NCBI RefSeq assembly: GCF_016765655.2
Contig: NZ_CP086106.1
Location: 1,486,501-1,550,500 of the forward strand
Direction: 5' to 3'
DNA: 64,000 bases
DNA from: Skermanella mucosa
Lineage (GTDB): Bacteria > Pseudomonadota > Alphaproteobacteria > Azospirillales > Azospirillaceae
Under the pieces are notes generated by a model. The model ran no database searches. It was not told the origin of the DNA and was given only the letters and a program-made list of their open reading frames with translations. Within the stretch, counting starts at the first letter, position 1. The number at the start of each line of letters is the position of its first letter. The translations under genes were made by a program, and so were the position numbers. Positions 1-64,000 of this stretch are shown in pieces.

Positions 1-232
1 CCATCGGGCCCAGCACCTCCAGCCGGTCTATGTTCTCGGCATAGGTCAGCACGGCCAGCGCCAGCGACCTGGGCTGCGACCCGGTCTCGCCATGGTGGGA
101 CTGGTTGAAGAGGTCCCGGATCTCCGGGTTGGTGAACAGGATCTGATACATCCTGCGGGTAATATCCAGCCCCTTTTCCCTGAGCGCCGGGACGGTTGCC
201 TTGACCACCTGGACCGTTTTCGCTGACAGCAT
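1..232 (-). CDS. hmp: Flavohemoglobin (nitric oxide dioxygenase), N-terminal part; gene runs off the left edge
   Basis: Translating the minus strand from the ATG at 232 gives 77 residues that read as the start of a flavohemoglobin globin domain: MLSAKTVQVVKATVPAL, then a helix with TRRMYQILFTNPEIRDLFNQ, then SHHGETGSQPRSLALAV. The family has a heme globin domain followed by an FAD/NAD(P)H reductase module and converts nitric oxide to nitrate with O2. Only the globin start is visible, so a stand-alone globin cannot be formally excluded, although the NQSHH...G(S/T)QP pattern is typical of Hmp. The rest lies beyond position 1. An inverted repeat sits about 40 bases upstream of the start (separate entry), which suits control by nitrosative stress. 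Confidence 0.85.
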   Translation of the reverse strand, partial: MLSAKTVQVVKATVPALREKGLDITRRMYQILFTNPEIRDLFNQSHHGETGSQPRSLALAVLTYAENIDRLEVLGPM

Positions 233-270
233 TGATCTTCCCTTCCGGTTCGAATGCGCGACTGATCGAT

Positions 271-297
271 AAAACATATACGGTTAATACATGTTTG
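271..297 (-). promoter_or_regulatory. Inverted repeat in the hmp promoter, candidate NO-responsive operator
   Basis: AAACAT at 272-277 and ATGTTT at 291-296 form inverted arms; with the inner TA/TA bases, 8 of 9 paired positions match around a centre at 284. The repeat is AT-rich in GC-rich surroundings and lies 40 bases upstream of the hmp start. NsrR-type repressors bind AT-rich inverted repeats of this general kind in front of hmp genes. The half-site spacing is not the textbook one, so the regulator's identity is inference. Confidence 0.45.
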
Positions 298-393
298 TGT
301 CGGCATCGATCGGTGCGGCGGATTGTCATCGTCCGATCGGTCGGGCTGGCTCGGGGAGAGGGTGCGCGGAAAGCGAGACTGCGCCGGCAGGGA

Positions 394-1014
394 TCAGAGC
401 ATCCCGTACCGGGCCAGGTCCCGGCGCAGCGTCCCGGCATCGATGAACCGGACCGCGTGCATGCCGACATCGCGGGCGCCCTCGACGTTCTTCTCCACGT
501 CGTCGATGAACAGCGTGTCACCCGCCGACAGGCCGTGGTCGTCCAGCAGGCGGCGATAGATCGCGGGATCGGGTTTCAACAGGCGAACTTCGCCCGACAC
601 GACGATGCCGTCGAAGGCGTTCAGCACGTCGAAGCGGCGGCGTGCCCGTTCGAGCTTGTCCACCGAGAAGTTGGTGATGCAGTACACGGGCTTCCCGCGT
701 CGCTTCAGCTCCCACACGATGTCGGCGGTGTCTGGGATGGGACCCGGCACCATCTCGTCCCATTCCAGGTCGTAGGCCGCGATCAGCTCGGCCTTCTCGG
801 GGTGCCGGGCGCTCAGCTCCTCGACCGCCTCCTTCCACGGACGCCCGGCGTCCTGCCGCAGGTTCCAGTCGGGCGTACAGACGGTCGCGAGGAATTCCTC
901 CATGGCGGCGGTATCTTCCGCGAACAGCTTGCGGTACAGGTATCGAGGGTTCCAGTCGATGAGAACACCGCCGATGTCGAACACGGCGATGCTGGGGTCG
1001 GCAGATCTCGGCAT
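394..1014 (-). CDS. HAD-superfamily (subfamily IA) hydrolase
   Basis: A 206-residue protein with the haloacid dehalogenase motifs in order. FDIGGVLID near residue 12 carries the nucleophilic Asp13, TNFS is motif II, LKPDPAIY supplies the motif III lysine, and FIDDVEKNVEGA is the motif IV acidic pair. The second Asp usual in motif I is Gly here, as in YihX-like and epoxide-hydrolase-type HAD proteins, where the D-x-G form is common. A small sugar or nucleotide phosphatase is the likeliest role; the substrate cannot be read from the sequence. I chose the internal ATG at 1014 because the longer frame upstream has no HAD similarity. It is transcribed away from maiA. Confidence 0.75.
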   Translation of the reverse strand: MPRSADPSIAVFDIGGVLIDWNPRYLYRKLFAEDTAAMEEFLATVCTPDWNLRQDAGRPWKEAVEELSARHPEKAELIAAYDLEWDEMVPGPIPDTADIVWELKRRGKPVYCITNFSVDKLERARRRFDVLNAFDGIVVSGEVRLLKPDPAIYRRLLDDHGLSAGDTLFIDDVEKNVEGARDVGMHAVRFIDAGTLRRDLARYGML

Positions 1015-1141
1015 GGAGTCGGGCCTTGTGATATTGAAGGGTGCGACCGTGCGGCTAGGTGCGGATGCTGGGTGACTTGATATACTAACAGATGCGCGGA
1101 CGGGCGGCATCCCGCAACCGCGAAGGAGCGGAGTATCGTTA

Positions 1142-1780
1142 ATGAAGCTTTTTGGTTATTTCCGGTCGTCGGCGGCCTACCGGGTTCGAATCGCCCTTAA
1201 TCTGAAAGGGCTTGAGGTCGACCACCGGTTCGTCCACCTGCGCAAGGGGGAGCAGTCCGCGCCCGAATATGGCGCGCTGAACCCGCAGGGCATGGTTCCC
1301 ATGCTGATCGACGGCCCGCATGTCCTGACCCAGTCGCTCGCCATCATCGAGTACCTGGAAGAGACCAACCCCGAGCCGAGCCTGCTGCCCAAGCACCCGA
1401 TCGAGCGGGCGCGCGTACGCGCCATCGCCCAGGCGATCGCGTGCGACATACACCCTCTGAACAATCTGCGCGTGCTGCGCTATCTGGTCGGGCCGATGAA
1501 GGCTTCCGACGAGGCGAAGAACGAGTGGTACGGGCACTGGGTCGTCGAGGGGCTGACGGCGCTGGAGCGGACCCTGACACCGGCCGCCGGGACCGGTACC
1601 TTCTGCCACGGCGACCAGCCGACCCTGGCCGACGTGTGCTTGGTGCCCCAGGTCTACAACGCCGAGCGTGCCGACATCGATCTGTCGCCCTATCCGCGTA
1701 TCATGAAGATCGTGTCCGCCTGCCGCGAGCTTCGCGCGTTCCAGGACGCCGATCCGGCCAAGCAGGCCGACGCGGAGTGA
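1142..1780 (+). CDS. maiA: Maleylacetoacetate isomerase (zeta-class glutathione transferase)
   Basis: A 212-residue glutathione transferase, the usual length for the zeta class. The active-site signature SSAAYRVRIAL lies at residues 9-19, followed by the GSH-binding segment NPQGMVPMLID and SLAIIEYLEE. The C-terminal helical domain contains ACDIHPLNNLRVL and the conserved LADVCLVPQVYNA. The enzyme isomerises maleylacetoacetate to fumarylacetoacetate in tyrosine/homogentisate breakdown. The other genes of that pathway are not in this window, so assignment rests on the signature alone. An AAGGAG ribosome site lies upstream of the ATG. Confidence 0.85.
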   Translation: MKLFGYFRSSAAYRVRIALNLKGLEVDHRFVHLRKGEQSAPEYGALNPQGMVPMLIDGPHVLTQSLAIIEYLEETNPEPSLLPKHPIERARVRAIAQAIACDIHPLNNLRVLRYLVGPMKASDEAKNEWYGHWVVEGLTALERTLTPAAGTGTFCHGDQPTLADVCLVPQVYNAERADIDLSPYPRIMKIVSACRELRAFQDADPAKQADAE

Positions 1781-1790
1781 CCGCCGGCCA

Positions 1791-1823
1791 CCGGCGCCGA
1801 ACCCATCCAGGGTCCGGCGCCGG
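1791..1823. terminator. Hairpin between convergent maiA and the DsbA-like gene
   Basis: A 14-base stem with one mismatch (1791-1804 against 1810-1823) closes a five-base loop between two converging genes. It has no T-run on either side, so it is a likely but not certain bidirectional terminator. Confidence 0.5.
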
Positions 1824-1843
1824 CGGCGACATCTCCGGACCGG

Positions 1844-2611
1844 TCAGCCGGCGCGTCCCGCGGCGACCAGCTCCTTCAGGCGGTCGAGGCCGACGGCACC
1901 GGGGATGATCTGGTCGCCGACCACGAAAGCCGGGGTGCCGCGGATGTTCAGTTCGCTGGCGAGCCGCAGGTTCCGCTGGAGCGCCTCCTGGATCTCCGGC
2001 GATTCCATGTCCTTCTTCAGCCGCTCCATGTCCAGGCCGACCGAATTGGCGATGCGGAAGATCTTGTCGTCGTCGAGCTGGCCGCGGTTCTCCATCAGCG
2101 CCACGTGCAGCGCGTCGTACTTGCCCTGGCGGTGGGCCGCCAGCGCCGCCCGCGAGGCCGTCAGCGACGCCGGGCCGAGGATCGGGAACTCCTTGTAGAC
2201 CAGCCGCAGCTTGCCGTCCGACTCCAGCAGCCGGCGGACATCGGCATGGACCGCCTTGCAGTAGCCGCACTGGTAATCGAAGAACTCCACCAGCGTCACG
2301 TCGCCCTGCGGGTTGCCGGCGACCGGCGAGGCCGGGTTGCGGAAAAGCTCCTCCTGGCGGCTGGCCAGCGCGCCGCGCTGGGCCTCCGCCTGCGCGGCCT
2401 CCTGCCGCTCCTGGAAGGCCGTCAGCGATTCGACCAGGACCTCCGGATGGGCGAGCAGGTAGTCGCGCACGATCTGCTCGATCGCCGCCTTGCCCAAGGG
2501 TGTGTCGGGCGCCGGCTGCTGGGCACCGGCGCCCGTCGGCGACGCGAGGCCGACCAGGGCCGACAGGGCGGCTGCGGCGATCAGGCGGGGCAGGAATGCT
2601 GGGCGGTGCAT
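1844..2611 (-). CDS. DsbA-family thiol:disulfide oxidoreductase, periplasmic
   Basis: A 255-residue protein with a Sec signal peptide (hydrophobic stretch at residues 8-28 ending ASPTGAGA) and a thioredoxin-fold domain. The redox motif CGYC is at residues 115-118, in EFFDYQCGYCKA. The cis-proline loop is RGTPAFVVGDQIIPG, near residue 230. The helical segment before the thioredoxin domain (residues 40-90, rich in Q, E and A) is usual in the Com1/ScsC-like branch of DsbA proteins. It probably oxidises or isomerises periplasmic disulfides. The start at 2611 was chosen because it begins directly before the signal peptide and has a GGAG site upstream. The M48 protease gene lies upstream on the same strand, suggesting an envelope quality-control pair. 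Confidence 0.85.
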   Translation of the reverse strand: MHRPAFLPRLIAAAALSALVGLASPTGAGAQQPAPDTPLGKAAIEQIVRDYLLAHPEVLVESLTAFQERQEAAQAEAQRGALASRQEELFRNPASPVAGNPQGDVTLVEFFDYQCGYCKAVHADVRRLLESDGKLRLVYKEFPILGPASLTASRAALAAHRQGKYDALHVALMENRGQLDDDKIFRIANSVGLDMERLKKDMESPEIQEALQRNLRLASELNIRGTPAFVVGDQIIPGAVGLDRLKELVAAGRAG

Positions 2612-2730
2612 CAGGTATTCTCCGAAAAGGGCTTTCCGCACGATGGCGAATCGGAAGCCCGGCGACAAGCCTTCTCGCGGCCGGTGTCCCGGACTGGGGC
2701 GGCCGGTTTCCCGGCCTGATGACGGACGGT

Positions 2731-4110
2731 TCAGCGTGTCGGCAGGCGTTCGGTGGCGGTCCGGATATCCTGGGCGCGGATCCAGCCGGGCGACCCGGCG
2801 GGGAGCTGGTTCTCCGCCTTCTCCGCGTGGAACCGTGCGACCGCCCGGTCGCCGCGCGCCATGGCCTCCTCCGCCAGGGCGTAGGACAGCATGCCCTGCT
2901 GGTTCTCGCGGCCGTAGACGGTGGCGATCAGGCGCCAGGTGAAGGGGGTGCGCGGCTCCCTCGATGCCGCCGCTTTCAGGTGCTTCAGCGCCTCGTCGAG
3001 CAGGGAGTTGTCGTTGGCCTCGATCAGGGCATGGGCCAGGGAGCTTCGCAGCAGCGCCGAGTCCGGCAGCAGCTCGACCGCCTTGCGGTAGGGGGGGATC
3101 GACTCAGGCACCCGACTGTTCTCCAGCAGCACCTGCCCCTTCAATTCGTAAAAGAACGGGTTCTGCGGCTCCTCCTTGATGAGCTGGTCGATCAGGGGAA
3201 GCGCCTGCCTGATGTCGCCGCGCTGGTACAGCGCGATCGCCCGGCCGTAGCGCGGAGCCACGTCGGTATCGGATTCGCGGTAGCGATGGAGGGCGATCTG
3301 GGGCTGGATGAAGCCCAGCAGCTTTGCCTTCATCCGGGCATGCATCTCGACATACTCGGCCGGCGCCTTCCGGTCCGACACGCTCGAATGCTCGACATGG
3401 TGGCGGACGCTTTCGATCCGGTCCTGGGTCAGCGGATGGGTGCGGACGAAGGCGTCCTGGCGATCGGTCGGCCGCAGGTCCTGTCCGGCCAGCTTCTCCA
3501 GGAAGCTGAGCAGCCCGCGGGCGGAGACGCCCGCCTGGTCCATGTAGCCGAGCGCCGCCTGGTCCGCCGTGCTTTCCTGGGCCCTGCTGTAGGCCAGGTA
3601 GGAGCGCCGGGCCATTTCCTGCCCGCCGCCGAGGATGGCCGCGCCGGCGCCGGCCTCGCCGGTCGCCAGTGCTGCGCCGATGCCGAGCAGCGCCGACAGG
3701 ATGGCCTGGGCCGAGGCCCCCTCCATCGCCTCCTGCGAGCGGATCAGGTGGCCGCCGGCGATGTGGCCGATCTCGTGCGCGATCACGCCGATCAGCTCGT
3801 CCGGGTTCTCGCTTTCCTGAAGCAGGCCGGTATGGATGAACAGGTTCATGCCGCCGGCCACGAAGGCGTTCAGGGAGTTGTCCTTGACCAGCGCGATCTC
3901 GACGCTGTCTCCGTTGATCCCGGAGGCTTCGAAGATTGGCCCCGCGTAAGTGCGGATGATATGTTCGATCTCGGCGTCGCGGATGAACTGGAGGCGACGC
4001 TGCTGCGCTTCCGCCGGCGCGGCCGAAACCACAACCAAAGCTAAGGCCGACAGAGCCGCGGCGAGGATACGAATCTTGACCACCAGTTTCCGCGGTAAAC
4101 GCAAAGTCAT
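2731..4110 (-). CDS. M48-family zinc metalloprotease with C-terminal TPR repeats (BepA/YfgC-like)
   Basis: A 459-residue protein with a cleavable signal peptide (hydrophobic residues 14-34, ending PAEAQ) and an M48 peptidase domain. The zinc-binding HEIGH is at residues 112-116 in VIAHEIGHIAGGHL, and the third ligand helix includes STADQAALGYMDQAG. From about residue 270 the sequence becomes helical TPR repeats. The layout matches BepA, a periplasmic protease/chaperone that helps assemble or degrade outer-membrane proteins. The start at 4110 has a strong GGGAG site and leads straight into the signal peptide. The first bases overlap the likely start of the divergent gamma-glutamyltransferase-like gene. 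Confidence 0.88.
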   Translation of the reverse strand: MTLRLPRKLVVKIRILAAALSALALVVVSAAPAEAQQRRLQFIRDAEIEHIIRTYAGPIFEASGINGDSVEIALVKDNSLNAFVAGGMNLFIHTGLLQESENPDELIGVIAHEIGHIAGGHLIRSQEAMEGASAQAILSALLGIGAALATGEAGAGAAILGGGQEMARRSYLAYSRAQESTADQAALGYMDQAGVSARGLLSFLEKLAGQDLRPTDRQDAFVRTHPLTQDRIESVRHHVEHSSVSDRKAPAEYVEMHARMKAKLLGFIQPQIALHRYRESDTDVAPRYGRAIALYQRGDIRQALPLIDQLIKEEPQNPFFYELKGQVLLENSRVPESIPPYRKAVELLPDSALLRSSLAHALIEANDNSLLDEALKHLKAAASREPRTPFTWRLIATVYGRENQQGMLSYALAEEAMARGDRAVARFHAEKAENQLPAGSPGWIRAQDIRTATERLPTR

Positions 4111-5578
4111 GCCCTCTCCCACATGCGCGTCCGGATTTCCGGGCCGGACCGCGAACCTGCGTCCAGCATATACGCGAATCTGGCAACGCTTGGGCATTAT
4201 TACCATGGTCGCCGCCACCGTGGGGGGCTGCGCTTCCAATCAGCCCATGCGAGTCGGGGCCCACCAGGTGAATGCGGGAGTCGCGGCGGACGAGCCACGC
4301 GCCGCGGTCATCGGCCGGGACATCCTGGCCCAGGGCGGCAACGCCGTCGATGCGGCGACCGCCATGGGGCTCGCCATGGCGGTGACCCTGCCGACCCGCG
4401 TCGGGCTGGGCGGCGGCGGGATCTGCGTCGTGCATGACGCGGCCACCAAGCAGACCCGCACCCTGGATTTCCTGCCCCGGTCCCCGAACGGCGGTCAGGT
4501 CGCCGTGCCGGGCATGTTGCGCGGGCTGGCGACCCTGCACGCCGCCCACGGCAAGATGCGCTGGGAGCAGCTGGTCGCCCCGGCGGAGGCGAAGGCCCGG
4601 TTCGAGACCCAGATCTCCCGGGCGCTCGCCCGCGACCTCCAGGTGTTCGGCGACGTGGCCGGCGACGACCCGGAGGCCCGGCGGCTGTACCTGCCCAACG
4701 GACCCCAGCCGCCCGGCGAGGGGCAGAAGCTGGAACAGTCGGATCTTGCCGCCGTGCTGGCCCAGGTGCGCCAGCGTGGTGCCGGTGCCTTCTATACCGG
4801 GCAGCTGGGCGCCCGCGTCGCCGAGAGCGTCGGGGTCGACGCCGCCACCCTGGCGTCCTATCAGGCCCAGTGGCGCGACACCGCCGAGGTCAGGCACGGC
4901 AACGAGGTGATGCATTTCGCGGCGCCGCCGGAAGGCGCGCCGGCCGCCGACTCCCTGCGGGCGGCGCTGCAGGCGCCGTCGGGCGGGCGCAACGCCGGGC
5001 TGGTCAAGGCGCTGGAGAAGGTCGAGCCCGAGGGACCGCCCACGGCGGGCCTGGTGACGTTCGACCCGTTCGGGCAGGCGGTCGCCTGCACCTTCTCGGT
5101 CGGCGCGCCGATGGGGACCGGGAAGATGATCCCGGGGACCGGCATCCTCCAGGCGGCGGCGACCGGCGCCCGGGGCATCGGCGGTCCGGCCGTCCTGGTC
5201 AATCCCAACCTCAACCAACCGCTCTTCGCCGGCAGCGCCGGGCTGATCGGCGTGGGCGTCGGGGAGGAGGGCGCGGGCGCCGCCCCGGCCGCCCTGGTCA
5301 ACGTGGCGCTCCGGACCCTGGAGCAGGACATGAACGCCCTCGAGGCGGTGACGGCGCTCCGGCTGGCGCCGGATCCCGCCGGCGGGACCCTGATCGAGGA
5401 GACCGCCGAACGGCCGGCCAGCCGCGAGACGTCAGGCGTCCAGGGGGAGATCTACGGCGTCCAGGCGCTGGGCCGGGTCAACCTGGTGAGCTGCAAGGTC
5501 AACCGCAGCGACGGCAGCCGGTCCTGCTCCGCGGCGACCGACCCGCGCGGCTTCGGCCTCGCGTCCAGCATCCAGTAG
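4109..5578 (+). CDS. Gamma-glutamyltransferase-like lipoprotein with diverged active-site residues
   Basis: About 489 residues with the Ntn-hydrolase fold of gamma-glutamyltransferases. The N-terminal core reads DILAQGGNAVDAATAMGLA, then VGLGGGGICVVHDA, and the small-subunit region is TAGLVTFDPFGQAVACTF followed by GTGKMIPGTGIL. The family cleaves between subunits before a catalytic Thr in a TTH motif; here that spot reads TAG, so a Thr is kept but the next two residues differ. The Asn and the Ser-Ser pair that bind substrate in the E. coli enzyme also appear replaced. It is shorter than E. coli GGT (580). A lipobox-like VGGC follows a hydrophobic run, so it is probably a lipoprotein. No good ribosome site marks the start; 4157 (CTG) or 4205 (ATG) are alternatives. 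Confidence 0.7.
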   Translation: MPSPTCASGFPGRTANLRPAYTRIWQRLGIITMVAATVGGCASNQPMRVGAHQVNAGVAADEPRAAVIGRDILAQGGNAVDAATAMGLAMAVTLPTRVGLGGGGICVVHDAATKQTRTLDFLPRSPNGGQVAVPGMLRGLATLHAAHGKMRWEQLVAPAEAKARFETQISRALARDLQVFGDVAGDDPEARRLYLPNGPQPPGEGQKLEQSDLAAVLAQVRQRGAGAFYTGQLGARVAESVGVDAATLASYQAQWRDTAEVRHGNEVMHFAAPPEGAPAADSLRAALQAPSGGRNAGLVKALEKVEPEGPPTAGLVTFDPFGQAVACTFSVGAPMGTGKMIPGTGILQAAATGARGIGGPAVLVNPNLNQPLFAGSAGLIGVGVGEEGAGAAPAALVNVALRTLEQDMNALEAVTALRLAPDPAGGTLIEETAERPASRETSGVQGEIYGVQALGRVNLVSCKVNRSDGSRSCSAATDPRGFGLASSIQ

Positions 5579-5623
5579 AAACGGTTCCGTCGTTTTTCAT
5601 AATCAGGGCTTCATGGTCAGGGT

Positions 5624-6769
5624 ATGTCACTGAAAATAGCAAAGCGGGGAGCCATCTCCCCGTTCATCGTCATGGAAGTCATGCGCGCCGCCGCCGAGCG
5701 GGAAGCCGCCGGCGGGGACGTGCTCCACCTGGAGGTCGGCCAGCCGTCCACCGGGGCGCCGGCCGCGGTGATATCGGCCGCCAAGCGGGCGCTTGACGGC
5801 GACCGGCTGGGATATACCGACGCCCTGGGCATCCCGCCGCTGCGCTCCGCCATCGCGCGGTTCTACCATGACCGCTACGGCCTGAACGCGCCGGAGCGGC
5901 GCGTGGTCGTCACGACCGGGTCGTCGGCCGGTTTCCTGCTGGGCTTCCTGGCGGCGTTCGAGCCGGGCGACCGGGTCGCCATGGCGGCCCCGAGCTATCC
6001 GGCCTACCGCAACATCCTGATGGCGCTGGGCGTCGTCCCGATCGAAATGCCCGCCGGGCCGGAAACCCGGTTCCAGCCGACGGTCGAACTGCTGGAAGGG
6101 CTGGGGCACCCGGTGGAGGGCCTGATCGTCGCCAGCCCGTCCAACCCGGCCGGCACCATGCTGGGGGCGGACGAACTGCGCCGGCTGGCCAACTACTGCC
6201 GCGACAAGGGCATCCGGCTGGTCTCGGACGAGATCTATCACGGCATCTGCTACGAGGGGGCGGCGACCTCGGCGCTGACCGTCACCGACCAGGCGCTGGT
6301 GATCAACAGCTTCTCCAAGTATTTCTCCATGACCGGCTGGCGGCTCGGCTGGATGGTCGTTCCGGACGACCTCGCCCGCTCGATCGAATGCCTCAGCCAG
6401 AACCTGTTCATCTCCCCGCCCAGCCTGTCGCAGCACGCCGCCTGCGCGGTGTTCGACTGCACGGAGGAACTGGACGCCAACGTCGCCCGCTACGCCCGCA
6501 ACCGGGCGCTTCTGCTGGAGGAGTTGCCGAAGGCCGGGTTCGACCGGCTGGCCCCGGCGGACGGCGCTTTCTACATCTACGCCGACGTGTCGGCGATGAC
6601 GGACGACAGCGAGGCGTTCTGCCGCCGCATGCTGGCCGAGACCGGCATCGCGGCGACTCCGGGCGTGGATTTCGACCGCGACCGCGGCCACCACTTCATG
6701 CGCTTCTCCTTCGCCGGCTCGACCGACGACATGGCCGAAGCGGTGAAGCGGCTGAAGGCGTGGCGGTGA
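5624..6769 (+). CDS. Class I/II PLP-dependent aminotransferase
   Basis: A 381-residue fold-type I aminotransferase of typical length. SSAGFLLGFLAAFEPGDRV forms the cofactor phosphate region, ASPSNPAGTML carries the conserved Asn, and SDEIYHGICY has the Asp-x-x-Tyr that holds the pyridine ring. The PLP lysine lies in NSFSKYFSMTGWRLGW, and the C-terminal Arg that binds the substrate carboxylate is in HFMRFSFAG. Similar proteins use aspartate, alanine or aromatic amino acids; the substrate cannot be told here. It stands alone on the plus strand, 45 bases after the GGT-like gene, and may be co-transcribed with it. Confidence 0.85.
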   Translation: MSLKIAKRGAISPFIVMEVMRAAAEREAAGGDVLHLEVGQPSTGAPAAVISAAKRALDGDRLGYTDALGIPPLRSAIARFYHDRYGLNAPERRVVVTTGSSAGFLLGFLAAFEPGDRVAMAAPSYPAYRNILMALGVVPIEMPAGPETRFQPTVELLEGLGHPVEGLIVASPSNPAGTMLGADELRRLANYCRDKGIRLVSDEIYHGICYEGAATSALTVTDQALVINSFSKYFSMTGWRLGWMVVPDDLARSIECLSQNLFISPPSLSQHAACAVFDCTEELDANVARYARNRALLLEELPKAGFDRLAPADGAFYIYADVSAMTDDSEAFCRRMLAETGIAATPGVDFDRDRGHHFMRFSFAGSTDDMAEAVKRLKAWR

Positions 6770-6804
6770 GAGGAGCGGAGAACCGGCCGGTTCGACATAA
6801 AATT

Positions 6805-6882
6805 GTAGGTCGGGTAGAGCGAAGCGGCACCCGACAAGCAGGCGTTTTGATGTCGGGTGCCGCTTCGCTTTACCCGACCTAC
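6805..6882. repeat. REPIN: two inverted REP units with GTAG heads (copy 1)
   Basis: Left unit 6805-6835 and right unit 6852-6882 are inverted copies separated by 16 bases. Each unit begins with GTAG and contains its own small palindrome (GTCGGGT ... ACCCGAC), the hallmark of REP sequences mobilised by RAYT transposases. The whole folds into one 31-bp hairpin with a single G-U pair. It sits between two convergent genes and may act as their terminator. A second copy lies at 20031-20108. Confidence 0.85.
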
Positions 6883-6907
6883 GGTTACGGCAACTCAATT
6901 TGAAGTT

Positions 6908-8464
6908 TCACGTCTTTGTCCGGGTGCCGGCGATCCCTTCGATCACCAGTCCGGACAGCAGGCGTCCTCCGGTCACGATCTGGCGGGCGACGCCCGCGAC
7001 CCCGCCGGCCGAGCCGGCCAGCCGCAGCAGGCGGATGAGTTGGCTTTGCCGGGCTTCCGGCACGCGGGCCAGCACGGCGGTCCAGACGGCGTCGACGTTG
7101 TAGAGCATCCCGGCGTCCAGCCGCGCCGGCACGACGTCGGCGGCGGCCACTCCCAGCGCCTCCGCCACCGACTCCATGGCGGCCCGGATGGTCTCCGCCT
7201 TGCGTCCGGTCGGGGCGGCGACGTCGTAGGGGGGAGCCCACTCGTTGAACGGCCGCAGCCGGTCGATGTGGGACATGACGACCACGACCGGAGGCGCCCG
7301 GAACTGCGGACGGCCCGCGAAATGGCCGCGCACCGCGTCGAGCAAGCGGCGGTCCAGGTCGCGGGCGCCGTCGTTGGCCGGGGCGACCCACAGGACCAGG
7401 TCGCAGTTCTCGGCCAACGCGACCAGCTTGGGAATGGAGGTTTCCCGTTCCAGCCCGGCGCAGTCGACCAGTTCGAGCGCCGGTCGGTCGTCGGCGCCGC
7501 GCACCGAGTGGCTGGTTGGCTGGCCGGTGGCCGCAAGAACGTCGACCGCTGCGACCACGTCGCCGCACAGGGCGTTCACCAGGCTCGACTTGCCGGCATT
7601 GACCTTGCCGGCGATCAGCAGGCGCAGCGGCACCGCCGGCGCGGCGGGTTCGGCCACCGCCGGAGGCTCCAGTCTTTCGAGTTCGTCGATGTCGGCGCGC
7701 AGCCGGCCGCTATACAGGTTGATCGCCTCGCGGCCGATCTCTTCCACCACGATCCGGGCGATCCGGTCCAGCATCAGGGACGACAGGCCTTCCGCGGCAA
7801 AGCCCTGGAAGCGGCGGCTCAGCTCGGCCGCGGCCGCCTGCACCGGGTTGATCGCCAGGCGGATGGCGCGCCAGGGGCCATCGGCGCTCTGGGCGACGCT
7901 CGCCACCGTCCGCTTGACCCGGTAGAGCCGGAGCACGTCGCCGATCCGCACCGAGCGCGAACCCGGCACCGCCTGGACCGTCAGCGCCCGGGTCCGGCGG
8001 CTGATCCGCTCGGCCAGCAGCAGCGCCTCGGGCAGGGTGAAGTGCCACAGCGGCTCGGCGCGTTCCGGATGGTAATGGCGGGCGACCTCCTCGATCACGG
8101 CGCGCCCGGTGGCGAGCAGCGCCCGCTGATCCACCAGCATGCGGCCGGAGGTCTGCGCCGCGAAGCCCTGGACCCTCTGCCAGGCAACCTTGTCACTGGG
8201 CGACCAGCCGGGGTCGGGCGGCGTCTCCTCCCCGGCGGCGGTCGTCCCGTCGCCCGAAGGCACCCGGTCGCCGGATCGATGCGCCCGCCGGAACAGCAGC
8301 CCCGCCGCTAGGAAGCACAGCGCCGTCCCCAGGAACCAATAGACGAAGCCCTGCCGTTCCCATAGCCAGACGGCGCCCAGCGGGACCAGGGCCAGGAAGG
8401 GCAGGCTGGCGGCGGCCAGCGCGCCCAGCCACCAGGACCCCTGCCGGCCGACGATCCGCTTCAC
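6908..8464 (-). CDS. Membrane-anchored GTPase, second gene of a two-GTPase operon
   Basis: A 518-residue protein with two N-terminal transmembrane segments (about residues 12-32 and 38-58), a long helical region, and a GTPase domain starting near residue 280. Its P-loop is GKVNAGKSS, the G3 motif is DCAG, and the G4 position reads SHID rather than N/TKxD. It belongs to the broad TrmE-Era-Septin-like group of bacterial GTPases that work at the membrane; the exact function is unknown. The gene starts with GTG at 8464, and this GTGA overlaps the stop of the upstream GTPase gene, so the two are translationally coupled. The pair probably makes two proteins that act together. Confidence 0.75.
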   Translation of the reverse strand: MKRIVGRQGSWWLGALAAASLPFLALVPLGAVWLWERQGFVYWFLGTALCFLAAGLLFRRAHRSGDRVPSGDGTTAAGEETPPDPGWSPSDKVAWQRVQGFAAQTSGRMLVDQRALLATGRAVIEEVARHYHPERAEPLWHFTLPEALLLAERISRRTRALTVQAVPGSRSVRIGDVLRLYRVKRTVASVAQSADGPWRAIRLAINPVQAAAAELSRRFQGFAAEGLSSLMLDRIARIVVEEIGREAINLYSGRLRADIDELERLEPPAVAEPAAPAVPLRLLIAGKVNAGKSSLVNALCGDVVAAVDVLAATGQPTSHSVRGADDRPALELVDCAGLERETSIPKLVALAENCDLVLWVAPANDGARDLDRRLLDAVRGHFAGRPQFRAPPVVVVMSHIDRLRPFNEWAPPYDVAAPTGRKAETIRAAMESVAEALGVAAADVVPARLDAGMLYNVDAVWTAVLARVPEARQSQLIRLLRLAGSAGGVAGVARQIVTGGRLLSGLVIEGIAGTRTKT

Positions 8465-9720
8465 GACCCGGCCTTCCCGTCGGAATCTCGGGAGAACATC
8501 CGGCTGGCCCGGGCGACGCCGGTGGCTTCGGCCATGGCCCGGCGGAATTCCTCCGCCACGGCGTCGGCGTCGAACTGTGCGCCGGACCGGCGGCTGCTCA
8601 GGTAGAGGATCGCGGCATGGCCGAGCCCGTAGGTGGTCGCGAAACTGGCCGCCCCCGCCGCGGCGCCGCCGATCACCGTGCCGTAGCCTGGCACCAGCTT
8701 GACCAGCTGCCGCACGCCGAACTGGGCGCCGAAACGCAGCAGCGCCCCCGCTCCCAGGCAGCCGGAGAATTCGGCCAGGGTCGCCCGGGTCCAGGTGACG
8801 CCCAGCATGCCGGCAAGGCTGTGCAGCATCTTTCCCTGGATGACCGGAACCCCGATCACGCCGGCCACCGGCAGCATGTCGATCGCCCCGGCCGCCGCCG
8901 CGTAGCCCCAGATGTGGGAGGCGGCCCGGCCGCCGCCCGGCTTGCCGGAACTGCCCAGGCTGCGCCGCATCATCGACACGACCCCGTCGGCCGACCCGGC
9001 CTCCAGTGCGGCCCAAAGCCGGTCGATCCCGTAATCGGCGGGGGCGAGTCCGTCCTCCTCGGGCGTGAAGTCGATCGGGGCGAAGCGGACGGCGCCGCTG
9101 CCCGGCAGCTTCGCGAAGGTCTCGCGCTGGGCGGCAAGGCTGCGGTCGAGCGCCTCGATGCCGCCGGGCCGGGTGCCGTCGCCGAACGGGTAGGGCAGGG
9201 GATGTGCCGGAGCTCCCGGCCCTTCATAGAAGTCGTGCAGGGTGGTCTGGGCGACCACCACGGGCCAGTCGGGATGGCGGCGGCGCACGCGGGTCAGCGC
9301 GTCGAGCACCGGGGCCGGCACCGGCCCCATCGCCCGGACGACGACCAGCACCAGATGCGCCTGCTTCTCGCACAGGGCGAGGTCCTCCGCCGGGTCATAG
9401 GCGACCTCGCCCAGGCCGCGCGTGTCGAGGAACCGGACGACTGGCGCCTCCTCGGGGAATTCGTAGATGCGGGCGGTCGCCGTGCAGGGCCGGTAGCCGG
9501 TCCCGACCTCGGCATCGCTGCTCCCGGTCAGCGTGCGGATGATGGAGCTCTTGCCGGAGCCGACCATGCCCAGCAGCCAGATCACCGGCGCCCGGGCCCG
9601 CGCCTCCTCCGCGATGCGCGTGTCGCCTGGCGCATCGGGCTTCGGGTTCAGGACCGTGTCGTAGACGTCTTTCCAGAAGGAGGATATCTGTTCGCCGGCC
9701 CGCCCTAGAATCGACTGCAT
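8461..9720 (-). CDS. GTPase with hydrophobic C-terminal (DUF697-like) region
   Basis: A 419-residue protein. The P-loop GMVGSGKSS is at about residues 51-59, a GTGYRPCTAT stretch fits switch I, and DTRGLGEV is G3. The usual G4 motif is replaced by AQTT. Residues 260-375 are glycine/alanine-rich and hydrophobic (VIGVPVIQGKMLHSLAGMLG, YGTVIGGAAAGAASFATTYG), resembling the DUF697 membrane-interacting segments seen in YcjF-type proteins. It overlaps the next GTPase gene by four bases. No neighbour explains the job; membrane remodelling or stress response is a guess from family behaviour only. Confidence 0.75.
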   Translation of the reverse strand: MQSILGRAGEQISSFWKDVYDTVLNPKPDAPGDTRIAEEARARAPVIWLLGMVGSGKSSIIRTLTGSSDAEVGTGYRPCTATARIYEFPEEAPVVRFLDTRGLGEVAYDPAEDLALCEKQAHLVLVVVRAMGPVPAPVLDALTRVRRRHPDWPVVVAQTTLHDFYEGPGAPAHPLPYPFGDGTRPGGIEALDRSLAAQRETFAKLPGSGAVRFAPIDFTPEEDGLAPADYGIDRLWAALEAGSADGVVSMMRRSLGSSGKPGGGRAASHIWGYAAAAGAIDMLPVAGVIGVPVIQGKMLHSLAGMLGVTWTRATLAEFSGCLGAGALLRFGAQFGVRQLVKLVPGYGTVIGGAAAGAASFATTYGLGHAAILYLSSRRSGAQFDADAVAEEFRRAMAEATGVARASRMFSRDSDGKAGS

Positions 9721-9814
9721 GGTTCATCCGCCCCGGTCGGGTTCAGTTTCTCCGCGTCGTAGAGTGCCGCGGCATAGGATCAAAGTGGTACAAAACCGGG
9801 CGTCGGCACGCAAG

Positions 9815-10795
9815 CTACGCCACCCGGTTCGGCGGCTCCCTTCCCGCGAAGAAGGCGTCCAGGTTGTCGAGCGCCGTGAAGCCCATGGCGTCGCGGGTGC
9901 GGTCGGTGGCGCTGCCCATGTGGGGCAGCAGGAAGGTGTTGGGGAGGGCGGCGTAGCCGGGGTGCAGCTTCGGCTCGTTCTCGAACACGTCCAGGCCGGC
10001 CGCCGCCAGCTTGCCGGAGCGCAGCGCGGCGATCAGCGCCTCGTCGTCCACCAGCGTGCCGCGCGCCGTGTTGACCACGACGGCGCCGTCGGGCAGCCGG
10101 GCGATCCGGTCCGCGTTCAGCCAGTGGCGGGTCTCCGGCGTGGCCGGGCTGTGGATCGACAGGAAGTCGGCGACCGACAACATTTCGTCGGCATCGGCGT
10201 GGTAGACCGCGCCGGCCTCCTCGGCGGCCGGCAGCCGACGCCGGTTATGGTAGTGGATCTCCATGTCGAAGCCGCGCGCACGGCGCGCCATCGCCTGGCC
10301 GATCCGCCCCATCCCCAGGATCGCCAGCCGCTTGCCGGTGACATGAGTGCCGATCAGCTGGGTGGGCGCCCAGCCGTCCCAGCGGCCTTCCCGGATCATC
10401 CGCTCGCCCTCGGCGGCGCGGCGGGCCGCGCCCAGCAGCAGCAGGAAGGCGATGTCGGCCGTGGCGTCGGTCAGCACCCCCGGCGTGTTGGCGACCACGA
10501 TGCCCCGCGCCTTCGCGGCGGCCAGGTCGATATGGTCGGTGCCGACCGAGAAGGTGGCGATCATCCGGACCGAGTCGGGGAGCGCCCGGACCAGGGCGGC
10601 CGGGACCGGATCGACCGCGCAGACCAGCAGGGCGTCGGCGCCGTCCGCCAGCCGCACCAATTCGTCCGCGCCATAGGGATGGTCGTCGTCGTTGACCAGG
10701 ACGCGATAGTCGCGGGCGGCGCGGGCCATGACCGCGTCGGGATACCGGCGGGTCAGGAGGAGAACTGGTTTCGTGGTCCCGTTCGGGGCGTTCAT
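9815..10795 (-). CDS. D-isomer-specific 2-hydroxyacid dehydrogenase (glyoxylate/hydroxypyruvate reductase type)
   Basis: A protein of about 326 residues with the NAD(P)-binding Rossmann motif GMGRIGQAMA and the three catalytic residues of the family: Arg in NTARGTLVD, Glu in FENEP and His in LLPHMGSAT. The N-terminal substrate-binding half contains FSVGTDHIDL. Family members reduce glyoxylate, hydroxypyruvate or related 2-oxoacids. I chose the ATG at 10795 over one six codons upstream because a GAGGA site lies seven bases before it. It is a single minus-strand gene, divergent from eipB. Confidence 0.85.
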   Translation of the reverse strand: MNAPNGTTKPVLLLTRRYPDAVMARAARDYRVLVNDDDHPYGADELVRLADGADALLVCAVDPVPAALVRALPDSVRMIATFSVGTDHIDLAAAKARGIVVANTPGVLTDATADIAFLLLLGAARRAAEGERMIREGRWDGWAPTQLIGTHVTGKRLAILGMGRIGQAMARRARGFDMEIHYHNRRRLPAAEEAGAVYHADADEMLSVADFLSIHSPATPETRHWLNADRIARLPDGAVVVNTARGTLVDDEALIAALRSGKLAAAGLDVFENEPKLHPGYAALPNTFLLPHMGSATDRTRDAMGFTALDNLDAFFAGREPPNRVA

Positions 10796-10929
10796 CGGTC
10801 TGTCCTCGGGCACTTGAACTCGCTTGATCCGGGGGAAATGCCGAAAAAGGATGTTTCGGCTTTTTCCCGCGCGCGAAACTACTATGCTTACCCCTGGGCT
10901 TCACGCCGTAAACCGCTGTAAACCAATTT

Positions 10930-11763
10930 GTGGTCGTCACCTTGAAAGATTTCCGTCCCGCTGCCCGCGTCGCCTTCACGGCGCTGCTCGGCCTGCTGAC
11001 CGTCCCGCTGTCGGCGCTTCCCGCCCGAGCCGCCGTGGAGATCGCCCCGCACCGGGCGATCTACAAGATGTCGCTGGCCTCGGCGCGCAACAGCAGCATC
11101 GTTTCCGACGTCCGCGGCCAGATGATGTTCGAATGGGCGGACGCCTGCGACGGCTGGACCATCGAGCAGCGCTTCCAGCTGCGATTCCAGTATTCCGAGG
11201 GCGAGCAGGTCGACATGACGACCAACTACGCCACGTGGGAGTCGAAGGACGGGCAGACCTATCGCTTCAACGTCCGCAAGCTGGTCAACGGCGAGCTGGA
11301 CGAGGAGCTGCGCGGCACCGCCGAGGCCCACGGCGACCGGCCCGGCGTCGCCCGCTACCTCAAGCCGGAGGAGCAGGAGATCGAGCTGCCGGGCGGCACC
11401 CTGTTCCCGAGCATGCACACGATCGAGCTGCTGAAGCGTGCGGCGGCCGGCGACAAGCTGTTCGGCACCACCGTGTTCGACGGATCCGACACGGAGGGAG
11501 CCACCGAGATCAGCGCGGCCCTGGGGCTGCGGACGGTGGCCGCGCCGGACGGGGAGTTCGACGCCAAGCTGCTCCAAGGCGCCGTCTGGCCGGTCCGCAT
11601 GGCGTTCTTCCCCATGGACAGCGACGAGGCCGCTCCCGAGTACGAGATGAGCCTGAAGCTGCTCGAGAACGGAGTGGCGCAGTCGATGCTGATCGACTAC
11701 GGCGATTTCACCGTCGCCGCCGTGCTGGAGAAGATCGAGGCGATTCCCCGGCCGCGCTGCTGA
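10930..11763 (+). CDS. eipB: EipB-family (DUF1849) periplasmic envelope-integrity protein
   Basis: A 277-residue protein with a Sec signal peptide (hydrophobic residues 14-34, ending ARA) and the DUF1849 core, opening EIAPHRAIYKMSLASA. Two cysteines remain in the mature protein, Cys73 in DACDGW and the last residue Cys277. EipB of Brucella has a conserved disulfide joining equivalent positions, and these two fit it. EipB forms a spiral beta-sheet in the periplasm and supports cell-envelope integrity in alphaproteobacteria. The start codon is GTG. It converges on dinB with only 12 bases between the stops. Confidence 0.8.
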   Translation: MVVTLKDFRPAARVAFTALLGLLTVPLSALPARAAVEIAPHRAIYKMSLASARNSSIVSDVRGQMMFEWADACDGWTIEQRFQLRFQYSEGEQVDMTTNYATWESKDGQTYRFNVRKLVNGELDEELRGTAEAHGDRPGVARYLKPEEQEIELPGGTLFPSMHTIELLKRAAAGDKLFGTTVFDGSDTEGATEISAALGLRTVAAPDGEFDAKLLQGAVWPVRMAFFPMDSDEAAPEYEMSLKLLENGVAQSMLIDYGDFTVAAVLEKIEAIPRPRC

Positions 11764-11775
11764 CCTGGCGCCGGA

Positions 11776-13137
11776 TCAGCGCCGTTTCCGGCGGGGCGGC
11801 ATCGGCAGGCCGGGCAGCAGCGGGGTGGACCGCGACACGAAGCCGCGCCCCTTCACGACCGCCGTGTCGCCCATCCGCTCGCGGACCTGGTCCATTGCCC
11901 GCTCCACCTGGTTGCGGCGCATCCGGTCGGGGTCCAGCAGGTCGGGCGGGTCGGCACGGACGGCTTCGGCCAGGTCGGCGCAGCCGATGCCGATCAGCCT
12001 ATACTGGATGCCGGTCGCCTCGCGTTCCAGCAGGGGCAGGGCCGCCTGGAAGATGGCGTCCGCCATCTGGGTCGGCGAGCCCAGCTTCCGGCTGCGTGTC
12101 GCCTGGCGGAACTCCGCGGTCTTCAGCTTGAGCACCACCGACCCGCCGGCGAGCCCCTGGGCCTTCAGGCGGCGGGCCACCGTCTCGCACAGGGGCCACA
12201 GCCGGTTGACCAGTTCGTCCAGGTCGGCGATGTCGTGGTTGAACGTCGTCTCGGCCGAGATGCTCTTGGTCTCCTCGTCCGGATCGACCGTGCGCAGGTC
12301 CTCGCCGCGGGCGAACCGGTAGAGGCGGCGGCCCATCACGCCGTAGCGCTTCATCAGGTGGTGCTCGTCGCGCTCGCGCAGCTCGGCGATGGTCCGGATG
12401 CCGTCCTGCTCCAGCTTCCGCTGCAGGGCCGCCCCGACGCCCCAGATCAGGCCGACCGGCTGGGGCGCCAGGAAGTCCAGCGCCTCGGCCCGCCCGATCG
12501 CCTTGAAGCCGCGCGGCTTGTCCAGGTCGCTCGCCACCTTGGCCAGGAACTTGTTGTAGCTGAGCCCGATGGAGGCGGTGATCCCGATTTCCGTCTCCAG
12601 CCGCCGCACCAGCCGGATCAGCGTCCGCGCCGGGCTGCCGCCGTGCAGGCGTTCCGTGCCGGTCAGGTCCAGGAAGGCTTCGTCGATCGACAGCGGCTGG
12701 ACCAGCGGGGTCAGCTCCAGCATCCTGGCCCGGACCTCGCGGCCGACGGCCTGGTACTTCTTCATGTCGGGCGGCAGCACCACCGCGTGGGGGCACAGCG
12801 ACAGCGCCTTGAACATCGGCATCGCCGAGCGGACGCCGTAGAGCCGGGCGACGTAGCAGCAGGCCGCGACGACTCCGCGCTGGCCGCCGCCGACGATCAC
12901 CGGCAGGTCCGCCAGTTTCGGATCGTCCCGCTTCTCGACGCTGGCATAGAAGGCGTCGCAGTCGATATGCGCGATCGACAGCGCGTGAAGCTCGGCATGC
13001 CGCGTGAGCCGCCGCGAGCCGCAGGCAGGGCACCTCGCGGCCCCCGGCCCCGCCTCCGCGCCGCAGTCGCGGCACAGGCCGGGGAGGGCCGGTGCGGATC
13101 GAATCAGGCGGTCATCGCCCATCGCGTCGGATTCCAT
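11776..13137 (-). CDS. dinB: DNA polymerase IV (Y-family translesion polymerase)
   Basis: A 453-residue polymerase with the catalytic acids intact: [12 protein letters not shown] and [11 protein letters not shown]. The little-finger domain near the end holds GSVVLKLKT. An N-terminal zinc-ribbon-like stretch with CRDCG and CPACG (about residues 20-45) precedes the polymerase core; this extension is frequent in alphaproteobacterial DinB proteins. The enzyme extends past damaged template bases with low fidelity. I chose the ATG at 13137; 13122 is also possible. I saw no GTTC-N7-GTTC LexA box in the upstream gap, unlike the imuB gene in this window. Confidence 0.88.
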
Positions 13138-13482
13138 GGCATGGTCTCGAACCGGTTTGTCCCGGCCCGGCTTCCCCTGTTCCGGGCGCCACCGCGCCGA
13201 AGTCACAGTACATGGACGCGTGGCGGGTAGCCGTGTAAGGTTGGCGCGGTTTGCAGTGCCGGGATCATGCCACGCCCGCGCCGCTGCTGTCCGTACAGTT
13301 CGTTCGGCCTACCATTCGGAATATGCGTTTCGTGCATCGTACATCCCTGCAACAACAGCACGGTAACCACACCTTAACCTTCGCCTTCTAGAAGTGGATG
13401 AGGTGTGCGGCCACCGGCACACCCGGTGCTGCCGGCCGTGAGCCGCGGCGGTGCCGGTTGTAAGAGGTCATGGAGAGTTATA
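13138..13482. other. Intergenic region between divergent dinB and divK
   Basis: This 345-base stretch has no convincing gene. It must hold the promoters of both flanking genes. The base composition drops towards AT near 13300-13380, where the CtrA-type box lies. I see no hairpin terminator or repeat. Confidence 0.6.
13363..13377 (+). promoter_or_regulatory. CtrA-type binding site upstream of divK
   Basis: The sequence GTAA-N7-TTAA matches the CtrA full-site consensus TTAA-N7-TTAA at seven of eight fixed positions. It lies 105 bases before the divK start. In Caulobacter divK is itself under CtrA control, so the position makes biological sense. Confidence 0.6.
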
Positions 13483-13896
13483 ATGTCTGCCGATCAAGCT
13501 TGGGGCGATGTCAAGTCCGCCGATCCCGAGGGCGCCAAGCGGGTCCTGATCGTGGAAGACAACGAACTGAACATGAAGCTGTTTCATGACCTGCTCGAGG
13601 CCCACGGCTATGCGACACTGCAGACGAAGGACGGGATGGAAGCGCTGAAACTGGCGCGTCTGCACCGGCCCGACCTGATCCTGATGGACATCCAGCTTCC
13701 GGAAGTGTCCGGGCTGGAAGTGACGAAATGGATCAAGGAAGACGACGACCTCAAGGCGATTCCCATCATCGCGGTCACCGCGTTCGCCATGAAGGGTGAT
13801 GAGGAGAAGATTCGCGAAGGAGGTTGCGAGGATTACATCGCCAAACCGATCTCCGTCGCTAAATTTCTCGAAACCGTTCAACGCTTCCTGAGCTGA
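13483..13896 (+). CDS. divK: Single-domain response regulator DivK
   Basis: A 137-residue protein that is a receiver domain and little else. Acidic residues Glu25-Asp26 ([14 protein letters not shown]), the phosphoacceptor Asp69 in [13 protein letters not shown], and the conserved Lys in YIAKPISV are all present. It differs from most receivers by the [17 protein letters not shown] stretch typical of DivK. DivK governs asymmetric division and the CtrA phosphorelay. The N-terminus is about 15 residues longer than in Caulobacter. A GGAGAG ribosome site precedes the ATG, and pleD follows after 37 bases, so the two form an operon as in Caulobacter. Confidence 0.92.
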
Positions 13897-13933
13897 CGGG
13901 GCTCTCGTGGAAGCGGCCGGAAACTGAGGGGCC

Positions 13934-15340
13934 ATGTCGGCGCGCGTTCTCGTAGTTGACGACGTTCTGCCCAACGTAAAGTTGCTGGCGGCGAAACTCA
14001 CCCGCGAATATTTCGATGTGATCACGGCTTACAACGGGCCGGAAGCACTCGAACGCATCAAGAAGGAATCCCCGGACATCGTCCTGCTGGACGTCATGAT
14101 GCCGGGCATGGACGGGTTCGAGGTGTGTGAGCGCATCCGATCCGATCCGGCCACCATGCACATTCCCGTGGTCATGATCACGGCGCTGTCCGACGCCTCC
14201 GACCGGGTGCGCGGGCTGGAGGCGGGCGCCGACGATTTCCTGACCAAGCCGGTCAACGACATCGCGCTGTTCGCGCGGGTCCGCTCGCTCGTCCGCCTCA
14301 AGATGATGATGGACGAATGGCGGCTGAGGGAATCGACCTCCGGCCAGTTCGGCATCCTCGACCAGGCGATGACGGTCCGCAACGAGACCGCGTCCGAGGC
14401 CCGGGTGCTGGTGGTCGAGGACAGCCCGATCGACCTGGAGAAGATCGCCGACACCCTGCGGCGGGACACCGACAGCGTGATCGCGGCGGAGACTTCCGCC
14501 CAGGCACTCGAGCTTGGCCTGGCCGAGGATTTCGAGCTGATCATCGTCAGCCTGACCCTGCTCAACGAGGATGCGCTCCGGCTCTGCTCGCTGCTGCGCA
14601 GCCATGAGCGCACGCGGCAGGCGCCGATCCTGCTGGTCGCCGACGAAGGCGATCTCTCCCGGGTCGCCAAGGGGCTGGAGCTGGGGGCGAACGACTACCT
14701 GCTCAAGCCGATCGACCGTAACGAACTGCTGGCCCGCGTCCGGACCCAGGTCCGTCGCAAGCGGTACCACGAGAAGCTCCGGCACAATTACGAGCAGAGC
14801 CTGTCCATGGCCCTGACCGACAGCCTGACCGGGGTGTTCAACCGCCGCTATGTCAACGCCCATCTGCCGCGGCTGATGGAGCGGAGCTGGGAGAGCCAGA
14901 AGCCGGTCGCCATCCTGATGTTCGACATCGACCACTTCAAGACCGTCAACGACACCTACGGCCACGGCGTCGGCGACGAGGTGCTGAAGGAGGTCGCGGC
15001 GCGCGCCAACCGGAATCTGCGCAACTTCGATCTGGTCGCGCGCTACGGCGGCGAGGAATTCATCGTCGTGATGCCCGACACCGACCGGGAAGCGGCCATC
15101 GCCGTCGCGGAACGGCTCCGGCGGCGTGTCGGAGAGGATGTGTTCGCCGTCAGCGCCCCTGTGGGCGAGATCACGGTCACCATCAGCATCGGCATTTCCG
15201 TGGTGGACGGCGCCACCGATACCGCGGAGGCGATGCTGAAGCGGGCCGACGATGCGCTTTACCGCGCCAAGCGCTCCGGCCGCAACAAGACCGTCGCGGC
15301 CGGCGACGATGACGAAGCCCAGACCCCGATCCGGGCCTGA
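13934..15340 (+). CDS. pleD: Diguanylate cyclase response regulator PleD
   Basis: A 468-residue protein with receiver 1 (residues 1-120, phosphoacceptor Asp53 in LLDVMMPGMDG), receiver 2 (about 155-280) and a GGDEF domain (about 295-455). Receiver 2 has Ser in place of the phosphoacceptor Asp (IIVSLTLLNED), so it serves as a dimerisation adaptor. The cyclase motif is YGGEEF, and the RNFD five residues before it fits the RxxD inhibitory site that binds c-di-GMP. PleD makes c-di-GMP at the pole to trigger the swarmer-to-stalked change. It follows divK, and the rpmG gene next door completes the divK-pleD-rpmG order known from Caulobacter. Confidence 0.92.
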   Translation: MSARVLVVDDVLPNVKLLAAKLTREYFDVITAYNGPEALERIKKESPDIVLLDVMMPGMDGFEVCERIRSDPATMHIPVVMITALSDASDRVRGLEAGADDFLTKPVNDIALFARVRSLVRLKMMMDEWRLRESTSGQFGILDQAMTVRNETASEARVLVVEDSPIDLEKIADTLRRDTDSVIAAETSAQALELGLAEDFELIIVSLTLLNEDALRLCSLLRSHERTRQAPILLVADEGDLSRVAKGLELGANDYLLKPIDRNELLARVRTQVRRKRYHEKLRHNYEQSLSMALTDSLTGVFNRRYVNAHLPRLMERSWESQKPVAILMFDIDHFKTVNDTYGHGVGDEVLKEVAARANRNLRNFDLVARYGGEEFIVVMPDTDREAAIAVAERLRRRVGEDVFAVSAPVGEITVTISIGISVVDGATDTAEAMLKRADDALYRAKRSGRNKTVAAGDDDEAQTPIRA

Positions 15341-15430
15341 CTGCCTGGCATAGTGAACTTGATGTTCGGGTGTCGGCCGTAGGTCCGACGAGGGCTCCCG
15401 CCGACCCGCGCCGGAATTGCTGAAACACGA

Positions 15431-15453
15431 AAGGCCGCCCGATGGGCGGCCTT
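15431..15453. terminator. Bidirectional terminator between pleD and rpmG
   Basis: A perfect 10-bp stem (AAGGCCGCCC / GGGCGGCCTT) closes a three-base loop, with T-rich sequence on both flanks. It lies between the convergent ends of pleD and rpmG. Confidence 0.8.
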
Positions 15454-15474
15454 GTCGCTTCCGTTCGAAACGGA

Positions 15475-15642
15475 TTACTTGATCTTAGCTTCCTTGAAAG
15501 CAACGTGCTGGCGCACGACCGGATCATACTTCCGGAACTCAAGCTTCTCGGTGGTCTTGCGGGGGTTCTTCTTCTTCACATAGAAGAAGCCGGTGCCAGC
15601 CGAGCTGACAAGCCGGATCAGAACGGTATTCTGTTTCGCCAT
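15475..15642 (-). CDS. rpmG: 50S ribosomal protein bL33
   Basis: A 55-residue basic protein matching bL33 along its length: [20 protein letters not shown] at the start, then [20 protein letters not shown] and the end VAFKEAKIK. There are no zinc-binding cysteines, so it is the C-minus form. The start is fixed by family length. It is monocistronic on the minus strand, facing pleD across a terminator. Confidence 0.95.
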
Positions 15643-15776
15643 AACTCTGGATCCCGTGTTCGTCCGCGATGCTCCAGGATCGCGTTGACCCGGTAGCACG
15701 ACAAAGTGAGCGCGGAAGATACCCGGATGACCGCCGGAGTCAAGTCCCGGGCCGGAAAACCCTTACGATTTTCGGG

Positions 15777-17348
15777 TCACCGCTCCGCCAGCAGCGTCGT
15801 CGAAAGCTGAAGCGCCCGCTGGTACAGCGCCCGGTCGGCCAGCAGCCGTTTGGCGACCCGCAGGTCCAGGTCGGCCTCGTGGGTCTTCCAAGGGCAGGCG
15901 TCGCGCAGCTGGTGGAGCGCCGTCTCGTCGTCCGGAGCGGCGGAGCGCCAGCTCGCCAGCGTGCCGGGCATCCCAAGCCGCCCGTCCTGGAGCTGGCTGA
16001 TCACGGCATCGGCGTCGCCGGGATCCTTGCTGGTGCAGATCGTCGGCGTGACTCCCTGCCGGTGCAGCGTATAGCCCGACGGAGCGTAGATCCTCGACCA
16101 GGTCAGGAACAGTTCGCCATCGTTGGGCAGCCGGGTGACGGTCTGGACGCTGCCCTTGCCGAAGGAGGAGGCGCCGACCACCACGGCGCGCCCGCTGTCC
16201 TGAAGGGCCGCGGCCACGATCTCCGACGCGGAGGCCGAGCGGCCGTCCATCAGCACGACGAGCGGCAGGCCGTCGGTCTGGTCGTCGTGGGTGGCGTCGA
16301 ACTGCTGGATGCTGTCGGGATGCCGTCCGGCCGTCGTGATGATCCGCCCCTGCGGGATGAACAGGTCGGCGACCGCGACCGCTTGGTCGAGCAGGCCGCC
16401 GGGATTGCCCCGCAGGTCCAGCACGAACCCGACCGCCCTGCGCCCCATCTGGGTGCGCGCGACGTCGATCGCCTCGCGCAGGTTCAGGGAGGTGGCGGCG
16501 TTGAACCGCTCGATCGACAGCACGGCCACGCCGTTGTCGACCGAGACCGCGACCGTGTTGGGGATCACCCGCTCGCGCCGCAGCGGAACCCGGCGGCTCT
16601 GCCCGCCGCCGGCGGCCTCGACCGTGACCAGGACGAGGGTGCCCGACGGGCCGCGCAGGCGGTCCCGGACATCCTGAAGGCTCATGTAGCTGGTAACGTC
16701 GCCGTCGATGGCGACGATCGCCTCGCCCGACTTGAGCCCGGCCCGGGCGGCCGGGGCGTGGCCGACCAGCTCGCTGATGACGAACCGGCCGTCCTTGTCC
16801 TCGACCCCGACGCCCACGCCGCCGTAGCCTTCGCGCTGCGCCCGCTCGTTGCCCGCCCGCTGGGCGCTGGTGTAGCGGGAATAGCTGTCCAGGTCGGCCA
16901 TGATGGCGTCGAACACGGTCTGGTAGATGTCTTCCGGCGAGGCTTGGCGCAACGGCGTGGAACTCAGCCGCACCCGCTCGATCGCCTGCGCGGTGACGGC
17001 GGCCCAGCCGCCGGCGTCGTTGGCCGGAGGTGCCGTGAACTCCCCGACCGGATGGCCGTTGCTGGTGACCCGGACGGTGCTGGGCGAGCGGTCGACGGCG
17101 ATGGTCGAGTCCATCTTGGACAGCCCGCGCAGGCCGTCGGTGGTCAGCTGTCCCATGTCCACGGGGTTCAGGTAGATCTCTGCGATCCTGCCGTAGCCGA
17201 CGGCGAAGACCTGCTCGCCGATCTGCGACGGCGGCGGCTGGGCCGCCAGCGAGGACGGCTCCGCCGTGCATCCCGCGAGCAGCAGGACACCCATCAGCGC
17301 GCCGGAAAAGCCGCGGCGCGGCCTCAGCTTTTCATGCGAAGTGCCCAT
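15777..17348 (-). CDS. S41-family (C-terminal processing) serine protease, lipoprotein
   Basis: A 523-residue protein. Residues 1-27 form a lipoprotein signal ending in the lipobox LLLAGC (Cys27). A PDZ domain follows (VGHAPAARAGLKSGEAIVAI), then the S41 catalytic core with LDLRGNPGG, the nucleophilic Ser in GRSASASEI and the Lys base in SFGKGSVQ. Ctp-type proteases trim or degrade envelope proteins from their C-terminus. The start overlaps the end of the upstream DUF983 gene by 25 bases, so the two are co-transcribed and probably coupled. Confidence 0.87.
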   Translation of the reverse strand: MGTSHEKLRPRRGFSGALMGVLLLAGCTAEPSSLAAQPPPSQIGEQVFAVGYGRIAEIYLNPVDMGQLTTDGLRGLSKMDSTIAVDRSPSTVRVTSNGHPVGEFTAPPANDAGGWAAVTAQAIERVRLSSTPLRQASPEDIYQTVFDAIMADLDSYSRYTSAQRAGNERAQREGYGGVGVGVEDKDGRFVISELVGHAPAARAGLKSGEAIVAIDGDVTSYMSLQDVRDRLRGPSGTLVLVTVEAAGGGQSRRVPLRRERVIPNTVAVSVDNGVAVLSIERFNAATSLNLREAIDVARTQMGRRAVGFVLDLRGNPGGLLDQAVAVADLFIPQGRIITTAGRHPDSIQQFDATHDDQTDGLPLVVLMDGRSASASEIVAAALQDSGRAVVVGASSFGKGSVQTVTRLPNDGELFLTWSRIYAPSGYTLHRQGVTPTICTSKDPGDADAVISQLQDGRLGMPGTLASWRSAAPDDETALHQLRDACPWKTHEADLDLRVAKRLLADRALYQRALQLSTTLLAER

Positions 17349-17719
17349 TGCGCTCCGATTACGGCTCCCTTGATCGGCGGAAGCAAGGCCAGGGTCAGCA
17401 GCAGCGTCATCGGGACCCAGGTCACCATGTGGACCCAGGGTTCCGGATGGAAATTCTGTTCCAGCAGCAGCATGCCGGGAATCACGACATGGCCCACCAC
17501 GAAGATCGTGAAGTAGGGCGGCGCGTCGTCGGCACGGTAGGCGCTTGTCTCCAGCCCGCAATCGGGACAATTCGGGACGACCGTCACGTACCGGGAAAAC
17601 AGGTGGCTTCGGCCGCATCCCGGGCAGCGTCGGCGGATACCCCTCAGCAACCCCGTCAGGAAGGAGCCTGGCGGCGGTTCGAGTTCCCGGGAGCGCTGCA
17701 TCTGGGGCGGTTCGTCCAT
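17324..17719 (-). CDS. DUF983 family membrane protein with zinc-ribbon motif
   Basis: A 131-residue protein with a CPGCG ... CPDCG pair (about residues 32-58) that looks like a zinc ribbon, followed by two transmembrane segments (TIFVVGHVVIPGMLLLEQ and VTWVPMTLLLTLALLPPIKG). This is the DUF983 architecture, which is widespread in alphaproteobacteria and has no established function. It lies between rnr and the S41 protease gene on the same strand, 51 bases downstream of rnr, and overlaps the protease gene. Confidence 0.8.
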   Translation of the reverse strand: MDEPPQMQRSRELEPPPGSFLTGLLRGIRRRCPGCGRSHLFSRYVTVVPNCPDCGLETSAYRADDAPPYFTIFVVGHVVIPGMLLLEQNFHPEPWVHMVTWVPMTLLLTLALLPPIKGAVIGAQWALRMKS

Positions 17720-17770
17720 GGAACAGAGTATTATCACGAATCGCGCCTTTTGCCAGTGGCGCGGGTGGCT

Positions 17771-19993
17771 TTACCGATCGCGCCGTTTGCCGCGGCTTTT
17801 CGGTTTTCCGGGCGGGCCGCGCAGCCAGGGCAAGTCGGCGCCGTCGTCCTCCAGCAGGACGAAGAGCGTGCTGCCGAGCACCGGGTCGGCCTCGACCAGC
17901 TTGACCTTGACCGGGGAGCCCAGCCGGAAGGCCCGGCCCGACCGGCGGCCGACCAGGGCGTGGCTGCGCTCCTGGTGCTCGTACTGGTCGTCGGGCAGCG
18001 AACTGACCGGTACCAGCCCGTCGGCGCCGGTCTCGTCCAGCTCGACGAACAGGCCGAACCGGGTCACCCCGGTGATCCGCCCGCTGAAGGTGGCGCCGAC
18101 CCGCTCGGCCAGGAACGCCGCCGTGAAGCGGTCCACCGCGTCGCGCTCCGCCAGCGCCGCGCGGCGTTCCGTCGACGAGATGTGCTCCGCGATCTCGGTC
18201 ATCCGGGCCGCCTCCGCATCGTCCAGGCCGCCGGGACCGAGCCCATAGGCCCGGATCAGTGCGCGATGGACCACCAGGTCGGCATAGCGGCGGATCGGAG
18301 AAGTGAAATGGGCGTAGCGGCGCAGTGCCAGGCCGAAATGGCCGATATTCTCCGGGTCGTAGGACGCCTGGGCCTGCGAGCGCAGGATCACTTCGCTGAT
18401 CACCGCCGCTTCCGGCCTGCCGCGAACCCGCTCCAGGATGCCGGTGAAGTCGGAGGGCTTCAGGGTCCCCTGCGCCAGCTTGTGGCCCATCCCGTGCAGG
18501 AACTCGCGCAGCGACTCCAGCTTGTCCATGGACGGCTGGTCGTGGACTCGGTAGAGGCAGGGGGCGCCCTTGGACTCCAGCGCCTCCGCCGCCGCGACGT
18601 TGGCGCAGATCATGAATTCCTCGATCAGCCGGTGGCTGTCCAGGCGCTTGCGCGGCGTGATCGCGGCCACGCCGCCGCGCTCGTCCAGCCTGACCTGCCG
18701 CTCCGGCAGATCCAGCTCCAGCGTCCCCCGGCGCGCCCGCGCCTCGTTCAGCGTCCGGAAGGCGCCGTAGAGCGGCTGGATCACCGGCTCCAGGAGAGGT
18801 CCGGCGGCATCGTCCGGAGCACCGTCGCGCGCCGCCTGGACCTGCTCGTAGGTCAGCCGCGCCGCGGACCGCATCAGGCCTCGGACGAAGCGGTGGCGCG
18901 TCAACTCGCCGCGCGCGTCGATCCACAGATGGACCGCCAGGCAGGCGCGGTCCTCGCCCGGCCGCAGCGAGCAGAGGTCGTTGGACAACGCCTCCGGCAG
19001 CATCGGCACGACCCGGTCGGGGAAATAGGCCGAGTTGCCGCGCTGGAACGCCGCCCGGTCGAGCGGCCGGCCGGGGCGGACATAGAAGGCGACGTCGGCG
19101 ATCGCGACCAGCGCGTGCCAGCCGCCGGGCACCTCCGGATCGGGCTCGGCCCAGACCGCATCGTCGAAGTCCCGCGCGTCGGCGCCGTCGATCGTCACCA
19201 GCGGGATGTCGCGCAGGTCGGTGCGCCCCTCCAGGGTCGGCGGCTCGGCGCGCCCGGCCTCCTCCAGCGCCGCTTCGCTGAACACGGTGGGGAGGTCCTG
19301 GGAATGGATCGCGATCAGGCTGATCGAGCGCGGGTTGGCCATGTCGCCCAGCCGCTCGACCACCTTGGCCTGCTTGAGGCCGAACCGGCTGGACGGCAGC
19401 ACTTCCGCCACCACCAGTTCGCCGTTCTCCGCGTCGCCCGAATTGGCCGGGGTGACCAGGAACTCCGCGCGCTGGCGCTTGTCGGTCGGGCGCAGCCGGG
19501 CGCCGTCGGGCGTCATCTCGTAGATGCCCAGCACCCGGGCGGTGCCGTGCTTCTCCAGCTTGCGGATGGTGCGGCCGGCATAGACCCGGTCCTTCTGCCG
19601 GCTGAGCTGCGCCAGCACCCGGTCGCCGGGCAGCAGGGCAGGGTGGCCGCGCCGTTCCGGCTGCATGTAGATCTTCGGCGGCGGCTCGTCCGACGTCCAG
19701 GCCACGGGCCGGGCCAGGACCTCGCCGTCGGTGTCGATCTCCACCACTTCGAGCACGCTGACCGCCGGAAGCGCCGCCGGCGGGGCCAGCCGCCGCGCCC
19801 GGTCGCGCTCGACGGCGCCGTCGCTTTCCAGGTCCCTCAGCAGTTCCTTCAGGGCGATGCGGTCGTCGCCCCTCAGCTTGAACTCCCGCGCGATCTCCCG
19901 CTTGCCCACGGGAACCGGACTGTTCCGGATGAAGGCGAGGATCTCGTCCCGTGACGGGAGGGCGGCGGGCTTCTTCGGGTTGTCTTCGGTCAA
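17771..19993 (-). CDS. rnr: Ribonuclease R (3'-5' exoribonuclease)
   Basis: A 740-residue protein in the RNase R order: N-terminal winged-helix segment (SRDEILAFIRNSPVPVGKRE), cold-shock domains, the RNB catalytic domain with the metal-binding DARDFDDAVW, an S1 domain near residues 630-710, and a basic tail (GKPKSRGKRRDR). It degrades structured RNA and helps in mRNA and rRNA quality control. The best start is TTG at 19993: the only nearby ATG upstream runs into a stop after seven codons, and a GGAG sequence lies 14 bases before the TTG. It leads a group with the DUF983 and S41 genes. Confidence 0.92.
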   Translation of the reverse strand: MTEDNPKKPAALPSRDEILAFIRNSPVPVGKREIAREFKLRGDDRIALKELLRDLESDGAVERDRARRLAPPAALPAVSVLEVVEIDTDGEVLARPVAWTSDEPPPKIYMQPERRGHPALLPGDRVLAQLSRQKDRVYAGRTIRKLEKHGTARVLGIYEMTPDGARLRPTDKRQRAEFLVTPANSGDAENGELVVAEVLPSSRFGLKQAKVVERLGDMANPRSISLIAIHSQDLPTVFSEAALEEAGRAEPPTLEGRTDLRDIPLVTIDGADARDFDDAVWAEPDPEVPGGWHALVAIADVAFYVRPGRPLDRAAFQRGNSAYFPDRVVPMLPEALSNDLCSLRPGEDRACLAVHLWIDARGELTRHRFVRGLMRSAARLTYEQVQAARDGAPDDAAGPLLEPVIQPLYGAFRTLNEARARRGTLELDLPERQVRLDERGGVAAITPRKRLDSHRLIEEFMICANVAAAEALESKGAPCLYRVHDQPSMDKLESLREFLHGMGHKLAQGTLKPSDFTGILERVRGRPEAAVISEVILRSQAQASYDPENIGHFGLALRRYAHFTSPIRRYADLVVHRALIRAYGLGPGGLDDAEAARMTEIAEHISSTERRAALAERDAVDRFTAAFLAERVGATFSGRITGVTRFGLFVELDETGADGLVPVSSLPDDQYEHQERSHALVGRRSGRAFRLGSPVKVKLVEADPVLGSTLFVLLEDDGADLPWLRGPPGKPKSRGKRRDR

Positions 19994-20030
19994 AGCGGGT
20001 CTGTTTTCTCCATCAGGGGTGTATTGCCCC

Positions 20031-20108
20031 GTAGGTCGGCTAGGGCGAAGCGGCAGCCGACAGGCAGACGCGCCGGTGTCGGCTGCCGCTTCGCTCTAGC
20101 CGACCTAC
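20031..20108. repeat. REPIN: two inverted REP units with GTAG heads (copy 2)
   Basis: Left unit 20031-20061 and right unit 20078-20108, again with a 16-base spacer. Compared with copy 1, two base pairs have switched from G-C to C-G on both sides, so pairing is preserved. It lies between topA and rnr, both on the minus strand. Confidence 0.85.
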
Positions 20109-20115
20109 GGATTTC

Positions 20116-22947
20116 CTAATCGCCCGACGCGACGGCGCGTGCCTTCGGCTTCGCCGGGGCGGCTTTCGAGGAGGCGGCCGGCTTCTTGGCCGGTGCCTTC
20201 TTCGGTGCCGCCTTGGCCGCCGGCTTCTTCGCCGGAGCCTCACCGGCGTCGTCCGTCTTTTCCTCCGGAGCCGCCTTGGCCGCCTTGCCCTTCGCCGCCG
20301 GGGCCTTGCCGCCGTCCTTGGCCGCCTTGGCGTCCAGCAACTCGATCGCCTGCTGCAGGGTCAGCTCCTCGGCATTGGGGACCATGGCCTTGGGCAGCGA
20401 CGCCATCAGCTTGCCGTGCTTAACATAGGGACCGAACCGGCCGTTATTGAGGCTTACCGGCTTGCCGTCGCGCGGATGGTCGCCCAAGGCGCGGCCGGGC
20501 ACCTGCGCCGGACCCTTCTTGGCTTCCGCCAGCAGCACGACCGCCCGGTTCAGGCCGATGGTCAACACGTCGTCGTCCGGGGTCAGGGACTTGTAGGTCG
20601 AACCGAGCTTCAGGTACGGCCCGAACCGGCCGATGCCGGCCGTGATCATGTCCTTGGTCTCCGGATGCGGCCCGACGTCGCGCGGCAGCGCCAGCAGCTT
20701 CAGCGCGGTCTCCAGGTCGATTTCGGTCGGCGACATGCCCTTGGGCAGGGAGACGCGCTTGGGTTTCTCCACCTCGGCCTTGGGCTTCGCCTTGGCCTTG
20801 CCCTTGGTCTTCTTGGCTCCGGTCTCGGGCTCCGGCTCGGGCGCCGCCACCTCGACCGGCGGAGCCGCCTCGCGGCGCGGCCCCAACTGGACATAGGCGC
20901 CGTACGGCCCGCGCCGCACGCTGACCGGAAGCCCGGTCTCCGGATCGTCGCCCAGCTCGCGCGGCCCGTCGGCCAGGGCGTCGGCTTCCTCGTCGCCGGT
21001 CGCCACCGCCAGGGAGCGGGTATAGCGGCACTCCGGATAATTGGAGCAGCCGATGAAGGCGCCGTTCCGGCTCAGCTTCAGGCCGAGTCTGCCCGCGTGG
21101 CAGGAGGGGCAGACGCGGGGATCGGTGCCGTCCTTGGTGGTGCTGGGGAAGAAGTGCGGCCCCAGGTCCTTGTCCAGCTCGTCGATCACCTGGGTGATCG
21201 TCAGGTCCTTGGTGCCCTCGACCGCGGCCGAGAAGGCTTTCCAGAAATCCCGGAGGACCGTCTTCCAGTCGAGCCGCCCGCCGGATACGTCGTCCAGCTT
21301 GGACTCCAGGTCCGCGGTGAAGTTGTACTCGACATAGCGCTCGAAGAAGCTGGTCAGGAACGCGGTCACCAGCCGGCCGCGGTCCTGCGGGACGAAGCGC
21401 CGCTTGTCCAGCTCCACATAGTCGCGGTCCTGGAGCACCTGCATGATGCTGGCATAGGTCGACGGCCGGCCGATGCCCAGCTCTTCCAGCTTCTTCACCA
21501 GGCTCGCCTCGGTGTAGCGCGGGGGAGGCTGGGTGAAATGCTGCTCGGGGTCGACCGCGCCGCGCTTCATCGCGTCGCCTTCCTTGACCGGCGGCAGGCG
21601 CGCCTCGGACTCGTCCTCGGCGGCGGCCTTCTCGTCCACCGAATCGTCGCGCTCCTCCTGGTAGACCCGGAGGAAGCCGTCGAAGAGCACGACCGAGCCG
21701 GTCGCCCTGAGCACCGCCTTGCCGTCGGACGACGCGATGTCCACCGCCACCTGGTCGAGCACCGCGCTCTCCATCTGCGAGGCGACGGTCCGCTTCCAGA
21801 TCAGCTCGTAGAGCCGGAGCTCGTCCCGCTCGAGCTGGTGGGCCACATCCTCCGGCCGGCGCAGCAGGTCGGTCGGCCGGATCGCCTCGTGCGCCTCCTG
21901 GGCGTTCTTGGCGGCCGACTTGTAGATCCTCGGGCTCTCCGGCACATAGTCGCCGCCGTACTGGGAGCCGATCAGCTCGCGCACCTGTCCGATCGCGTCG
22001 TTGGAAAGCTGGACGCCGTCGGTCCGCATATAGGTGATCAGGCCGACCGCCTCGCCGCCGATATCGACGCCCTCGTAGAGCTTCTGGGCGACCCGCATGG
22101 TCCTGGTGGCGCCCATGCCCAGCTTGCGCGACGCCTCCTGCTGGAGGGTGGAGGTCGTGAAGGGCGGGTAGGGGTTCCGCTTGACCTGCTTGTGCTCGAC
22201 GGAATGGACGGCGTAGCTCAGCGGCTTCAGCCGTTCGACCACGGCATTCGCGGCGCCGGCCTCGCCCAGCGCGAACTTGTCCAGGCGCTTGCCGTCCAGC
22301 TGGGTCAGGCGCGCCTTGACCTGCGCGCCGCCGGCGGTCTGGAAGGTGACCTCGATCGACCAGTATTCCTGCGGCCGGAAGACCTCGATCTCGGCCTCGC
22401 GCTCGCAGATCAGCCGCAGCGCCACCGACTGGACGCGTCCCGCCGACCGCGATCCCGGAAGCTTCCGCCACAGGACCGGCGACAGGGTGAAGCCCACCAG
22501 ATAGTCCAGCGCCCGGCGCGCCAGATAGGCTTCGATCAGCTCTCGGTTCAGGTCGCGCGGACGCTTCATGGCGTCCAGGACGGCGCCCTTGGTGATCTCG
22601 TTGAAGGTGACCCGGCGGACGTCGACCTTGTCCAGCAGATTCGCCTCGCGCAGCACCTCCTGGACATGCCAGGCGATCGCCTCCCCCTCGCGATCCGGGT
22701 CGGTCGCCAGGAAGACGTGATCCACGCCGCGGATGGCGCGCGAGATTTCGTCGACATGGCGCTTGGACCGGTCGCCCAGTTCCCAGGACATGGCGAAGTC
22801 TTCCTCGGGACGAACGGAGCCGTCCTTCGGCGGGAGATCCCGAATATGGCCGAAGCTGGCCAAAACGGTGAAGTCCGGACCAAGATACTTGTTGATCGTC
22901 TTCGCTTTGGCCGGGGATTCGACGATGACTAGATTGCTGCCAGACAA
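20116..22947 (-). CDS. topA: DNA topoisomerase I
   Basis: A 943-residue type IA topoisomerase. The Toprim domain begins LVIVESPAKAKTINKYLG and holds ATDPDREGEAIAWH; the catalytic tyrosine lies in ITYMRTDG. A zinc-finger segment CPSCHAGRLGLKL...CSNYPEC follows near residues 605-640, then several repeated topoisomerase C-terminal modules (GRFGPYLKLG, GRFGPYVKHG). The last 70 residues are a Lys/Ala/Pro tail. The enzyme relaxes negative supercoils. The start is TTG at 22947, with GAGG upstream. It is directly downstream of dprA (43 bases), an arrangement common in alphaproteobacteria. Confidence 0.95.
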   Translation of the reverse strand: MSGSNLVIVESPAKAKTINKYLGPDFTVLASFGHIRDLPPKDGSVRPEEDFAMSWELGDRSKRHVDEISRAIRGVDHVFLATDPDREGEAIAWHVQEVLREANLLDKVDVRRVTFNEITKGAVLDAMKRPRDLNRELIEAYLARRALDYLVGFTLSPVLWRKLPGSRSAGRVQSVALRLICEREAEIEVFRPQEYWSIEVTFQTAGGAQVKARLTQLDGKRLDKFALGEAGAANAVVERLKPLSYAVHSVEHKQVKRNPYPPFTTSTLQQEASRKLGMGATRTMRVAQKLYEGVDIGGEAVGLITYMRTDGVQLSNDAIGQVRELIGSQYGGDYVPESPRIYKSAAKNAQEAHEAIRPTDLLRRPEDVAHQLERDELRLYELIWKRTVASQMESAVLDQVAVDIASSDGKAVLRATGSVVLFDGFLRVYQEERDDSVDEKAAAEDESEARLPPVKEGDAMKRGAVDPEQHFTQPPPRYTEASLVKKLEELGIGRPSTYASIMQVLQDRDYVELDKRRFVPQDRGRLVTAFLTSFFERYVEYNFTADLESKLDDVSGGRLDWKTVLRDFWKAFSAAVEGTKDLTITQVIDELDKDLGPHFFPSTTKDGTDPRVCPSCHAGRLGLKLSRNGAFIGCSNYPECRYTRSLAVATGDEEADALADGPRELGDDPETGLPVSVRRGPYGAYVQLGPRREAAPPVEVAAPEPEPETGAKKTKGKAKAKPKAEVEKPKRVSLPKGMSPTEIDLETALKLLALPRDVGPHPETKDMITAGIGRFGPYLKLGSTYKSLTPDDDVLTIGLNRAVVLLAEAKKGPAQVPGRALGDHPRDGKPVSLNNGRFGPYVKHGKLMASLPKAMVPNAEELTLQQAIELLDAKAAKDGGKAPAAKGKAAKAAPEEKTDDAGEAPAKKPAAKAAPKKAPAKKPAASSKAAPAKPKARAVASGD

Positions 22948-22990
22948 GCGAAATCCGCCTCTTGTTTGCGTTCGGTCACTTTTTCAGTTT

Positions 22991-24118
22991 TTATTGCTGA
23001 ATCAGGACGACCTGATTTCCGGGCAGATGCTGAACCCGACCGGCAAGGTCAAGCTCAGTCAGCACGCTCCGTACTACCGACGCAGACAATTGGCACCCTC
23101 TGACCAGTTCGTCAACGGGGACCGGCGTGTAACCCAGGCATTCCATCAGCCTGTCGCGGATTTCCTCGAAGGTCGCGTCATCCAGGTGCATGGGCTTCGC
23201 GACGGAGAACAGGTCCGGCTCCCGCTCCCGCAACCTCGGCGCCTCGACTCCCGCGAAGGCCTGGATGATGTCCTCGGCGCCCTCGGCGAAATTGGCGCCG
23301 CTGCGCAGCAGGTCGTTGGGTCCGCGCGAGCGCGGGTCGAGCGGCGAGCCCGGCACGGCGAAGACCTCGCGGCCCTGTTCCGCCGCCGTGCGCGCGGTGA
23401 TCAGCGACCCGGATTTGGGCGTCGCCTCGACGATGACCACGCCCAGCGACAGGCCGGAGATGATGCGGTTCCGCCGGGGGAAGTGGCGCGCCATGGGCTG
23501 GGTCCCCATGGGGCATTCGGCGACCACGGCGCCCTGCTCGGCGATCCGGGCGTGGAGCGCCGCGTTCTCCTCCGGGTAGATCACGTCCACGCCGCCGGCC
23601 ACCACGGCGACGGTGCCGGTGCCCAGCGATCCGGCATGGGCGCTGGTGTCGATCCCGCGCGCCATGCCCGAGACCACGACGAACCCGGCCGCTCCCAGGT
23701 CGCGGGCCATCGTCTCCGCGAACCGCTTGCCGTTGGTCGAGGCGTTGCGGGCGCCGACCATGCCGATGCAGCGGCCGCGCAGCAGGTGCGCATGGCCCTT
23801 GACCGCGATGATGGGGGGCGCGTCCTCGATCGCGGCCAGCGCAACCGGGTAGTCGGGCTCGCAGGAGGCGATAAGCCGCACCTCCGCCTTGCGGGCCGCC
23901 GCGATTTCCCGCTCGGCCTCGGCCTTGGAGCATATCCGCAGCGGTGCCGTGCGGCCTCCCCGCCGGGCAAGGTCGGGCAGCGCCTTCAGGGCCTGGGTGG
24001 CCGTGTCGTACCGCTCCAGCAGACGGGCGAAGGTGACCGGACCGACATTCTCGGTCCGGATCAGCCGCAGCCAGTCGATCCGCTCGGCATCGGAAAGTGC
24101 GCGTCTCAGTTGAGTCAT
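22991..24118 (-). CDS. dprA: DNA-processing protein DprA
   Basis: A 375-residue protein with a SAM-like N-terminal part (RIDWLRLIRTENVGPVTFAR), the Rossmann-like DprA core (IGMVGARNASTNGKRFAETM, SGMARGIDTSAHAGSL, GGVDVIYPEENAAL, SGSLITARTAAEQGREVFAV) and a C-terminal winged helix (EEIRDRLMECLGYTPVPVDE). DprA loads RecA on incoming single-stranded DNA during transformation. The ATG at 24118 starts the family-like N-terminus. Many alphaproteobacteria have plsY upstream; here the upstream neighbour is the thiamine-precursor importer instead. Confidence 0.92.
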   Translation of the reverse strand: MTQLRRALSDAERIDWLRLIRTENVGPVTFARLLERYDTATQALKALPDLARRGGRTAPLRICSKAEAEREIAAARKAEVRLIASCEPDYPVALAAIEDAPPIIAVKGHAHLLRGRCIGMVGARNASTNGKRFAETMARDLGAAGFVVVSGMARGIDTSAHAGSLGTGTVAVVAGGVDVIYPEENAALHARIAEQGAVVAECPMGTQPMARHFPRRNRIISGLSLGVVIVEATPKSGSLITARTAAEQGREVFAVPGSPLDPRSRGPNDLLRSGANFAEGAEDIIQAFAGVEAPRLREREPDLFSVAKPMHLDDATFEEIRDRLMECLGYTPVPVDELVRGCQLSASVVRSVLTELDLAGRVQHLPGNQVVLIQQ

Positions 24119-24197
24119 GCCGCACGATACCGCAGGAGGCGGCATGATCAACGCCCGCCGCACACGCAGGCATGCGGCATATTGGCAGGGACGGCCC

Positions 24198-25169
24198 TCA
24201 GCGAAGCTCGATCGCGTAGTCGGCCAGCTTCGGAACCTCCCCGATCAGCTCACGCTCCTTCAGGAACCGGGCGAACCGCTCGTAGCGCCTCGCGTCGAGC
24301 GCCGCCGGGCTGTGGGCGAAACGGGGCAGGGTGTCGCGCCAGGCGCGCCGGTTCAGCTCGTCGTCCAGTTCCGGGTTGGCCTTGACGAACAGCTTCCACG
24401 ACTCATCCGGATGGTTGATCAGGTACAGCGTGCCGCGCTCGACCGCGTCCAGGAAGCGGGGCAGGCGGGGGTCGGCGATCTTCTCGCGGTTGGCGACGAT
24501 GACCAGCTCGTCATAGGGTGGAACGCCGTGCTCCTCCGGATAGAAGGCGCGGCCGGCCTTGCCCTCGATGTCGAGCTGGTTCAGCTCGAAGTTCCGGTAG
24601 GCCCCGACCACCGCGTCGACCTGTCCCGAAAGCAGCGCCGGCGACAGGCTGAAATTGACGTTCACCAGCTCCACGTCGGACAGCTTCAGCCCGGCATTCT
24701 CCAGCATCGCGCCGAGCAGCGCGTCCTCCAGCCCGCCGACGGAGTATCCGACCTTGCGCCCCTTCAGGTCCGCGATCGACTTGACCGGCCCGTCCGCCAG
24801 CACGACCACCGTGTTCAGCGGCGTCGCGACCAGCGTGCCGATCCGGGTCAGGGGCAGGCCCTCGGCCGCCTGCATCTGGAGCTGCGGCTGGTACGACACC
24901 GCCAGGTCGGCCCGGCCGGCGGCGACCAGCTTGGGCGGGTCGTTCGGGTCGGCCGGGGCGACCATCTCGACCTCCAGCCCGGCGTCGCGGAAGTAGCCCA
25001 TCTCCCGCGCCACATACAGCGGCGCGTGGTCGGGGTTGACGAACCAGTCCAGCAGGACCGTCAGCTTGTCCTGGGCCGACGCCGGCGCCGAGGCGGCGAT
25101 GCCGGCCGCCAGGACCAGCCCCGCCAGCCCGGCCTTCAGGATGGATCGGCGCGATGCTTGGGTACGCAT
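24198..25169 (-). CDS. thiY: Thiamine-precursor ABC importer, substrate-binding protein (ThiY/NMT1 family)
   Basis: A 323-residue NMT1/THI5-like binding protein: LTVLLDWFVNPDHAPLYVA near residue 36 is the family hallmark for pyrimidine precursors of thiamine, and VGYSVGGLEDALLG follows. The signal peptide carries a twin-arginine-like SRRSILKAG motif before its hydrophobic segment, so Tat export is possible. It is the last gene of a three-gene operon with the permease and ATPase, controlled by a TPP riboswitch at the front. The likely ligand is a formylaminopyrimidine-type HMP precursor; this follows from family and riboswitch, not from visible ligand residues. Confidence 0.88.
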   Translation of the reverse strand: MRTQASRRSILKAGLAGLVLAAGIAASAPASAQDKLTVLLDWFVNPDHAPLYVAREMGYFRDAGLEVEMVAPADPNDPPKLVAAGRADLAVSYQPQLQMQAAEGLPLTRIGTLVATPLNTVVVLADGPVKSIADLKGRKVGYSVGGLEDALLGAMLENAGLKLSDVELVNVNFSLSPALLSGQVDAVVGAYRNFELNQLDIEGKAGRAFYPEEHGVPPYDELVIVANREKIADPRLPRFLDAVERGTLYLINHPDESWKLFVKANPELDDELNRRAWRDTLPRFAHSPAALDARRYERFARFLKERELIGEVPKLADYAIELR

Positions 25170-25175
25170 GGGTGT

Positions 25176-25940
25176 TCAGTCCCTCTCGTCTTCTGGATTT
25201 TTGTCCGTTTGCCACGGCAGGGCACGGCGCAGCAGCGCGTCCACCGCGAAATAGAGCGTCACCGCGATGGCCGCCAAGGTCAGCAGGGCCGCGAACATCA
25301 GGTCCACCTGCATGCGCCCGTTGGCGTGCAGCATCAGGTATCCGAGTCCGGCCGACGCCCCGACCCATTCGCCGACCACGGCGCCGATCGGCGCCACCGC
25401 CGTGGCGACCCGCAGGCCGGAGGCGAAGGCGGGCAATGCTGCCGGCAGGCGGATGCGCAGCAATGTGGTCCAGCGCGACCCGCCCATGGTCCGGGCGAGG
25501 TCCAGCCAGCCCGGCTCGGTCCGCCTCAGCCCGTCGAAGAAGGCCGATGTCACCGGGAAATAGATGATCAGGGTCGCCATCGCGACCTTGGACGCCATGC
25601 CGTAGCCCAGCCACAGCACCAGCAGCGGCGCCAGCGCGAACACCGGGATCGCCTGGCTGAACACCAGCACCGGCATCAGCCAGCGCCGCGCCGGCCGGAA
25701 ATAGCTGAGCGTCAGCGCCGTGGCGGCGCCCAGCACGACGCCAAGCGCCAGCCCGCCCAGGATCTCGCCGATCGTGAACAGCGCGTGATAACCGATCAGG
25801 CCGGCCCGTTCCCACAGCGCCACCGCCACCCGAGCCGGATCGGGCAGGATGAAGCGCGGCACCCCGGTGCCCCAGACCAGCGCCTGCCACACGGCGATCA
25901 GGACCATCACGGTCACGGCGGGCCGGACAATCCGCATCAT
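25176..25940 (-). CDS. thiX: Thiamine-precursor ABC importer, permease (ThiX)
   Basis: A 254-residue inner-membrane protein with about six transmembrane segments. The EAA-like loop that contacts the ATPase reads SRWTTLLRIRLPAALPAFASG. It resembles the TauC/SsuC type of permease. Its ATG overlaps the stop of the ATPase gene (ATGA at 25937-25940), and six bases separate it from the binding-protein gene, so all three are translated from one message. Confidence 0.88.
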   Translation of the reverse strand: MMRIVRPAVTVMVLIAVWQALVWGTGVPRFILPDPARVAVALWERAGLIGYHALFTIGEILGGLALGVVLGAATALTLSYFRPARRWLMPVLVFSQAIPVFALAPLLVLWLGYGMASKVAMATLIIYFPVTSAFFDGLRRTEPGWLDLARTMGGSRWTTLLRIRLPAALPAFASGLRVATAVAPIGAVVGEWVGASAGLGYLMLHANGRMQVDLMFAALLTLAAIAVTLYFAVDALLRRALPWQTDKNPEDERD

Positions 25941-26704
25941 GACGAGAGCCGCCGCAGCAACTCGGCTTGGCGCGCCAGAAGCGCCGGATCGTCGGCCGGC
26001 CGCGGCGGCGCTCCCTCTGGCGAGATCGCCGGCCCGATCTCCGCCGGCTGCCCCGCCATCACGTGGATGCGGTGCCCGATGCGCAGCGCCTCCAGCGGAT
26101 CGTGGGTGACCAGAAGCACCGTCCTGCCCGCCAGCAGCCCGGCCGCCAGTTCCTGGAGCCTCAGCCGGGTGATCGCGTCCAGGGCCGAGAAAGGCTCGTC
26201 CATCAGCACGACCGGCCGGTTCTCCATCAAGGTGCGGGCCAGGGCCACACGCTGCCGCATGCCGCCCGACAGCTCCGCCGGCCGGGCTTGCAGCCGGTCG
26301 CCGAGCCCGACCGCGTCGAGCAGCCCGCGCGCCCGGTCCACCAGGGCGGCGCCCACCGCCTCGCCCCGCAGCCTCGGCCCCAGCAATACATTGTCCAGCG
26401 CGCCCAGCCAGGGCAGCAGCAGATCCTGCTGAGCCATGTAGGCGACCCGGCCTTCCAGCGGCTTTCCATCCTCCGCGGTCAGCAGCGTCGGCGGCTCCGG
26501 ATCGGCCAGCCCGGCGATCAGCCGAAGCAGCGTGGTCTTGCCGACGCCGCTGGGTCCCAGCAGGCAGGTGCAGCGGCCGCCTTCCAGCTCGAAATCCAGG
26601 CCGTCGAACAGCCGCACGCCGCCATAGGTCAGGCGGGCCCGCTCAATTCTCACGCCGATGCTGGGAAGACGGGCCGACACGGTCGGCCGCACGAGGTCGT
26701 GCAT
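25937..26704 (-). CDS. thiZ: Thiamine-precursor ABC importer, ATP-binding protein (ThiZ)
   Basis: A 255-residue ABC ATPase with Walker A GPSGVGKTT, signature LSGGMRQRV, Walker B VVLMDEPFSALD and the switch histidine in LLVTHDPLEAL. First gene of the thiZXY operon. Its ATG at 26704 lies three bases after the closing strand of the TPP riboswitch, so riboswitch folding should decide directly whether ribosomes can start here and supply the coupled genes downstream. Confidence 0.9.
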   Translation of the reverse strand: MHDLVRPTVSARLPSIGVRIERARLTYGGVRLFDGLDFELEGGRCTCLLGPSGVGKTTLLRLIAGLADPEPPTLLTAEDGKPLEGRVAYMAQQDLLLPWLGALDNVLLGPRLRGEAVGAALVDRARGLLDAVGLGDRLQARPAELSGGMRQRVALARTLMENRPVVLMDEPFSALDAITRLRLQELAAGLLAGRTVLLVTHDPLEALRIGHRIHVMAGQPAEIGPAISPEGAPPRPADDPALLARQAELLRRLSS

Positions 26705-26707
26705 GGG

Positions 26708-26801
26708 TCACTGATCCCTACGCCGGTATCAACCGGATCAGGTTCCAGGGGTCGTCCCGAGTCTTGGGACCTCTCAGCCGACCATCGGCTCCCCCCAGTG
26801 A
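26708..26801 (-). promoter_or_regulatory. TPP riboswitch (THI element)
   Basis: On the minus strand the conserved blocks appear in order: GGGGAGCC, the CTGAGA core, CCTGGAACCTGATCCGG, and ACCGGCGTAGGGA. A six-base P1 helix pairs TCACTG (26801-26796) with CAGTGA (26713-26708). The only purine-rich ribosome site, AGGGA at 26719-26715, is part of the conserved 3' strand. Binding of thiamine pyrophosphate should thus hide the ribosome site; there is no room for a separate terminator. Confidence 0.93.
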
Positions 26802-26914
26802 GGTTGGACGGACTATTGCAAGTCCGTGACGCCCTGGCAAGGCGCCGGGATACCGAATACGCAGATAAACGCACGGAGTTGACGAAGCGCGGGGGGCGGC
26901 CTAGGTCAGCGTCC

Positions 26915-28051
26915 ATGCTGAACCCGTCCCGCCCCGCCCAGTCCCCGCCGATCGGCCCGCTCTTCATCGGAAGCGAAATCTACCGGGCCTCCACCTACGG
27001 CAAGAAGCACCCGCTCGCGATCCCCCGGGTCTCCACCGCGATCGACCTTTCCCGGGCCATGGGGTGGCTGGACCACCGGGCCTATCTGGACAGCCCGAGG
27101 GCGACGCCCGACCAACTCGCCCGCTTCCACGACCGCACATATATAGAGACGGTCCGCCGGGCCGAGGCGGAGCAGCGGCTCGATGCCGAGGCGCGCGACC
27201 GCTACAATATCGGCCGGCTGGAGAACCCGATCTTCGCCGAGGTCTTCCGCCGCCCCGCCACTGCGTCGGGCGGCTCGATCCTGGCCGGCCGCCTGCTGGC
27301 CGAGCACGAGGGCGTGATCTACAACCCGGCCGGCGGCACCCACCACGGCCTGCGCGACCGGGCCAGCGGCTTCTGCTACTTCAACGACCCGGTGCTCGCG
27401 ATCCTCACCATGCTCGACGGCGGGTTGCGGCGGGTCTACTACGCCGACCTGGACGCCCACCATGGCGACGGGGTGGAGTACGCCTTTGCCGACGACGACC
27501 GGGTGCTGACCGTGTCGGTCCATGAGGGCACCCGCTGGCCCTTCACCGGCAAGGTCGGGGACCGGGGCGGCGGCATGGCGCGCAACCTGCCGGTCCCGGT
27601 GGAGTTCAATGACTCCGAACTGGACTACATCCTGGAGAACGCCCTGATGCCGCTGGGCCGGAGCTTCGCCCCCGACGCCGTGGTGATCCAGTGCGGCGCA
27701 GACGCCCTGGCCGACGACCCCATGAGCCGGCTGGAACTGTCCAACCGCGCGCTGTGGAACGCGGTCCGCTCCCTCGCGACGCTGGCTCCCCGGGTCCTCG
27801 TCCTGGGCGGCGGCGGCTACAATCCCTGGTCGGTCGGCCGCTGCTGGACCGGGGTCTGGGCTACCCTCAACGGCATCGACCCCGACGCTCCCGTGACCGA
27901 GGACGCGGAGGAGGTGCTGCGCGCGCTGACCTGGACCCGCCGCCAGGGCCAGAACCCGCCGGAACACTGGTTCACCACGATCGCCGACGCCCCGAGGCCC
28001 GGCCCGGTGCGCGATGAGGTCCGGCAGGTCGTGGACGCGGTCATGTCGTGA
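26915..28051 (+). CDS. Histone-deacetylase-family protein (AcuC-like)
   Basis: A 378-residue zinc-dependent deacetylase of the HDAC/AcuC superfamily. The active site shows the His pair in GGTHHGLRDRASGFCYFND, the zinc ligands in ADLDAHHGDGVEYAF, and a later Asp in QCGADALADDPMSRL. LVLGGGGYNPWSVGRCWTGVW holds the usual glycine-rich loop. Bacterial members deacetylate acetyl-lysine (AcuC acts on acetyl-CoA synthetase) or small acetyl-polyamines. The substrate cannot be told here. It is divergent from the thiamine operon and leads into the DUF192 gene. Confidence 0.85.
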   Translation: MLNPSRPAQSPPIGPLFIGSEIYRASTYGKKHPLAIPRVSTAIDLSRAMGWLDHRAYLDSPRATPDQLARFHDRTYIETVRRAEAEQRLDAEARDRYNIGRLENPIFAEVFRRPATASGGSILAGRLLAEHEGVIYNPAGGTHHGLRDRASGFCYFNDPVLAILTMLDGGLRRVYYADLDAHHGDGVEYAFADDDRVLTVSVHEGTRWPFTGKVGDRGGGMARNLPVPVEFNDSELDYILENALMPLGRSFAPDAVVIQCGADALADDPMSRLELSNRALWNAVRSLATLAPRVLVLGGGGYNPWSVGRCWTGVWATLNGIDPDAPVTEDAEEVLRALTWTRRQGQNPPEHWFTTIADAPRPGPVRDEVRQVVDAVMS

Positions 28052-28078
28052 CGGTGCAGGATCCTGACGGTGCAGGAT
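28049..28078 (+). repeat. Tandem 14-bp direct repeat at the end of the deacetylase gene
   Basis: TGACGGTGCAGGAT occurs at 28049-28062 and again at 28065-28078. The deacetylase stop codon is the TGA of the first copy. It looks like a local duplication without clear function. Confidence 0.7.
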
Positions 28079-28126
28079 TCGCCCAAATGCTTTACATATA
28101 GGGCGGGCTCCTGTAGCGACTGGATC

Positions 28127-28597
28127 ATGGCTGCCGCGATCATTCGAACCTTCACCCTCGTCCTGCTGCTGGTTGCGGCCGGCCAGGGGTCCCTGTCCGC
28201 CGCGGAGACCTTCCGCACCGACCGCCTGACCATCGAGACCGCGTCGGGCGGCAAGTATCCGTTCTCCGTCGAGATCGCCGAGTCTCCGCGCCAGATGGCG
28301 CAGGGCCTGATGTTCCGCGAGACCATGGCGCCCGACGCCGGGATGCTGTTCGTGCTGCCGCAACTCCAGACCATGTCCATGTGGATGAAAAACACCTTCA
28401 TCCCGCTGGACATGGTGTTTATCGGTCCCGAAGGCCGGATCGTGAATATCCACGAGAACGCGGTGCCCCAGTCGCTGGACACCATCAGTTCCGCGGGGCA
28501 GGTCAAGGGCGTGCTGGAGATCAACGGCGGCATGGCCGCCCGGCTGGGCATCCGCGCCGGCGACCGGGTGGTTCACCCGGCCTTTCAGCAGCAATAG
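28127..28597 (+). CDS. DUF192 family exported protein
   Basis: A 156-residue protein with a signal peptide (hydrophobic residues 5-24, ending LSAAE) and the DUF192 core: VEIAESPRQMAQGLMFRETM, then DAGMLFVLP, MWMKNTFIPLDMVFI, and GVLEINGGMAARLGIRAGD. DUF192 proteins are small periplasmic beta-barrels of unknown function in many bacteria and archaea. I chose the ATG at 28127 as it begins the signal peptide. The stop is three bases from the convergent O-methyltransferase stop. Confidence 0.82.
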   Translation: MAAAIIRTFTLVLLLVAAGQGSLSAAETFRTDRLTIETASGGKYPFSVEIAESPRQMAQGLMFRETMAPDAGMLFVLPQLQTMSMWMKNTFIPLDMVFIGPEGRIVNIHENAVPQSLDTISSAGQVKGVLEINGGMAARLGIRAGDRVVHPAFQQQ

Positions 28598-28600
28598 CCT

Positions 28601-29266
28601 TCAGGGGCGCTTGCGCGCCAGCGTCAGGCCGTCGCCCAGCGGCAACAGCACTTGGGTGACCCGCTCGTCGGCATGGACGAAGGCGTTGAAGGCCCGGAAC
28701 GTCTCGGTCTTCGGCTTGGTCGCTTCCGGATCGGCGACGGTGCCGCGCCAGAGCGTGTTGTCGATGGCGATCACGCCGCCGGGCCGCACCAGGGTCAGCG
28801 CCTGCTCGTAGTAGGTCGGGTAAAGCTCCTTGTCCGCGTCGATCAGCGCGAAGTCGAAGCTGCCCGCCGCACCTTCGCCGATCAGGCCCGCCAGCGTCTC
28901 GGTCGCCGGGGCCAGCCGCAGGTCGATCTTGTCGGCGACCCCCGCCTCGGCCCAGTAGCGCCGCGCCACGTCGGTCCATTCCACGCTGACGTCGCAGGCG
29001 ACCACCCGGCCTTCGGGCGGCAGCGCCAGGGCGGCCACCGTCGCGCTGTAGCCGGTGAACACGCCGATATCGAGCGTCCGCCGCGCCCTCAGCAGTTCCA
29101 GCACCAGGGTCAGCATCTGCCCTTCCTCGGGTGCTATCTGGTAATAGCCCTGGGTCAGGCTGGCCGTCTCGGCACGGAGCCGGGCGAGCACCGGCGGCTC
29201 GCGCAGCGAATTGTCCAGGATGTACCGGTGTATCGCCGGCGGCAGGAACATGGATTGCTGGGTCAC
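28601..29266 (-). CDS. Class I SAM-dependent O-methyltransferase (catechol-OMT-like)
   Basis: A 221-residue protein of the methyltransf_3 (caffeoyl-CoA/catechol O-methyltransferase) family. QGYYQIAPEEGQML precedes the SAM-binding motif LDIGVFTGYSATVAALAL; FALIDADKELYPTYYE holds the metal-binding Asp, and AIDNTLWRGTVADP the downstream Asn/Asp. The acceptor is not evident. I chose GTG at 29266 because GAGGA lies six bases upstream; an internal ATG at 29251 has no comparable site. Confidence 0.83.
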   Translation of the reverse strand: MTQQSMFLPPAIHRYILDNSLREPPVLARLRAETASLTQGYYQIAPEEGQMLTLVLELLRARRTLDIGVFTGYSATVAALALPPEGRVVACDVSVEWTDVARRYWAEAGVADKIDLRLAPATETLAGLIGEGAAGSFDFALIDADKELYPTYYEQALTLVRPGGVIAIDNTLWRGTVADPEATKPKTETFRAFNAFVHADERVTQVLLPLGDGLTLARKRP

Positions 29267-29441
29267 TCGGGATCCTCGTGTCGGGTCGATATCCGGGGGG
29301 CGATATCCGCGGTCGGTGGCTGGTCGCCGAATGCCACGGCGCCCTGCGTATGTCCATACGACAAAGCTCCGGAACTTTCTTCGGGGGGCTCCGGGGGCAG
29401 TGGTTGCTGAGTTTGCCCCGATGATGTATGTCACGCTCTGG

Positions 29442-29518
29442 CGGAGCGTAGCGCAGCCTGGTAGCGCATCTGCTTTGGGAGCAGAGGGTCCCGAGTTCGA
29501 ATCTCGGCGCTCCGACCA
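29442..29518 (+). tRNA. tRNA-Pro (UGG)
   Basis: A 77-nt cloverleaf with acceptor strands CGGAGCG/CGCTCCG, a GGTTCGAATC-like T arm (GAGTTCGAATCTC), anticodon TGG at 29476-29478 and an encoded CCA end. It lies 28 bases before the NDUFS4-like gene and may be co-transcribed with it. Confidence 0.97.
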
Positions 29519-29546
29519 TATGCGAGAAGTCGTGGAGAAGCGAACC

Positions 29547-29840
29547 ATGCAGGTGCGTATCTATCAGCCCAGCAAGTCGACCATGCAGTCCGGTCGCGGT
29601 AAGATGGGTGACTGGGTCCTGGAATACGAGATCGCGACCCCCCGGCGTGCCGAGCCCCTGATGGGCTGGATCTCGTCCGGCGACACCCTGAACCAAGTTC
29701 GCCTCAAGTTCCCGACCAAGGACGAAGCCGTCGCCTTCGCCGAGCGCAAGGGCTGGGACTACATGGTCCAAGACGCCCACCAGCGCCGGGTCCGCCCGCG
29801 CAACTACGCCGACAACTTCCGCCCCGACCGCGTCCGCTGA
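29547..29840 (+). CDS. NADH dehydrogenase accessory subunit, NDUFS4/18-kDa-like (ETC complex I conserved region)
   Basis: A 97-residue protein matching the ETC_C1_NDUFA4/NDUFS4-like family: VRIYQPSKSTMQSGRGKMGD, WVLEYEIATPRRAEPLMGW, then LKFPTKDEAVAFAERKGWDY and a basic end. This family is an accessory subunit of respiratory complex I shared by alphaproteobacteria and mitochondria, where it stabilises the peripheral arm. A GGAGAAG site precedes the ATG at 29547. The gene is placed between two tRNA genes and far from any nuo operon in this window. Confidence 0.9.
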   Translation: MQVRIYQPSKSTMQSGRGKMGDWVLEYEIATPRRAEPLMGWISSGDTLNQVRLKFPTKDEAVAFAERKGWDYMVQDAHQRRVRPRNYADNFRPDRVR

Positions 29841-29868
29841 GGACGCGCGGGGCGCCCGCCTCCTTCAA

Positions 29869-29945
29869 GCGCCCTTAGCTCAGCTGGATAGAGCACCCGC
29901 CTTCTAAGCGGACGGTCGCTGGTTCGAATCCAGCAGGGCGCGCCA
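29869..29945 (+). tRNA. tRNA-Arg (UCU)
   Basis: A 77-nt cloverleaf with acceptor GCGCCCT/AGGGCGC, discriminator G and encoded CCA; anticodon TCT at 29903-29905 in loop CTTCTAA. The outermost anticodon-stem pair is C-A rather than Watson-Crick; the other pairs are intact. It lies 28 bases after the NDUFS4-like gene. Confidence 0.96.
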
Positions 29946-30531
29946 ATTCTTCAATACCATACTAAAATCCCCTATGAGTCTGAGCGGCAGAAAAATCTGT
30001 CGTTACGAATACATCCTCGAAGCGGCTTACCGGACGCGCACTGATCAGGAATGGCCAGGAGTAGGTCCCCAAACTCGCGAAATTGCAGAGACTGATCTGC
30101 GAGGGACTTGGCCAAGGCGTCGATGATGCCCAGGGATCCGCGACCGCGTTCTTTGCCATATGCTACGCCATTCCATCATCCCGTCGGACCCGATGGTTGG
30201 GCTCGTTGGGAGGTGTCGTGCTGACCGGCTGTTCCGGCAAATGCGCTCCGGCACCAAGTCCACGGGTGCGACTTGGCATTCCTCCGTCGTTCCAGGTCGA
30301 CCTCCCGGTCCATAGGCGGCCGTTCAGTCAGGCTCGGCCGGACTAAGTAATACCTTCAGGAATTCAACAACAAATCCGGAGTGTTACTTAGTTAGTTAAA
30401 TATTCATTTCCCCTTCACGCAAGTGTCATCCGGGGTGTCCAGGATCCCGACGCCGGCCAACCGCTTCAACGACAACGAATTTACCGGCGGCCGGAGTCAT
30501 GGGAAGCAGGGCCAGGAGAAGGGAACCCGTC
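29946..30531. other. 586-base region without a recognisable gene, downstream of tRNA-Arg
   Basis: Base composition is visibly less GC-rich than its surroundings, most clearly at 30340-30420. Several short open frames exist on both strands (for example minus 29962-30159), but none has a recognisable domain, consistent codon use or a good ribosome site. It may be decayed sequence. An inverted repeat of 9-bp arms (ACTAAGTAA at 30342-30350, TTACTTAGT at 30384-30392) and a Pho-box-like array lie at its right end and probably serve the next gene. Confidence 0.5.
30401..30429 (+). promoter_or_regulatory. Pho-box-like direct repeats upstream of the phosphoesterase gene
   Basis: Three 7-base units at 11-base spacing (TATTCAT, CCTTCAC, GTGTCAT) resemble the PhoB consensus CTGTCAT; the third matches at six of seven positions, the others at four. 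They lie about 105 bases before a gene for phosphate-releasing enzymes. Weak by itself, helped by context. Confidence 0.35.
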
Positions 30532-33500
30532 ATGCAATCATCGGACATTCCGGAAGGCCGGCCGCTGGACGGTGGGCTGCCGCTCGTCATCGGGCATCGC
30601 GGCGCCAGCGGCTCCCGCCCCGAGCACACGCTCGAAGCCTACCGGCTCGCGATCGAACTCGGCGCCGACATCATCGAACCCGATCTGGTCACCACCCGCG
30701 ACGGCGTCCTGATCGCCCGGCATGAAAACCTGCTGGCGCAGGTCGCGCTGGACGAGGACGGCGACATCGTTTTCGGCGAGGACGGCCGGCCGGTGGTAAC
30801 CCAGGCGACCACCGACGTCGCCGAATTCGACGGCGACGGGGACGGCGCGCCCGACTTCCTCGACCGGCTCAGCGTCAAGGTGCTGGACGGCGACCCGGTC
30901 GCCGGCTGGTTCAGCGAGGATTTCACGCTGGCCGAGATCAAGCAGCTGAGCGCCCGCGAGCGCATCCCCGACGTCCGGCCGGAGAATGCTGTATTCGACG
31001 ACCAGTTCGGGATCCCGACCTTCGAGGAGGTGATCCAGCTCGTCCGGCAAGTCGAGGCGGAAACCGGCCGGAAGATCGGCATCATCCCGGAAACCAAGCA
31101 CCCGACCTATTTCGAGTTCGAGGGCACCCACCAGGACGAGGACGCCGACGGGGACGGCACGCTGGACGACGGCGAGGACGCCAACGGTAACGGGCAGCTC
31201 GACGTGGTGGACGGCGGCTCGCCGATCGGCGTGGACACCGGCCGCGTGCTGGTCGAGACCGTGACCGAGCAGGGCTTCGCCGATCCCGGCCGCGTCACCA
31301 TCCAGAGCTTCGAAGTCGCCAACCTGCTGGAACTCCAGGACGAGATCATGCCGGCCGCCGGCATCGACCTGCCGCTGGTCCAGCTGCTGGGCGACGTCGA
31401 GGGCGCCTTCTTCAACGAGGCGGGCGGTGGATTCTCCATCCCCTACGACATAGCCTTCAACGCCAACCCGGACAAAGCCGACCTTGGCGCGGACCTCTCG
31501 GTCTATGACGGCCTGCCCTTCGAGGTGACGGGGGAGACCGACTATGCCGACCTGGTCACGCCGGAGGCGCTGAAGCAGATCGCCGACGCCTATGCCGAGG
31601 GGATCGGCCCCTGGACCGACAGCTTCATCATCCGCGAACCGCTGGAAACGCCGGTCGATGCCGACGGCGACGGTCGGGCGCAGGTGACTTCCCGCCTGAC
31701 CGGCGAGATCCGGCCGCTGGTCGCCGACGCCCATGAGGCCGGCCTGAAGGTCACCCCCTATACCGTGCGGGCGGAGGAACCGTTCCTGGCGCTGGAGGAG
31801 GACGGCACCGCCCAGACCCTGCCGGAGCAGGTCGAACTGCTGACCCGGCTGGGCGTGGACGGCATCTTCACCGACCAGCCCGGCGCCGCCGCCGACGTGC
31901 TGGAGGATTTGACCGGCATCGGTGACCGGATCAGGGTCGCCACCTATAACGCCTCGCTGAACCGGGCGGAGGAGGGCGAACTGATCGACGACCTCTCCAC
32001 CGGCGCCGACGAGCAGGCCCGCAAGGTCGCCGAGATCATCCAGCGCACCGACCCCGACATCGTGCTGGTCAACGAGTTCGACTACGACGCCGAGGGCAAG
32101 GCCGCCGACCTGTTCCGCGACAACTACCTCAAGGTCGGGCAGAACGGGCAGGACCTGGTCGATTACCCCTACCAGTACGTGGCGGCCAGCAACACCGGCG
32201 TGCCCTCCGGCTTCGACCTCGACAATAACGGCTCGGTCGGCGGCCCGAACGACGCCTACGGCTTCGGCGCCTTCCCCGGCCAGTTCGCCTTCGTGATCTA
32301 TTCCAAGCATCCGATCGTCGAGGACCAGGTCCGCACCTTCCAGGAGTTCCTGTGGAAGGACATGCCCGACGCCCGCATCCCGGAAGGTTTCTACAGCGAC
32401 GCGGAACTGGACGTCCTCCGCCTGTCGTCCAAGAACCACGTGGACGTGCCGGTCGAGGTCGACGGCGAGATCGTCCATGTCCTGGCGGCCCACCCGACGC
32501 CCCCGGTGTTCGACGGGCCGGAGGACCGCAACGGCCTGCGCAATTATGACGAGATCCGCTTCTGGGACGACTATGTGACGCCCGATGGCGGTGGCTACAT
32601 TTATGACGATGCCGGCAACAAGGGCGGCCTGGGCGCCGGCGAGCGCTTCGTGATCGTCGGCGACTACAATACCGATCCGTTCGACGGCGACAGCGTGCCG
32701 GGTGCTGCCCAGCAGATCGTCGGCAACCCGTGGGTGGATCCGACCGTCGCCCCGGACAGCGAAGGCGCCGTCGTGGACAGCTTCGCCGACGGCGGCGTCA
32801 ACCTGGACCATCTCGGCCATCCCGGCCTGGACACCGCCGACTTCTCCGAGCCGCCGGGCAACCTGCGGGTGGATTACGTCCTGCCCTCGGCCAACGGCTT
32901 CGAGGTCGAGGATGCCGGCGTCTTCTGGCCGGCGCCGGGCCGGCCGGGCGCCGAGCTGATCGACGCGTCGGATCACCGGCTGGTCTGGTCCGACCTGCGG
33001 ATCACCGAGGCGCCCGCCGTGGACGTCAAGGGGGTCGAGTTCCAGGGCGCCGCCTTCCTCGCCACCGGTACCGAGTTCGAGGGGACCGAGATCGGCGGCC
33101 TGTCCGCCCTGACCTGGGATCCGGAGCGCGGCGTCTTCCACGCGCTGTCCGACAGCCGCGGCGGCGAAACCGGCGCGCCGCGCTTCTATACGCTGGAACT
33201 AGACCTGGCCGACGGCCGCTTCGCCAACGACGATCTCTCCGTCACCGGCGTGACCTTCCTGTCGGACGCCGACGGCGAGCCGTTCGCCGACGCCGCGGTC
33301 GATCCGGAAGGGCTGGCCTATGCCGGCTCGGGCAAGCTCTACCTCTCTTCCGAAGGCGACGCGAGCGCCGTGATCCCGCCCTTCGTCAACGAGTTCTCGC
33401 TGGAAGGCCGGCAGACCGGGGCCTTCGACATTCCGGAGAAATTCCTGCCGGCCGGGGACGGCGGGTCCGGCATCCGAAACAACCTCGCCTTCGAGAGCCT

Positions 33501-34092
33501 GACGCTGACGCCGGACGAGCGGACGCTTTATTCCGCCACCGAGAACGCGCTGGCACAGGACGGCTCGGTCGCCGGCCTGGACCAGGGCAGCCCGTCGCGC
33601 ATCCTCGCTTTCGACACCGCCGACGGGACCGTCAAGGCGGAATACCTGTACGAGACCCACGCCGTCGCCGAGCCCCCGGTGCCCGAGGACGCCTTCGCCA
33701 CCAACGGTCTCGTCGATCTGCTCGCCCTCGACAATACGGGGACGCTGCTGGCGCTGGAACGGTCGTTCAGCACGGGCGTGGGCAACACCATCAAGCTCTA
33801 CGAGGCGCGGATCGGCGGTGCCGACGACATCTCCGGGATCGAGGCCCTCGACGGCCTGGACAAGGCGCCGAAGGCGGTGGAGAAGGAGTTGGTGTTCGAC
33901 TTCGCCGGGATCGGCCTGCCGCTCGACAATGTGGAGGGGATGGCGCTGGGTCCGGTGCTGCCCGACGGGCGGCAGAGCCTGACCTTCGTCAGCGACAACA
34001 ACTTCAGCGACACCCAGTTCACCCAGTTCCTGGTCTTCGCGCTGGACCAGGAGGGTGGCCTGGGCCTGATCGGCACTCCGCCGGCGGAGTAG
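30532..34092 (+). CDS. Three-domain phosphoesterase: glycerophosphodiesterase + endonuclease/exonuclease/phosphatase + phytase-like domain
   Basis: A 1186-residue acidic protein. Domain 1 (about residues 17-450) is a glycerophosphodiester phosphodiesterase: GHRGASGSRPEHTLEAYR with the catalytic His, EPDL metal ligands and ARHE, ending GVDGIFTDQPG. Inside it, near residues 202-224, sit calcium-loop sequences DADGDGTLDDGE and DANGNGQLD. Domain 2 (about 465-825) is an endonuclease/exonuclease/phosphatase domain: RVATYNASLNRAEEGE, IVLVNEFDYD, IVGDYNTDPFDGD and ASDHRLVWSDLRI. Domain 3 (about 840-1180) is an esterase-like/phytase domain: GGLSALTWDPERGVFHALSD, DPEGLAYAGSGKLYLSSEGD, NVEGMALGPV. No Sec signal peptide is visible; calcium loops and acidity hint at export by another route. 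The ATG at 30532 was preferred for its AGGAGAAGG site. Confidence 0.82.
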   Translation: MQSSDIPEGRPLDGGLPLVIGHRGASGSRPEHTLEAYRLAIELGADIIEPDLVTTRDGVLIARHENLLAQVALDEDGDIVFGEDGRPVVTQATTDVAEFDGDGDGAPDFLDRLSVKVLDGDPVAGWFSEDFTLAEIKQLSARERIPDVRPENAVFDDQFGIPTFEEVIQLVRQVEAETGRKIGIIPETKHPTYFEFEGTHQDEDADGDGTLDDGEDANGNGQLDVVDGGSPIGVDTGRVLVETVTEQGFADPGRVTIQSFEVANLLELQDEIMPAAGIDLPLVQLLGDVEGAFFNEAGGGFSIPYDIAFNANPDKADLGADLSVYDGLPFEVTGETDYADLVTPEALKQIADAYAEGIGPWTDSFIIREPLETPVDADGDGRAQVTSRLTGEIRPLVADAHEAGLKVTPYTVRAEEPFLALEEDGTAQTLPEQVELLTRLGVDGIFTDQPGAAADVLEDLTGIGDRIRVATYNASLNRAEEGELIDDLSTGADEQARKVAEIIQRTDPDIVLVNEFDYDAEGKAADLFRDNYLKVGQNGQDLVDYPYQYVAASNTGVPSGFDLDNNGSVGGPNDAYGFGAFPGQFAFVIYSKHPIVEDQVRTFQEFLWKDMPDARIPEGFYSDAELDVLRLSSKNHVDVPVEVDGEIVHVLAAHPTPPVFDGPEDRNGLRNYDEIRFWDDYVTPDGGGYIYDDAGNKGGLGAGERFVIVGDYNTDPFDGDSVPGAAQQIVGNPWVDPTVAPDSEGAVVDSFADGGVNLDHLGHPGLDTADFSEPPGNLRVDYVLPSANGFEVEDAGVFWPAPGRPGAELIDASDHRLVWSDLRITEAPAVDVKGVEFQGAAFLATGTEFEGTEIGGLSALTWDPERGVFHALSDSRGGETGAPRFYTLELDLADGRFANDDLSVTGVTFLSDADGEPFADAAVDPEGLAYAGSGKLYLSSEGDASAVIPPFVNEFSLEGRQTGAFDIPEKFLPAGDGGSGIRNNLAFESLTLTPDERTLYSATENALAQDGSVAGLDQGSPSRILAFDTADGTVKAEYLYETHAVAEPPVPEDAFATNGLVDLLALDNTGTLLALERSFSTGVGNTIKLYEARIGGADDISGIEALDGLDKAPKAVEKELVFDFAGIGLPLDNVEGMALGPVLPDGRQSLTFVSDNNFSDTQFTQFLVFALDQEGGLGLIGTPPAE

Positions 34093-35023
34093 CGGCCGGG
34101 GTCCGGCGCCCGGGAAAGATGCCGTCGGCGAAGGCGACCACCGCCGCCGCCGCGACGATCACCAGGGCGCCGGCCAGCCCGAGGGGCGACGGCAGCATGC
34201 CGAAGATGGCCGCGTCGAAGAGCAGCGCCCAGATCATGGACGTGTACTCGAACGGCGCCAGGGTCGAGGCCGGGGCCCGGGCCAGCGCCTCGGTCATGGC
34301 GATATGCGCCAGCCCGCCGGCGATCCCGGCCCCGATCAGGTAAGCCAGCGCGGCGCCGGAGGGCGAGGCCCAGCCGAAGGGCAGGGTGGCGAGGCCGGCC
34401 AGGGCGCACACCACGGCGAAGTAGAAGGCGATGGTGCCCGGCGGCTCCGTCCCGGTCAGCATCTTGATCTGGACCTTGGCGGACGCCGTGGTGACCGCCA
34501 TCGCCAGGCCGGCGGTGACGCCGATCAGCGTGCCGGAATCGAGCGACGGCCCCTCGAACGCCGGCGCCAGCATCAGGGCGACGCCGAGAAATCCCGCGAG
34601 CGCCGCCCCGACCACGACCGAGCCGGGCCGTTCCTTCAACGCCACCATGGCGGCGGGCACCAGCAGCAGCGGCGCCAGAAACGCCAGGGCGGAGGCCAGT
34701 GCCAGCGGCAGATAGGCCAGCGACACGAAGGAGAAGAACATGGCGGTGCAGCCCAACAGGCTGCGCTTCAGGTGGCCGCCCGGCCGGCTGGTCCTCAGCC
34801 CGTGGGGAAACTGCCGGCGCCAGAGGAGATAGGCCACGATCGGCAGCAGGGCGAAGGCGCTGCGGTAGAAGACGATCTGCCCGACCGGCGCCTCGAAGGA
34901 CGCCAGCCGGACGAACAGCGACATGAGCGTGAAGAGCCCCGCCGCCGCCAGCCGCAGCAGGATGCCGCCGGCACCCGGCAGCGATCCGGGCCGGGCCGGC
35001 GTTCCAGGCTCACATCGCGCCAT
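34019..35023 (-). CDS. DMT-superfamily (EamA) transporter
   Basis: A 334-residue protein with about ten transmembrane helices in two EamA repeats; AFYRSAFALLPIVAYLLW-like and EYTSMIWALLFDAAIFGMLPS stretches fit the family. It likely exports a small metabolite or amino acid; substrate unknown. The last 24 codons overlap the 3' end of the phosphoesterase gene on the other strand, and this tail (Pro/Gly/Arg-rich) carries no domain. Its start overlaps the ATPase gene upstream by 14 bases, so it is the last gene of the ABC importer operon. Confidence 0.8.
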   Translation of the reverse strand: MARCEPGTPARPGSLPGAGGILLRLAAAGLFTLMSLFVRLASFEAPVGQIVFYRSAFALLPIVAYLLWRRQFPHGLRTSRPGGHLKRSLLGCTAMFFSFVSLAYLPLALASALAFLAPLLLVPAAMVALKERPGSVVVGAALAGFLGVALMLAPAFEGPSLDSGTLIGVTAGLAMAVTTASAKVQIKMLTGTEPPGTIAFYFAVVCALAGLATLPFGWASPSGAALAYLIGAGIAGGLAHIAMTEALARAPASTLAPFEYTSMIWALLFDAAIFGMLPSPLGLAGALVIVAAAAVVAFADGIFPGRRTPAATPPAECRSGPGHPPGPARRPGTG

Positions 35024-35822
35024 GGGACACCCGGCGCAGCATTTCCCCGCGCGGCAGCAGGCCGCTGCCGCTCGCGTACAGCGGCGCTATCACCGGATGA
35101 CCGGCGGAGGACCTCAGGATCTCCGCTTCCACGCCGTAGGCGGAGCGGATCGTGTCGGCGTTCAGCACCTCGGCCGGGCATCCCGAGCCGATCAGCGTCC
35201 CTTCCGCCAGCAGGAGGAGCGTCGAGGCGTAGCGGGCCGCCAGCGACAGGTCGTGCAGCGCGACCAGGACGAGCGCTCCGTTGTCGTGCGCATAGGCTTC
35301 CAGCATGTCAAGCACCACCAATTGCCGGGCGAGGTCCAGCGCGCTGGTCGGCTCGTCCAGCAGCAGCAGGCGCGGTTTCCGCATCAGCCGCTGGGCCAGC
35401 AGGACCAGTTGCTGCTGGCCGCCGGACAGGGTGTCGATGCGCCGCTCCGCCAAGTGGAGCTGCCCGACCGACTCGAGCGCGTCGCCGGCGGCGGAGAGGT
35501 CGCGGTCGGCCAGGTGCCAGCCCAGACGGTCGAGCCGGCCGAGCAGCACCGTCTCCAGCACGGTCAGGGTCGCCCGCACCGCGGCGGCCTGCGGCATGAA
35601 GGCGACGGCGGCCCGGTCGAGGGCGGCGCCGTTCCACAGGATCTCGCCGCGGTGGGCGGCGAGGCCGGCGACCGCCGCCATCAGGCTCGACTTGCCGGCG
35701 CCGTTCGGCCCGCACAGCGCCGCGATCCCGCCGCCGGGGAGCGTCGCGCAGACCCCGTCCACGACGTTCCTGCCGCCGCGCTCGACCGACACGCCGCGCA
35801 GGGTGAGCAGCGCCGCGGTCAT
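35010..35822 (-). CDS. Iron/siderophore-type ABC importer, ATP-binding protein
   Basis: A 270-residue FepC/FhuC-type ATPase with Walker A GPNGAGKSS, signature LSGGQQQLV, Walker B LLLLDEPTSALD and switch His in LVALHDLSLAARYA. Its ATG overlaps the permease stop (ATGA at 35819-35822). FAMILY members energise uptake of Fe(III)-siderophores, heme or cobalamin. No TonB-dependent receptor is present nearby to narrow this down. Confidence 0.87.
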   Translation of the reverse strand: MTAALLTLRGVSVERGGRNVVDGVCATLPGGGIAALCGPNGAGKSSLMAAVAGLAAHRGEILWNGAALDRAAVAFMPQAAAVRATLTVLETVLLGRLDRLGWHLADRDLSAAGDALESVGQLHLAERRIDTLSGGQQQLVLLAQRLMRKPRLLLLDEPTSALDLARQLVVLDMLEAYAHDNGALVLVALHDLSLAARYASTLLLLAEGTLIGSGCPAEVLNADTIRSAYGVEAEILRSSAGHPVIAPLYASGSGLLPRGEMLRRVSHGAM

Positions 35823-36886
35823 CCCCAGCCTCCGGCGCCGCGGCGCAGGATGAGGGCGAACAGGACGGGCACGCCGACCACGGCGGTCACGATGCCGACC
35901 GGGATTACGGCGCCCTGGGCGATCACCTTGGAGACGACCGACGCCGAGACCAGAAGGGCCGCCCCGACCAATGCCGAGAGCGGCATCAGGCTCCGCTGGT
36001 CCTCGCCGACCAGGGCACGGGCTGCGTGCGGGGCGACCAGGCCGATGAAGCCGATCGTGCCGACGAACGCCACGGCGGCGGCTGTGAGCAGGGCGACGCA
36101 CGCGAAGGTCCGCCGCCGCAGGGTGTCCGCGTCGAGTCCCAGGCTACGGGCCTGCGCCTCGCCCAGGCGCAGCGCGGTCAGCTTCCAGGCATCGCGGGCG
36201 AGCAGCGGCACGGTCACAGCCAGGACGCTCGCCAGCACCCCGACGCTGGTCCAGTTCGCCTTCATCAGGCTGCCGAACAGCCAGAAGACGATCTGCTGAA
36301 GCACCTCGGGCGACGCCAGGTATTGAAGCAGCGATTGCAGCGCCTGGAACATGAACATCACGGCGATGCCGCCCAACGTCAGGATCTCCGGCCCGGCGCC
36401 GCGCGCCCGGGCCATGCCGTAGATCAGCAAGCAGGCCACCAGGGTCGCGGCGAAGGCGGCGAGCGGGGTCAGCAGCCAGGCCGCGACGGGAATCGCCGCC
36501 CCGAACATGATCGCGACGGCCGCCCCGAACCCGGCCGCGGCGGAGAACCCCAGCGTGAAAGGACTCGCCAGCGGATTGTCCAGGATCGTCTGCATCTGGA
36601 GGCCGGCTATGCCGAGCGCCACGCCGACCAGCACGCCCATCAGGGTCATCGGCAGGCGGATCGACCAGATGATCGTCGCCGCCATCCGGTCCGGGTTCGC
36701 CGGCCCCTTCAGCAGCCCGGCGAGCGCGTCGCCGACGGTGAGCGGCGAGGGGCCGGTCACCAGGTCGAGCAGGACGAGTGCCGCGAGCAGCGCCCCCATC
36801 CAGGCGATCACCAGGACCCGGCGCCGGATGCCCCGCCGGTAGCCGTCCCGCAGCAGCGGGACGGCGTCGAAGGACAGGGCGGTCAC
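35819..36886 (-). CDS. Iron/siderophore-type ABC importer, FecCD-family permease
   Basis: A 355-residue permease with about ten transmembrane helices and FecCD signatures: RLPMTLMGVLVGVALGIAG, QTILDNPLASPFTLGFSAAA, and GTIGFIGLVAPHAARALVG near the C-terminus. It starts with GTG at 36886, overlapping the binding-protein stop (GTGA), so the importer genes are translationally chained. Confidence 0.9.
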   Translation of the reverse strand: MTALSFDAVPLLRDGYRRGIRRRVLVIAWMGALLAALVLLDLVTGPSPLTVGDALAGLLKGPANPDRMAATIIWSIRLPMTLMGVLVGVALGIAGLQMQTILDNPLASPFTLGFSAAAGFGAAVAIMFGAAIPVAAWLLTPLAAFAATLVACLLIYGMARARGAGPEILTLGGIAVMFMFQALQSLLQYLASPEVLQQIVFWLFGSLMKANWTSVGVLASVLAVTVPLLARDAWKLTALRLGEAQARSLGLDADTLRRRTFACVALLTAAAVAFVGTIGFIGLVAPHAARALVGEDQRSLMPLSALVGAALLVSASVVSKVIAQGAVIPVGIVTAVVGVPVLFALILRRGAGGWG

Positions 36887-38037
36887 GAGCCGGGCTCCAG
36901 CCGGAGCATGAACTCGCCGTCCGGGCTGATCGGCAGGTTCTCCTTGTAATAGGCCGCCAGCTCCGCCCGCGGATCGACGTCGGCGAAGGCCTGCGGATAC
37001 AGCACCTTCGCCATGAACCGGGCATAGACATAGTCGTACAGGCTGCGCGTGCCGCCATGATAGATCGCGTAGACCTCGCCGTTCCTGACCGCAGGCAGGT
37101 CGGCCCAGCCGGCCCGCTCCAGATAGGGGCGGAGCCGTTCGCGGGTCAGCGCGGGATCGACGCCGAAGCCCATGACCACGGCGTCGGGCATGCCCATCCA
37201 CTCCGACGCGGTGACGAAGATCGCGTCGGGACGGGCCGAGATGACATATTCGGGATTGAGCGGACCCCAGTTGGCGACCTGGCCCGCGGCGATGTTGGCG
37301 CCGCCCACCAGGTCGATCACGCCGGCCCACATGCCCTTGCCGTAGCTGTTGCCGTACTCGCGCGGCCCTTTCTGGCCCAGCTCGACATAGACCTTGGGCT
37401 TCCCCGCGGCGCCGGCGGCGCGGACGCGCGCCAGGGTGTCGTCGACGGCGGCCTGATAGGCGCGGGCCAGCCGCCCGGCGCGTTCCTCCGTCCCCATGAC
37501 CTTGCCGATCACCAGCGTGCTGGCGACGTGCTTCTCGACGGTCTGGGCGTTGTAGTCGACGGCGACGATGTGGATGCCGGCGGCCTCGATCTGGGCGGCG
37601 GAGGCGCCGAGATACTGGATCTGGCCGACCGACAGGATCGCCACGTCGGGGCGGGCGGCGACGATCTTCTCCACGGACATCGTGCCGTTGTCGACGTCGC
37701 CGACATCGACGAGGTCGGCGATCTTCGGCAGGGCGGCAAGGTAGGCCTCGTACTGGCGGGGCCGGTAGCCCTTCCAGTAATGGAGCGAGACGGCGGCCAG
37801 CCTGTCGATGGCGCCGGGGCCCGTGATGGCGATGTAGTCCTCGAAATAGAAGCCGAGCAGGACGCGCTCGGCCGGCTTGGCCAGCGTGACCTCGCGGCCC
37901 ATGACGTCGGTGACGCGGATATCGGCCCGGGCAGGGCCGGCGGTCCAAAGGACTGCGAAGGCAAGGATGACGAGGGCGGCGGCCCGCGCGAAGGACGCGC
38001 GCGCGCTCTGCCGCCGCCGCAAGGCGGTGTCGGACAT
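36883..38037 (-). CDS. Iron/siderophore-type ABC importer, periplasmic binding protein
   Basis: A 384-residue protein with a Sec signal peptide (hydrophobic residues 18-36, ending GPARA) and the TroA/FepB-like fold: VTDVMGREVTLAKPAERVLL opening strand, VGDVDNGTMSVEKIVAARPDVAI, the long helix linker, and NGEVYAIYHGG near the end. The ligand may be a ferric siderophore, heme or another chelate. It is the first transport gene after the DUF2946 gene on this strand. Confidence 0.87.
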   Translation of the reverse strand: MSDTALRRRQSARASFARAAALVILAFAVLWTAGPARADIRVTDVMGREVTLAKPAERVLLGFYFEDYIAITGPGAIDRLAAVSLHYWKGYRPRQYEAYLAALPKIADLVDVGDVDNGTMSVEKIVAARPDVAILSVGQIQYLGASAAQIEAAGIHIVAVDYNAQTVEKHVASTLVIGKVMGTEERAGRLARAYQAAVDDTLARVRAAGAAGKPKVYVELGQKGPREYGNSYGKGMWAGVIDLVGGANIAAGQVANWGPLNPEYVISARPDAIFVTASEWMGMPDAVVMGFGVDPALTRERLRPYLERAGWADLPAVRNGEVYAIYHGGTRSLYDYVYARFMAKVLYPQAFADVDPRAELAAYYKENLPISPDGEFMLRLEPGS

Positions 38038-38171
38038 GGTTGGACCCGTGCGGATAGCCGGCGGGCGCGCCGGTCTGATCGACCGTGGCCGCCGTCAGGT
38101 GAAAGGGCTGTGTCGGGAAGTTCGGCCCGCCGCGGCGGCGGTGCGCGAGGCGCTGCCGGGCGGCCGGGCCG

Positions 38172-38573
38172 TCACACGGGTCCCGAAGGCGGCGCGCGGG
38201 CGCGGACGACGACGAGGAATTCGCCGGCGGCCCGGGGCTGCACGCGCGGCGCCGGCCAATCCACGCCCGTGGGCGGGACCGTCCGGGCCACCAGGCGCTG
38301 GGCGGGCGGGGGAAGGGACGAGTCCGGGAGACGGCAGAAGTGGCAGGCCTGGTGCTCCGGACCCTCGTCATGGGATTGGCCGCCGCCGGAGTCGGCTGCC
38401 GGGGCGTGGTGCCCGGCATGCCCATGATCATGAACGGCCGGCTTGGCACCCGAGGCTTGCTCGGGCATGGCCGCGACCGGCAGCAGCACGCGGAAGACGA
38501 GCGCCAGGAGGGCCAGAAGCGGCAACGACCGCCGGCCCCACTTCCGCCCCTTCTCCGTGCCGCCCGTCCGCAT
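38172..38573 (-). CDS. DUF2946-type His-rich exported protein
   Basis: A 133-residue protein with a hydrophobic signal or anchor (LPLLALLALVFRVLLPVAAM), a His-rich stretch (HDHGHAGHH and SHDEGPEHQ), and a CHFC motif. This arrangement matches DUF2946 proteins, which are often found beside metal-uptake or TonB genes and may bind metal. No experimental function is established. It lies 134 bases upstream of the binding-protein gene on the same strand and could be the first gene of the operon. I chose the ATG at 38573; a TTG four codons upstream is possible. Confidence 0.65.
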   Translation of the reverse strand: MRTGGTEKGRKWGRRSLPLLALLALVFRVLLPVAAMPEQASGAKPAVHDHGHAGHHAPAADSGGGQSHDEGPEHQACHFCRLPDSSLPPPAQRLVARTVPPTGVDWPAPRVQPRAAGEFLVVVRARAPPSGPV

Positions 38574-38585
38574 GTCGCTGCCCAA

Positions 38586-38657
38586 TCCGTCACGCTGCCC
38601 TGAGCCCGATCACTCTTGGCGAATCCGTGACGGATGGAAAGCGGAAATATTCCCGCT
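38586..38657 (-). promoter_or_regulatory. Two inverted repeats in the promoter region of the DUF2946/ABC importer operon
   Basis: An 18-bp near-palindrome at 38640-38657 (AGCGGAAAT / ATTCCCGCT, eight of nine pairs) and a 9-bp perfect inverted repeat (TCCGTCACG at 38586-38594, CGTGACGGA at 38626-38634) lie between treY and the DUF2946 start. They could be operator sites for a metal regulator. I do not recognise a Fur, Irr, RirA or Zur consensus. Confidence 0.4.
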
Positions 38658-38693
38658 CCGGCCGGGCTTACCCTTACGGGAAAGTGCCCGTCC

Positions 38694-41498
38694 TCACGCT
38701 TCCGGAACCAGCAGCGCGAACGGGAACTTGCCCAGCAGCGTGCCGGCCGGGAAGGCGGCGCCGTCTTCCCGGGGCTCCGCCTCGATCACGGCGTCGGTCA
38801 GCAGGTTGCGCCAGCGACCGGCACCGACCGAGGTCGGCAGAACCACCGCCGTGTCGCCCCAGTCTGGATCGTCCTCCAGCCGGGCTACCAGCCGGGGAAC
38901 CGCGACGATCACGCTGTCGCCTTCATGGATCCTTGCGAAGGCGCAGACCTGGTCGGCCTTGGCGCCCTGCGCAGCCAGCGCCTCGTAGGAGCCGTGGGCG
39001 AACAGCTCAGGCTTCTCGGTGCGCAGCTTCAGCGCCTGCCGGGTCACCGCCAGCTTGACGACGCCGTCCTGCCAATGGTCGAACAGGGCGGGCAGGCAGG
39101 CCGGGTCCTGCTCCAACTCGCCTTCCAGCTGGTCGAGCGCCCGCTGGTGCATGTCATAGTCCACCGGCAGCCGGTTGTCCGGATCGACCAGGCTGAGGTT
39201 CCACATCTCGGAGCCCTGGTAGATGTCGGGCACGCCCGGGACGGTCAGCTTCAGCAGCGCCTGCGCCAGGCCGTTGAGCGCGCCCAGCTTCGCCACCCGC
39301 GCCTGGAACGGCACGAAGGCTTCCAGGAAGGGACTGCGGCGGGAGACGTCCAGGCATTCGTGCAGGAAGGCGATGACCGCCTCCTCGTACTCCGTGTTGG
39401 GGGCGGCCCAGGTCGAATGGACCTTGGCCTCGCGGATCGACTTGATCATCGCGCCCTCGACACGACCGATATAGCCCTTCAGCAGGGCCGCGTCCGGCTG
39501 CGTGACGTTGGTCAGCTCGGCCGGCCATGACCCGACCAGGAGCTGGTATAGCAGGTACTCGTCATTTTTGTCGGGCGGGGCGGTGCCGGCCATGTCGCCG
39601 CGCCGGGCGCGGATCATCCGGCTCCAGGTGCGGATCTGGCGTTCCCACTCCTCAGGCATCTCCGACAGCACGTTGATGCGGGCGCGGGTGTCCTCGCCCC
39701 GCTTGGTGTCGTGGGTCGAGGTGCCCAGCATCGCGTGCGGCCAGCGCCGCGCCCGATCCGCGTTGGCATGGTGGAAGGCGCTGACGCTGACGCCGAACAG
39801 CTCGGGATGGCCGCCCACCTCGTTGAGGGAGACCAGCCGGTTGTAGCGATAGAACGCCGTGTCCTCCAGCCCCTTGGCCATCACCGGCCCGCTGTACTGC
39901 TGCACCCGCATGGCCAGCCGGATCACGGCGAAACGGCTGTAGCCGCTGCGCGGTTCGGACACCAGATCGCCGGTCAGCAGCGCCTGGAGGAAGTCGAACA
40001 CGCTGGGGTCGGCCGCGTCCACCGCCCGGCGCGCCTGGGCGATGGCCCAGTCGATGTAGCGCCGGTCGCTCTCCGCCGGTGTCGTGCCGTCGATATAGGT
40101 CCGGTAGACCGGGAAGCGGGCGACGATCTCCTTCAGGGCGGAATGAAGGATGTTGTTGGTGAAGTCGGCCGTCCGCCAGTTGGAGCGGGCGATCCGGGCG
40201 GCGTCGCGGGCGAGCACGTTCAGCTCGCTCGCCATCTCGTGCTCCATGATCCGGATCTTGCTCTCGTGGACGATGTCCTCGAAAGACCGGGTCTGGCCGG
40301 TGAACTCCGTGTAGATCCGGTCGAAGGCCTCCTCGGCCGACGCGTCCACGAAGATGCCGCCTACCAGGTTGGTGAACTCGTAGCCGGTCGTGCCCTCGAT
40401 CGGCCAGTCCTCGCGCAGGTGCTCGTGATGCGCCAGGATCTTTTCGACCACCAGATAGAACGGGCGCGGCGCCTTCTCGCGCAGGCGGATGCAGTAACCT
40501 TTGGGGTCCACCAGGCCGTCGATATGGTCGATCCGGATGCCGTCCAGCGTGCCGTCCTCGACCAGGTCCAGCACCAGCCGGTGGCTCAGGTCGAACAGTT
40601 CCGGCTGCTCCATGCGCAGGCCGGCCAACTCGTTGATGTTGAAGAAGCGGCGATAGTTGATATCGTCGGCCGCGACCTTGAAATAGGCGGCGCGCCAGTT
40701 CTGCTGCTGGATCAACTCGTGCAGCGCCCGGAAGCTTTCGGGCTGGCCCGCCGTCCCGGTGAACCGCTTGATGCCCGCCTCGACGGCCTGCGCCACCTCC
40801 GGCTTCTCGGCGACCAGGCTCGCCAGCTCCGCCTTCAGCTCGGAGGCGCGGCGTTCCACGTGGGGCCGGAAGGTCGGCAGCGCGCCGAAGGCGTCGCCCA
40901 GGTTTTCCAGGTCGGGATTGTCGTGGCCCAGGATCTCGGCATAGTTCAGCGGGCAGATCGGCAGCTTGTGGGTGCCGTACGCCCAGACCGCGAAGCTGCC
41001 TTCCTCCGGATCGAACTTCAGCGCCAGGTCGCCGTCCTCAAGCACCTTGCCGTACTGGTCGCCCAGGAACGGGATCAGCAGCTTGCCCTGGAGGAAGCGG
41101 CGGTCGGGATCCCAGTCGATGTCGAGATATCCGGCATAGGCCGAGTCCTGGCCCCATTCCAGGATGTTCAGCCACCAGGCATTGTCGGAACCGCCGACAC
41201 CCATATGGTTGGGCACGAAGTCCACGATCTGGCCCAGCCCGGCCTGTTTCAGGGCGGCGATCAGCCGCTTGAAGCCTTCCTCGCCGCCCAGCTCCGGGTT
41301 GATGGCGTTGTGGTCGACGATATCGTAGCCGTGCGTGCTGCCCGGCCTCGCCTTCATGTAAGGCGAGGCATAGAGATGGCTGACACCCAGTCGGGCCATG
41401 TATCCGGTCAGCGCGCTCGCGTCGTCGAACTGGAAATCCTTGTTGAATTGCAGGCGGTAGGTTGCCCGCGGAATGGGCGTGCCGCTTGAATCATTCAT
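38694..41498 (-). CDS. treY: Malto-oligosyltrehalose synthase
   Basis: A 934-residue GH13 enzyme. It opens with PRATYRLQFNKDFQFDDA, the usual TreY start, followed by YASPYMKARPGSTHGYD, DFVPNHMG, the nucleophile Asp in GIRIDHIDGLVDP and the acid Glu in YLVVEKILAHHEHLRED. TreY turns the reducing end of malto-oligosaccharides into a trehalose unit; TreZ then frees trehalose. treZ is not in the window. Its ATG overlaps the stop of the upstream maltokinase-MalQ gene (ATGA at 41495-41498), tying its translation to that enzyme. Confidence 0.92.
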   Translation of the reverse strand: MNDSSGTPIPRATYRLQFNKDFQFDDASALTGYMARLGVSHLYASPYMKARPGSTHGYDIVDHNAINPELGGEEGFKRLIAALKQAGLGQIVDFVPNHMGVGGSDNAWWLNILEWGQDSAYAGYLDIDWDPDRRFLQGKLLIPFLGDQYGKVLEDGDLALKFDPEEGSFAVWAYGTHKLPICPLNYAEILGHDNPDLENLGDAFGALPTFRPHVERRASELKAELASLVAEKPEVAQAVEAGIKRFTGTAGQPESFRALHELIQQQNWRAAYFKVAADDINYRRFFNINELAGLRMEQPELFDLSHRLVLDLVEDGTLDGIRIDHIDGLVDPKGYCIRLREKAPRPFYLVVEKILAHHEHLREDWPIEGTTGYEFTNLVGGIFVDASAEEAFDRIYTEFTGQTRSFEDIVHESKIRIMEHEMASELNVLARDAARIARSNWRTADFTNNILHSALKEIVARFPVYRTYIDGTTPAESDRRYIDWAIAQARRAVDAADPSVFDFLQALLTGDLVSEPRSGYSRFAVIRLAMRVQQYSGPVMAKGLEDTAFYRYNRLVSLNEVGGHPELFGVSVSAFHHANADRARRWPHAMLGTSTHDTKRGEDTRARINVLSEMPEEWERQIRTWSRMIRARRGDMAGTAPPDKNDEYLLYQLLVGSWPAELTNVTQPDAALLKGYIGRVEGAMIKSIREAKVHSTWAAPNTEYEEAVIAFLHECLDVSRRSPFLEAFVPFQARVAKLGALNGLAQALLKLTVPGVPDIYQGSEMWNLSLVDPDNRLPVDYDMHQRALDQLEGELEQDPACLPALFDHWQDGVVKLAVTRQALKLRTEKPELFAHGSYEALAAQGAKADQVCAFARIHEGDSVIVAVPRLVARLEDDPDWGDTAVVLPTSVGAGRWRNLLTDAVIEAEPREDGAAFPAGTLLGKFPFALLVPEA

Positions 41499-44400
41499 TT
41501 GAAATCGGCCTCTTTGGCGGAGGAAGTGAGCGGGCGGGCGTCCTGGAAGATCCGTGCCAGCGCGACAACGCGCGGGTTGCCGGTTAGTTCCTCAAGGCTC
41601 AACGACTGCTTGCGGCGCCAGTTGGGATGCTGGTCGGTGGTGCCGGGCAGGTTGACCTGATGCGGCTCCTCGGTCAGGTCGTCGATCTGGACCATCGCGA
41701 TACCGGAACGGGTCTGCGCCAGGAACCGGTGGACCGCCTCCGACAGCGCGTCGTCATAGTCGGACCCGACCGAGAAGCCGGCGGGCAGGTCCAGCCCGGC
41801 CGCCTTCAAGGCGTCCAGCAGCGCCTGCTTGTCGCGGGCGCGCAGGTTCCGCTGGTTCCCGGCCTCGTCCGCGCCGGGATAGAGGCCGTGGCGCTCCTTC
41901 AAGCCGATATCGTGCTCCTCCCACCAGCCGCGGAGCGTCGCCAGGTCGTGGCTGCCCACGGTCGAGAGCGCCAAGTGCGGATAATCCTCCGGCCCGACGA
42001 AGCCACCGCCCTCGGCATATTCGAAGAAGACCACCCGGTAGGACAGGATGCCGGCCTCGGTCATGCGTTCGCGGAAGCCCTCCGGCACGGTGCCCAGGTC
42101 CTCGCCGACCACCAGGCAGCGGTTGCGCTGGCTCTCCAGTGCCAGGATACCGACCATGTCGTCCAGCGGATAGGAGACATAGACTCCCTCGGACGCAGGC
42201 TTCCCTTCCGGAATCCAGTACAGGTGCTGGAGCGCCATGACATGGTCGATCCGCAGGCCCCCGGCGTGGCGCATGTTGGCCCGGACCAGGTCGATGAAGC
42301 CGGCGTAGGCCTGGTCGCGCAGGGCCTGCGGGTCGAACGGCGGCAATCCCCAGTCCTGACCGGCCGGGTTGAACAGGTCTGGCGGCGCCCCGACATGGGC
42401 CGACGACACCACCAGCCCGGGGTTCGCCCAGGTCTCGGCGCCGCTGCTGTCGGCGCCGACCGCCAGGTCGCGGTAGAGGCCGACCGCCATCCCGCGCGCC
42501 CTGGCCTCCGCCGCGGCTTCAGCCAGCTGCTCGTCGGCGACCCACTGGGTCCAGGCGTTGAAGTCGATCCGGTCGGCATTTTCGCGGGCGAAACGATCCA
42601 CGGCCTCGCCGTCGGGCTTGCGGTATTCCGGCGGCCAGGTGCGCCAGTCCGCCTTGTCCGGCGCGAAATGCGCCCGCAGCGCCAGGAACCGGCAGAGCCG
42701 CTCCAGCGGTTCGCCCTGCTCGCGGCGGAACCGGGCGAAAGCCTCGCGGCGCTCCGCCGAGGCCCGCTCCTTGAACTGCTGGAACAGCACCTCCAGCACG
42801 GGCAGCTTCAGGGCCGTCGCCTCGGCGTAATCGACCAGGTCGGCGTCGCGGGCGGCCTGAAGCCTGCGCTTGAACTCCGGCGCCTCCATCAGCACCCGGC
42901 ACCGTTCGCATCCGGCATAGTCCGGGACCTTGACCGGATCGATGTAGAGGATATTCAGGTACAGCCGGCTCGCCGGGGAATAGGGGCTGGCATGGTCCGG
43001 ATTGTCCGGGAACATGGTGTGCAGCGGGTTCAGCCCGATCACCGACGCGCCCAGGTCGGCGGACTTGCCGACGAAGCTCCTGAGGTCGGCGAAATCGCCG
43101 ATGCCCCAATCGTCACGCGACCGCAACAGATAGAGCTGGGCCGAGATGCCCCAGATGCCGGCGCCCTGCGACATCTCGGGCGGCAGATGGCAGCGGTCCG
43201 GAGTCACGATCAGCGGCATGGTCGCCTCGGCCATCCCGCCGCCGCCTACCGCCAGGGTATGGTATCCGGGGGGAAGCTCCAGCCCGATCGCCAGCCGCCG
43301 GCGCTCCACCGCACGCCCGGCATGCTCGCCGGTATGCAGCAGTTCCAGGTCGGAGAACTTGACGGTGCCCTCGTGCCGCCGACCGCCTTCCTCCGACACA
43401 TGCCAGCGCAGCTGGGCGCCGCTGGGAGCGAAGGAGAGCGGCACCTCGATCCGCCGCCGGCTGGCCCGGACCACCGAAACCGGCGGCAGCGGCCGGCCCA
43501 GGTCGGCCTGTTCCAGGGCCTCCAGCCGCGCGCTCGCGGCGCGCTCGTCGGGCACGTCGTGGCCCAGGGCGGCCAGCATGTTGCGCTTGGCGCTCTCCGA
43601 CATGCGGACCATCTGCCCGGCGGCGTTCTTGTATTCCAGCTCGATGCCGGCCCGCTCGGCCAGCTTGTCGAGCGCCGGCGTGGCCGATGCGGCGGGGGAG
43701 GCCGGCACCCCGTCCAGCAGCTCCGTCACGCCCTTCAGCGGGATCGCGACCCAGTCCGGCCGGTTCGCCAGCTCGTAGCCGACCTCGTAGAGGGCCTTCT
43801 CGAACAGGAACAGCCGGAGCAGGCTGTCGGCATGGGCGGGGTCCTCGGGATAGCCGGGCGCTCCCTTCACGGCCTCGCGATAGGCATCCAGGAAGGCCGC
43901 GTTGACCGTGCGCGTCCAGTCCTCCGGCCGGTCCGGCTTGGCGGTGGCCGCGGCGTAGGCGAAGGAGCGCAGCATGCCCGCCACGTCGCGGAGCGGCGAA
44001 TGCTTGGCGCGCCGCTCCGCCAGGGGGCGCATCGGTTCGCCTTCGAAATCGATGATGAAGACGTCGCCGCGCGACACCAGGACCTGACCCAGGTGGTAGT
44101 CGCCGTGCAGCCGGGTGCGGCTCACCTCCAGATCCTTGGGCGCCAGCGCGTCGAACCGTCCCATCAGCTCGTCCCGCCGGGACAGCAGTCTCTCGGCATC
44201 GCCGCGCACCTCCGGGGACAGGCTGGGCAGGGCGCGTTCCAGCGACGCCAGGGTGGTTCGGGCCATCGTCCGCACCGCCTCGACCCACTCGCCGATCGTT
44301 CCGTTTTCGACCTGTTCGGCTTGGAAGGCCGGATCGTCGGTCTGCGATGCCAGCGCGTGGTGCATCTCGGCGGTCCGCCGGCCCAGGCGGCCGACCAGGG

Positions 44401-45178
44401 CCAGCAGCTCCGGATCGGGTGGCGTCGTTTTCGCCCGCTCCAGCACGTGCCCCCAGGCGTCCTCCGCGTCCGGCACCAGCGCCTGGAGAACGCACAGCGC
44501 CACCGGCTGGCCGGAGGCGTCGGTCTGCTCGATCGTGCCGAGCAGGGCTGGGGTGTTGGCGAAGCCGGCCGTTCCGGTCAGAAAACGACCGACCTCCACC
44601 TCCGGGTGGAGGCCGGGCTCCAGCTTGCGCAAGCCCTTCAGCATCGCGCTGGAGCCGATCCGGATCGAGGTGTTGGACTGCTCCGTCCGGGAGCGCTGGA
44701 TGGCGGGTGCCGCTTCCGCCGTCACGCCGTTCCCCCCGCCGCTTTCCTCCGCCATTTGAGCCAGCAGCGCCCGCACGAAGGCATCGCGCGCGAAGGCGTC
44801 GATCAGCACGCCGGTGCGTCCGTCCTGGCGTACGCTTGCCAGCACCGCCGGGTCGCCGGGATCGGCCCCGCCTTGGCCCGCGCCGTCCCAGACCAGCATG
44901 AGCGGCAGGAAATAGCGCTGCTCGGCCCCTCCCGGCGGTTGCACGCGGAGCGTCGCCAGCAGCGCCGGCCCCTCGTCGGTCCGGACCTCCTCGCCCGCGG
45001 CCAGGGTGACGGAAGGCGTGCCGGCATCCTTGGCGCCGTACCAGCGATGGCGCAGCAGATATCCGGGCAGGACATGCTTTTGCAGCGTTTCGAGGGCCTC
45101 GCCGCGGAGGACGCCCATCACGGTACGGTCGGAAGAAGCCAGATCGATCGAAGTCGGAGCGGCGGCTGAGGTCGCCAT
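41495..45178 (-). CDS. Maltokinase-amylomaltase (4-alpha-glucanotransferase) fusion
   Basis: A 1227-residue two-enzyme protein. Residues 1-490 are a maltokinase: cap domain opening VLPGYLLRHRWYGAKD, catalytic loop HGDYHLGQVLVSRGDVFIIDFEGEP and the C-terminal helices with KALYEVGYELANRPDWVAIP. A short Ala/Pro linker (PASPAASATPA) leads to residues 500-1227, a GH77 amylomaltase: GIWGISAQLYLLRSRDDWGIGDF, the nucleophile Asp in GGLRIDHVMAL, the acid Glu in VVGEDLGTVPEGF and Asp in TVGSHDLATLRGWW. Both active sites look intact. Maltokinase makes maltose 1-phosphate for GlgE; MalQ transfers glucan chains. An AAGGG site supports the ATG at 45178 rather than GTG at 45187. Confidence 0.88.
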   Translation of the reverse strand: MATSAAAPTSIDLASSDRTVMGVLRGEALETLQKHVLPGYLLRHRWYGAKDAGTPSVTLAAGEEVRTDEGPALLATLRVQPPGGAEQRYFLPLMLVWDGAGQGGADPGDPAVLASVRQDGRTGVLIDAFARDAFVRALLAQMAEESGGGNGVTAEAAPAIQRSRTEQSNTSIRIGSSAMLKGLRKLEPGLHPEVEVGRFLTGTAGFANTPALLGTIEQTDASGQPVALCVLQALVPDAEDAWGHVLERAKTTPPDPELLALVGRLGRRTAEMHHALASQTDDPAFQAEQVENGTIGEWVEAVRTMARTTLASLERALPSLSPEVRGDAERLLSRRDELMGRFDALAPKDLEVSRTRLHGDYHLGQVLVSRGDVFIIDFEGEPMRPLAERRAKHSPLRDVAGMLRSFAYAAATAKPDRPEDWTRTVNAAFLDAYREAVKGAPGYPEDPAHADSLLRLFLFEKALYEVGYELANRPDWVAIPLKGVTELLDGVPASPAASATPALDKLAERAGIELEYKNAAGQMVRMSESAKRNMLAALGHDVPDERAASARLEALEQADLGRPLPPVSVVRASRRRIEVPLSFAPSGAQLRWHVSEEGGRRHEGTVKFSDLELLHTGEHAGRAVERRRLAIGLELPPGYHTLAVGGGGMAEATMPLIVTPDRCHLPPEMSQGAGIWGISAQLYLLRSRDDWGIGDFADLRSFVGKSADLGASVIGLNPLHTMFPDNPDHASPYSPASRLYLNILYIDPVKVPDYAGCERCRVLMEAPEFKRRLQAARDADLVDYAEATALKLPVLEVLFQQFKERASAERREAFARFRREQGEPLERLCRFLALRAHFAPDKADWRTWPPEYRKPDGEAVDRFARENADRIDFNAWTQWVADEQLAEAAAEARARGMAVGLYRDLAVGADSSGAETWANPGLVVSSAHVGAPPDLFNPAGQDWGLPPFDPQALRDQAYAGFIDLVRANMRHAGGLRIDHVMALQHLYWIPEGKPASEGVYVSYPLDDMVGILALESQRNRCLVVGEDLGTVPEGFRERMTEAGILSYRVVFFEYAEGGGFVGPEDYPHLALSTVGSHDLATLRGWWEEHDIGLKERHGLYPGADEAGNQRNLRARDKQALLDALKAAGLDLPAGFSVGSDYDDALSEAVHRFLAQTRSGIAMVQIDDLTEEPHQVNLPGTTDQHPNWRRKQSLSLEELTGNPRVVALARIFQDARPLTSSAKEADFK

Positions 45179-45211
45179 CGGGTGCACCCTTGGTTTGTAC
45201 GGTGTCCGCCC

Positions 45212-45236
45212 AACCCTCAGGGTGCGGTTAAGTTCC
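45212..45236 (-). promoter_or_regulatory. Candidate EcfG (general stress response) promoter for the maltokinase-malQ-treY operon
   Basis: Minus-strand GGAAC (45236-45232), 16 bases, then GGTT (45215-45212), close to the alphaproteobacterial EcfG pattern GGAAC-N16/17-CGTT. The start codon follows 34 bases later. One mismatch in the -10 element keeps this tentative. Confidence 0.4.
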
Positions 45237-45358
45237 GGTCGTCAACCTCACCTCCTGACCGACCTCTACTCCTTCGTTGTCATCGACCGCGGGCTTTCGG
45301 CGTTAGAGTGTGCTTTCGCGGCGGATCGCATGGTAGCGCCGGTGAGCGGGAGGCTTTT

Positions 45359-45748
45359 ATGACGGCAGGCTGCAAGATTTTGATCGTCGAGGATCAGATG
45401 CTGATCGCGATGGATCTGGAGCGGCTGATCGAGGGAATGGACTATACGGTCTGCGGTCTGGCGCGCACCCGGGCCGAGGCCCTGCGGCTCGCCGAGGAGC
45501 ATCGCCCCGACTTGGTCGTGATGGATGTCCGGCTGGCCGACGGCAGCGACGGCATCGCCGCCGCGCGCGAGCTTCGCCAGCGCTTCGACATCGGCGCCCT
45601 GATGATCTCCGGCCAGATCGACGCCGCCCAGGCGGAGGAGGCCGAGGCGGAGATCTTCCTGCGCAAGCCGTTCGAGCCGCGCCAGCTTCGCCGCGCCATC
45701 GCCGACGCGCTCCGCCTGCGTCGGGTAGACCCCGGCTCGGCGGCCTGA
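45359..45748 (+). CDS. Single-domain response regulator
   Basis: A 129-residue receiver domain with no output domain. ILIVEDQMLIAMDLERLIE holds the acidic pocket, VVMDVRLADGSDGIAAA the phosphoacceptor Asp, and FLRKPFEPRQL the conserved Lys. This sequence type resembles the stand-alone receivers paired with HWE-family kinases in alphaproteobacteria. Its partner kinase is not adjacent. A GGGAGG site lies just before the ATG. It is divergent from the maltokinase-malQ gene. Confidence 0.83.
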   Translation: MTAGCKILIVEDQMLIAMDLERLIEGMDYTVCGLARTRAEALRLAEEHRPDLVVMDVRLADGSDGIAAARELRQRFDIGALMISGQIDAAQAEEAEAEIFLRKPFEPRQLRRAIADALRLRRVDPGSAA

Positions 45749-45766
45749 CATTTCCTTTTCGCGGAG

Positions 45767-45806
45767 GGGCGGCGTCCCGCCGCCCATGGTGCGCGGGACG
45801 CGCACC
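45767..45806. terminator. Pair of hairpins between convergent genes
   Basis: Two perfect 7-bp stems with five-base loops stand back to back: 45767-45785 (GGGCGGC / GCCGCCC) and 45788-45806 (GGTGCGC / GCGCACC). They lie between the convergent stops at 45748 and 45825 and probably end transcription in both directions. No clear T-run. Confidence 0.5.
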
Positions 45807-45824
45807 CTCCGGAATTCGGCGTGC

Positions 45825-46121
45825 CTACCGCTCCAGCGCCCTGTCCATCCGACGCGACTCGTCCCGCAGGTCCAGCAGCTCGCGCCGGTCCAGGATGTCC
45901 GCCTTGCCTTGGCGGTCCAGCAATTCGCGGCGCTCCTGGCTTTCACGGAGCTGGTCCCGGTACAGCTCTGCCCGTCCCCGGTCGGACGGGTCGATCCGTT
46001 CGCCCGGCACAGGGGTGCGGTGGGGAGAAATGACGTTGCGTTCCCCCGGCACCTGGGCCGCCGCCGTGCCGATGGGCAGCAGCAGGGCGGCCATGATGAT
46101 CAGTTTTCTCATCACAGTCAT
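45825..46121 (-). CDS. Small exported protein of unknown function
   Basis: A 98-residue protein with a signal peptide (LIIMAALLLPIGTAAAQ) and a mature part rich in Arg, Glu and Asp (RDQLRESQERRELLDRQG, RRELLDLRDESRRMDRAL) that likely forms a helix or coiled coil. I do not recognise a family. The start could be the ATG at 46121 or 46112. Confidence 0.5.
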   Translation of the reverse strand: MTVMRKLIIMAALLLPIGTAAAQVPGERNVISPHRTPVPGERIDPSDRGRAELYRDQLRESQERRELLDRQGKADILDRRELLDLRDESRRMDRALER

Positions 46122-46212
46122 GTGGGGTGCCGGGGGACACCGGTCCAGGCTGTGGTTCCGCAAGCGTAATGATCGTGGCGCCGGCCTGGGCGACGGCTGA
46201 GGGGTTCACTTC

Positions 46213-46422
46213 ACCGTCCGGGCCGGAGAACCAAGCTTCCAACTGATCACGCTTCCGGCCTGTCGGCTTTTACAGGACGCCACGCCGGATCTCGGCGATG
46301 GTGAGGCTGGAGACAAACAAATCCTCGTCGAGGCGTTCGGCCATCCAAGCCAGCAGCGATCCCGAGGGAGCCGACTTGATGACATTGCTGATGATGTTGG
46401 TATCGAGAAGATAGCGCGTCAC
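46213..46422 (-). pseudogene. Broken VapC-type PIN-domain toxin
   Basis: From GTG at 46422 the frame reads MTRYLLDTNIISNVIKSAPS, the PIN N-terminus with its first catalytic Asp, then SSLTIAEIRRGVL and a stop (TAA, 46272-46270) after 50 residues. The same frame continues past the stop with GRKRDQLEAWFSGPDG, which still looks like PIN toxin, and then similarity ends near 46213. A full toxin would be about 130 residues with further acidic residues. So the gene carries a nonsense change and a 3' truncation. Its GTG overlaps the antitoxin stop (GTGA). Confidence 0.8.
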
Positions 46423-46721
46423 AGATCGATCTTGCGGCCGGTTTCCTGGGGGCGCCGCAGATCGAGATCCGCCCCGACCAGCGGTGAGCGGCGCAGGGCT
46501 TCCAGAATGCCGCCCTTCCTCGGGGGTTCGCTCCCAAGACCATGGCTGACGATCGATCGGAGCCGGGCCGCCTCCGGTCCGTCGTCGGCGAGACGCTTTG
46601 CCAGGGACCGGATGAGATCACGGTCGGCATCATGGCCCAGCACCTCGAAACGGGCCATGCCACGCTGGGCGAGGCGATCCCGATAGTTCCCGATCGCGCG
46701 CTTCGGAGACGTGTCGCTCAT
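46419..46721 (-). CDS. Antitoxin of a VapBC-type module, orphaned
   Basis: A 100-residue intact protein beginning MSDTSPKRAIGNYRDRLAQRGMARFEVLGHD and ending PLVGADLDLRRPQETGRKIDL. Its place directly before, and overlapping, a PIN toxin remnant is the reason for the antitoxin call. The C-terminal GADLDLRRP...GRKIDL segment is of the kind that wraps toxins, though I infer this. A GGAGG site lies before the ATG. With its toxin dead, it may be a leftover or may still regulate its own promoter. Confidence 0.65.
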   Translation of the reverse strand: MSDTSPKRAIGNYRDRLAQRGMARFEVLGHDADRDLIRSLAKRLADDGPEAARLRSIVSHGLGSEPPRKGGILEALRRSPLVGADLDLRRPQETGRKIDL

Positions 46722-46886
46722 GCCCAGCCTCCACCGTATGACCTGTAATATGTCCGGCGACAGGCTTCGGTGGAATCATCCCATGCCCGCTCTTGAAGAG
46801 CATGGGGTAATTCTGCCGCTGCGCGCCGTCTTGTCCATGGTCGGCAACCGCCTTACGGTCGATCGCTCTTACCCAACGGGAGTCCG

Positions 46887-47102
46887 ATGATCACCAGCAA
46901 GCTTAGTCGCAAGGGAAAGACGACCATTCCGAAGCGGGTGCGTACCGCGCTCGGGCTGCGCGAGGGTGACAGGATTGTTTACAATTTTGAAGAAGACCGC
47001 GTGATCCTGAGGCGCGCCGTCTCCGAACAGACCGATGATCCTTTGCATGCCTTCGACGAGTGGAATTCGGAGGCGGATCGGCGAGCCTATGCTGGGCTGT
47101 AA
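46887..47102 (+). CDS. AbrB/MazE-type (SpoVT-AbrB) antitoxin, no toxin gene following
   Basis: A 71-residue swapped-hairpin DNA-binding protein: ITSKLSRKGKTTIPKRVRTALGLREGDRI is the SpoVT/AbrB motif, and the C-terminal DPLHAFDEWNSEADRRAYAGL is a toxin-contacting tail of the MazE/PrlF/VapB kind. A toxin gene would be expected directly downstream, but the next 99 bases hold none and then a VOC gene starts. GGGAG precedes the ATG. It could be a solitary regulator or the surviving half of a module. Confidence 0.75.
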   Translation: MITSKLSRKGKTTIPKRVRTALGLREGDRIVYNFEEDRVILRRAVSEQTDDPLHAFDEWNSEADRRAYAGL

Positions 47103-47201
47103 TATTCGGAATGCCGGCATGTCGGACGTCGAGCCGGGACGATCGCGCGGTCCCTGGTTCCTGTCTCCTGTCCAATCACCAAGCCGATGGGGAAGAAGCC
47201 G

Positions 47202-47615
47202 ATGCTGTCCCATGTCTATGTCGGGATCACCGATTTCCAGCGCGCCTTCACCTTCTACAGTGCCCTGATGGCGGAACTCGGATATCCGCTGAAGTTCCGC
47301 GAGCCCGAGAATTCCTGGGCCGGCTGGATGCCGAAGGCGGGCGGGCGGCCGTTGTTCCTGATCGGCACGCCCTATGACGGACAGCGGGCCGATTCGGGCA
47401 ACGGGCACATGGTCGCTCTGCTCGCCCCGAGCCGGGAAGCCGTCGATCGGTGCCACGCCATCGCCATGGCCGCCGGAGCGAGGGACGAGGGAAAGCCGGG
47501 TCTCCGGCCGCATTATCACCCCGACTACTACGGCGCCTATTTCCGCGATCTCGACGGGAACAAGATCTGCGTCTGCTGCCATGATCCCGTCCCCGGAGCG
47601 GACAGGCCGGCTTGA
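47202..47615 (+). CDS. VOC-family (glyoxalase/bleomycin-resistance fold) protein
   Basis: A 137-residue vicinal-oxygen-chelate protein: MLSHVYVGITDFQRAFTFYS, then the second half with HYHPDYYGAYFRDLDGNKICVCCH. The His early in the chain and the late RDLDGNK motif are usual metal and fold positions. Such proteins include lactoylglutathione lyases and dioxygenases; the reaction is unknown. I chose ATG at 47202 since GGGGAAG stands before it; ATG at 47187 is an alternative. Confidence 0.8.
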   Translation: MLSHVYVGITDFQRAFTFYSALMAELGYPLKFREPENSWAGWMPKAGGRPLFLIGTPYDGQRADSGNGHMVALLAPSREAVDRCHAIAMAAGARDEGKPGLRPHYHPDYYGAYFRDLDGNKICVCCHDPVPGADRPA

Positions 47616-47711
47616 CCAGCGCGCCGACCGGCCGGACCGATCCAGGACATACCCCCTCCTGAAGAGCGTAAAATTTTCTCCACCGCCTTGACCTCCTTCC
47701 ACGTCTGGTGT

Positions 47712-47726
47712 GTTCTTGTTTTGTTC
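47712..47726 (+). promoter_or_regulatory. LexA (SOS) box upstream of imuB
   Basis: GTTCTTGTTTTGTTC is an exact GTTC-N7-GTTC, the alphaproteobacterial LexA consensus. It lies 50 bases before the imuB start, where a repressor would block the promoter of the imuB-dnaE2 operon. Confidence 0.85.
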
Positions 47727-47775
47727 TGAGCGTGATGGCGCCGCATGGCAAGAGGACTGACGGAGTGGAGTATCG

Positions 47776-49305
47776 ATGGCGCGGCGGGTTCTCTCCCTAT
47801 GGCTTCCCGGCTTGGCAACCGACCGGCTGGCCCGCCGCAAGCCGGCCCTGCGGGATTTGCCGCTCGTCACCACCCTCGGGGAGCGCGGGCGGGTGATCGT
47901 CGCGGCGGTCAATGCCTCGGCAGACTCGGCCGGCATCCAGCCGGGCATGACGCTGGCCGACGCCCGCGCGCTGGAACCCTCCGTCCATCCCGTCGATGCC
48001 GATCCTGCCGCCGACGCCCAGGCGCTGGACGGGCTGACGGACTGGTGCGGGCGCTATACGCCGTGGGTCGGGCTGGACGCGCCGGACGGCATCTTCCTCG
48101 ACATATCCGGGTGCGCGCACCTGTTCGGCGGCGAGCCGGCGCTGCTCCGCGACGTGGTCGGCCGGTTGAAAGGGTTCGGCTATCAGGCCGGGGCGGCGGT
48201 CGCCGATTCGGCGGGGGCCGCCTGGGCGGTGGCGCGGCACGGCGGGGAGCGGATCGTTGCCGTGCCGCCGGGGCGCGGGCGGCAGGCGCTGGCCGGGCTG
48301 CCGGTGGAAGCGCTGCGCCTGCCGGCCGAGACGGCGGCCGGGCTGCGCCGGGTCGGCATGCGGCGGGTCGGCGACCTCTACGGCATGCCGCGCGCCGCGA
48401 TCACCACGCGGTTCGGCTTGGTCGTCACCCGGCGGCTCGACCTCGCGCTCGGCGTGTCGCCGGAGCCGATCTCGCCGCGCCGGCCGGTCCCGCCCCACGT
48501 CGCGCGCGCCGCCTTCGCCGAGCCGATCTCGACGCCGGAGAACTTGGCGGACGTCACCCGCCGCCTGCTGGACGAGTTGTGCGCCGGGCTGGAGCGGGCG
48601 GGCAGGGGAGCCCGGCGGCTGGAGCTCCGCTTCTTCCGGGTGGACGGGCGAGTGGAGCGCTCCACAGTCGGGACCAGCCGGCCGGTGCGGGCTCCCGCCC
48701 ATCTGGCCCGCCTGTTCGCCGAAAAGCTGGACCGGGTGGCGCCCGGCCCCGGCATCGAGATCATGATCCTTTCCGCCACCGCCGAACCGCTCGGCCCGGA
48801 GCAGGTCGAGATGCCGGTCGGCGACTCCCGGCCTGTCTCGGTCACCTCCGGAGACGTGGCCGAGCTGGTGGACCGGCTGGGCAACCGCCTGGGCCTGTCC
48901 GGGGTCCGGCGCCTGATGCCGCGCGAGAGCTGGTGGCCGGAGAACGCGGTCGAGGCGGTTCCCGCGTTGTCCGGCCCGTCCCCCGGATCGAAGGATGCCG
49001 CCGCCCCCTGGCCGGCGGACCGCGCGCGTCCGCTCCGCCTGCTGCCCCGGCCCGAGGCGATCGACGTGATCGCCCCCGTCCCGGACGACCCGCCCCTGGC
49101 GTTCCGCTGGCGGGACGGGATGCACAAGGTCGTCCATGCCGAGGGGCCGGAGCGGCTGGAACCGGAATGGTGGCGCGAACTGGATGAGCTGCGCGACTAT
49201 TACCGGGTCGAGGACGCGGACGGACAACGCTTCTGGGTCTACCGCGCCGGCCTGTACCAGCCGGGCCGGGCGGCGCGCTGGTATCTCCACGGGTTCTTTC
49301 CATGA
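47776..49305 (+). CDS. imuB: ImuB, catalytically inactive Y-family polymerase subunit of the mutasome
   Basis: A 509-residue Y-family-like protein. The opening [18 protein letters not shown] replaces the catalytic Asp segment, and the place of SIDEAFLD reads [11 protein letters not shown], so the Asp-Glu pair is incomplete. That loss of catalytic acids is typical of ImuB, which acts as an adaptor bridging DnaE2 and the beta clamp. The C-terminus is a PRYYRVED-like segment ([20 protein letters not shown]), common in the family. It forms an operon with dnaE2 (ATGA overlap) behind a LexA box. The usual third gene, imuA, is not found before it. Confidence 0.9.
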
Positions 49306-52300
49306 CCCCGCCGGAGTCCGACGATACGACGAGGGAAACCGGGGTCAGACCACCATTTCCCCCGAACGGTGGCATTCCGGGAGAGTCGGCGGGAAATGGT
49401 CTGACCCCGGTTTCCAGGCCCAGCCCTGCGGCGGTCTATGCCGAGCTCCAGGTCTCGACCAATTTCAGCTTCCTGCGCGGCGCCTCCCATGCGGAGGAGC
49501 TGGCGACGACCGCCGCGGCGCTGGGCCACTCGGCCATCGCGGTGACCGACCGCAACAGCCTTGCCGGGGTGGTGCGTGCCCATGTCGCGGCCAAGGGGGC
49601 CGGCATCCGGCTGGTGGTCGGCTGCCGGCTGGACCTGACCGACGGGCCGAGCCTGCTCTGCTTGCCGACCGACCGCGCCGCCTATGGCAGGCTGTCGCGG
49701 CTGCTCACCGCCGGGCGGCTGAGGGCGCCCAAGGGCCAGTGCCACCTGACCCGGGCCGACCTGCACGACCATGCCGAGGGCCAGATCCTGATCGCCCTGG
49801 CGCCGGACCATCCCGGGCCGGACTTCGCCGACGCGCTGCGCGCCTACCGCGAGCTGTTCCGCAGGCGCCTGCACCTCGCGGCCAGCCACCTGTACCGGGG
49901 TGACGACGCGAGGCGTCTCGTCCGGCTCGCGGCGCTGGCGGCCGACGTCCGGGTGCCGCTGGTCGCCACCAACGACGTGCATTACCACGCGCCGCACCGC
50001 CGGGTGCTCCAGGACGTGCTGACCTGCATCCGCGAGCACCGCACCGTCCACGACGCCGGCTACCTGCTGGCGGCCAACGCCGAGCGCCACCTGAAGGCGC
50101 CGGAGGAGATGGCCCGCCTGTTCCGCCGCCATCCCGACGCCGTCGCCCGCACGGTCGAGATCGCGGAGGCCTGCACCTTCTCCCTGGACGAGCTGCGCTA
50201 CGAATATCCGGACGAGATCACCACCGGGGGCCGCACCCCGCAGCAGGAGTTGGCCCGCCTGACGGAGATCGGCGCCGCCGAGCGCTATCCCGCCGACCTG
50301 CATCCCGGCGGCATCCCGGCCAAGGTCCGGGCCGCCATCGACCACGAGCTGCCGCTGATCGAGCAGCTGGGCTACGCGCCCTATTTCCTGACCGTCCACG
50401 ACATCGTCCGCTACGCCCGCTCGCGCGGGATCCTGTGCCAGGGCAGGGGATCGGCGGCCAACTCGGCGGTGTGCTACTGCCTGGGCATCACCGCGGTGGA
50501 CCCGGCGCGCTCCGACCTGCTGTTCGAGCGGTTCGTCTCCGCCGCGCGCAACGAGCCGCCCGACATCGACGTGGATTTCGAGCACGAGCGGCGCGAGGAG
50601 GTGATCCAGTACATCTACGCCAAGTACGGTCGCGACCGCGCCGGCATCGCCGCCACGGTCAGCCGCTACCGGGCGCGCGGCGCGATCCGGGAGGTAGGCA
50701 AGGCGCTGGGCCTGTCGGAGGACACGGTCGCCCGGCTGGCCGGCTCGATCTGGGGCTGGGGCCGGGACGGCATCGACGAGGACCGCGCGCGGGAGCATGG
50801 CCTGGACCCGGCCGACCCGACCCTGCGTATGGTGCTGGACCTCTCCGGCGAGCTGATCAACTTCCCCCGCCACCTGGGCCAGCATGTCGGCGGCTTCGTG
50901 ATCACCCGCGGTCCCCTGTCGGAGCTGTGCCCGATCGTCAACGCCGCCATGCCGGACCGGACCACGATCGAGTGGGACAAGGACGATATCGACGCGCTGG
51001 GCATCCTGAAGGTGGACGTGCTGGCGCTCGGCATGCTGACCTGCCTGCGCAAGGGCTTCGACCTGCTGCGCGACCACCGCGGCATCGACCTGGCGCTCGC
51101 CACCGTCCCGGCCGAGGACCCCGCCGTGTACGAGATGCTGTGCCGGGCCGACAGCCTGGGGGTGTTCCAGGTGGAGAGCCGGGCGCAGATGTCCATGCTG
51201 CCGCGCCTCAAGCCCCGCACCTTCTACGACCTGGTGGTCGAGGTCGCGATCGTCCGCCCCGGCCCGATCCAGGGCGACATGGTCCATCCCTATCTGCGCC
51301 GCCGCCAGGGCAAGGAGAAGGTCGAATACCCCTCGGACGAGCTGCGCCGGGTGCTGGAGAAGACCCTGGGCGTGCCGCTGTTCCAGGAGCAGGCGATGAA
51401 GATCGCCATCGTCGCGGCGGGCTTCACCCCGTCGGAGGCCGACCAGCTCCGCCGCGCCATGGCGACCTTCCGCAAGGTCGGCCTCATCCACACCTTCGAG
51501 ACCAAGATGATCGAGGGCATGGTCGGGCGCGGCTACGACCGCGCCTTCGCCGAGCGCTGCTTCCGCCAGATCGAGGGCTTCGGCACCTACGGCTTTCCCG
51601 AGAGCCACGCCGCCAGCTTCGCGCTGCTGGTCTATGTCTCGGCCTGGATGAAATGCCACCACCCCGACGTGTTCGCCTGCGCTCTGCTCAACAGCCAGCC
51701 CATGGGATTCTACGCCCCGGCCCAGATCGTGCGCGACGCCCGCGACCACGGGGTGACCGTGCTGGGGCCGGATGTCAACCGGTCCGACTGGGACTGCACG
51801 CTGGAGCCGGCGGGCACCGGGTATCATGCGCTGCGCCTGGGATTCCGGCAGATCAAGGGCTTCCGGCAGGCCGACGCCGCGGCCCTGGTCGCGGCGCGGT
51901 CCGGGGCGCCGTTCCGCGATCCCCACGACGTCCGGCGCCGCGCGGAGCTGTCGGCACCGGCGCTGGAACTGCTCGCCCAGGCCGACGCCTGGCGGTCGCT
52001 CGGCCTGGACCGGCGTGCAGCCCTGTGGGCCGTGCAGGCGCTGGGGCCGGAACCGCTGCCGCTGTTCGCCCGGCTGGACGGCCCGGCATCGCCGGAACCC
52101 GAAGTCACGCTGCCCGACATGGCGCTGGGCGAGCACGTGGTCGAGGACTATGCCAGCCTGTCCCTGTCGCTGAAGTGCCACCCGCTCTACCTGCTGCGGC
52201 CGGGGCTGGAACGGGCCGGCGTCTCTCCCTCCACCCGCCTCGACGAGGCGCGGCACAATACGCGGCTGACCGTCGCCGGACTGGTGCTGGTGCGCCAGCG

Positions 52301-52628
52301 GCCGGGCAGCGCCGCCGGCGTCGTCTTCATCACGCTGGAGGACGAGCACGGCGTCGCCAACCTGATCGTCGTGCCGCCCGTGTTCGAGCGGTTCCGCCGG
52401 ATCGTCCTGACCGCCCGGCTGATCGCCGCCACCGGCCGGGTCGAGCGCCACGACGGGGTGATCCACCTGCTGGTCGACCACCTGTCCGACCAGAGCCCGC
52501 GCCTGCGCGAACTGACCGGCGGACCCGCTCCCGTACCCGACTTGGCTGGCGCCATCGCCCGCGCCGACGAGGTCAGGCGGCCCCCGCCGGAAGCGAAGAT
52601 CTTCCCCGACGGCCGGAATTTTCGGTGA
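49302..52628 (+). CDS. dnaE2: Error-prone DNA polymerase DnaE2
   Basis: A 1108-residue C-family polymerase. The family start [20 protein letters not shown] opens the PHP domain only at about residue 48. The palm domain has [18 protein letters not shown] and the conserved [10 protein letters not shown], then [14 protein letters not shown] and a C-terminal OB fold. The first 47 residues ([15 protein letters not shown] and onward) are foreign to the family and are encoded partly by a hairpin repeat. No in-frame ATG, GTG or TTG lies after the repeat, so translation must start at 49302, coupled to the imuB stop. DnaE2 makes SOS mutations with ImuB. Confidence 0.93.
49334..49415. repeat. REP-like hairpin element inside the dnaE2 reading frame
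   Basis: Arms 49334-49361 and 49391-49415 are inverted copies containing GGGGTCAGACC; they pair perfectly over 25 bases except for three extra bases in the left arm. Spacer 29 bases. The element is in frame and translated as part of DnaE2 residues 11-38. Sequences with this GGGGTCAGACC core are scattered repeats in many proteobacteria; naming it REP/REPIN here is inference. Confidence 0.8.
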
Positions 52629-52636
52629 AGACGGGC

Positions 52637-54346
52637 CTACCGCCCCGCAAGCCCCGACGATTTCAGCAGGCTGCGCAGCGACAGCAGCGCCTGCTTGCGG
52701 TCGGCCTCCGCCTTGAACCGCTTCAGGAAAGGCTCCAGGAACTCCGGGCTGTTGACCGCGCGGCCGACCGCTTCCACCGCGCAGGCCCGGGCCTTGCCCT
52801 CGGGCAGGGGGGAGCCGGCGCACAGCTTCATGAGCTGAAGGATCCTGTCGGTGAAACTGCGGTTGGGCGCGTTCAGCACGTCCAGGCGGACGATGTCCAG
52901 CATCGTGTTGTCCAGGTCGGCCAGCAGCTTGGACTTGGTATCCTCGTCCATCTCGGCGCCGGCCACGTCGCGGTGCATGCCGACCAGGACGGGCAGGGCG
53001 GCCGGCCTGTCCTTGCCGCCGCTCTCGCGGATCAGGTCCTCGGGCGACCAGGCGGCGCGGACGAATTCCGTCATCTTGGCCTTGCTGGCGACATAGGGCA
53101 TCAGGTCGACGATGCGCACCAGCGTCCGCACCTTCTCCGACGGCAGCTTGCACTGGCCGATCGCCTCGGCCACGCTTTCCGGGTTGATCAGGCGCAGCGC
53201 CCGCTGCTCCAGCGTCTCCAGCATCTCGATGTCGTCGGCCAGCGGCGGGGTCGCCTTGAACAGCTCCATCAGCAGGTGGAGCGTCTGCGCCTGGTTCCAC
53301 AGCGCCCGCTCGGCCTTCAGCGGGGCGATGTTGGTCAGTTCCCGGATAACCCGGCGCTCGATCGTGCTGCGGGTGCGCGGGCAGCGGCCCTGCCGGACCA
53401 GCCAGTTCAGCGCCCGGATGCCGTCCGAGGCACGGTTCGACGGCGGCTCGTAGCGGCCGGCATGCAGGTCCAGCAGCGCCCGGATCTGGGTCAGCCGGTC
53501 GGCGTGGTCCGGGCCGGTCAGGTCGGCGGTGGCGTTGGTCGCGTTGACGATCTCCGCCATGATCGCGTCCAGCGGCATGGCGTGGCGCGCCGGCAGGTCC
53601 TCCTCCACCAGATGGCCCAGCGCGTCGAGCTTGCCGATCCAGCCCTTGGCGTCGGCCAGGTAGAGCGCCAGGGCGCGGAAGATGTGGTACTGCGCCGAGT
53701 CGGGATGCTTCGCCTCCAGCGCCGCGCACTGGGTGCCGTATCCGCCGGGCGCGCAGGCCCGGATGGGAGCCCGCTTGGCGTCGGCCCGGAGGTCGTTCAA
53801 CAGCTGGTCGGTCAGCGCCAGGAGTTCCTTGAAGCGGCGCTGGACCGGCACGTCCGATCCCTGGACCTGGGCGATCGCGGCCTTCTGCAAGGCCCCCTGC
53901 AAGGTGGTGCCCGCGTCGTTGAGGCGCAGGGCGTGGGCCTCGGAATGGAGAAGCTCCAGCGGGGTCAGCCGGTTGTCGTCGAGGTAGCGTTGCAGGGCCG
54001 CGGCGATGGCCTCCCGCGCCCGGTCGCCGCGCAGGTCGGCGGGGGTCCGGCAGATCCCGTCGCCGCCCGGGACGGGCATGATCAGCGGAGCGGACGGATC
54101 GACCGCGCCGTCGCGCCACAGCGCGCGGGACAGGATGGTCCGGCTGACATGGCCGTAATCCTCGTACTCCGTGCAGAGTGCTACCCGCGCGCCCATGCCG
54201 ACTTTATCCGCCTGCGCGTTGCGCGCGCCGATTTCCGCCTCCTCGCGGTCCTGCGTGGTCTTCGCGCACATCCAGTAGCTGCCGTGATAGGTGTGCAACT
54301 CGTAGAAGACGCGGGTTGTCCCGATCGCTTGAGAACTTTCAGACAC
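52637..54346 (-). CDS. Conserved-looking protein of unknown function, 569 residues
   Basis: I do not recognise this protein. It is soluble and mainly helical: no signal peptide or membrane helix. It opens TTRVFYELHTYHGSYWMCAK, then a helical middle (RFKELLALTDQLLNDLRADA), and a C-terminal part that looks like HEAT/ARM-type helical repeats (LKRFKAEADRKQALLSLRSLL). Cysteines are few. The GTG at 54346 has AAGGG eight bases upstream; the longer ATG start at 54430 adds 28 Arg/Cys-rich residues. It converges on dnaE2 with eight bases between stops. Codon use matches neighbours, so it is not recent foreign DNA by eye. Confidence 0.6.
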   Translation of the reverse strand: MSESSQAIGTTRVFYELHTYHGSYWMCAKTTQDREEAEIGARNAQADKVGMGARVALCTEYEDYGHVSRTILSRALWRDGAVDPSAPLIMPVPGGDGICRTPADLRGDRAREAIAAALQRYLDDNRLTPLELLHSEAHALRLNDAGTTLQGALQKAAIAQVQGSDVPVQRRFKELLALTDQLLNDLRADAKRAPIRACAPGGYGTQCAALEAKHPDSAQYHIFRALALYLADAKGWIGKLDALGHLVEEDLPARHAMPLDAIMAEIVNATNATADLTGPDHADRLTQIRALLDLHAGRYEPPSNRASDGIRALNWLVRQGRCPRTRSTIERRVIRELTNIAPLKAERALWNQAQTLHLLMELFKATPPLADDIEMLETLEQRALRLINPESVAEAIGQCKLPSEKVRTLVRIVDLMPYVASKAKMTEFVRAAWSPEDLIRESGGKDRPAALPVLVGMHRDVAGAEMDEDTKSKLLADLDNTMLDIVRLDVLNAPNRSFTDRILQLMKLCAGSPLPEGKARACAVEAVGRAVNSPEFLEPFLKRFKAEADRKQALLSLRSLLKSSGLAGR

Positions 54347-54582
54347 GCAGGAGGCCCTTTTCCGGATCTTGGACCGCTGGAAAACCGCCCGGAACGCCCG
54401 ACAGGGGCGTCCGGCATCCAGCCGTTCCATGACTTTCGTATGATGCTAGTGGACAATAAGTTAAAACTTTAGGAAATCGAATCGTACCGAATATGGCGCG
54501 ACAATGTCGCCCATCTTCGTTGACTCATTCGATCTAAAGGGTTAACATCTTTTCGCAATCACGCAAAATGCGGAGCGGAACC

Positions 54583-54768
54583 ATGGAAGTCGGTCAATAT
54601 CCCTCGCCCCTCGGTGTCGTCGGCCTGAAAATCGGGCAGAAGAGCCAGCAGACCCAGGCCCAGGTGGTCACCCAGGCGCTGGAAAGCACCAAGGAACTCG
54701 TCCAGAATTCGGCCCAGGCCTCGGGCGGGGCGAACGGCGGCGGCAAGCTGCTCAACATCAAGGCCTGA
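54583..54768 (+). CDS. Small hypothetical protein, YjfB-like in size and composition
   Basis: A 61-residue protein: MEVGQYPSPLGVVGLKIGQK, a Gln-rich stretch (SQQTQAQVVTQALES), then KELVQNSAQASGGANGGGK. The short helical, Gln-rich layout is like the YjfB-type putative motility proteins, but I cannot confirm membership. A GGAGCGG site supports the ATG at 54583. The upstream gap (54347-54582) is AT-richer than average and carries a GCGACA-A-TGTCGC palindrome at 54498-54510. Confidence 0.5.
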   Translation: MEVGQYPSPLGVVGLKIGQKSQQTQAQVVTQALESTKELVQNSAQASGGANGGGKLLNIKA

Positions 54769-54847
54769 TCCAGGCTCGGACACCGCACTTCCAATCCGCC
54801 GCGGGATCGTTCAAACATTCCCCGAACCCCCGTCAGGCGGGGGCGGA

Positions 54848-54863
54848 GCCCGCCGCGGCGGGC
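54848..54863. terminator. GC-rich perfect palindrome between the small gene and the phospholipase gene
   Basis: GCCCGCCGCGGCGGGC is a 16-bp perfect palindrome, 20 bases before the phospholipase start. It may end the upstream transcript; without a loop or T-run this is uncertain. Confidence 0.3.
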
Positions 54864-54883
54864 CGTCAGGATCGGGGATCGCC

Positions 54884-55810
54884 TTGAAGATCGGTCTCGC
54901 ACTGGGCAGCGGAGCCGCGCGCGGCTGGGCGCATATCGGCGTGCTCCGCTCGCTCGAAGCCTTGGGCATCAAGCCCGATATCGTCTGCGGCACCTCGGTC
55001 GGCGCCCTGGTCGGCGGCGCATGGCTGACCGGCCAGCTCGACGCGCTTCAGGAATGGGCCTCGACCATGGGCCTGTTCGGCGTGCTGAAGCTGCTGGACG
55101 TGACCTTCTCCCGCGGCGGCCTGGTCTCCATCACCAAGGCCTTCGAGCAATTCCGCAACGACCGGACCGACGTGCTGATCCAGCACCTGCCCACCGTGTT
55201 CGCGACGGTCGCGACCGACCTGGCGACCGGTCGGGAGGTCTGGCTGAGGGAAGGCCATCTGCTCGACGTGGTCAGGGCTTCCGCCGCGATGCCGGGATTG
55301 TTCCCCGCCGTCCTGCACGACGGCCAGTGGCTGGTCGACGGCGCGCTGGTCAATCCGGTGCCCGTGTCGCTGTGCCGGGCGCTGGGCGCCGACGTGGTGA
55401 TCGCGGTCAACCTCAACGGCGACCTCGCGACCCTGCCGCGGCTGGCCAAGGCTTCCGGTTTCCCGGAGGAGAAGCCGCCCGTTGAAAAGCCCCCCGTGCT
55501 GGCCGCCCTGCTGAACACCCGGATCGGCAGCCGCCTCAGCGACCGGACCCGCTTCCTCGCCAGCCAGTTGACGACCGCGCGCGAGCCGGTCCCCAACGTG
55601 CTGGAGATCCTGGCCGGCTCGATCGACATCATGCAGGACCGCATCACCCGCTCCCGGCTGGCGGGAGAGCCGCCCGACGTCCTGATCGCGCCCCGGCTGG
55701 GCCATATCGGGATCCTGGACTTCGACCGCTCCGACGAGTTGATCGAGCTGGGCCGGACCTCGACCGACGCGATGGGGCCGGCGATCCGGCTCGCCGTGAA
55801 GCGCGCCTGA
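54884..55810 (+). CDS. rssA: Patatin-like phospholipase (RssA family)
   Basis: A 308-residue patatin-fold hydrolase. GSGAARG at residues 8-14 forms the oxyanion hole, GTSVG at 36-40 carries the nucleophile Ser38, and DGA at 152-154 the catalytic Asp. The full dyad is therefore present. These enzymes act on acyl lipids at the membrane; physiological substrate unknown. It starts with TTG at 54884 (KIGLALGSGAARG follows at once), with GGGGA upstream. No obvious operon partner. Confidence 0.85.
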   Translation: MKIGLALGSGAARGWAHIGVLRSLEALGIKPDIVCGTSVGALVGGAWLTGQLDALQEWASTMGLFGVLKLLDVTFSRGGLVSITKAFEQFRNDRTDVLIQHLPTVFATVATDLATGREVWLREGHLLDVVRASAAMPGLFPAVLHDGQWLVDGALVNPVPVSLCRALGADVVIAVNLNGDLATLPRLAKASGFPEEKPPVEKPPVLAALLNTRIGSRLSDRTRFLASQLTTAREPVPNVLEILAGSIDIMQDRITRSRLAGEPPDVLIAPRLGHIGILDFDRSDELIELGRTSTDAMGPAIRLAVKRA

Positions 55811-55936
55811 GGGCGTATGCACGAGGTGCAGGGGGCAGCGGCGATGTTGTGGCATTTATCCTTTAGTGCTAATGATACTCCATAAAGACGAAACAATAAG
55901 TCTCGTATCTGCGGCCGTCCCTTCGGGCGGGAGGGG

Positions 55937-57133
55937 ATGATGACCGGATCAGGCCTTTCGGAACAGGATGTAAAACGTCTGCTGGTGGATCGGTCGCCGC
56001 AGGCCCGCATCGAAACCATGTCGAAGGTGATCGCCGACTTCGAGTCCGGGCGGTTCTCCGACAAGGAGCAGGACTTGGTGCGCCAGATCCTCCAGCGTCT
56101 CGCGATCGACGCGGAGATGGCGGTGCGCGAGGCGGTCGCCTGGCAGATCTACAACAGCCCGCTGCTGAACACCGACTTGGCGAAGCGCCTGGCCCAGGAC
56201 GTCGCCGAGGTGGCCTTCCCGGTGCTGCGCCATGCCACGGTGCTGCCGGACGACTTCCTGGTCGAGGTGGTGCAGCAGCGCGACAGCAAGAAGCAGGTCG
56301 CGATCGCCGCCCGCGACGAGGTGTCGGCCCGTCTGTCCGAGGCCATCGTGGATACCGCCAACATCACCGCCATCGAGCGGCTGGTCCGCAACCCCGGCGC
56401 CATCCTGGCCGAGCCGACCCTGCACAGGACCCTCGACCGCTTCGGCGCGATCGAGACCATCAGCGAGTCCATGGCGGGGCGGGACGACCTGCCGATCACC
56501 GTGATCGAGAAGCTGATCCACTACGTCTCGGAGGAGATCCGCGACGAGCTGGCGGCGCGCCACGACCTTCCCGCCGGTCTGCTCGGCGGGCTGGTCGAGC
56601 ATGGCCGGGAGGCGGCGACGCTTCTCCTGCTGAAGCCCATGGCGGGCCGCTTCCGCGACGTCGAGCTGTTCGTCAAGCACCTGCACGCCAACAACAGGCT
56701 CAGCCCGTCGCTGCTGTTCCGCTCGCTGTGCTGCGGCGACGTCGATCTCTTCGTGGCCGGGGTCGCCGTCCGCTGCAACCTCAGCATGGCGAACGCCCGC
56801 CTGCTGGTGTTCGACGAGGGGCAGCTCGGCCTGCGCGCCGCCTTCGAGCGGTCCAAGATCCCCTTGGGCCTACTGCCGCCGTTCCGCTCCGCCCTGGCCG
56901 TGGTCCGGGAAACCGGATACCGGGGGGAGGAGGCCCACCGCGCCGACTTCCAGAGGAAGGCCGTGGCGCGCGTCTTCAACGATTGCGGCGGCAAGGGCGA
57001 CAAGGACATCGAGGAACTGCTGCTCCAGCTGTTCGACCACAAGACCGACATCCACCTGAAGGACATCGTGCCGGCTCCGCCGTCGCCCGATGGGCTTGGC
57101 GGCGCCCCGGCGATGCGCCGGACCATGCCGTGA
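55937..57133 (+). CDS. DUF2336 domain protein
   Basis: A 398-residue helical protein of the DUF2336 family, frequent in Rhodospirillales and Caulobacterales: SEQDVKRLLVDRSPQARIETMSK, then LAQDVAEVAFPVLRHATVLPDDFLVEVV, DEVSARLSEAIVDTANITAIERLV, and a C-terminal part with CGDVDLFVAGVAVRCNLS. HEAT-like helical repeats are likely. The function is not known. The large hybrid histidine kinase starts 131 bases downstream on the same strand, and a signalling partnership is an inference from that. A GAGGGG site precedes the ATG at 55937. Confidence 0.75.
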   Translation: MMTGSGLSEQDVKRLLVDRSPQARIETMSKVIADFESGRFSDKEQDLVRQILQRLAIDAEMAVREAVAWQIYNSPLLNTDLAKRLAQDVAEVAFPVLRHATVLPDDFLVEVVQQRDSKKQVAIAARDEVSARLSEAIVDTANITAIERLVRNPGAILAEPTLHRTLDRFGAIETISESMAGRDDLPITVIEKLIHYVSEEIRDELAARHDLPAGLLGGLVEHGREAATLLLLKPMAGRFRDVELFVKHLHANNRLSPSLLFRSLCCGDVDLFVAGVAVRCNLSMANARLLVFDEGQLGLRAAFERSKIPLGLLPPFRSALAVVRETGYRGEEAHRADFQRKAVARVFNDCGGKGDKDIEELLLQLFDHKTDIHLKDIVPAPPSPDGLGGAPAMRRTMP

Positions 57134-57264
57134 CATCCCGAAGCGGGAAAAGCTTTCACGCGATACCGACTTAAGCGACGCAAAACTGTATTCAGTCGCC
57201 TTCGAAGATCAAATTTGTTATCAAATGCGAGCATCCGCTCTCCGATCCTCGGGTCCATTCGGGA

Positions 57265-60180
<2,916 letters not shown>

Positions 60181-60278
60181 CCACCCCCGGGCGCGAGTCC
60201 CGGACGGGCTTGTAACGATGCGGCGCGGTGCCATCTGCAAGGCAGCGAATTTTGGATATCGGCCGGAGGATGGCGATC

Positions 60279-60614
60279 ATGTTCGACTCTGACACCAACC
60301 GGCGCCGCGACCCGGAACCCGCGGACCCCAATGCCCGCAGCATGATGCGTTTCGCCCTGCTGAGCGGGTTTTCCCTGGTCCTCGCCCTGCTGTGGCCGCC
60401 GCATCTGTTTCCGGTGATGCTGGCCGGGTTCCTGTTCATCAACGCCATGACCAGCGCCGCCGTCGCGGCGATTCAGCGCCAGCCGCTCTGGAGCCCGACC
60501 CTGACGCGCTGGGACGAAGGGGCCGCGTTCTATGTCTTCGGCTTCATCGCCGGGCTTTTCATCGATCCGGCGGTGGTGGAGGACACCCTGAACCTCACAC
60601 GTGCCGGGAGTTGA
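60279..60614 (+). CDS. Small membrane protein of unknown function
   Basis: A 111-residue protein with two or three hydrophobic segments: MMRFALLSGFSLVLALLWPP, FPVMLAGFLFINAMTSAAVA and AAFYVFGFIAGLFIDP. I do not recognise a family. The ATG at 60279 has a GGAGG nine bases before it; the ATG at 60270 is too near that site. A short hairpin (60634-60648, GCGCT/AGCGC) follows the stop and may end the transcript. Confidence 0.6.
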   Translation: MFDSDTNRRRDPEPADPNARSMMRFALLSGFSLVLALLWPPHLFPVMLAGFLFINAMTSAAVAAIQRQPLWSPTLTRWDEGAAFYVFGFIAGLFIDPAVVEDTLNLTRAGS

Positions 60615-60753
60615 CATACCGGCGTCTGGCTAGGCGCTGAAAAAGCGCAAACCCGTTTTTGGAAGATTGTCCAAAGTTGTGATCCGCGTCACTATGGCGG
60701 TGCGCATGTGGTAGTAGGGTGCGCGCTTGTCTTGATTCCGGTACGGGTTTGCC

Positions 60754-61578
60754 ATGGCGTTCAGTGCGACCTTCTGGGGGGTGCGCGGCACGATTCCGTG
60801 CCCATCTCCGACACATGTCCTGTTCGGCGGGAACACGAGCTGTGTCGAGGTGCAGGTGGGGAACCATACCATCATCCTGGATTGCGGCACCGGCTTCCGC
60901 GGCCTGGGCAAGCACCTGATGAAACGCACGACGCGGCGGGCGACCATCCTGCTCAGCCATTTCCACTTGGACCATATCGCGGGATTCCCGTTCTTCCATC
61001 CGGCGTACAACCAGGATTTCTCCTTCAGGATCATGGCGGCGCGCTTCCAGGGCTGCCCCAACATCCGCTCGATCCTGGCCAGCCAGATGGAGCCGCCGCT
61101 GTTCCCGGTGCCCATGCGGACCATGAAGGCCGACATGACGTTCGAGAACTTCAGCCCGGCCGACACCCTGACCCTGGACGGCGGCATCCGGGTGCGCACC
61201 GCGGCGCTCAACCATCCCGACGGCGCCTGCGGCTACAGGATCGACCACGAGGGCCGTTCGCTGGCCTACGTCACCGACACCGAACATGTCCCGGGGACGC
61301 CCGACCGCAACATCCTGGACCTGATCGCGGGGGCCGACCTCGTGATCTACGATGCCACCTACACGGAGCAGGAGTTCGCCTGCAAAGCCGGTTGGGGCCA
61401 CTCCACCTGGGTGGAGGGCGTCAGACTGTGCCGGGAGGCGGGAGCCCGCCGCCTTGCCCTGTTCCATCACGAGCCCGACCATGACGACGCTTTCATGGCC
61501 GGGCTGGAGGCCGAGGCGCAGTCCGCCTGGGCTCCCGTCTTCGCGGCGCGCGAGGGCACGACCGTCACGCTGGAGTGA
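60754..61578 (+). CDS. Metallo-beta-lactamase-fold hydrolase
   Basis: A 274-residue MBL-fold protein. The zinc motif HFHLDH is at residues 69-74; later ligands lie in LNHPDGACGYRI and YVTDTEH, and the final His in HHEPDHDD. The opening TFWGVRGTIPCP and GGNTSCVEV belong to a bacterial MBL branch related to phosphodiesterases of the PhnP/CpdA type. The substrate, perhaps a cyclic nucleotide or phosphodiester, is unknown. It is preceded by 139 bases without a gene and transcribed alone. Confidence 0.82.
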   Translation: MAFSATFWGVRGTIPCPSPTHVLFGGNTSCVEVQVGNHTIILDCGTGFRGLGKHLMKRTTRRATILLSHFHLDHIAGFPFFHPAYNQDFSFRIMAARFQGCPNIRSILASQMEPPLFPVPMRTMKADMTFENFSPADTLTLDGGIRVRTAALNHPDGACGYRIDHEGRSLAYVTDTEHVPGTPDRNILDLIAGADLVIYDATYTEQEFACKAGWGHSTWVEGVRLCREAGARRLALFHHEPDHDDAFMAGLEAEAQSAWAPVFAAREGTTVTLE

Positions 61579-61608
61579 CGGCCGAAGTCGGTTTCCCGCT
61601 GTCTCCGC

Positions 61609-62136
61609 CTATCTTGTCTGGGCGAACCGGATCGGCGAGTCGTCGCGGCGGACGATCCGGATGACGTATGGCGACGTGAGCACCTGGGCGGTCATGGCTC
61701 CGGGCTCCGGGGCGCGCTCGCCGTAGGAGACCACCAGCTCACGGCTGGCCGGCAGGCCCTGCTCGATGAACTGCCGGTCGGTCGTCACCTGCTCCGCGAT
61801 GTTCTCGATCGCCACCCCGTAGCCGGCCGTCTGGCGCATGCCGAGGAAGACGCCGATTCCCATCCAGCCCTCGGGCAGCGGACCGGGCGCCGGCGTGGCG
61901 GCGAGCTGCCAGAGGTTCTCCCATTGCTCCTGGGTGCGGGCGACGATCGTGGTGCGGCCCTGCACGGACGCCTGGGCGCCGCTCCACTCGAACTGGCCGT
62001 CGATGCCGGGTGCCTGGGCGATCCGGGCGCCCTCCGGGTTGGAGAGAGGTTCGCCGGCCAGCAGGTTCATCGCCGAGGTGCAGCCGGTGGCGGATATCAG
62101 GACGGCGCCGAGCGCCGCCAGCAGGAACTTGGGCAT
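61609..62136 (-). CDS. PrcB-like lipoprotein (protease complex subunit PrcB family)
   Basis: A 175-residue protein with a lipoprotein signal and lipobox SATGC (Cys19), and the PrcB C-terminal domain: TQEQWENLWQLAA, IGVFLGMRQTAGYGVAI, then YGERAPEPGAMTAQVLTSPYVIRIV. PrcB domains are found in treponemal dentilisin complexes and in uncharacterised bacterial lipoproteins; a protease-modulating role is family knowledge only. It lies three bases after the M20 hydrolase gene stop, so they share a transcript. Confidence 0.75.
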   Translation of the reverse strand: MPKFLLAALGAVLISATGCTSAMNLLAGEPLSNPEGARIAQAPGIDGQFEWSGAQASVQGRTTIVARTQEQWENLWQLAATPAPGPLPEGWMGIGVFLGMRQTAGYGVAIENIAEQVTTDRQFIEQGLPASRELVVSYGERAPEPGAMTAQVLTSPYVIRIVRRDDSPIRFAQTR

Positions 62137-62139
62137 GGG

Positions 62140-63321
62140 TCAGGCGACTCGCGGCAGGGCGGTTTCGACCAGCTTGGCCCAGTAGCTGGCGCCGATCGGC
62201 AGGATCCCGTCGTTGAAGTCATAGCGCGGGTTGTGGACCATGCAGCCGCTCGGGCCGCCTGCCTGGCCGATCCAGACATAGGAACCCGGCCGCTCGTTCA
62301 GCATGAAGGCGAAATCCTCCGCCCCCATGCTGGGCGCGGGATCATGGATCACCTGGGCTTCGCCGACCACGTCGGCCGCGACCCGGGCGGCGAAATCGGT
62401 CTCGGCGGCGGTGTTGACCGTGGCCGGGTAGTTCCGCCGGTAATCCACCTCCGCCACCGCGCCGAAGGCTTCCGCCGTGGCCGTCGCGACGCGCTTCAGG
62501 CCGGCTTCGACGTGGTCCTGCACGGCGGTCTCGAAGGTCCTGACGGTGCCGCTCAGCACCACCTCCGCCGGGATCACGTTGTAGGCGGCGCCCCCGTGGA
62601 TCTGGGTCACGCTGACCACGGCCGAGCGCAGGGGGTCGGTGTTGCGGCTGACCAGGCTCTGCAGCGCCGTCACCACATGGGCCGCGACCACCACCGGGTC
62701 GACGCCGTGGTGGGGCATGGCGCCGTGCGCGCCGTGGCCGCGCACCCGGATGTCGAACTGATCGGCCGCGGCCATGATCGGCCCGGTGCGGACCGCGATC
62801 GAGCCGGCCGGCATTTCCGGCCAGTTGTGCATCCCGTAGACCTCTCGGGCCGGGAACAGGTCGAACAGCCCCTCCTGCACCATCTTCTGGGCGCCGCCCT
62901 TGCCCTCTTCCGCGGGCTGGAAGATGAAATGGACCGTGCCGTCGAAGTTCCGGGTTTCCGCCAGGTACCTCGCCGCTCCCAGCAGCATGGCGGTGTGGCC
63001 GTCATGGCCGCAGCCATGCATCTTTCCCGGCACCGTGGACGCATGCGGGAAGTCGTTCTCCTCCTGCATGTTCAGCGCGTCCATGTCGGCGCGCAGTGCT
63101 ATCACCCTGTCGGCCCCGGATGCGCCGCCGGCCTTCAGGGTGCCGACGACCCCGGTGCCGCCCAGTCCCCGATGGACAGCGATGCCCCATTCCTCCAGCT
63201 TCGCCGCGACGATGCCGGAGGTGCGGAATTCCTCGAAGGCGGTCTCCGGATGGGCATGAAGATCGCGCCGCCAGGCGGTCATCTCGTCGTGGAAATCGGC
63301 GATGCGATTGATGATCGGCAT
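62140..63321 (-). CDS. M20-family amidohydrolase (hippurate hydrolase/IAA-amino-acid hydrolase type)
   Basis: A 393-residue metallopeptidase-like amidohydrolase. The metal residues show as MHGCGHDGHTAM, QPAEEGKGGAQKMV and YGMHNWPEMPAGS, with the late His in MVHNPRYDFND; the small dimerisation domain holds RGHGAHGAMPHHGVDP. Such enzymes hydrolyse N-acyl amino acids (hippurate, acetyl-amino acids, auxin conjugates). Substrate not readable. It is upstream of the PrcB-like gene and downstream of the PfkB kinase on the same strand. Confidence 0.87.
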   Translation of the reverse strand: MPIINRIADFHDEMTAWRRDLHAHPETAFEEFRTSGIVAAKLEEWGIAVHRGLGGTGVVGTLKAGGASGADRVIALRADMDALNMQEENDFPHASTVPGKMHGCGHDGHTAMLLGAARYLAETRNFDGTVHFIFQPAEEGKGGAQKMVQEGLFDLFPAREVYGMHNWPEMPAGSIAVRTGPIMAAADQFDIRVRGHGAHGAMPHHGVDPVVVAAHVVTALQSLVSRNTDPLRSAVVSVTQIHGGAAYNVIPAEVVLSGTVRTFETAVQDHVEAGLKRVATATAEAFGAVAEVDYRRNYPATVNTAAETDFAARVAADVVGEAQVIHDPAPSMGAEDFAFMLNERPGSYVWIGQAGGPSGCMVHNPRYDFNDGILPIGASYWAKLVETALPRVA

Positions 63322-63379
63322 GTATCGTCTCGGTTCGAATCAGGGAGTCCGCACCCGCACGTTAGCAGAGAGAAGCGGG

Positions 63380-64000
63380 TCAGGACAGCCGCAGCGGTGC
63401 GGAAACCTCGGCCAGACGCGCCTCGATCGCCTCGGCGGTCGGCAGGCTCTCCTGCGCGCCCAGGCCCAGGCAGGCGATCGAGGCCCCGACGCTGGCCCGG
63501 TGCAGGGCCTCGTCCGGAGTGGCGCCGCCGTCGAGCGCCGCCGTGAGGATGCCGCAGAAGGCGTCGCCCGCCCCGGTGGTGTCGACCGGGTGAATCTTCA
63601 GCGGCGCGGCCGTCCACAGCGAGCCGCCCGATTCGGCCATCAGCGCGCCGGCGCCGCCCAGGGTCACCACGCAGGTGACGCCGCAGGTGCGGGCGAGGTC
63701 GCGGGCGAGCCCGGTCGCCGAACTGGCGGAAAGCTCCAGCCGCTCGGCGATCTCGGCGGCCTCGTGCTCGTTGACCACCAGGATGTCGATCAGCTTCAGG
63801 ATGTCCGGCGGCACGTCGGCGGCCGGCGCCACGTTCAGGACGGTGCGGGCGCCCAGCGCGCGGGCGCGCCGGATCAGCGCCCAGTTCTGCTCCGCCGGCA
63901 CCTCCATCTGCATCAGCACGGTGACGCCCGCGCCGAGCCTGTCGTCGGCGACATGGTCGGCCGACGCCGACAGGTTGGCACCGCTGGCGACCGAGATGAA
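63380..64000 (-). CDS. PfkB-family sugar kinase (ribokinase type), C-terminal part; N-terminus beyond the window
   Basis: The frame is open to the right edge and reads FISVASGANLSASADHV, the ribokinase ATP/substrate region, then LGAGVTVLMQMEVPAEQNW, LVVNEHEAAEI, and the PfkB signature 2 as HPVDTTGAGDAFCGIL with the catalytic Asp. At least 206 residues are visible of a usual 300-310. Ribokinase phosphorylates D-ribose at O5; other PfkB sugars are possible. It lies 58 bases upstream of the M20 gene on the same strand and may share its transcript. Confidence 0.83.
   Translation of the reverse strand, partial: FISVASGANLSASADHVADDRLGAGVTVLMQMEVPAEQNWALIRRARALGARTVLNVAPAADVPPDILKLIDILVVNEHEAAEIAERLELSASSATGLARDLARTCGVTCVVTLGGAGALMAESGGSLWTAAPLKIHPVDTTGAGDAFCGILTAALDGGATPDEALHRASVGASIACLGLGAQESLPTAEAIEARLAEVSAPLRLS

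Follow-up and report, generated by a model that had tools for sequence, protein, structure and literature searches.

Maltokinase (Mak) is known from fusions with the enzyme that supplies its maltose. In TreS-Mak (TreS-Pep2), the partner is the trehalose isomerase TreS, the kinase is C-terminal, and the product feeds GlgE, as described in the available text of three papers (PMC8084333, PMC7935935, PMC11046441). The open-access literature, as far as its available text goes, also describes GlgB-MalQ and GlgA-GlgB fusions. In GlgX-MalQ (NF011082) and in the GlgB-MalQ of Neisseria, the amylomaltase MalQ is joined to another alpha-glucan enzyme (PMC11046441, available text); no kinase is part of these proteins. 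With separate proteins of P. aeruginosa, MalQ and TreS/Pep2 converted maltohexaose and ATP to maltose 1-phosphate in vitro, and the available part of that report concludes that MalQ could bypass TreY, TreZ, and TreS (PMC8084333).

The window analyzed here is a 64,000-nucleotide stretch of the genome of the soil bacterium Skermanella mucosa (contig NZ_CP086106.1, positions 1,486,501 to 1,550,500). In it, the kinase is N-terminal and its partner is MalQ, both in one polypeptide. Because the P. aeruginosa proteins already showed it in the available account (PMC8084333), the coupling of MalQ to maltokinase is not new; what is new is its joining in one chain. The preliminary description of this locus knew of no such enzyme, and we found no description of Mak-MalQ or Mak-TreZ-MalQ in the accessible text of the open-access PMC literature (subscription papers were outside the scope). 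The available text of the Skermanella genome paper (PMC11767975) treats trehalose genes in general terms only.

One reading frame for maltokinase and MalQ

The minus-strand frame from 41495 to 45187 is open for 1230 codons without an internal stop. It encodes Mak at the N-terminus and a full-length MalQ of family GH77, connected by a short linker rich in Ala, Pro, and Ser; the coordinates are collected in Table 1. The start given in the preliminary description, the ATG at 45178, is likelier than the GTG at 45187, because AAGGG lies eight bases upstream of the former. The long frame on the plus strand, 41627-45169 (1180 aa), was interpreted as an antisense reading of GC-rich coding sequence, since codon-position GC picks the minus frame, which carries the family matches. 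A scan of 45100-45500 for promoters and terminators found none.

Table 1. Features of the mak-malQ locus (positions within the window; residues in the numbering from the GTG)
Feature	Coordinates	Strand	Details
treY, maltooligosyltrehalose synthase	38694..41498	-	934 aa; ATG overlaps the fusion stop by 4 bases (ATGA)
mak-malQ fusion gene	41495..45178	-	ATG start, 1227 aa; GTG at 45187 gives 1230 aa
MalQ GH77 catalytic domain	41603..43138	-	residues 684-1195; D981, E1029, D1081
MalQ N-terminal beta-sandwich domain (PF21226)	43199..43489	-	residues 567-663
Linker GVPASPAASAT	43679..43711	-	residues 493-503, 11 residues; mostly in low-confidence model stretch 494-501
Maltokinase domain	43715..45145	-	residues 15-491, TIGR02457
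Maltokinase key residues	inside 43715..45145	-	P-loop EQSN 169-172, HGD D363, Q368, DFE D380, maltose contacts K464, Y467, Y471; roles from PMC4306142 (available text)
AAGGG, possible ribosome binding site	45187..45191	-	8 bases before ATG 45178

As judged from the sequence, the fusion of Mak and MalQ in one polypeptide is confirmed as real, short Ala/Pro linker included, as the preliminary description had claimed. A frameshift or gene boundary, which that description named as possible grounds against its claim, was not seen. An assembly or frameshift artefact was rejected: the same frame is present in five of five genomes of the genus. Full-length matches were found in the own genome, at 74-95% identity in all four others of the genus, and at 58% identity in Azospirillum sp. 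SYSU D00513 (G041), which belongs to another genus. The match in S. aerolata (G078) has one TAG marked inside; this TAG sits at the very end of the match, since the reading frame of that gene stays open over 1235 codons. These full-length matches argue against an artefact, as do dN/dS values below 1 for each domain compared. Between the window and the four other genomes of the genus, dN/dS points to purifying selection on both halves: 0.185-0.339 for the Mak half, 0.127-0.401 for the N-terminal part of MalQ, and 0.079-0.185 for the GH77 domain in all four comparisons. The linker, cut as 12 codons, gave 0.3-0.9 in three comparisons with two to six changes each, and the fourth gave no value.

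The Mak half scores 423.9 bits with TIGR02457, above the cut-off of 375.05; Pfam Mak_N_cap gives 21.9 bits against a gathering score of 22. The MalQ match covers residues ~502 to the end and comprises the N-terminal beta-sandwich and the GH77 barrel. TIGR00217 matches residues 637-1209 with 467.1 bits (cut-off 205.65), Pfam GH77 (PF02446) gives 407.5 bits (E 1e-121; threshold 25), and MalQ_N gives 63.2 bits (threshold 24.1); with NF008274, the MalQ PRK11052 equivalog, the score of 713 bits lies below the curated cut-off of 806. The PDB sequences matched by this half are the 4-alpha-glucanotransferases 4s3p and 5b68. D981, E1029, and D1081 align with E. coli MalQ positions 448, 496, and 548, as counted on the alignment; D448, E496, and D548 we take to be the catalytic Asp/Glu/Asp. 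The triad is kept in all 45 MalQ sequences compared.

Among NCBIfam models, the MalQ half scores highest with the MalQ-TreY fusion NF011077 (821.6 bits), and the separate treY product gives 1211.9 bits with the same model; both remain below its whole-protein cut-off of 2148. Unlike in that fusion, the MalQ of the window is joined to Mak, and TreY is encoded by the adjacent, overlapping gene. The preliminary description presented MalQ as an enzyme of maltodextrin metabolism. For the MalQ of the window this needs correction: it is not a lone maltodextrin enzyme. It belongs to a MalQ subfamily whose genes usually accompany treY, and most relatives have TreZ between Mak and MalQ within a single protein.

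Distribution of domain architectures

Both domains in one protein, for which the preliminary description proposed a search across genomes, were found repeatedly in the family (82 genomes; a search of the order returned the same 82). The Mak-MalQ form without TreZ is present in six of the 82, in two lineages: Skermanella, where the own genome and all four others of the genus carry it (including S. stibiiresistens, G081, and S. aerolata), and Azospirillum sp. SYSU D00513. A Mak-TreZ-MalQ polypeptide of ~1,900 aa (1783-2048 codons) is encoded in one frame in 40 of the 82, counted as Mak and TreZ in frames of the same length; 36 of these 40 are among the 45 genomes of the genus to which Azospirillum belongs. 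This polypeptide has the same Mak and MalQ subfamilies in the same order as the window, with TreZ, absent in the window, in between; the middle domain was identified as TreZ by 722.9 bits versus 538.8 with curated models in the one protein scored. Beyond the 40, two genomes (G020 and G045) have a Mak-TreZ-MalQ gene cut by contig ends or a frameshift. In G045 (L058:2748-8365), Mak and the start of TreZ are in one frame and the rest of TreZ with MalQ in another, from a frameshift or sequencing error.

An architecture scan and the best 80 of 549 relatives revealed further arrangements. Among these best 80, Mak-MalQ followed by TreY was present in S. stibiiresistens, S. aerolata, and Azospirillum sp. 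SYSU D00513, and Mak-TreZ-MalQ in many Azospirillum and also in Belnapia and Siccirubricoccus. Plastoroseomonas has Mak-TreZ, MalQ, and TreY; Geminicoccus has Mak and TreZ-MalQ, with no treY found on its 9-kb contig; Telmatospirillum has Mak, MalQ, and TreY as separate genes; and one MAG has Mak and TreY. TreS-Mak accounts for most of the remaining loci of this set, and several of these lie near a MalQ-TreY fusion. The gene treY follows Mak-MalQ in six of six loci. For Mak-TreZ-MalQ, the downstream flank was read at 18 loci, and treY follows in 15; no treY was found beside the fusion at the other three (L063, L064, and L085).

Among the 302 records matched in the plasmid collection, 12 (11 from Azospirillum, one from Indioceanicola profundi) align over 80% or more of the fusion query, always as two separate pieces. 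Outside the genus, a Mak match was found in 36 of the other 383 genomes of a class sample of 385 (E 1e-60) and in 55 of the other 397 of a phylum sample of 398 (E 1e-50). No Mak-MalQ occurred among all Mak loci of these class (36) and phylum (57) samples, which share some genomes and are thin, having caught few genomes of the relevant families; their loci are TreS-Mak, or Mak without TreS in its frame. Four small (~2 Mb) alphaproteobacterial genomes (L193, L196, L199, and L201) have glgE, a separate mak, and glgB side by side, with TreS absent from the ~4.5 kb read. Two other loci (L231 and L232, from G637 and G653) have a separate Mak beside GlgE and GlgX; the same genomes also have a TreS-Mak next to GlgB, with a MalQ nearby.

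Phylogenies and the history of TreZ

A quick tree placed operon-type Mak and TreS-Mak on opposite sides of one branch (SH-aLRT 100). The MalQ sequences of these loci form their own clade, separate from the second MalQ (SH-aLRT 100), and the one GlgX-MalQ examined falls in a different MalQ clade from that of the window. Fused TreZ copies group together (92) and apart from the standalone TreZ of Skermanella; one standalone TreZ (L156) falls among the fused copies.

In the joined Mak, MalQ, and TreY tree (23 rows, seven of them lacking TreY), the Azospirillum group has Skermanella as its sister (96/97) and includes Azospirillum sp. SYSU D00513. A single origin of the TreZ-less form was rejected (AU p = 4e-40). 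The AU test was picked after the trees were seen, which weakens it; nonetheless, the log-likelihood drops by 199 units when all TreZ-less sequences are constrained to one clade. The natural interpretation for SYSU D00513 is that TreZ was lost. For Skermanella, loss seems likelier to us than late gain; by change count, three losses fit as well as two gains and one loss. The linker of SYSU D00513 (ADAGPEVADR...) is similar to the Mak-TreZ linker of Azospirillum; this likeness is expected under late gain of TreZ too, and the linker therefore does not fix the direction.

A separate TreZ lies beside the second MalQ in five of five genomes of the genus and in SYSU D00513, that is, in both TreZ-less lineages. 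This is no strict rule, as three genomes (G054, G066, and G067) have both a fused TreZ and a separate one of that score range; most genomes of the Azospirillum genus have a second, lower-scoring TreZ elsewhere.

Companion genes

The preliminary description suggested looking for glgE, treS, and glgB elsewhere in the genome, and all three are present. TreS-Mak, followed by GlgB, is a gene separate from the fusion, which lacks the TreS N-terminal domain. A standalone TreZ lies beside a second MalQ, with GlgX nearby; GlgA was also found, as were two GlgP over the cut-off. With these genes, a glycogen supply, the trehalose route, and a sink for maltose 1-phosphate are all encoded. Because the genome holds a TreS-Mak and another MalQ, the fusion may be redundant. 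GlgE makes up the C-terminal part of a 1142-residue protein (L053:3179-6607) that begins with an extra GH13-like domain of ~480 residues; frames of similar length hold most of the family's GlgE matches.

Across the 82 family genomes, Mak (TIGR02457) and GlgE (GlgE_dom_N_S) were each found in 57. Two Mak matches occur in 49 genomes, in one of which (G001) the second is below the cut-off and degenerate. The other 48 carry a second, non-TreS Mak above the cut-off, and every one of them has GlgE; such a Mak is absent from all 25 genomes that lack a GlgE match. GlgE does not need the second Mak, because nine genomes (one of them, G031, a much-fragmented assembly) have GlgE without one over the cut-off. 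Kinship confounds this association, since 39 of those 48 belong to one genus and five to another.

Proposed function of the fusion

We consider it reasonably probable that the gene makes a bifunctional MalQ/Mak enzyme, in which Mak traps the maltose released by MalQ as maltose 1-phosphate for GlgE. The gene, its domains and residues, purifying selection, the relatives, and the companion genes were seen directly; we infer both activities, the direction of flux, a benefit of tethering, and, for Skermanella, loss of TreZ over its late gain. Salvage of short maltodextrins and commitment of maltose to GlgE are proposed because the activities reported for P. aeruginosa in the available text of PMC8084333 here share one chain next to treY. 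The MalQ half would disproportionate the short maltodextrins left once GlgX, TreY, and TreZ turn glycogen into trehalose, yielding glucose, maltose, and longer chains again usable by TreY. The tethered Mak half would convert maltose and ATP to maltose 1-phosphate, which GlgE would add back to alpha-glucan, a route into the GlgE pathway without need for TreS. Tethering would give equal amounts of the two enzymes and high local maltose at the kinase, pulling the reversible MalQ reaction. The fusion would be the TreZ-less form of the Mak-TreZ-MalQ polypeptide, with TreZ supplied by a separate gene.

On this proposal, a single polypeptide would contain an entry into the GlgE pathway that bypasses TreS and has so far been shown with separate enzymes of P. 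aeruginosa, and Mak-MalQ is one version of a modular enzyme that connects the breakdown of glycogen with trehalose and with the rebuilding of glycogen. The natural variants (Mak-MalQ, Mak-TreZ-MalQ, Mak with TreZ-MalQ, Mak-TreZ with MalQ, and separate genes) would allow tests of how fusion affects trehalose and glycogen flux.

It is possible, though not probable, that the halves are joined for co-expression in a fixed ratio only, each functioning as it would by itself, with no kinetic gain, as a by-product of a fixed mak-(treZ)-malQ-treY operon order. The separate or differently joined genes of Telmatospirillum, Geminicoccus, and Plastoroseomonas would fit this, as would the variable linker and the low confidence of its prediction. 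However, Mak-MalQ is kept as a fusion throughout the genus, at the identities given above. An AlphaFold2 model made with 24 rows has a mean pLDDT of 83 and a pTM of 0.63, so that the relative placement of the domains in it is uncertain. Model numbering starts at protein residue 30; pLDDT falls below 50 at model residues 465-472 (protein residues 494-501), inside the linker, and in six other short stretches. The model fits two folded enzymes on a flexible tether and lends no support to a fixed channel; the low-confidence linker favors simple tethering over the channeling that the preliminary description put forward as possible.

A more far-reaching form of the bifunctional reading seems doubtful to us: that Mak-(TreZ)-MalQ with TreY is a single-chain switch sharing the products of glycogen breakdown between trehalose and maltose 1-phosphate, with real transfer of maltose from the MalQ site to the kinase, and that the TreZ module was removed twice independently, retuning the system from the trehalose route towards TreS-independent glucan synthesis by GlgE.

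Residues of the maltokinase half

Three of the four PDB sequences matched by the Mak half are maltokinases (5jy7, 4o7o, and 4u94), and the fourth is a glucosamine kinase. That relative indicates that the family has other substrates and, together with the separate clade of operon-type Mak, would allow the kinase to act on another sugar, such as glucose released by MalQ. We regard this as improbable. The TIGR02457 score exceeds its cut-off; glucosamine kinase identity was rejected, as GlcN_kinase gives 101.7 bits against a cut-off of 550. The available text of PMC4306142 gives as key maltokinase residues EQSN of the P-loop, including Ser136, the lysine of AMLK, HGD Asp305, Gln310, DFE Asp322, and DVA; Lys413, Tyr416, and Tyr420 of M. 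vanbaalenii Mak contact maltose, and their mutation practically abolished activity. P-loop EQSN, HGD, Q310, DFE, DVA, and the equivalents of K413, Y416, and Y420 are all present in the fusion. At the level of residues, both active sites thus appear intact, as the preliminary description had it. A catalytically dead scaffold or regulatory domain is highly improbable: decay does occur among relatives (G001, below) and the genome has a second Mak in TreS-Mak, but the fusion keeps all catalytic residues checked and the Mak half is under the purifying selection reported above.

At the 15 Mak positions checked, 24 of 25 operon-type sequences are identical to the window, and five of 18 TreS-type sequences differ, in the P-loop only. 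The lone operon-type exception, a separate gene in G001 (L168:6813-8933), differs at nine of the 15 positions. It falls on the operon-type side of the tree, lacks the catalytic HGD Asp, the Mg-binding DFE Asp, and both maltose-contacting Tyr, and is probably a dead maltokinase.
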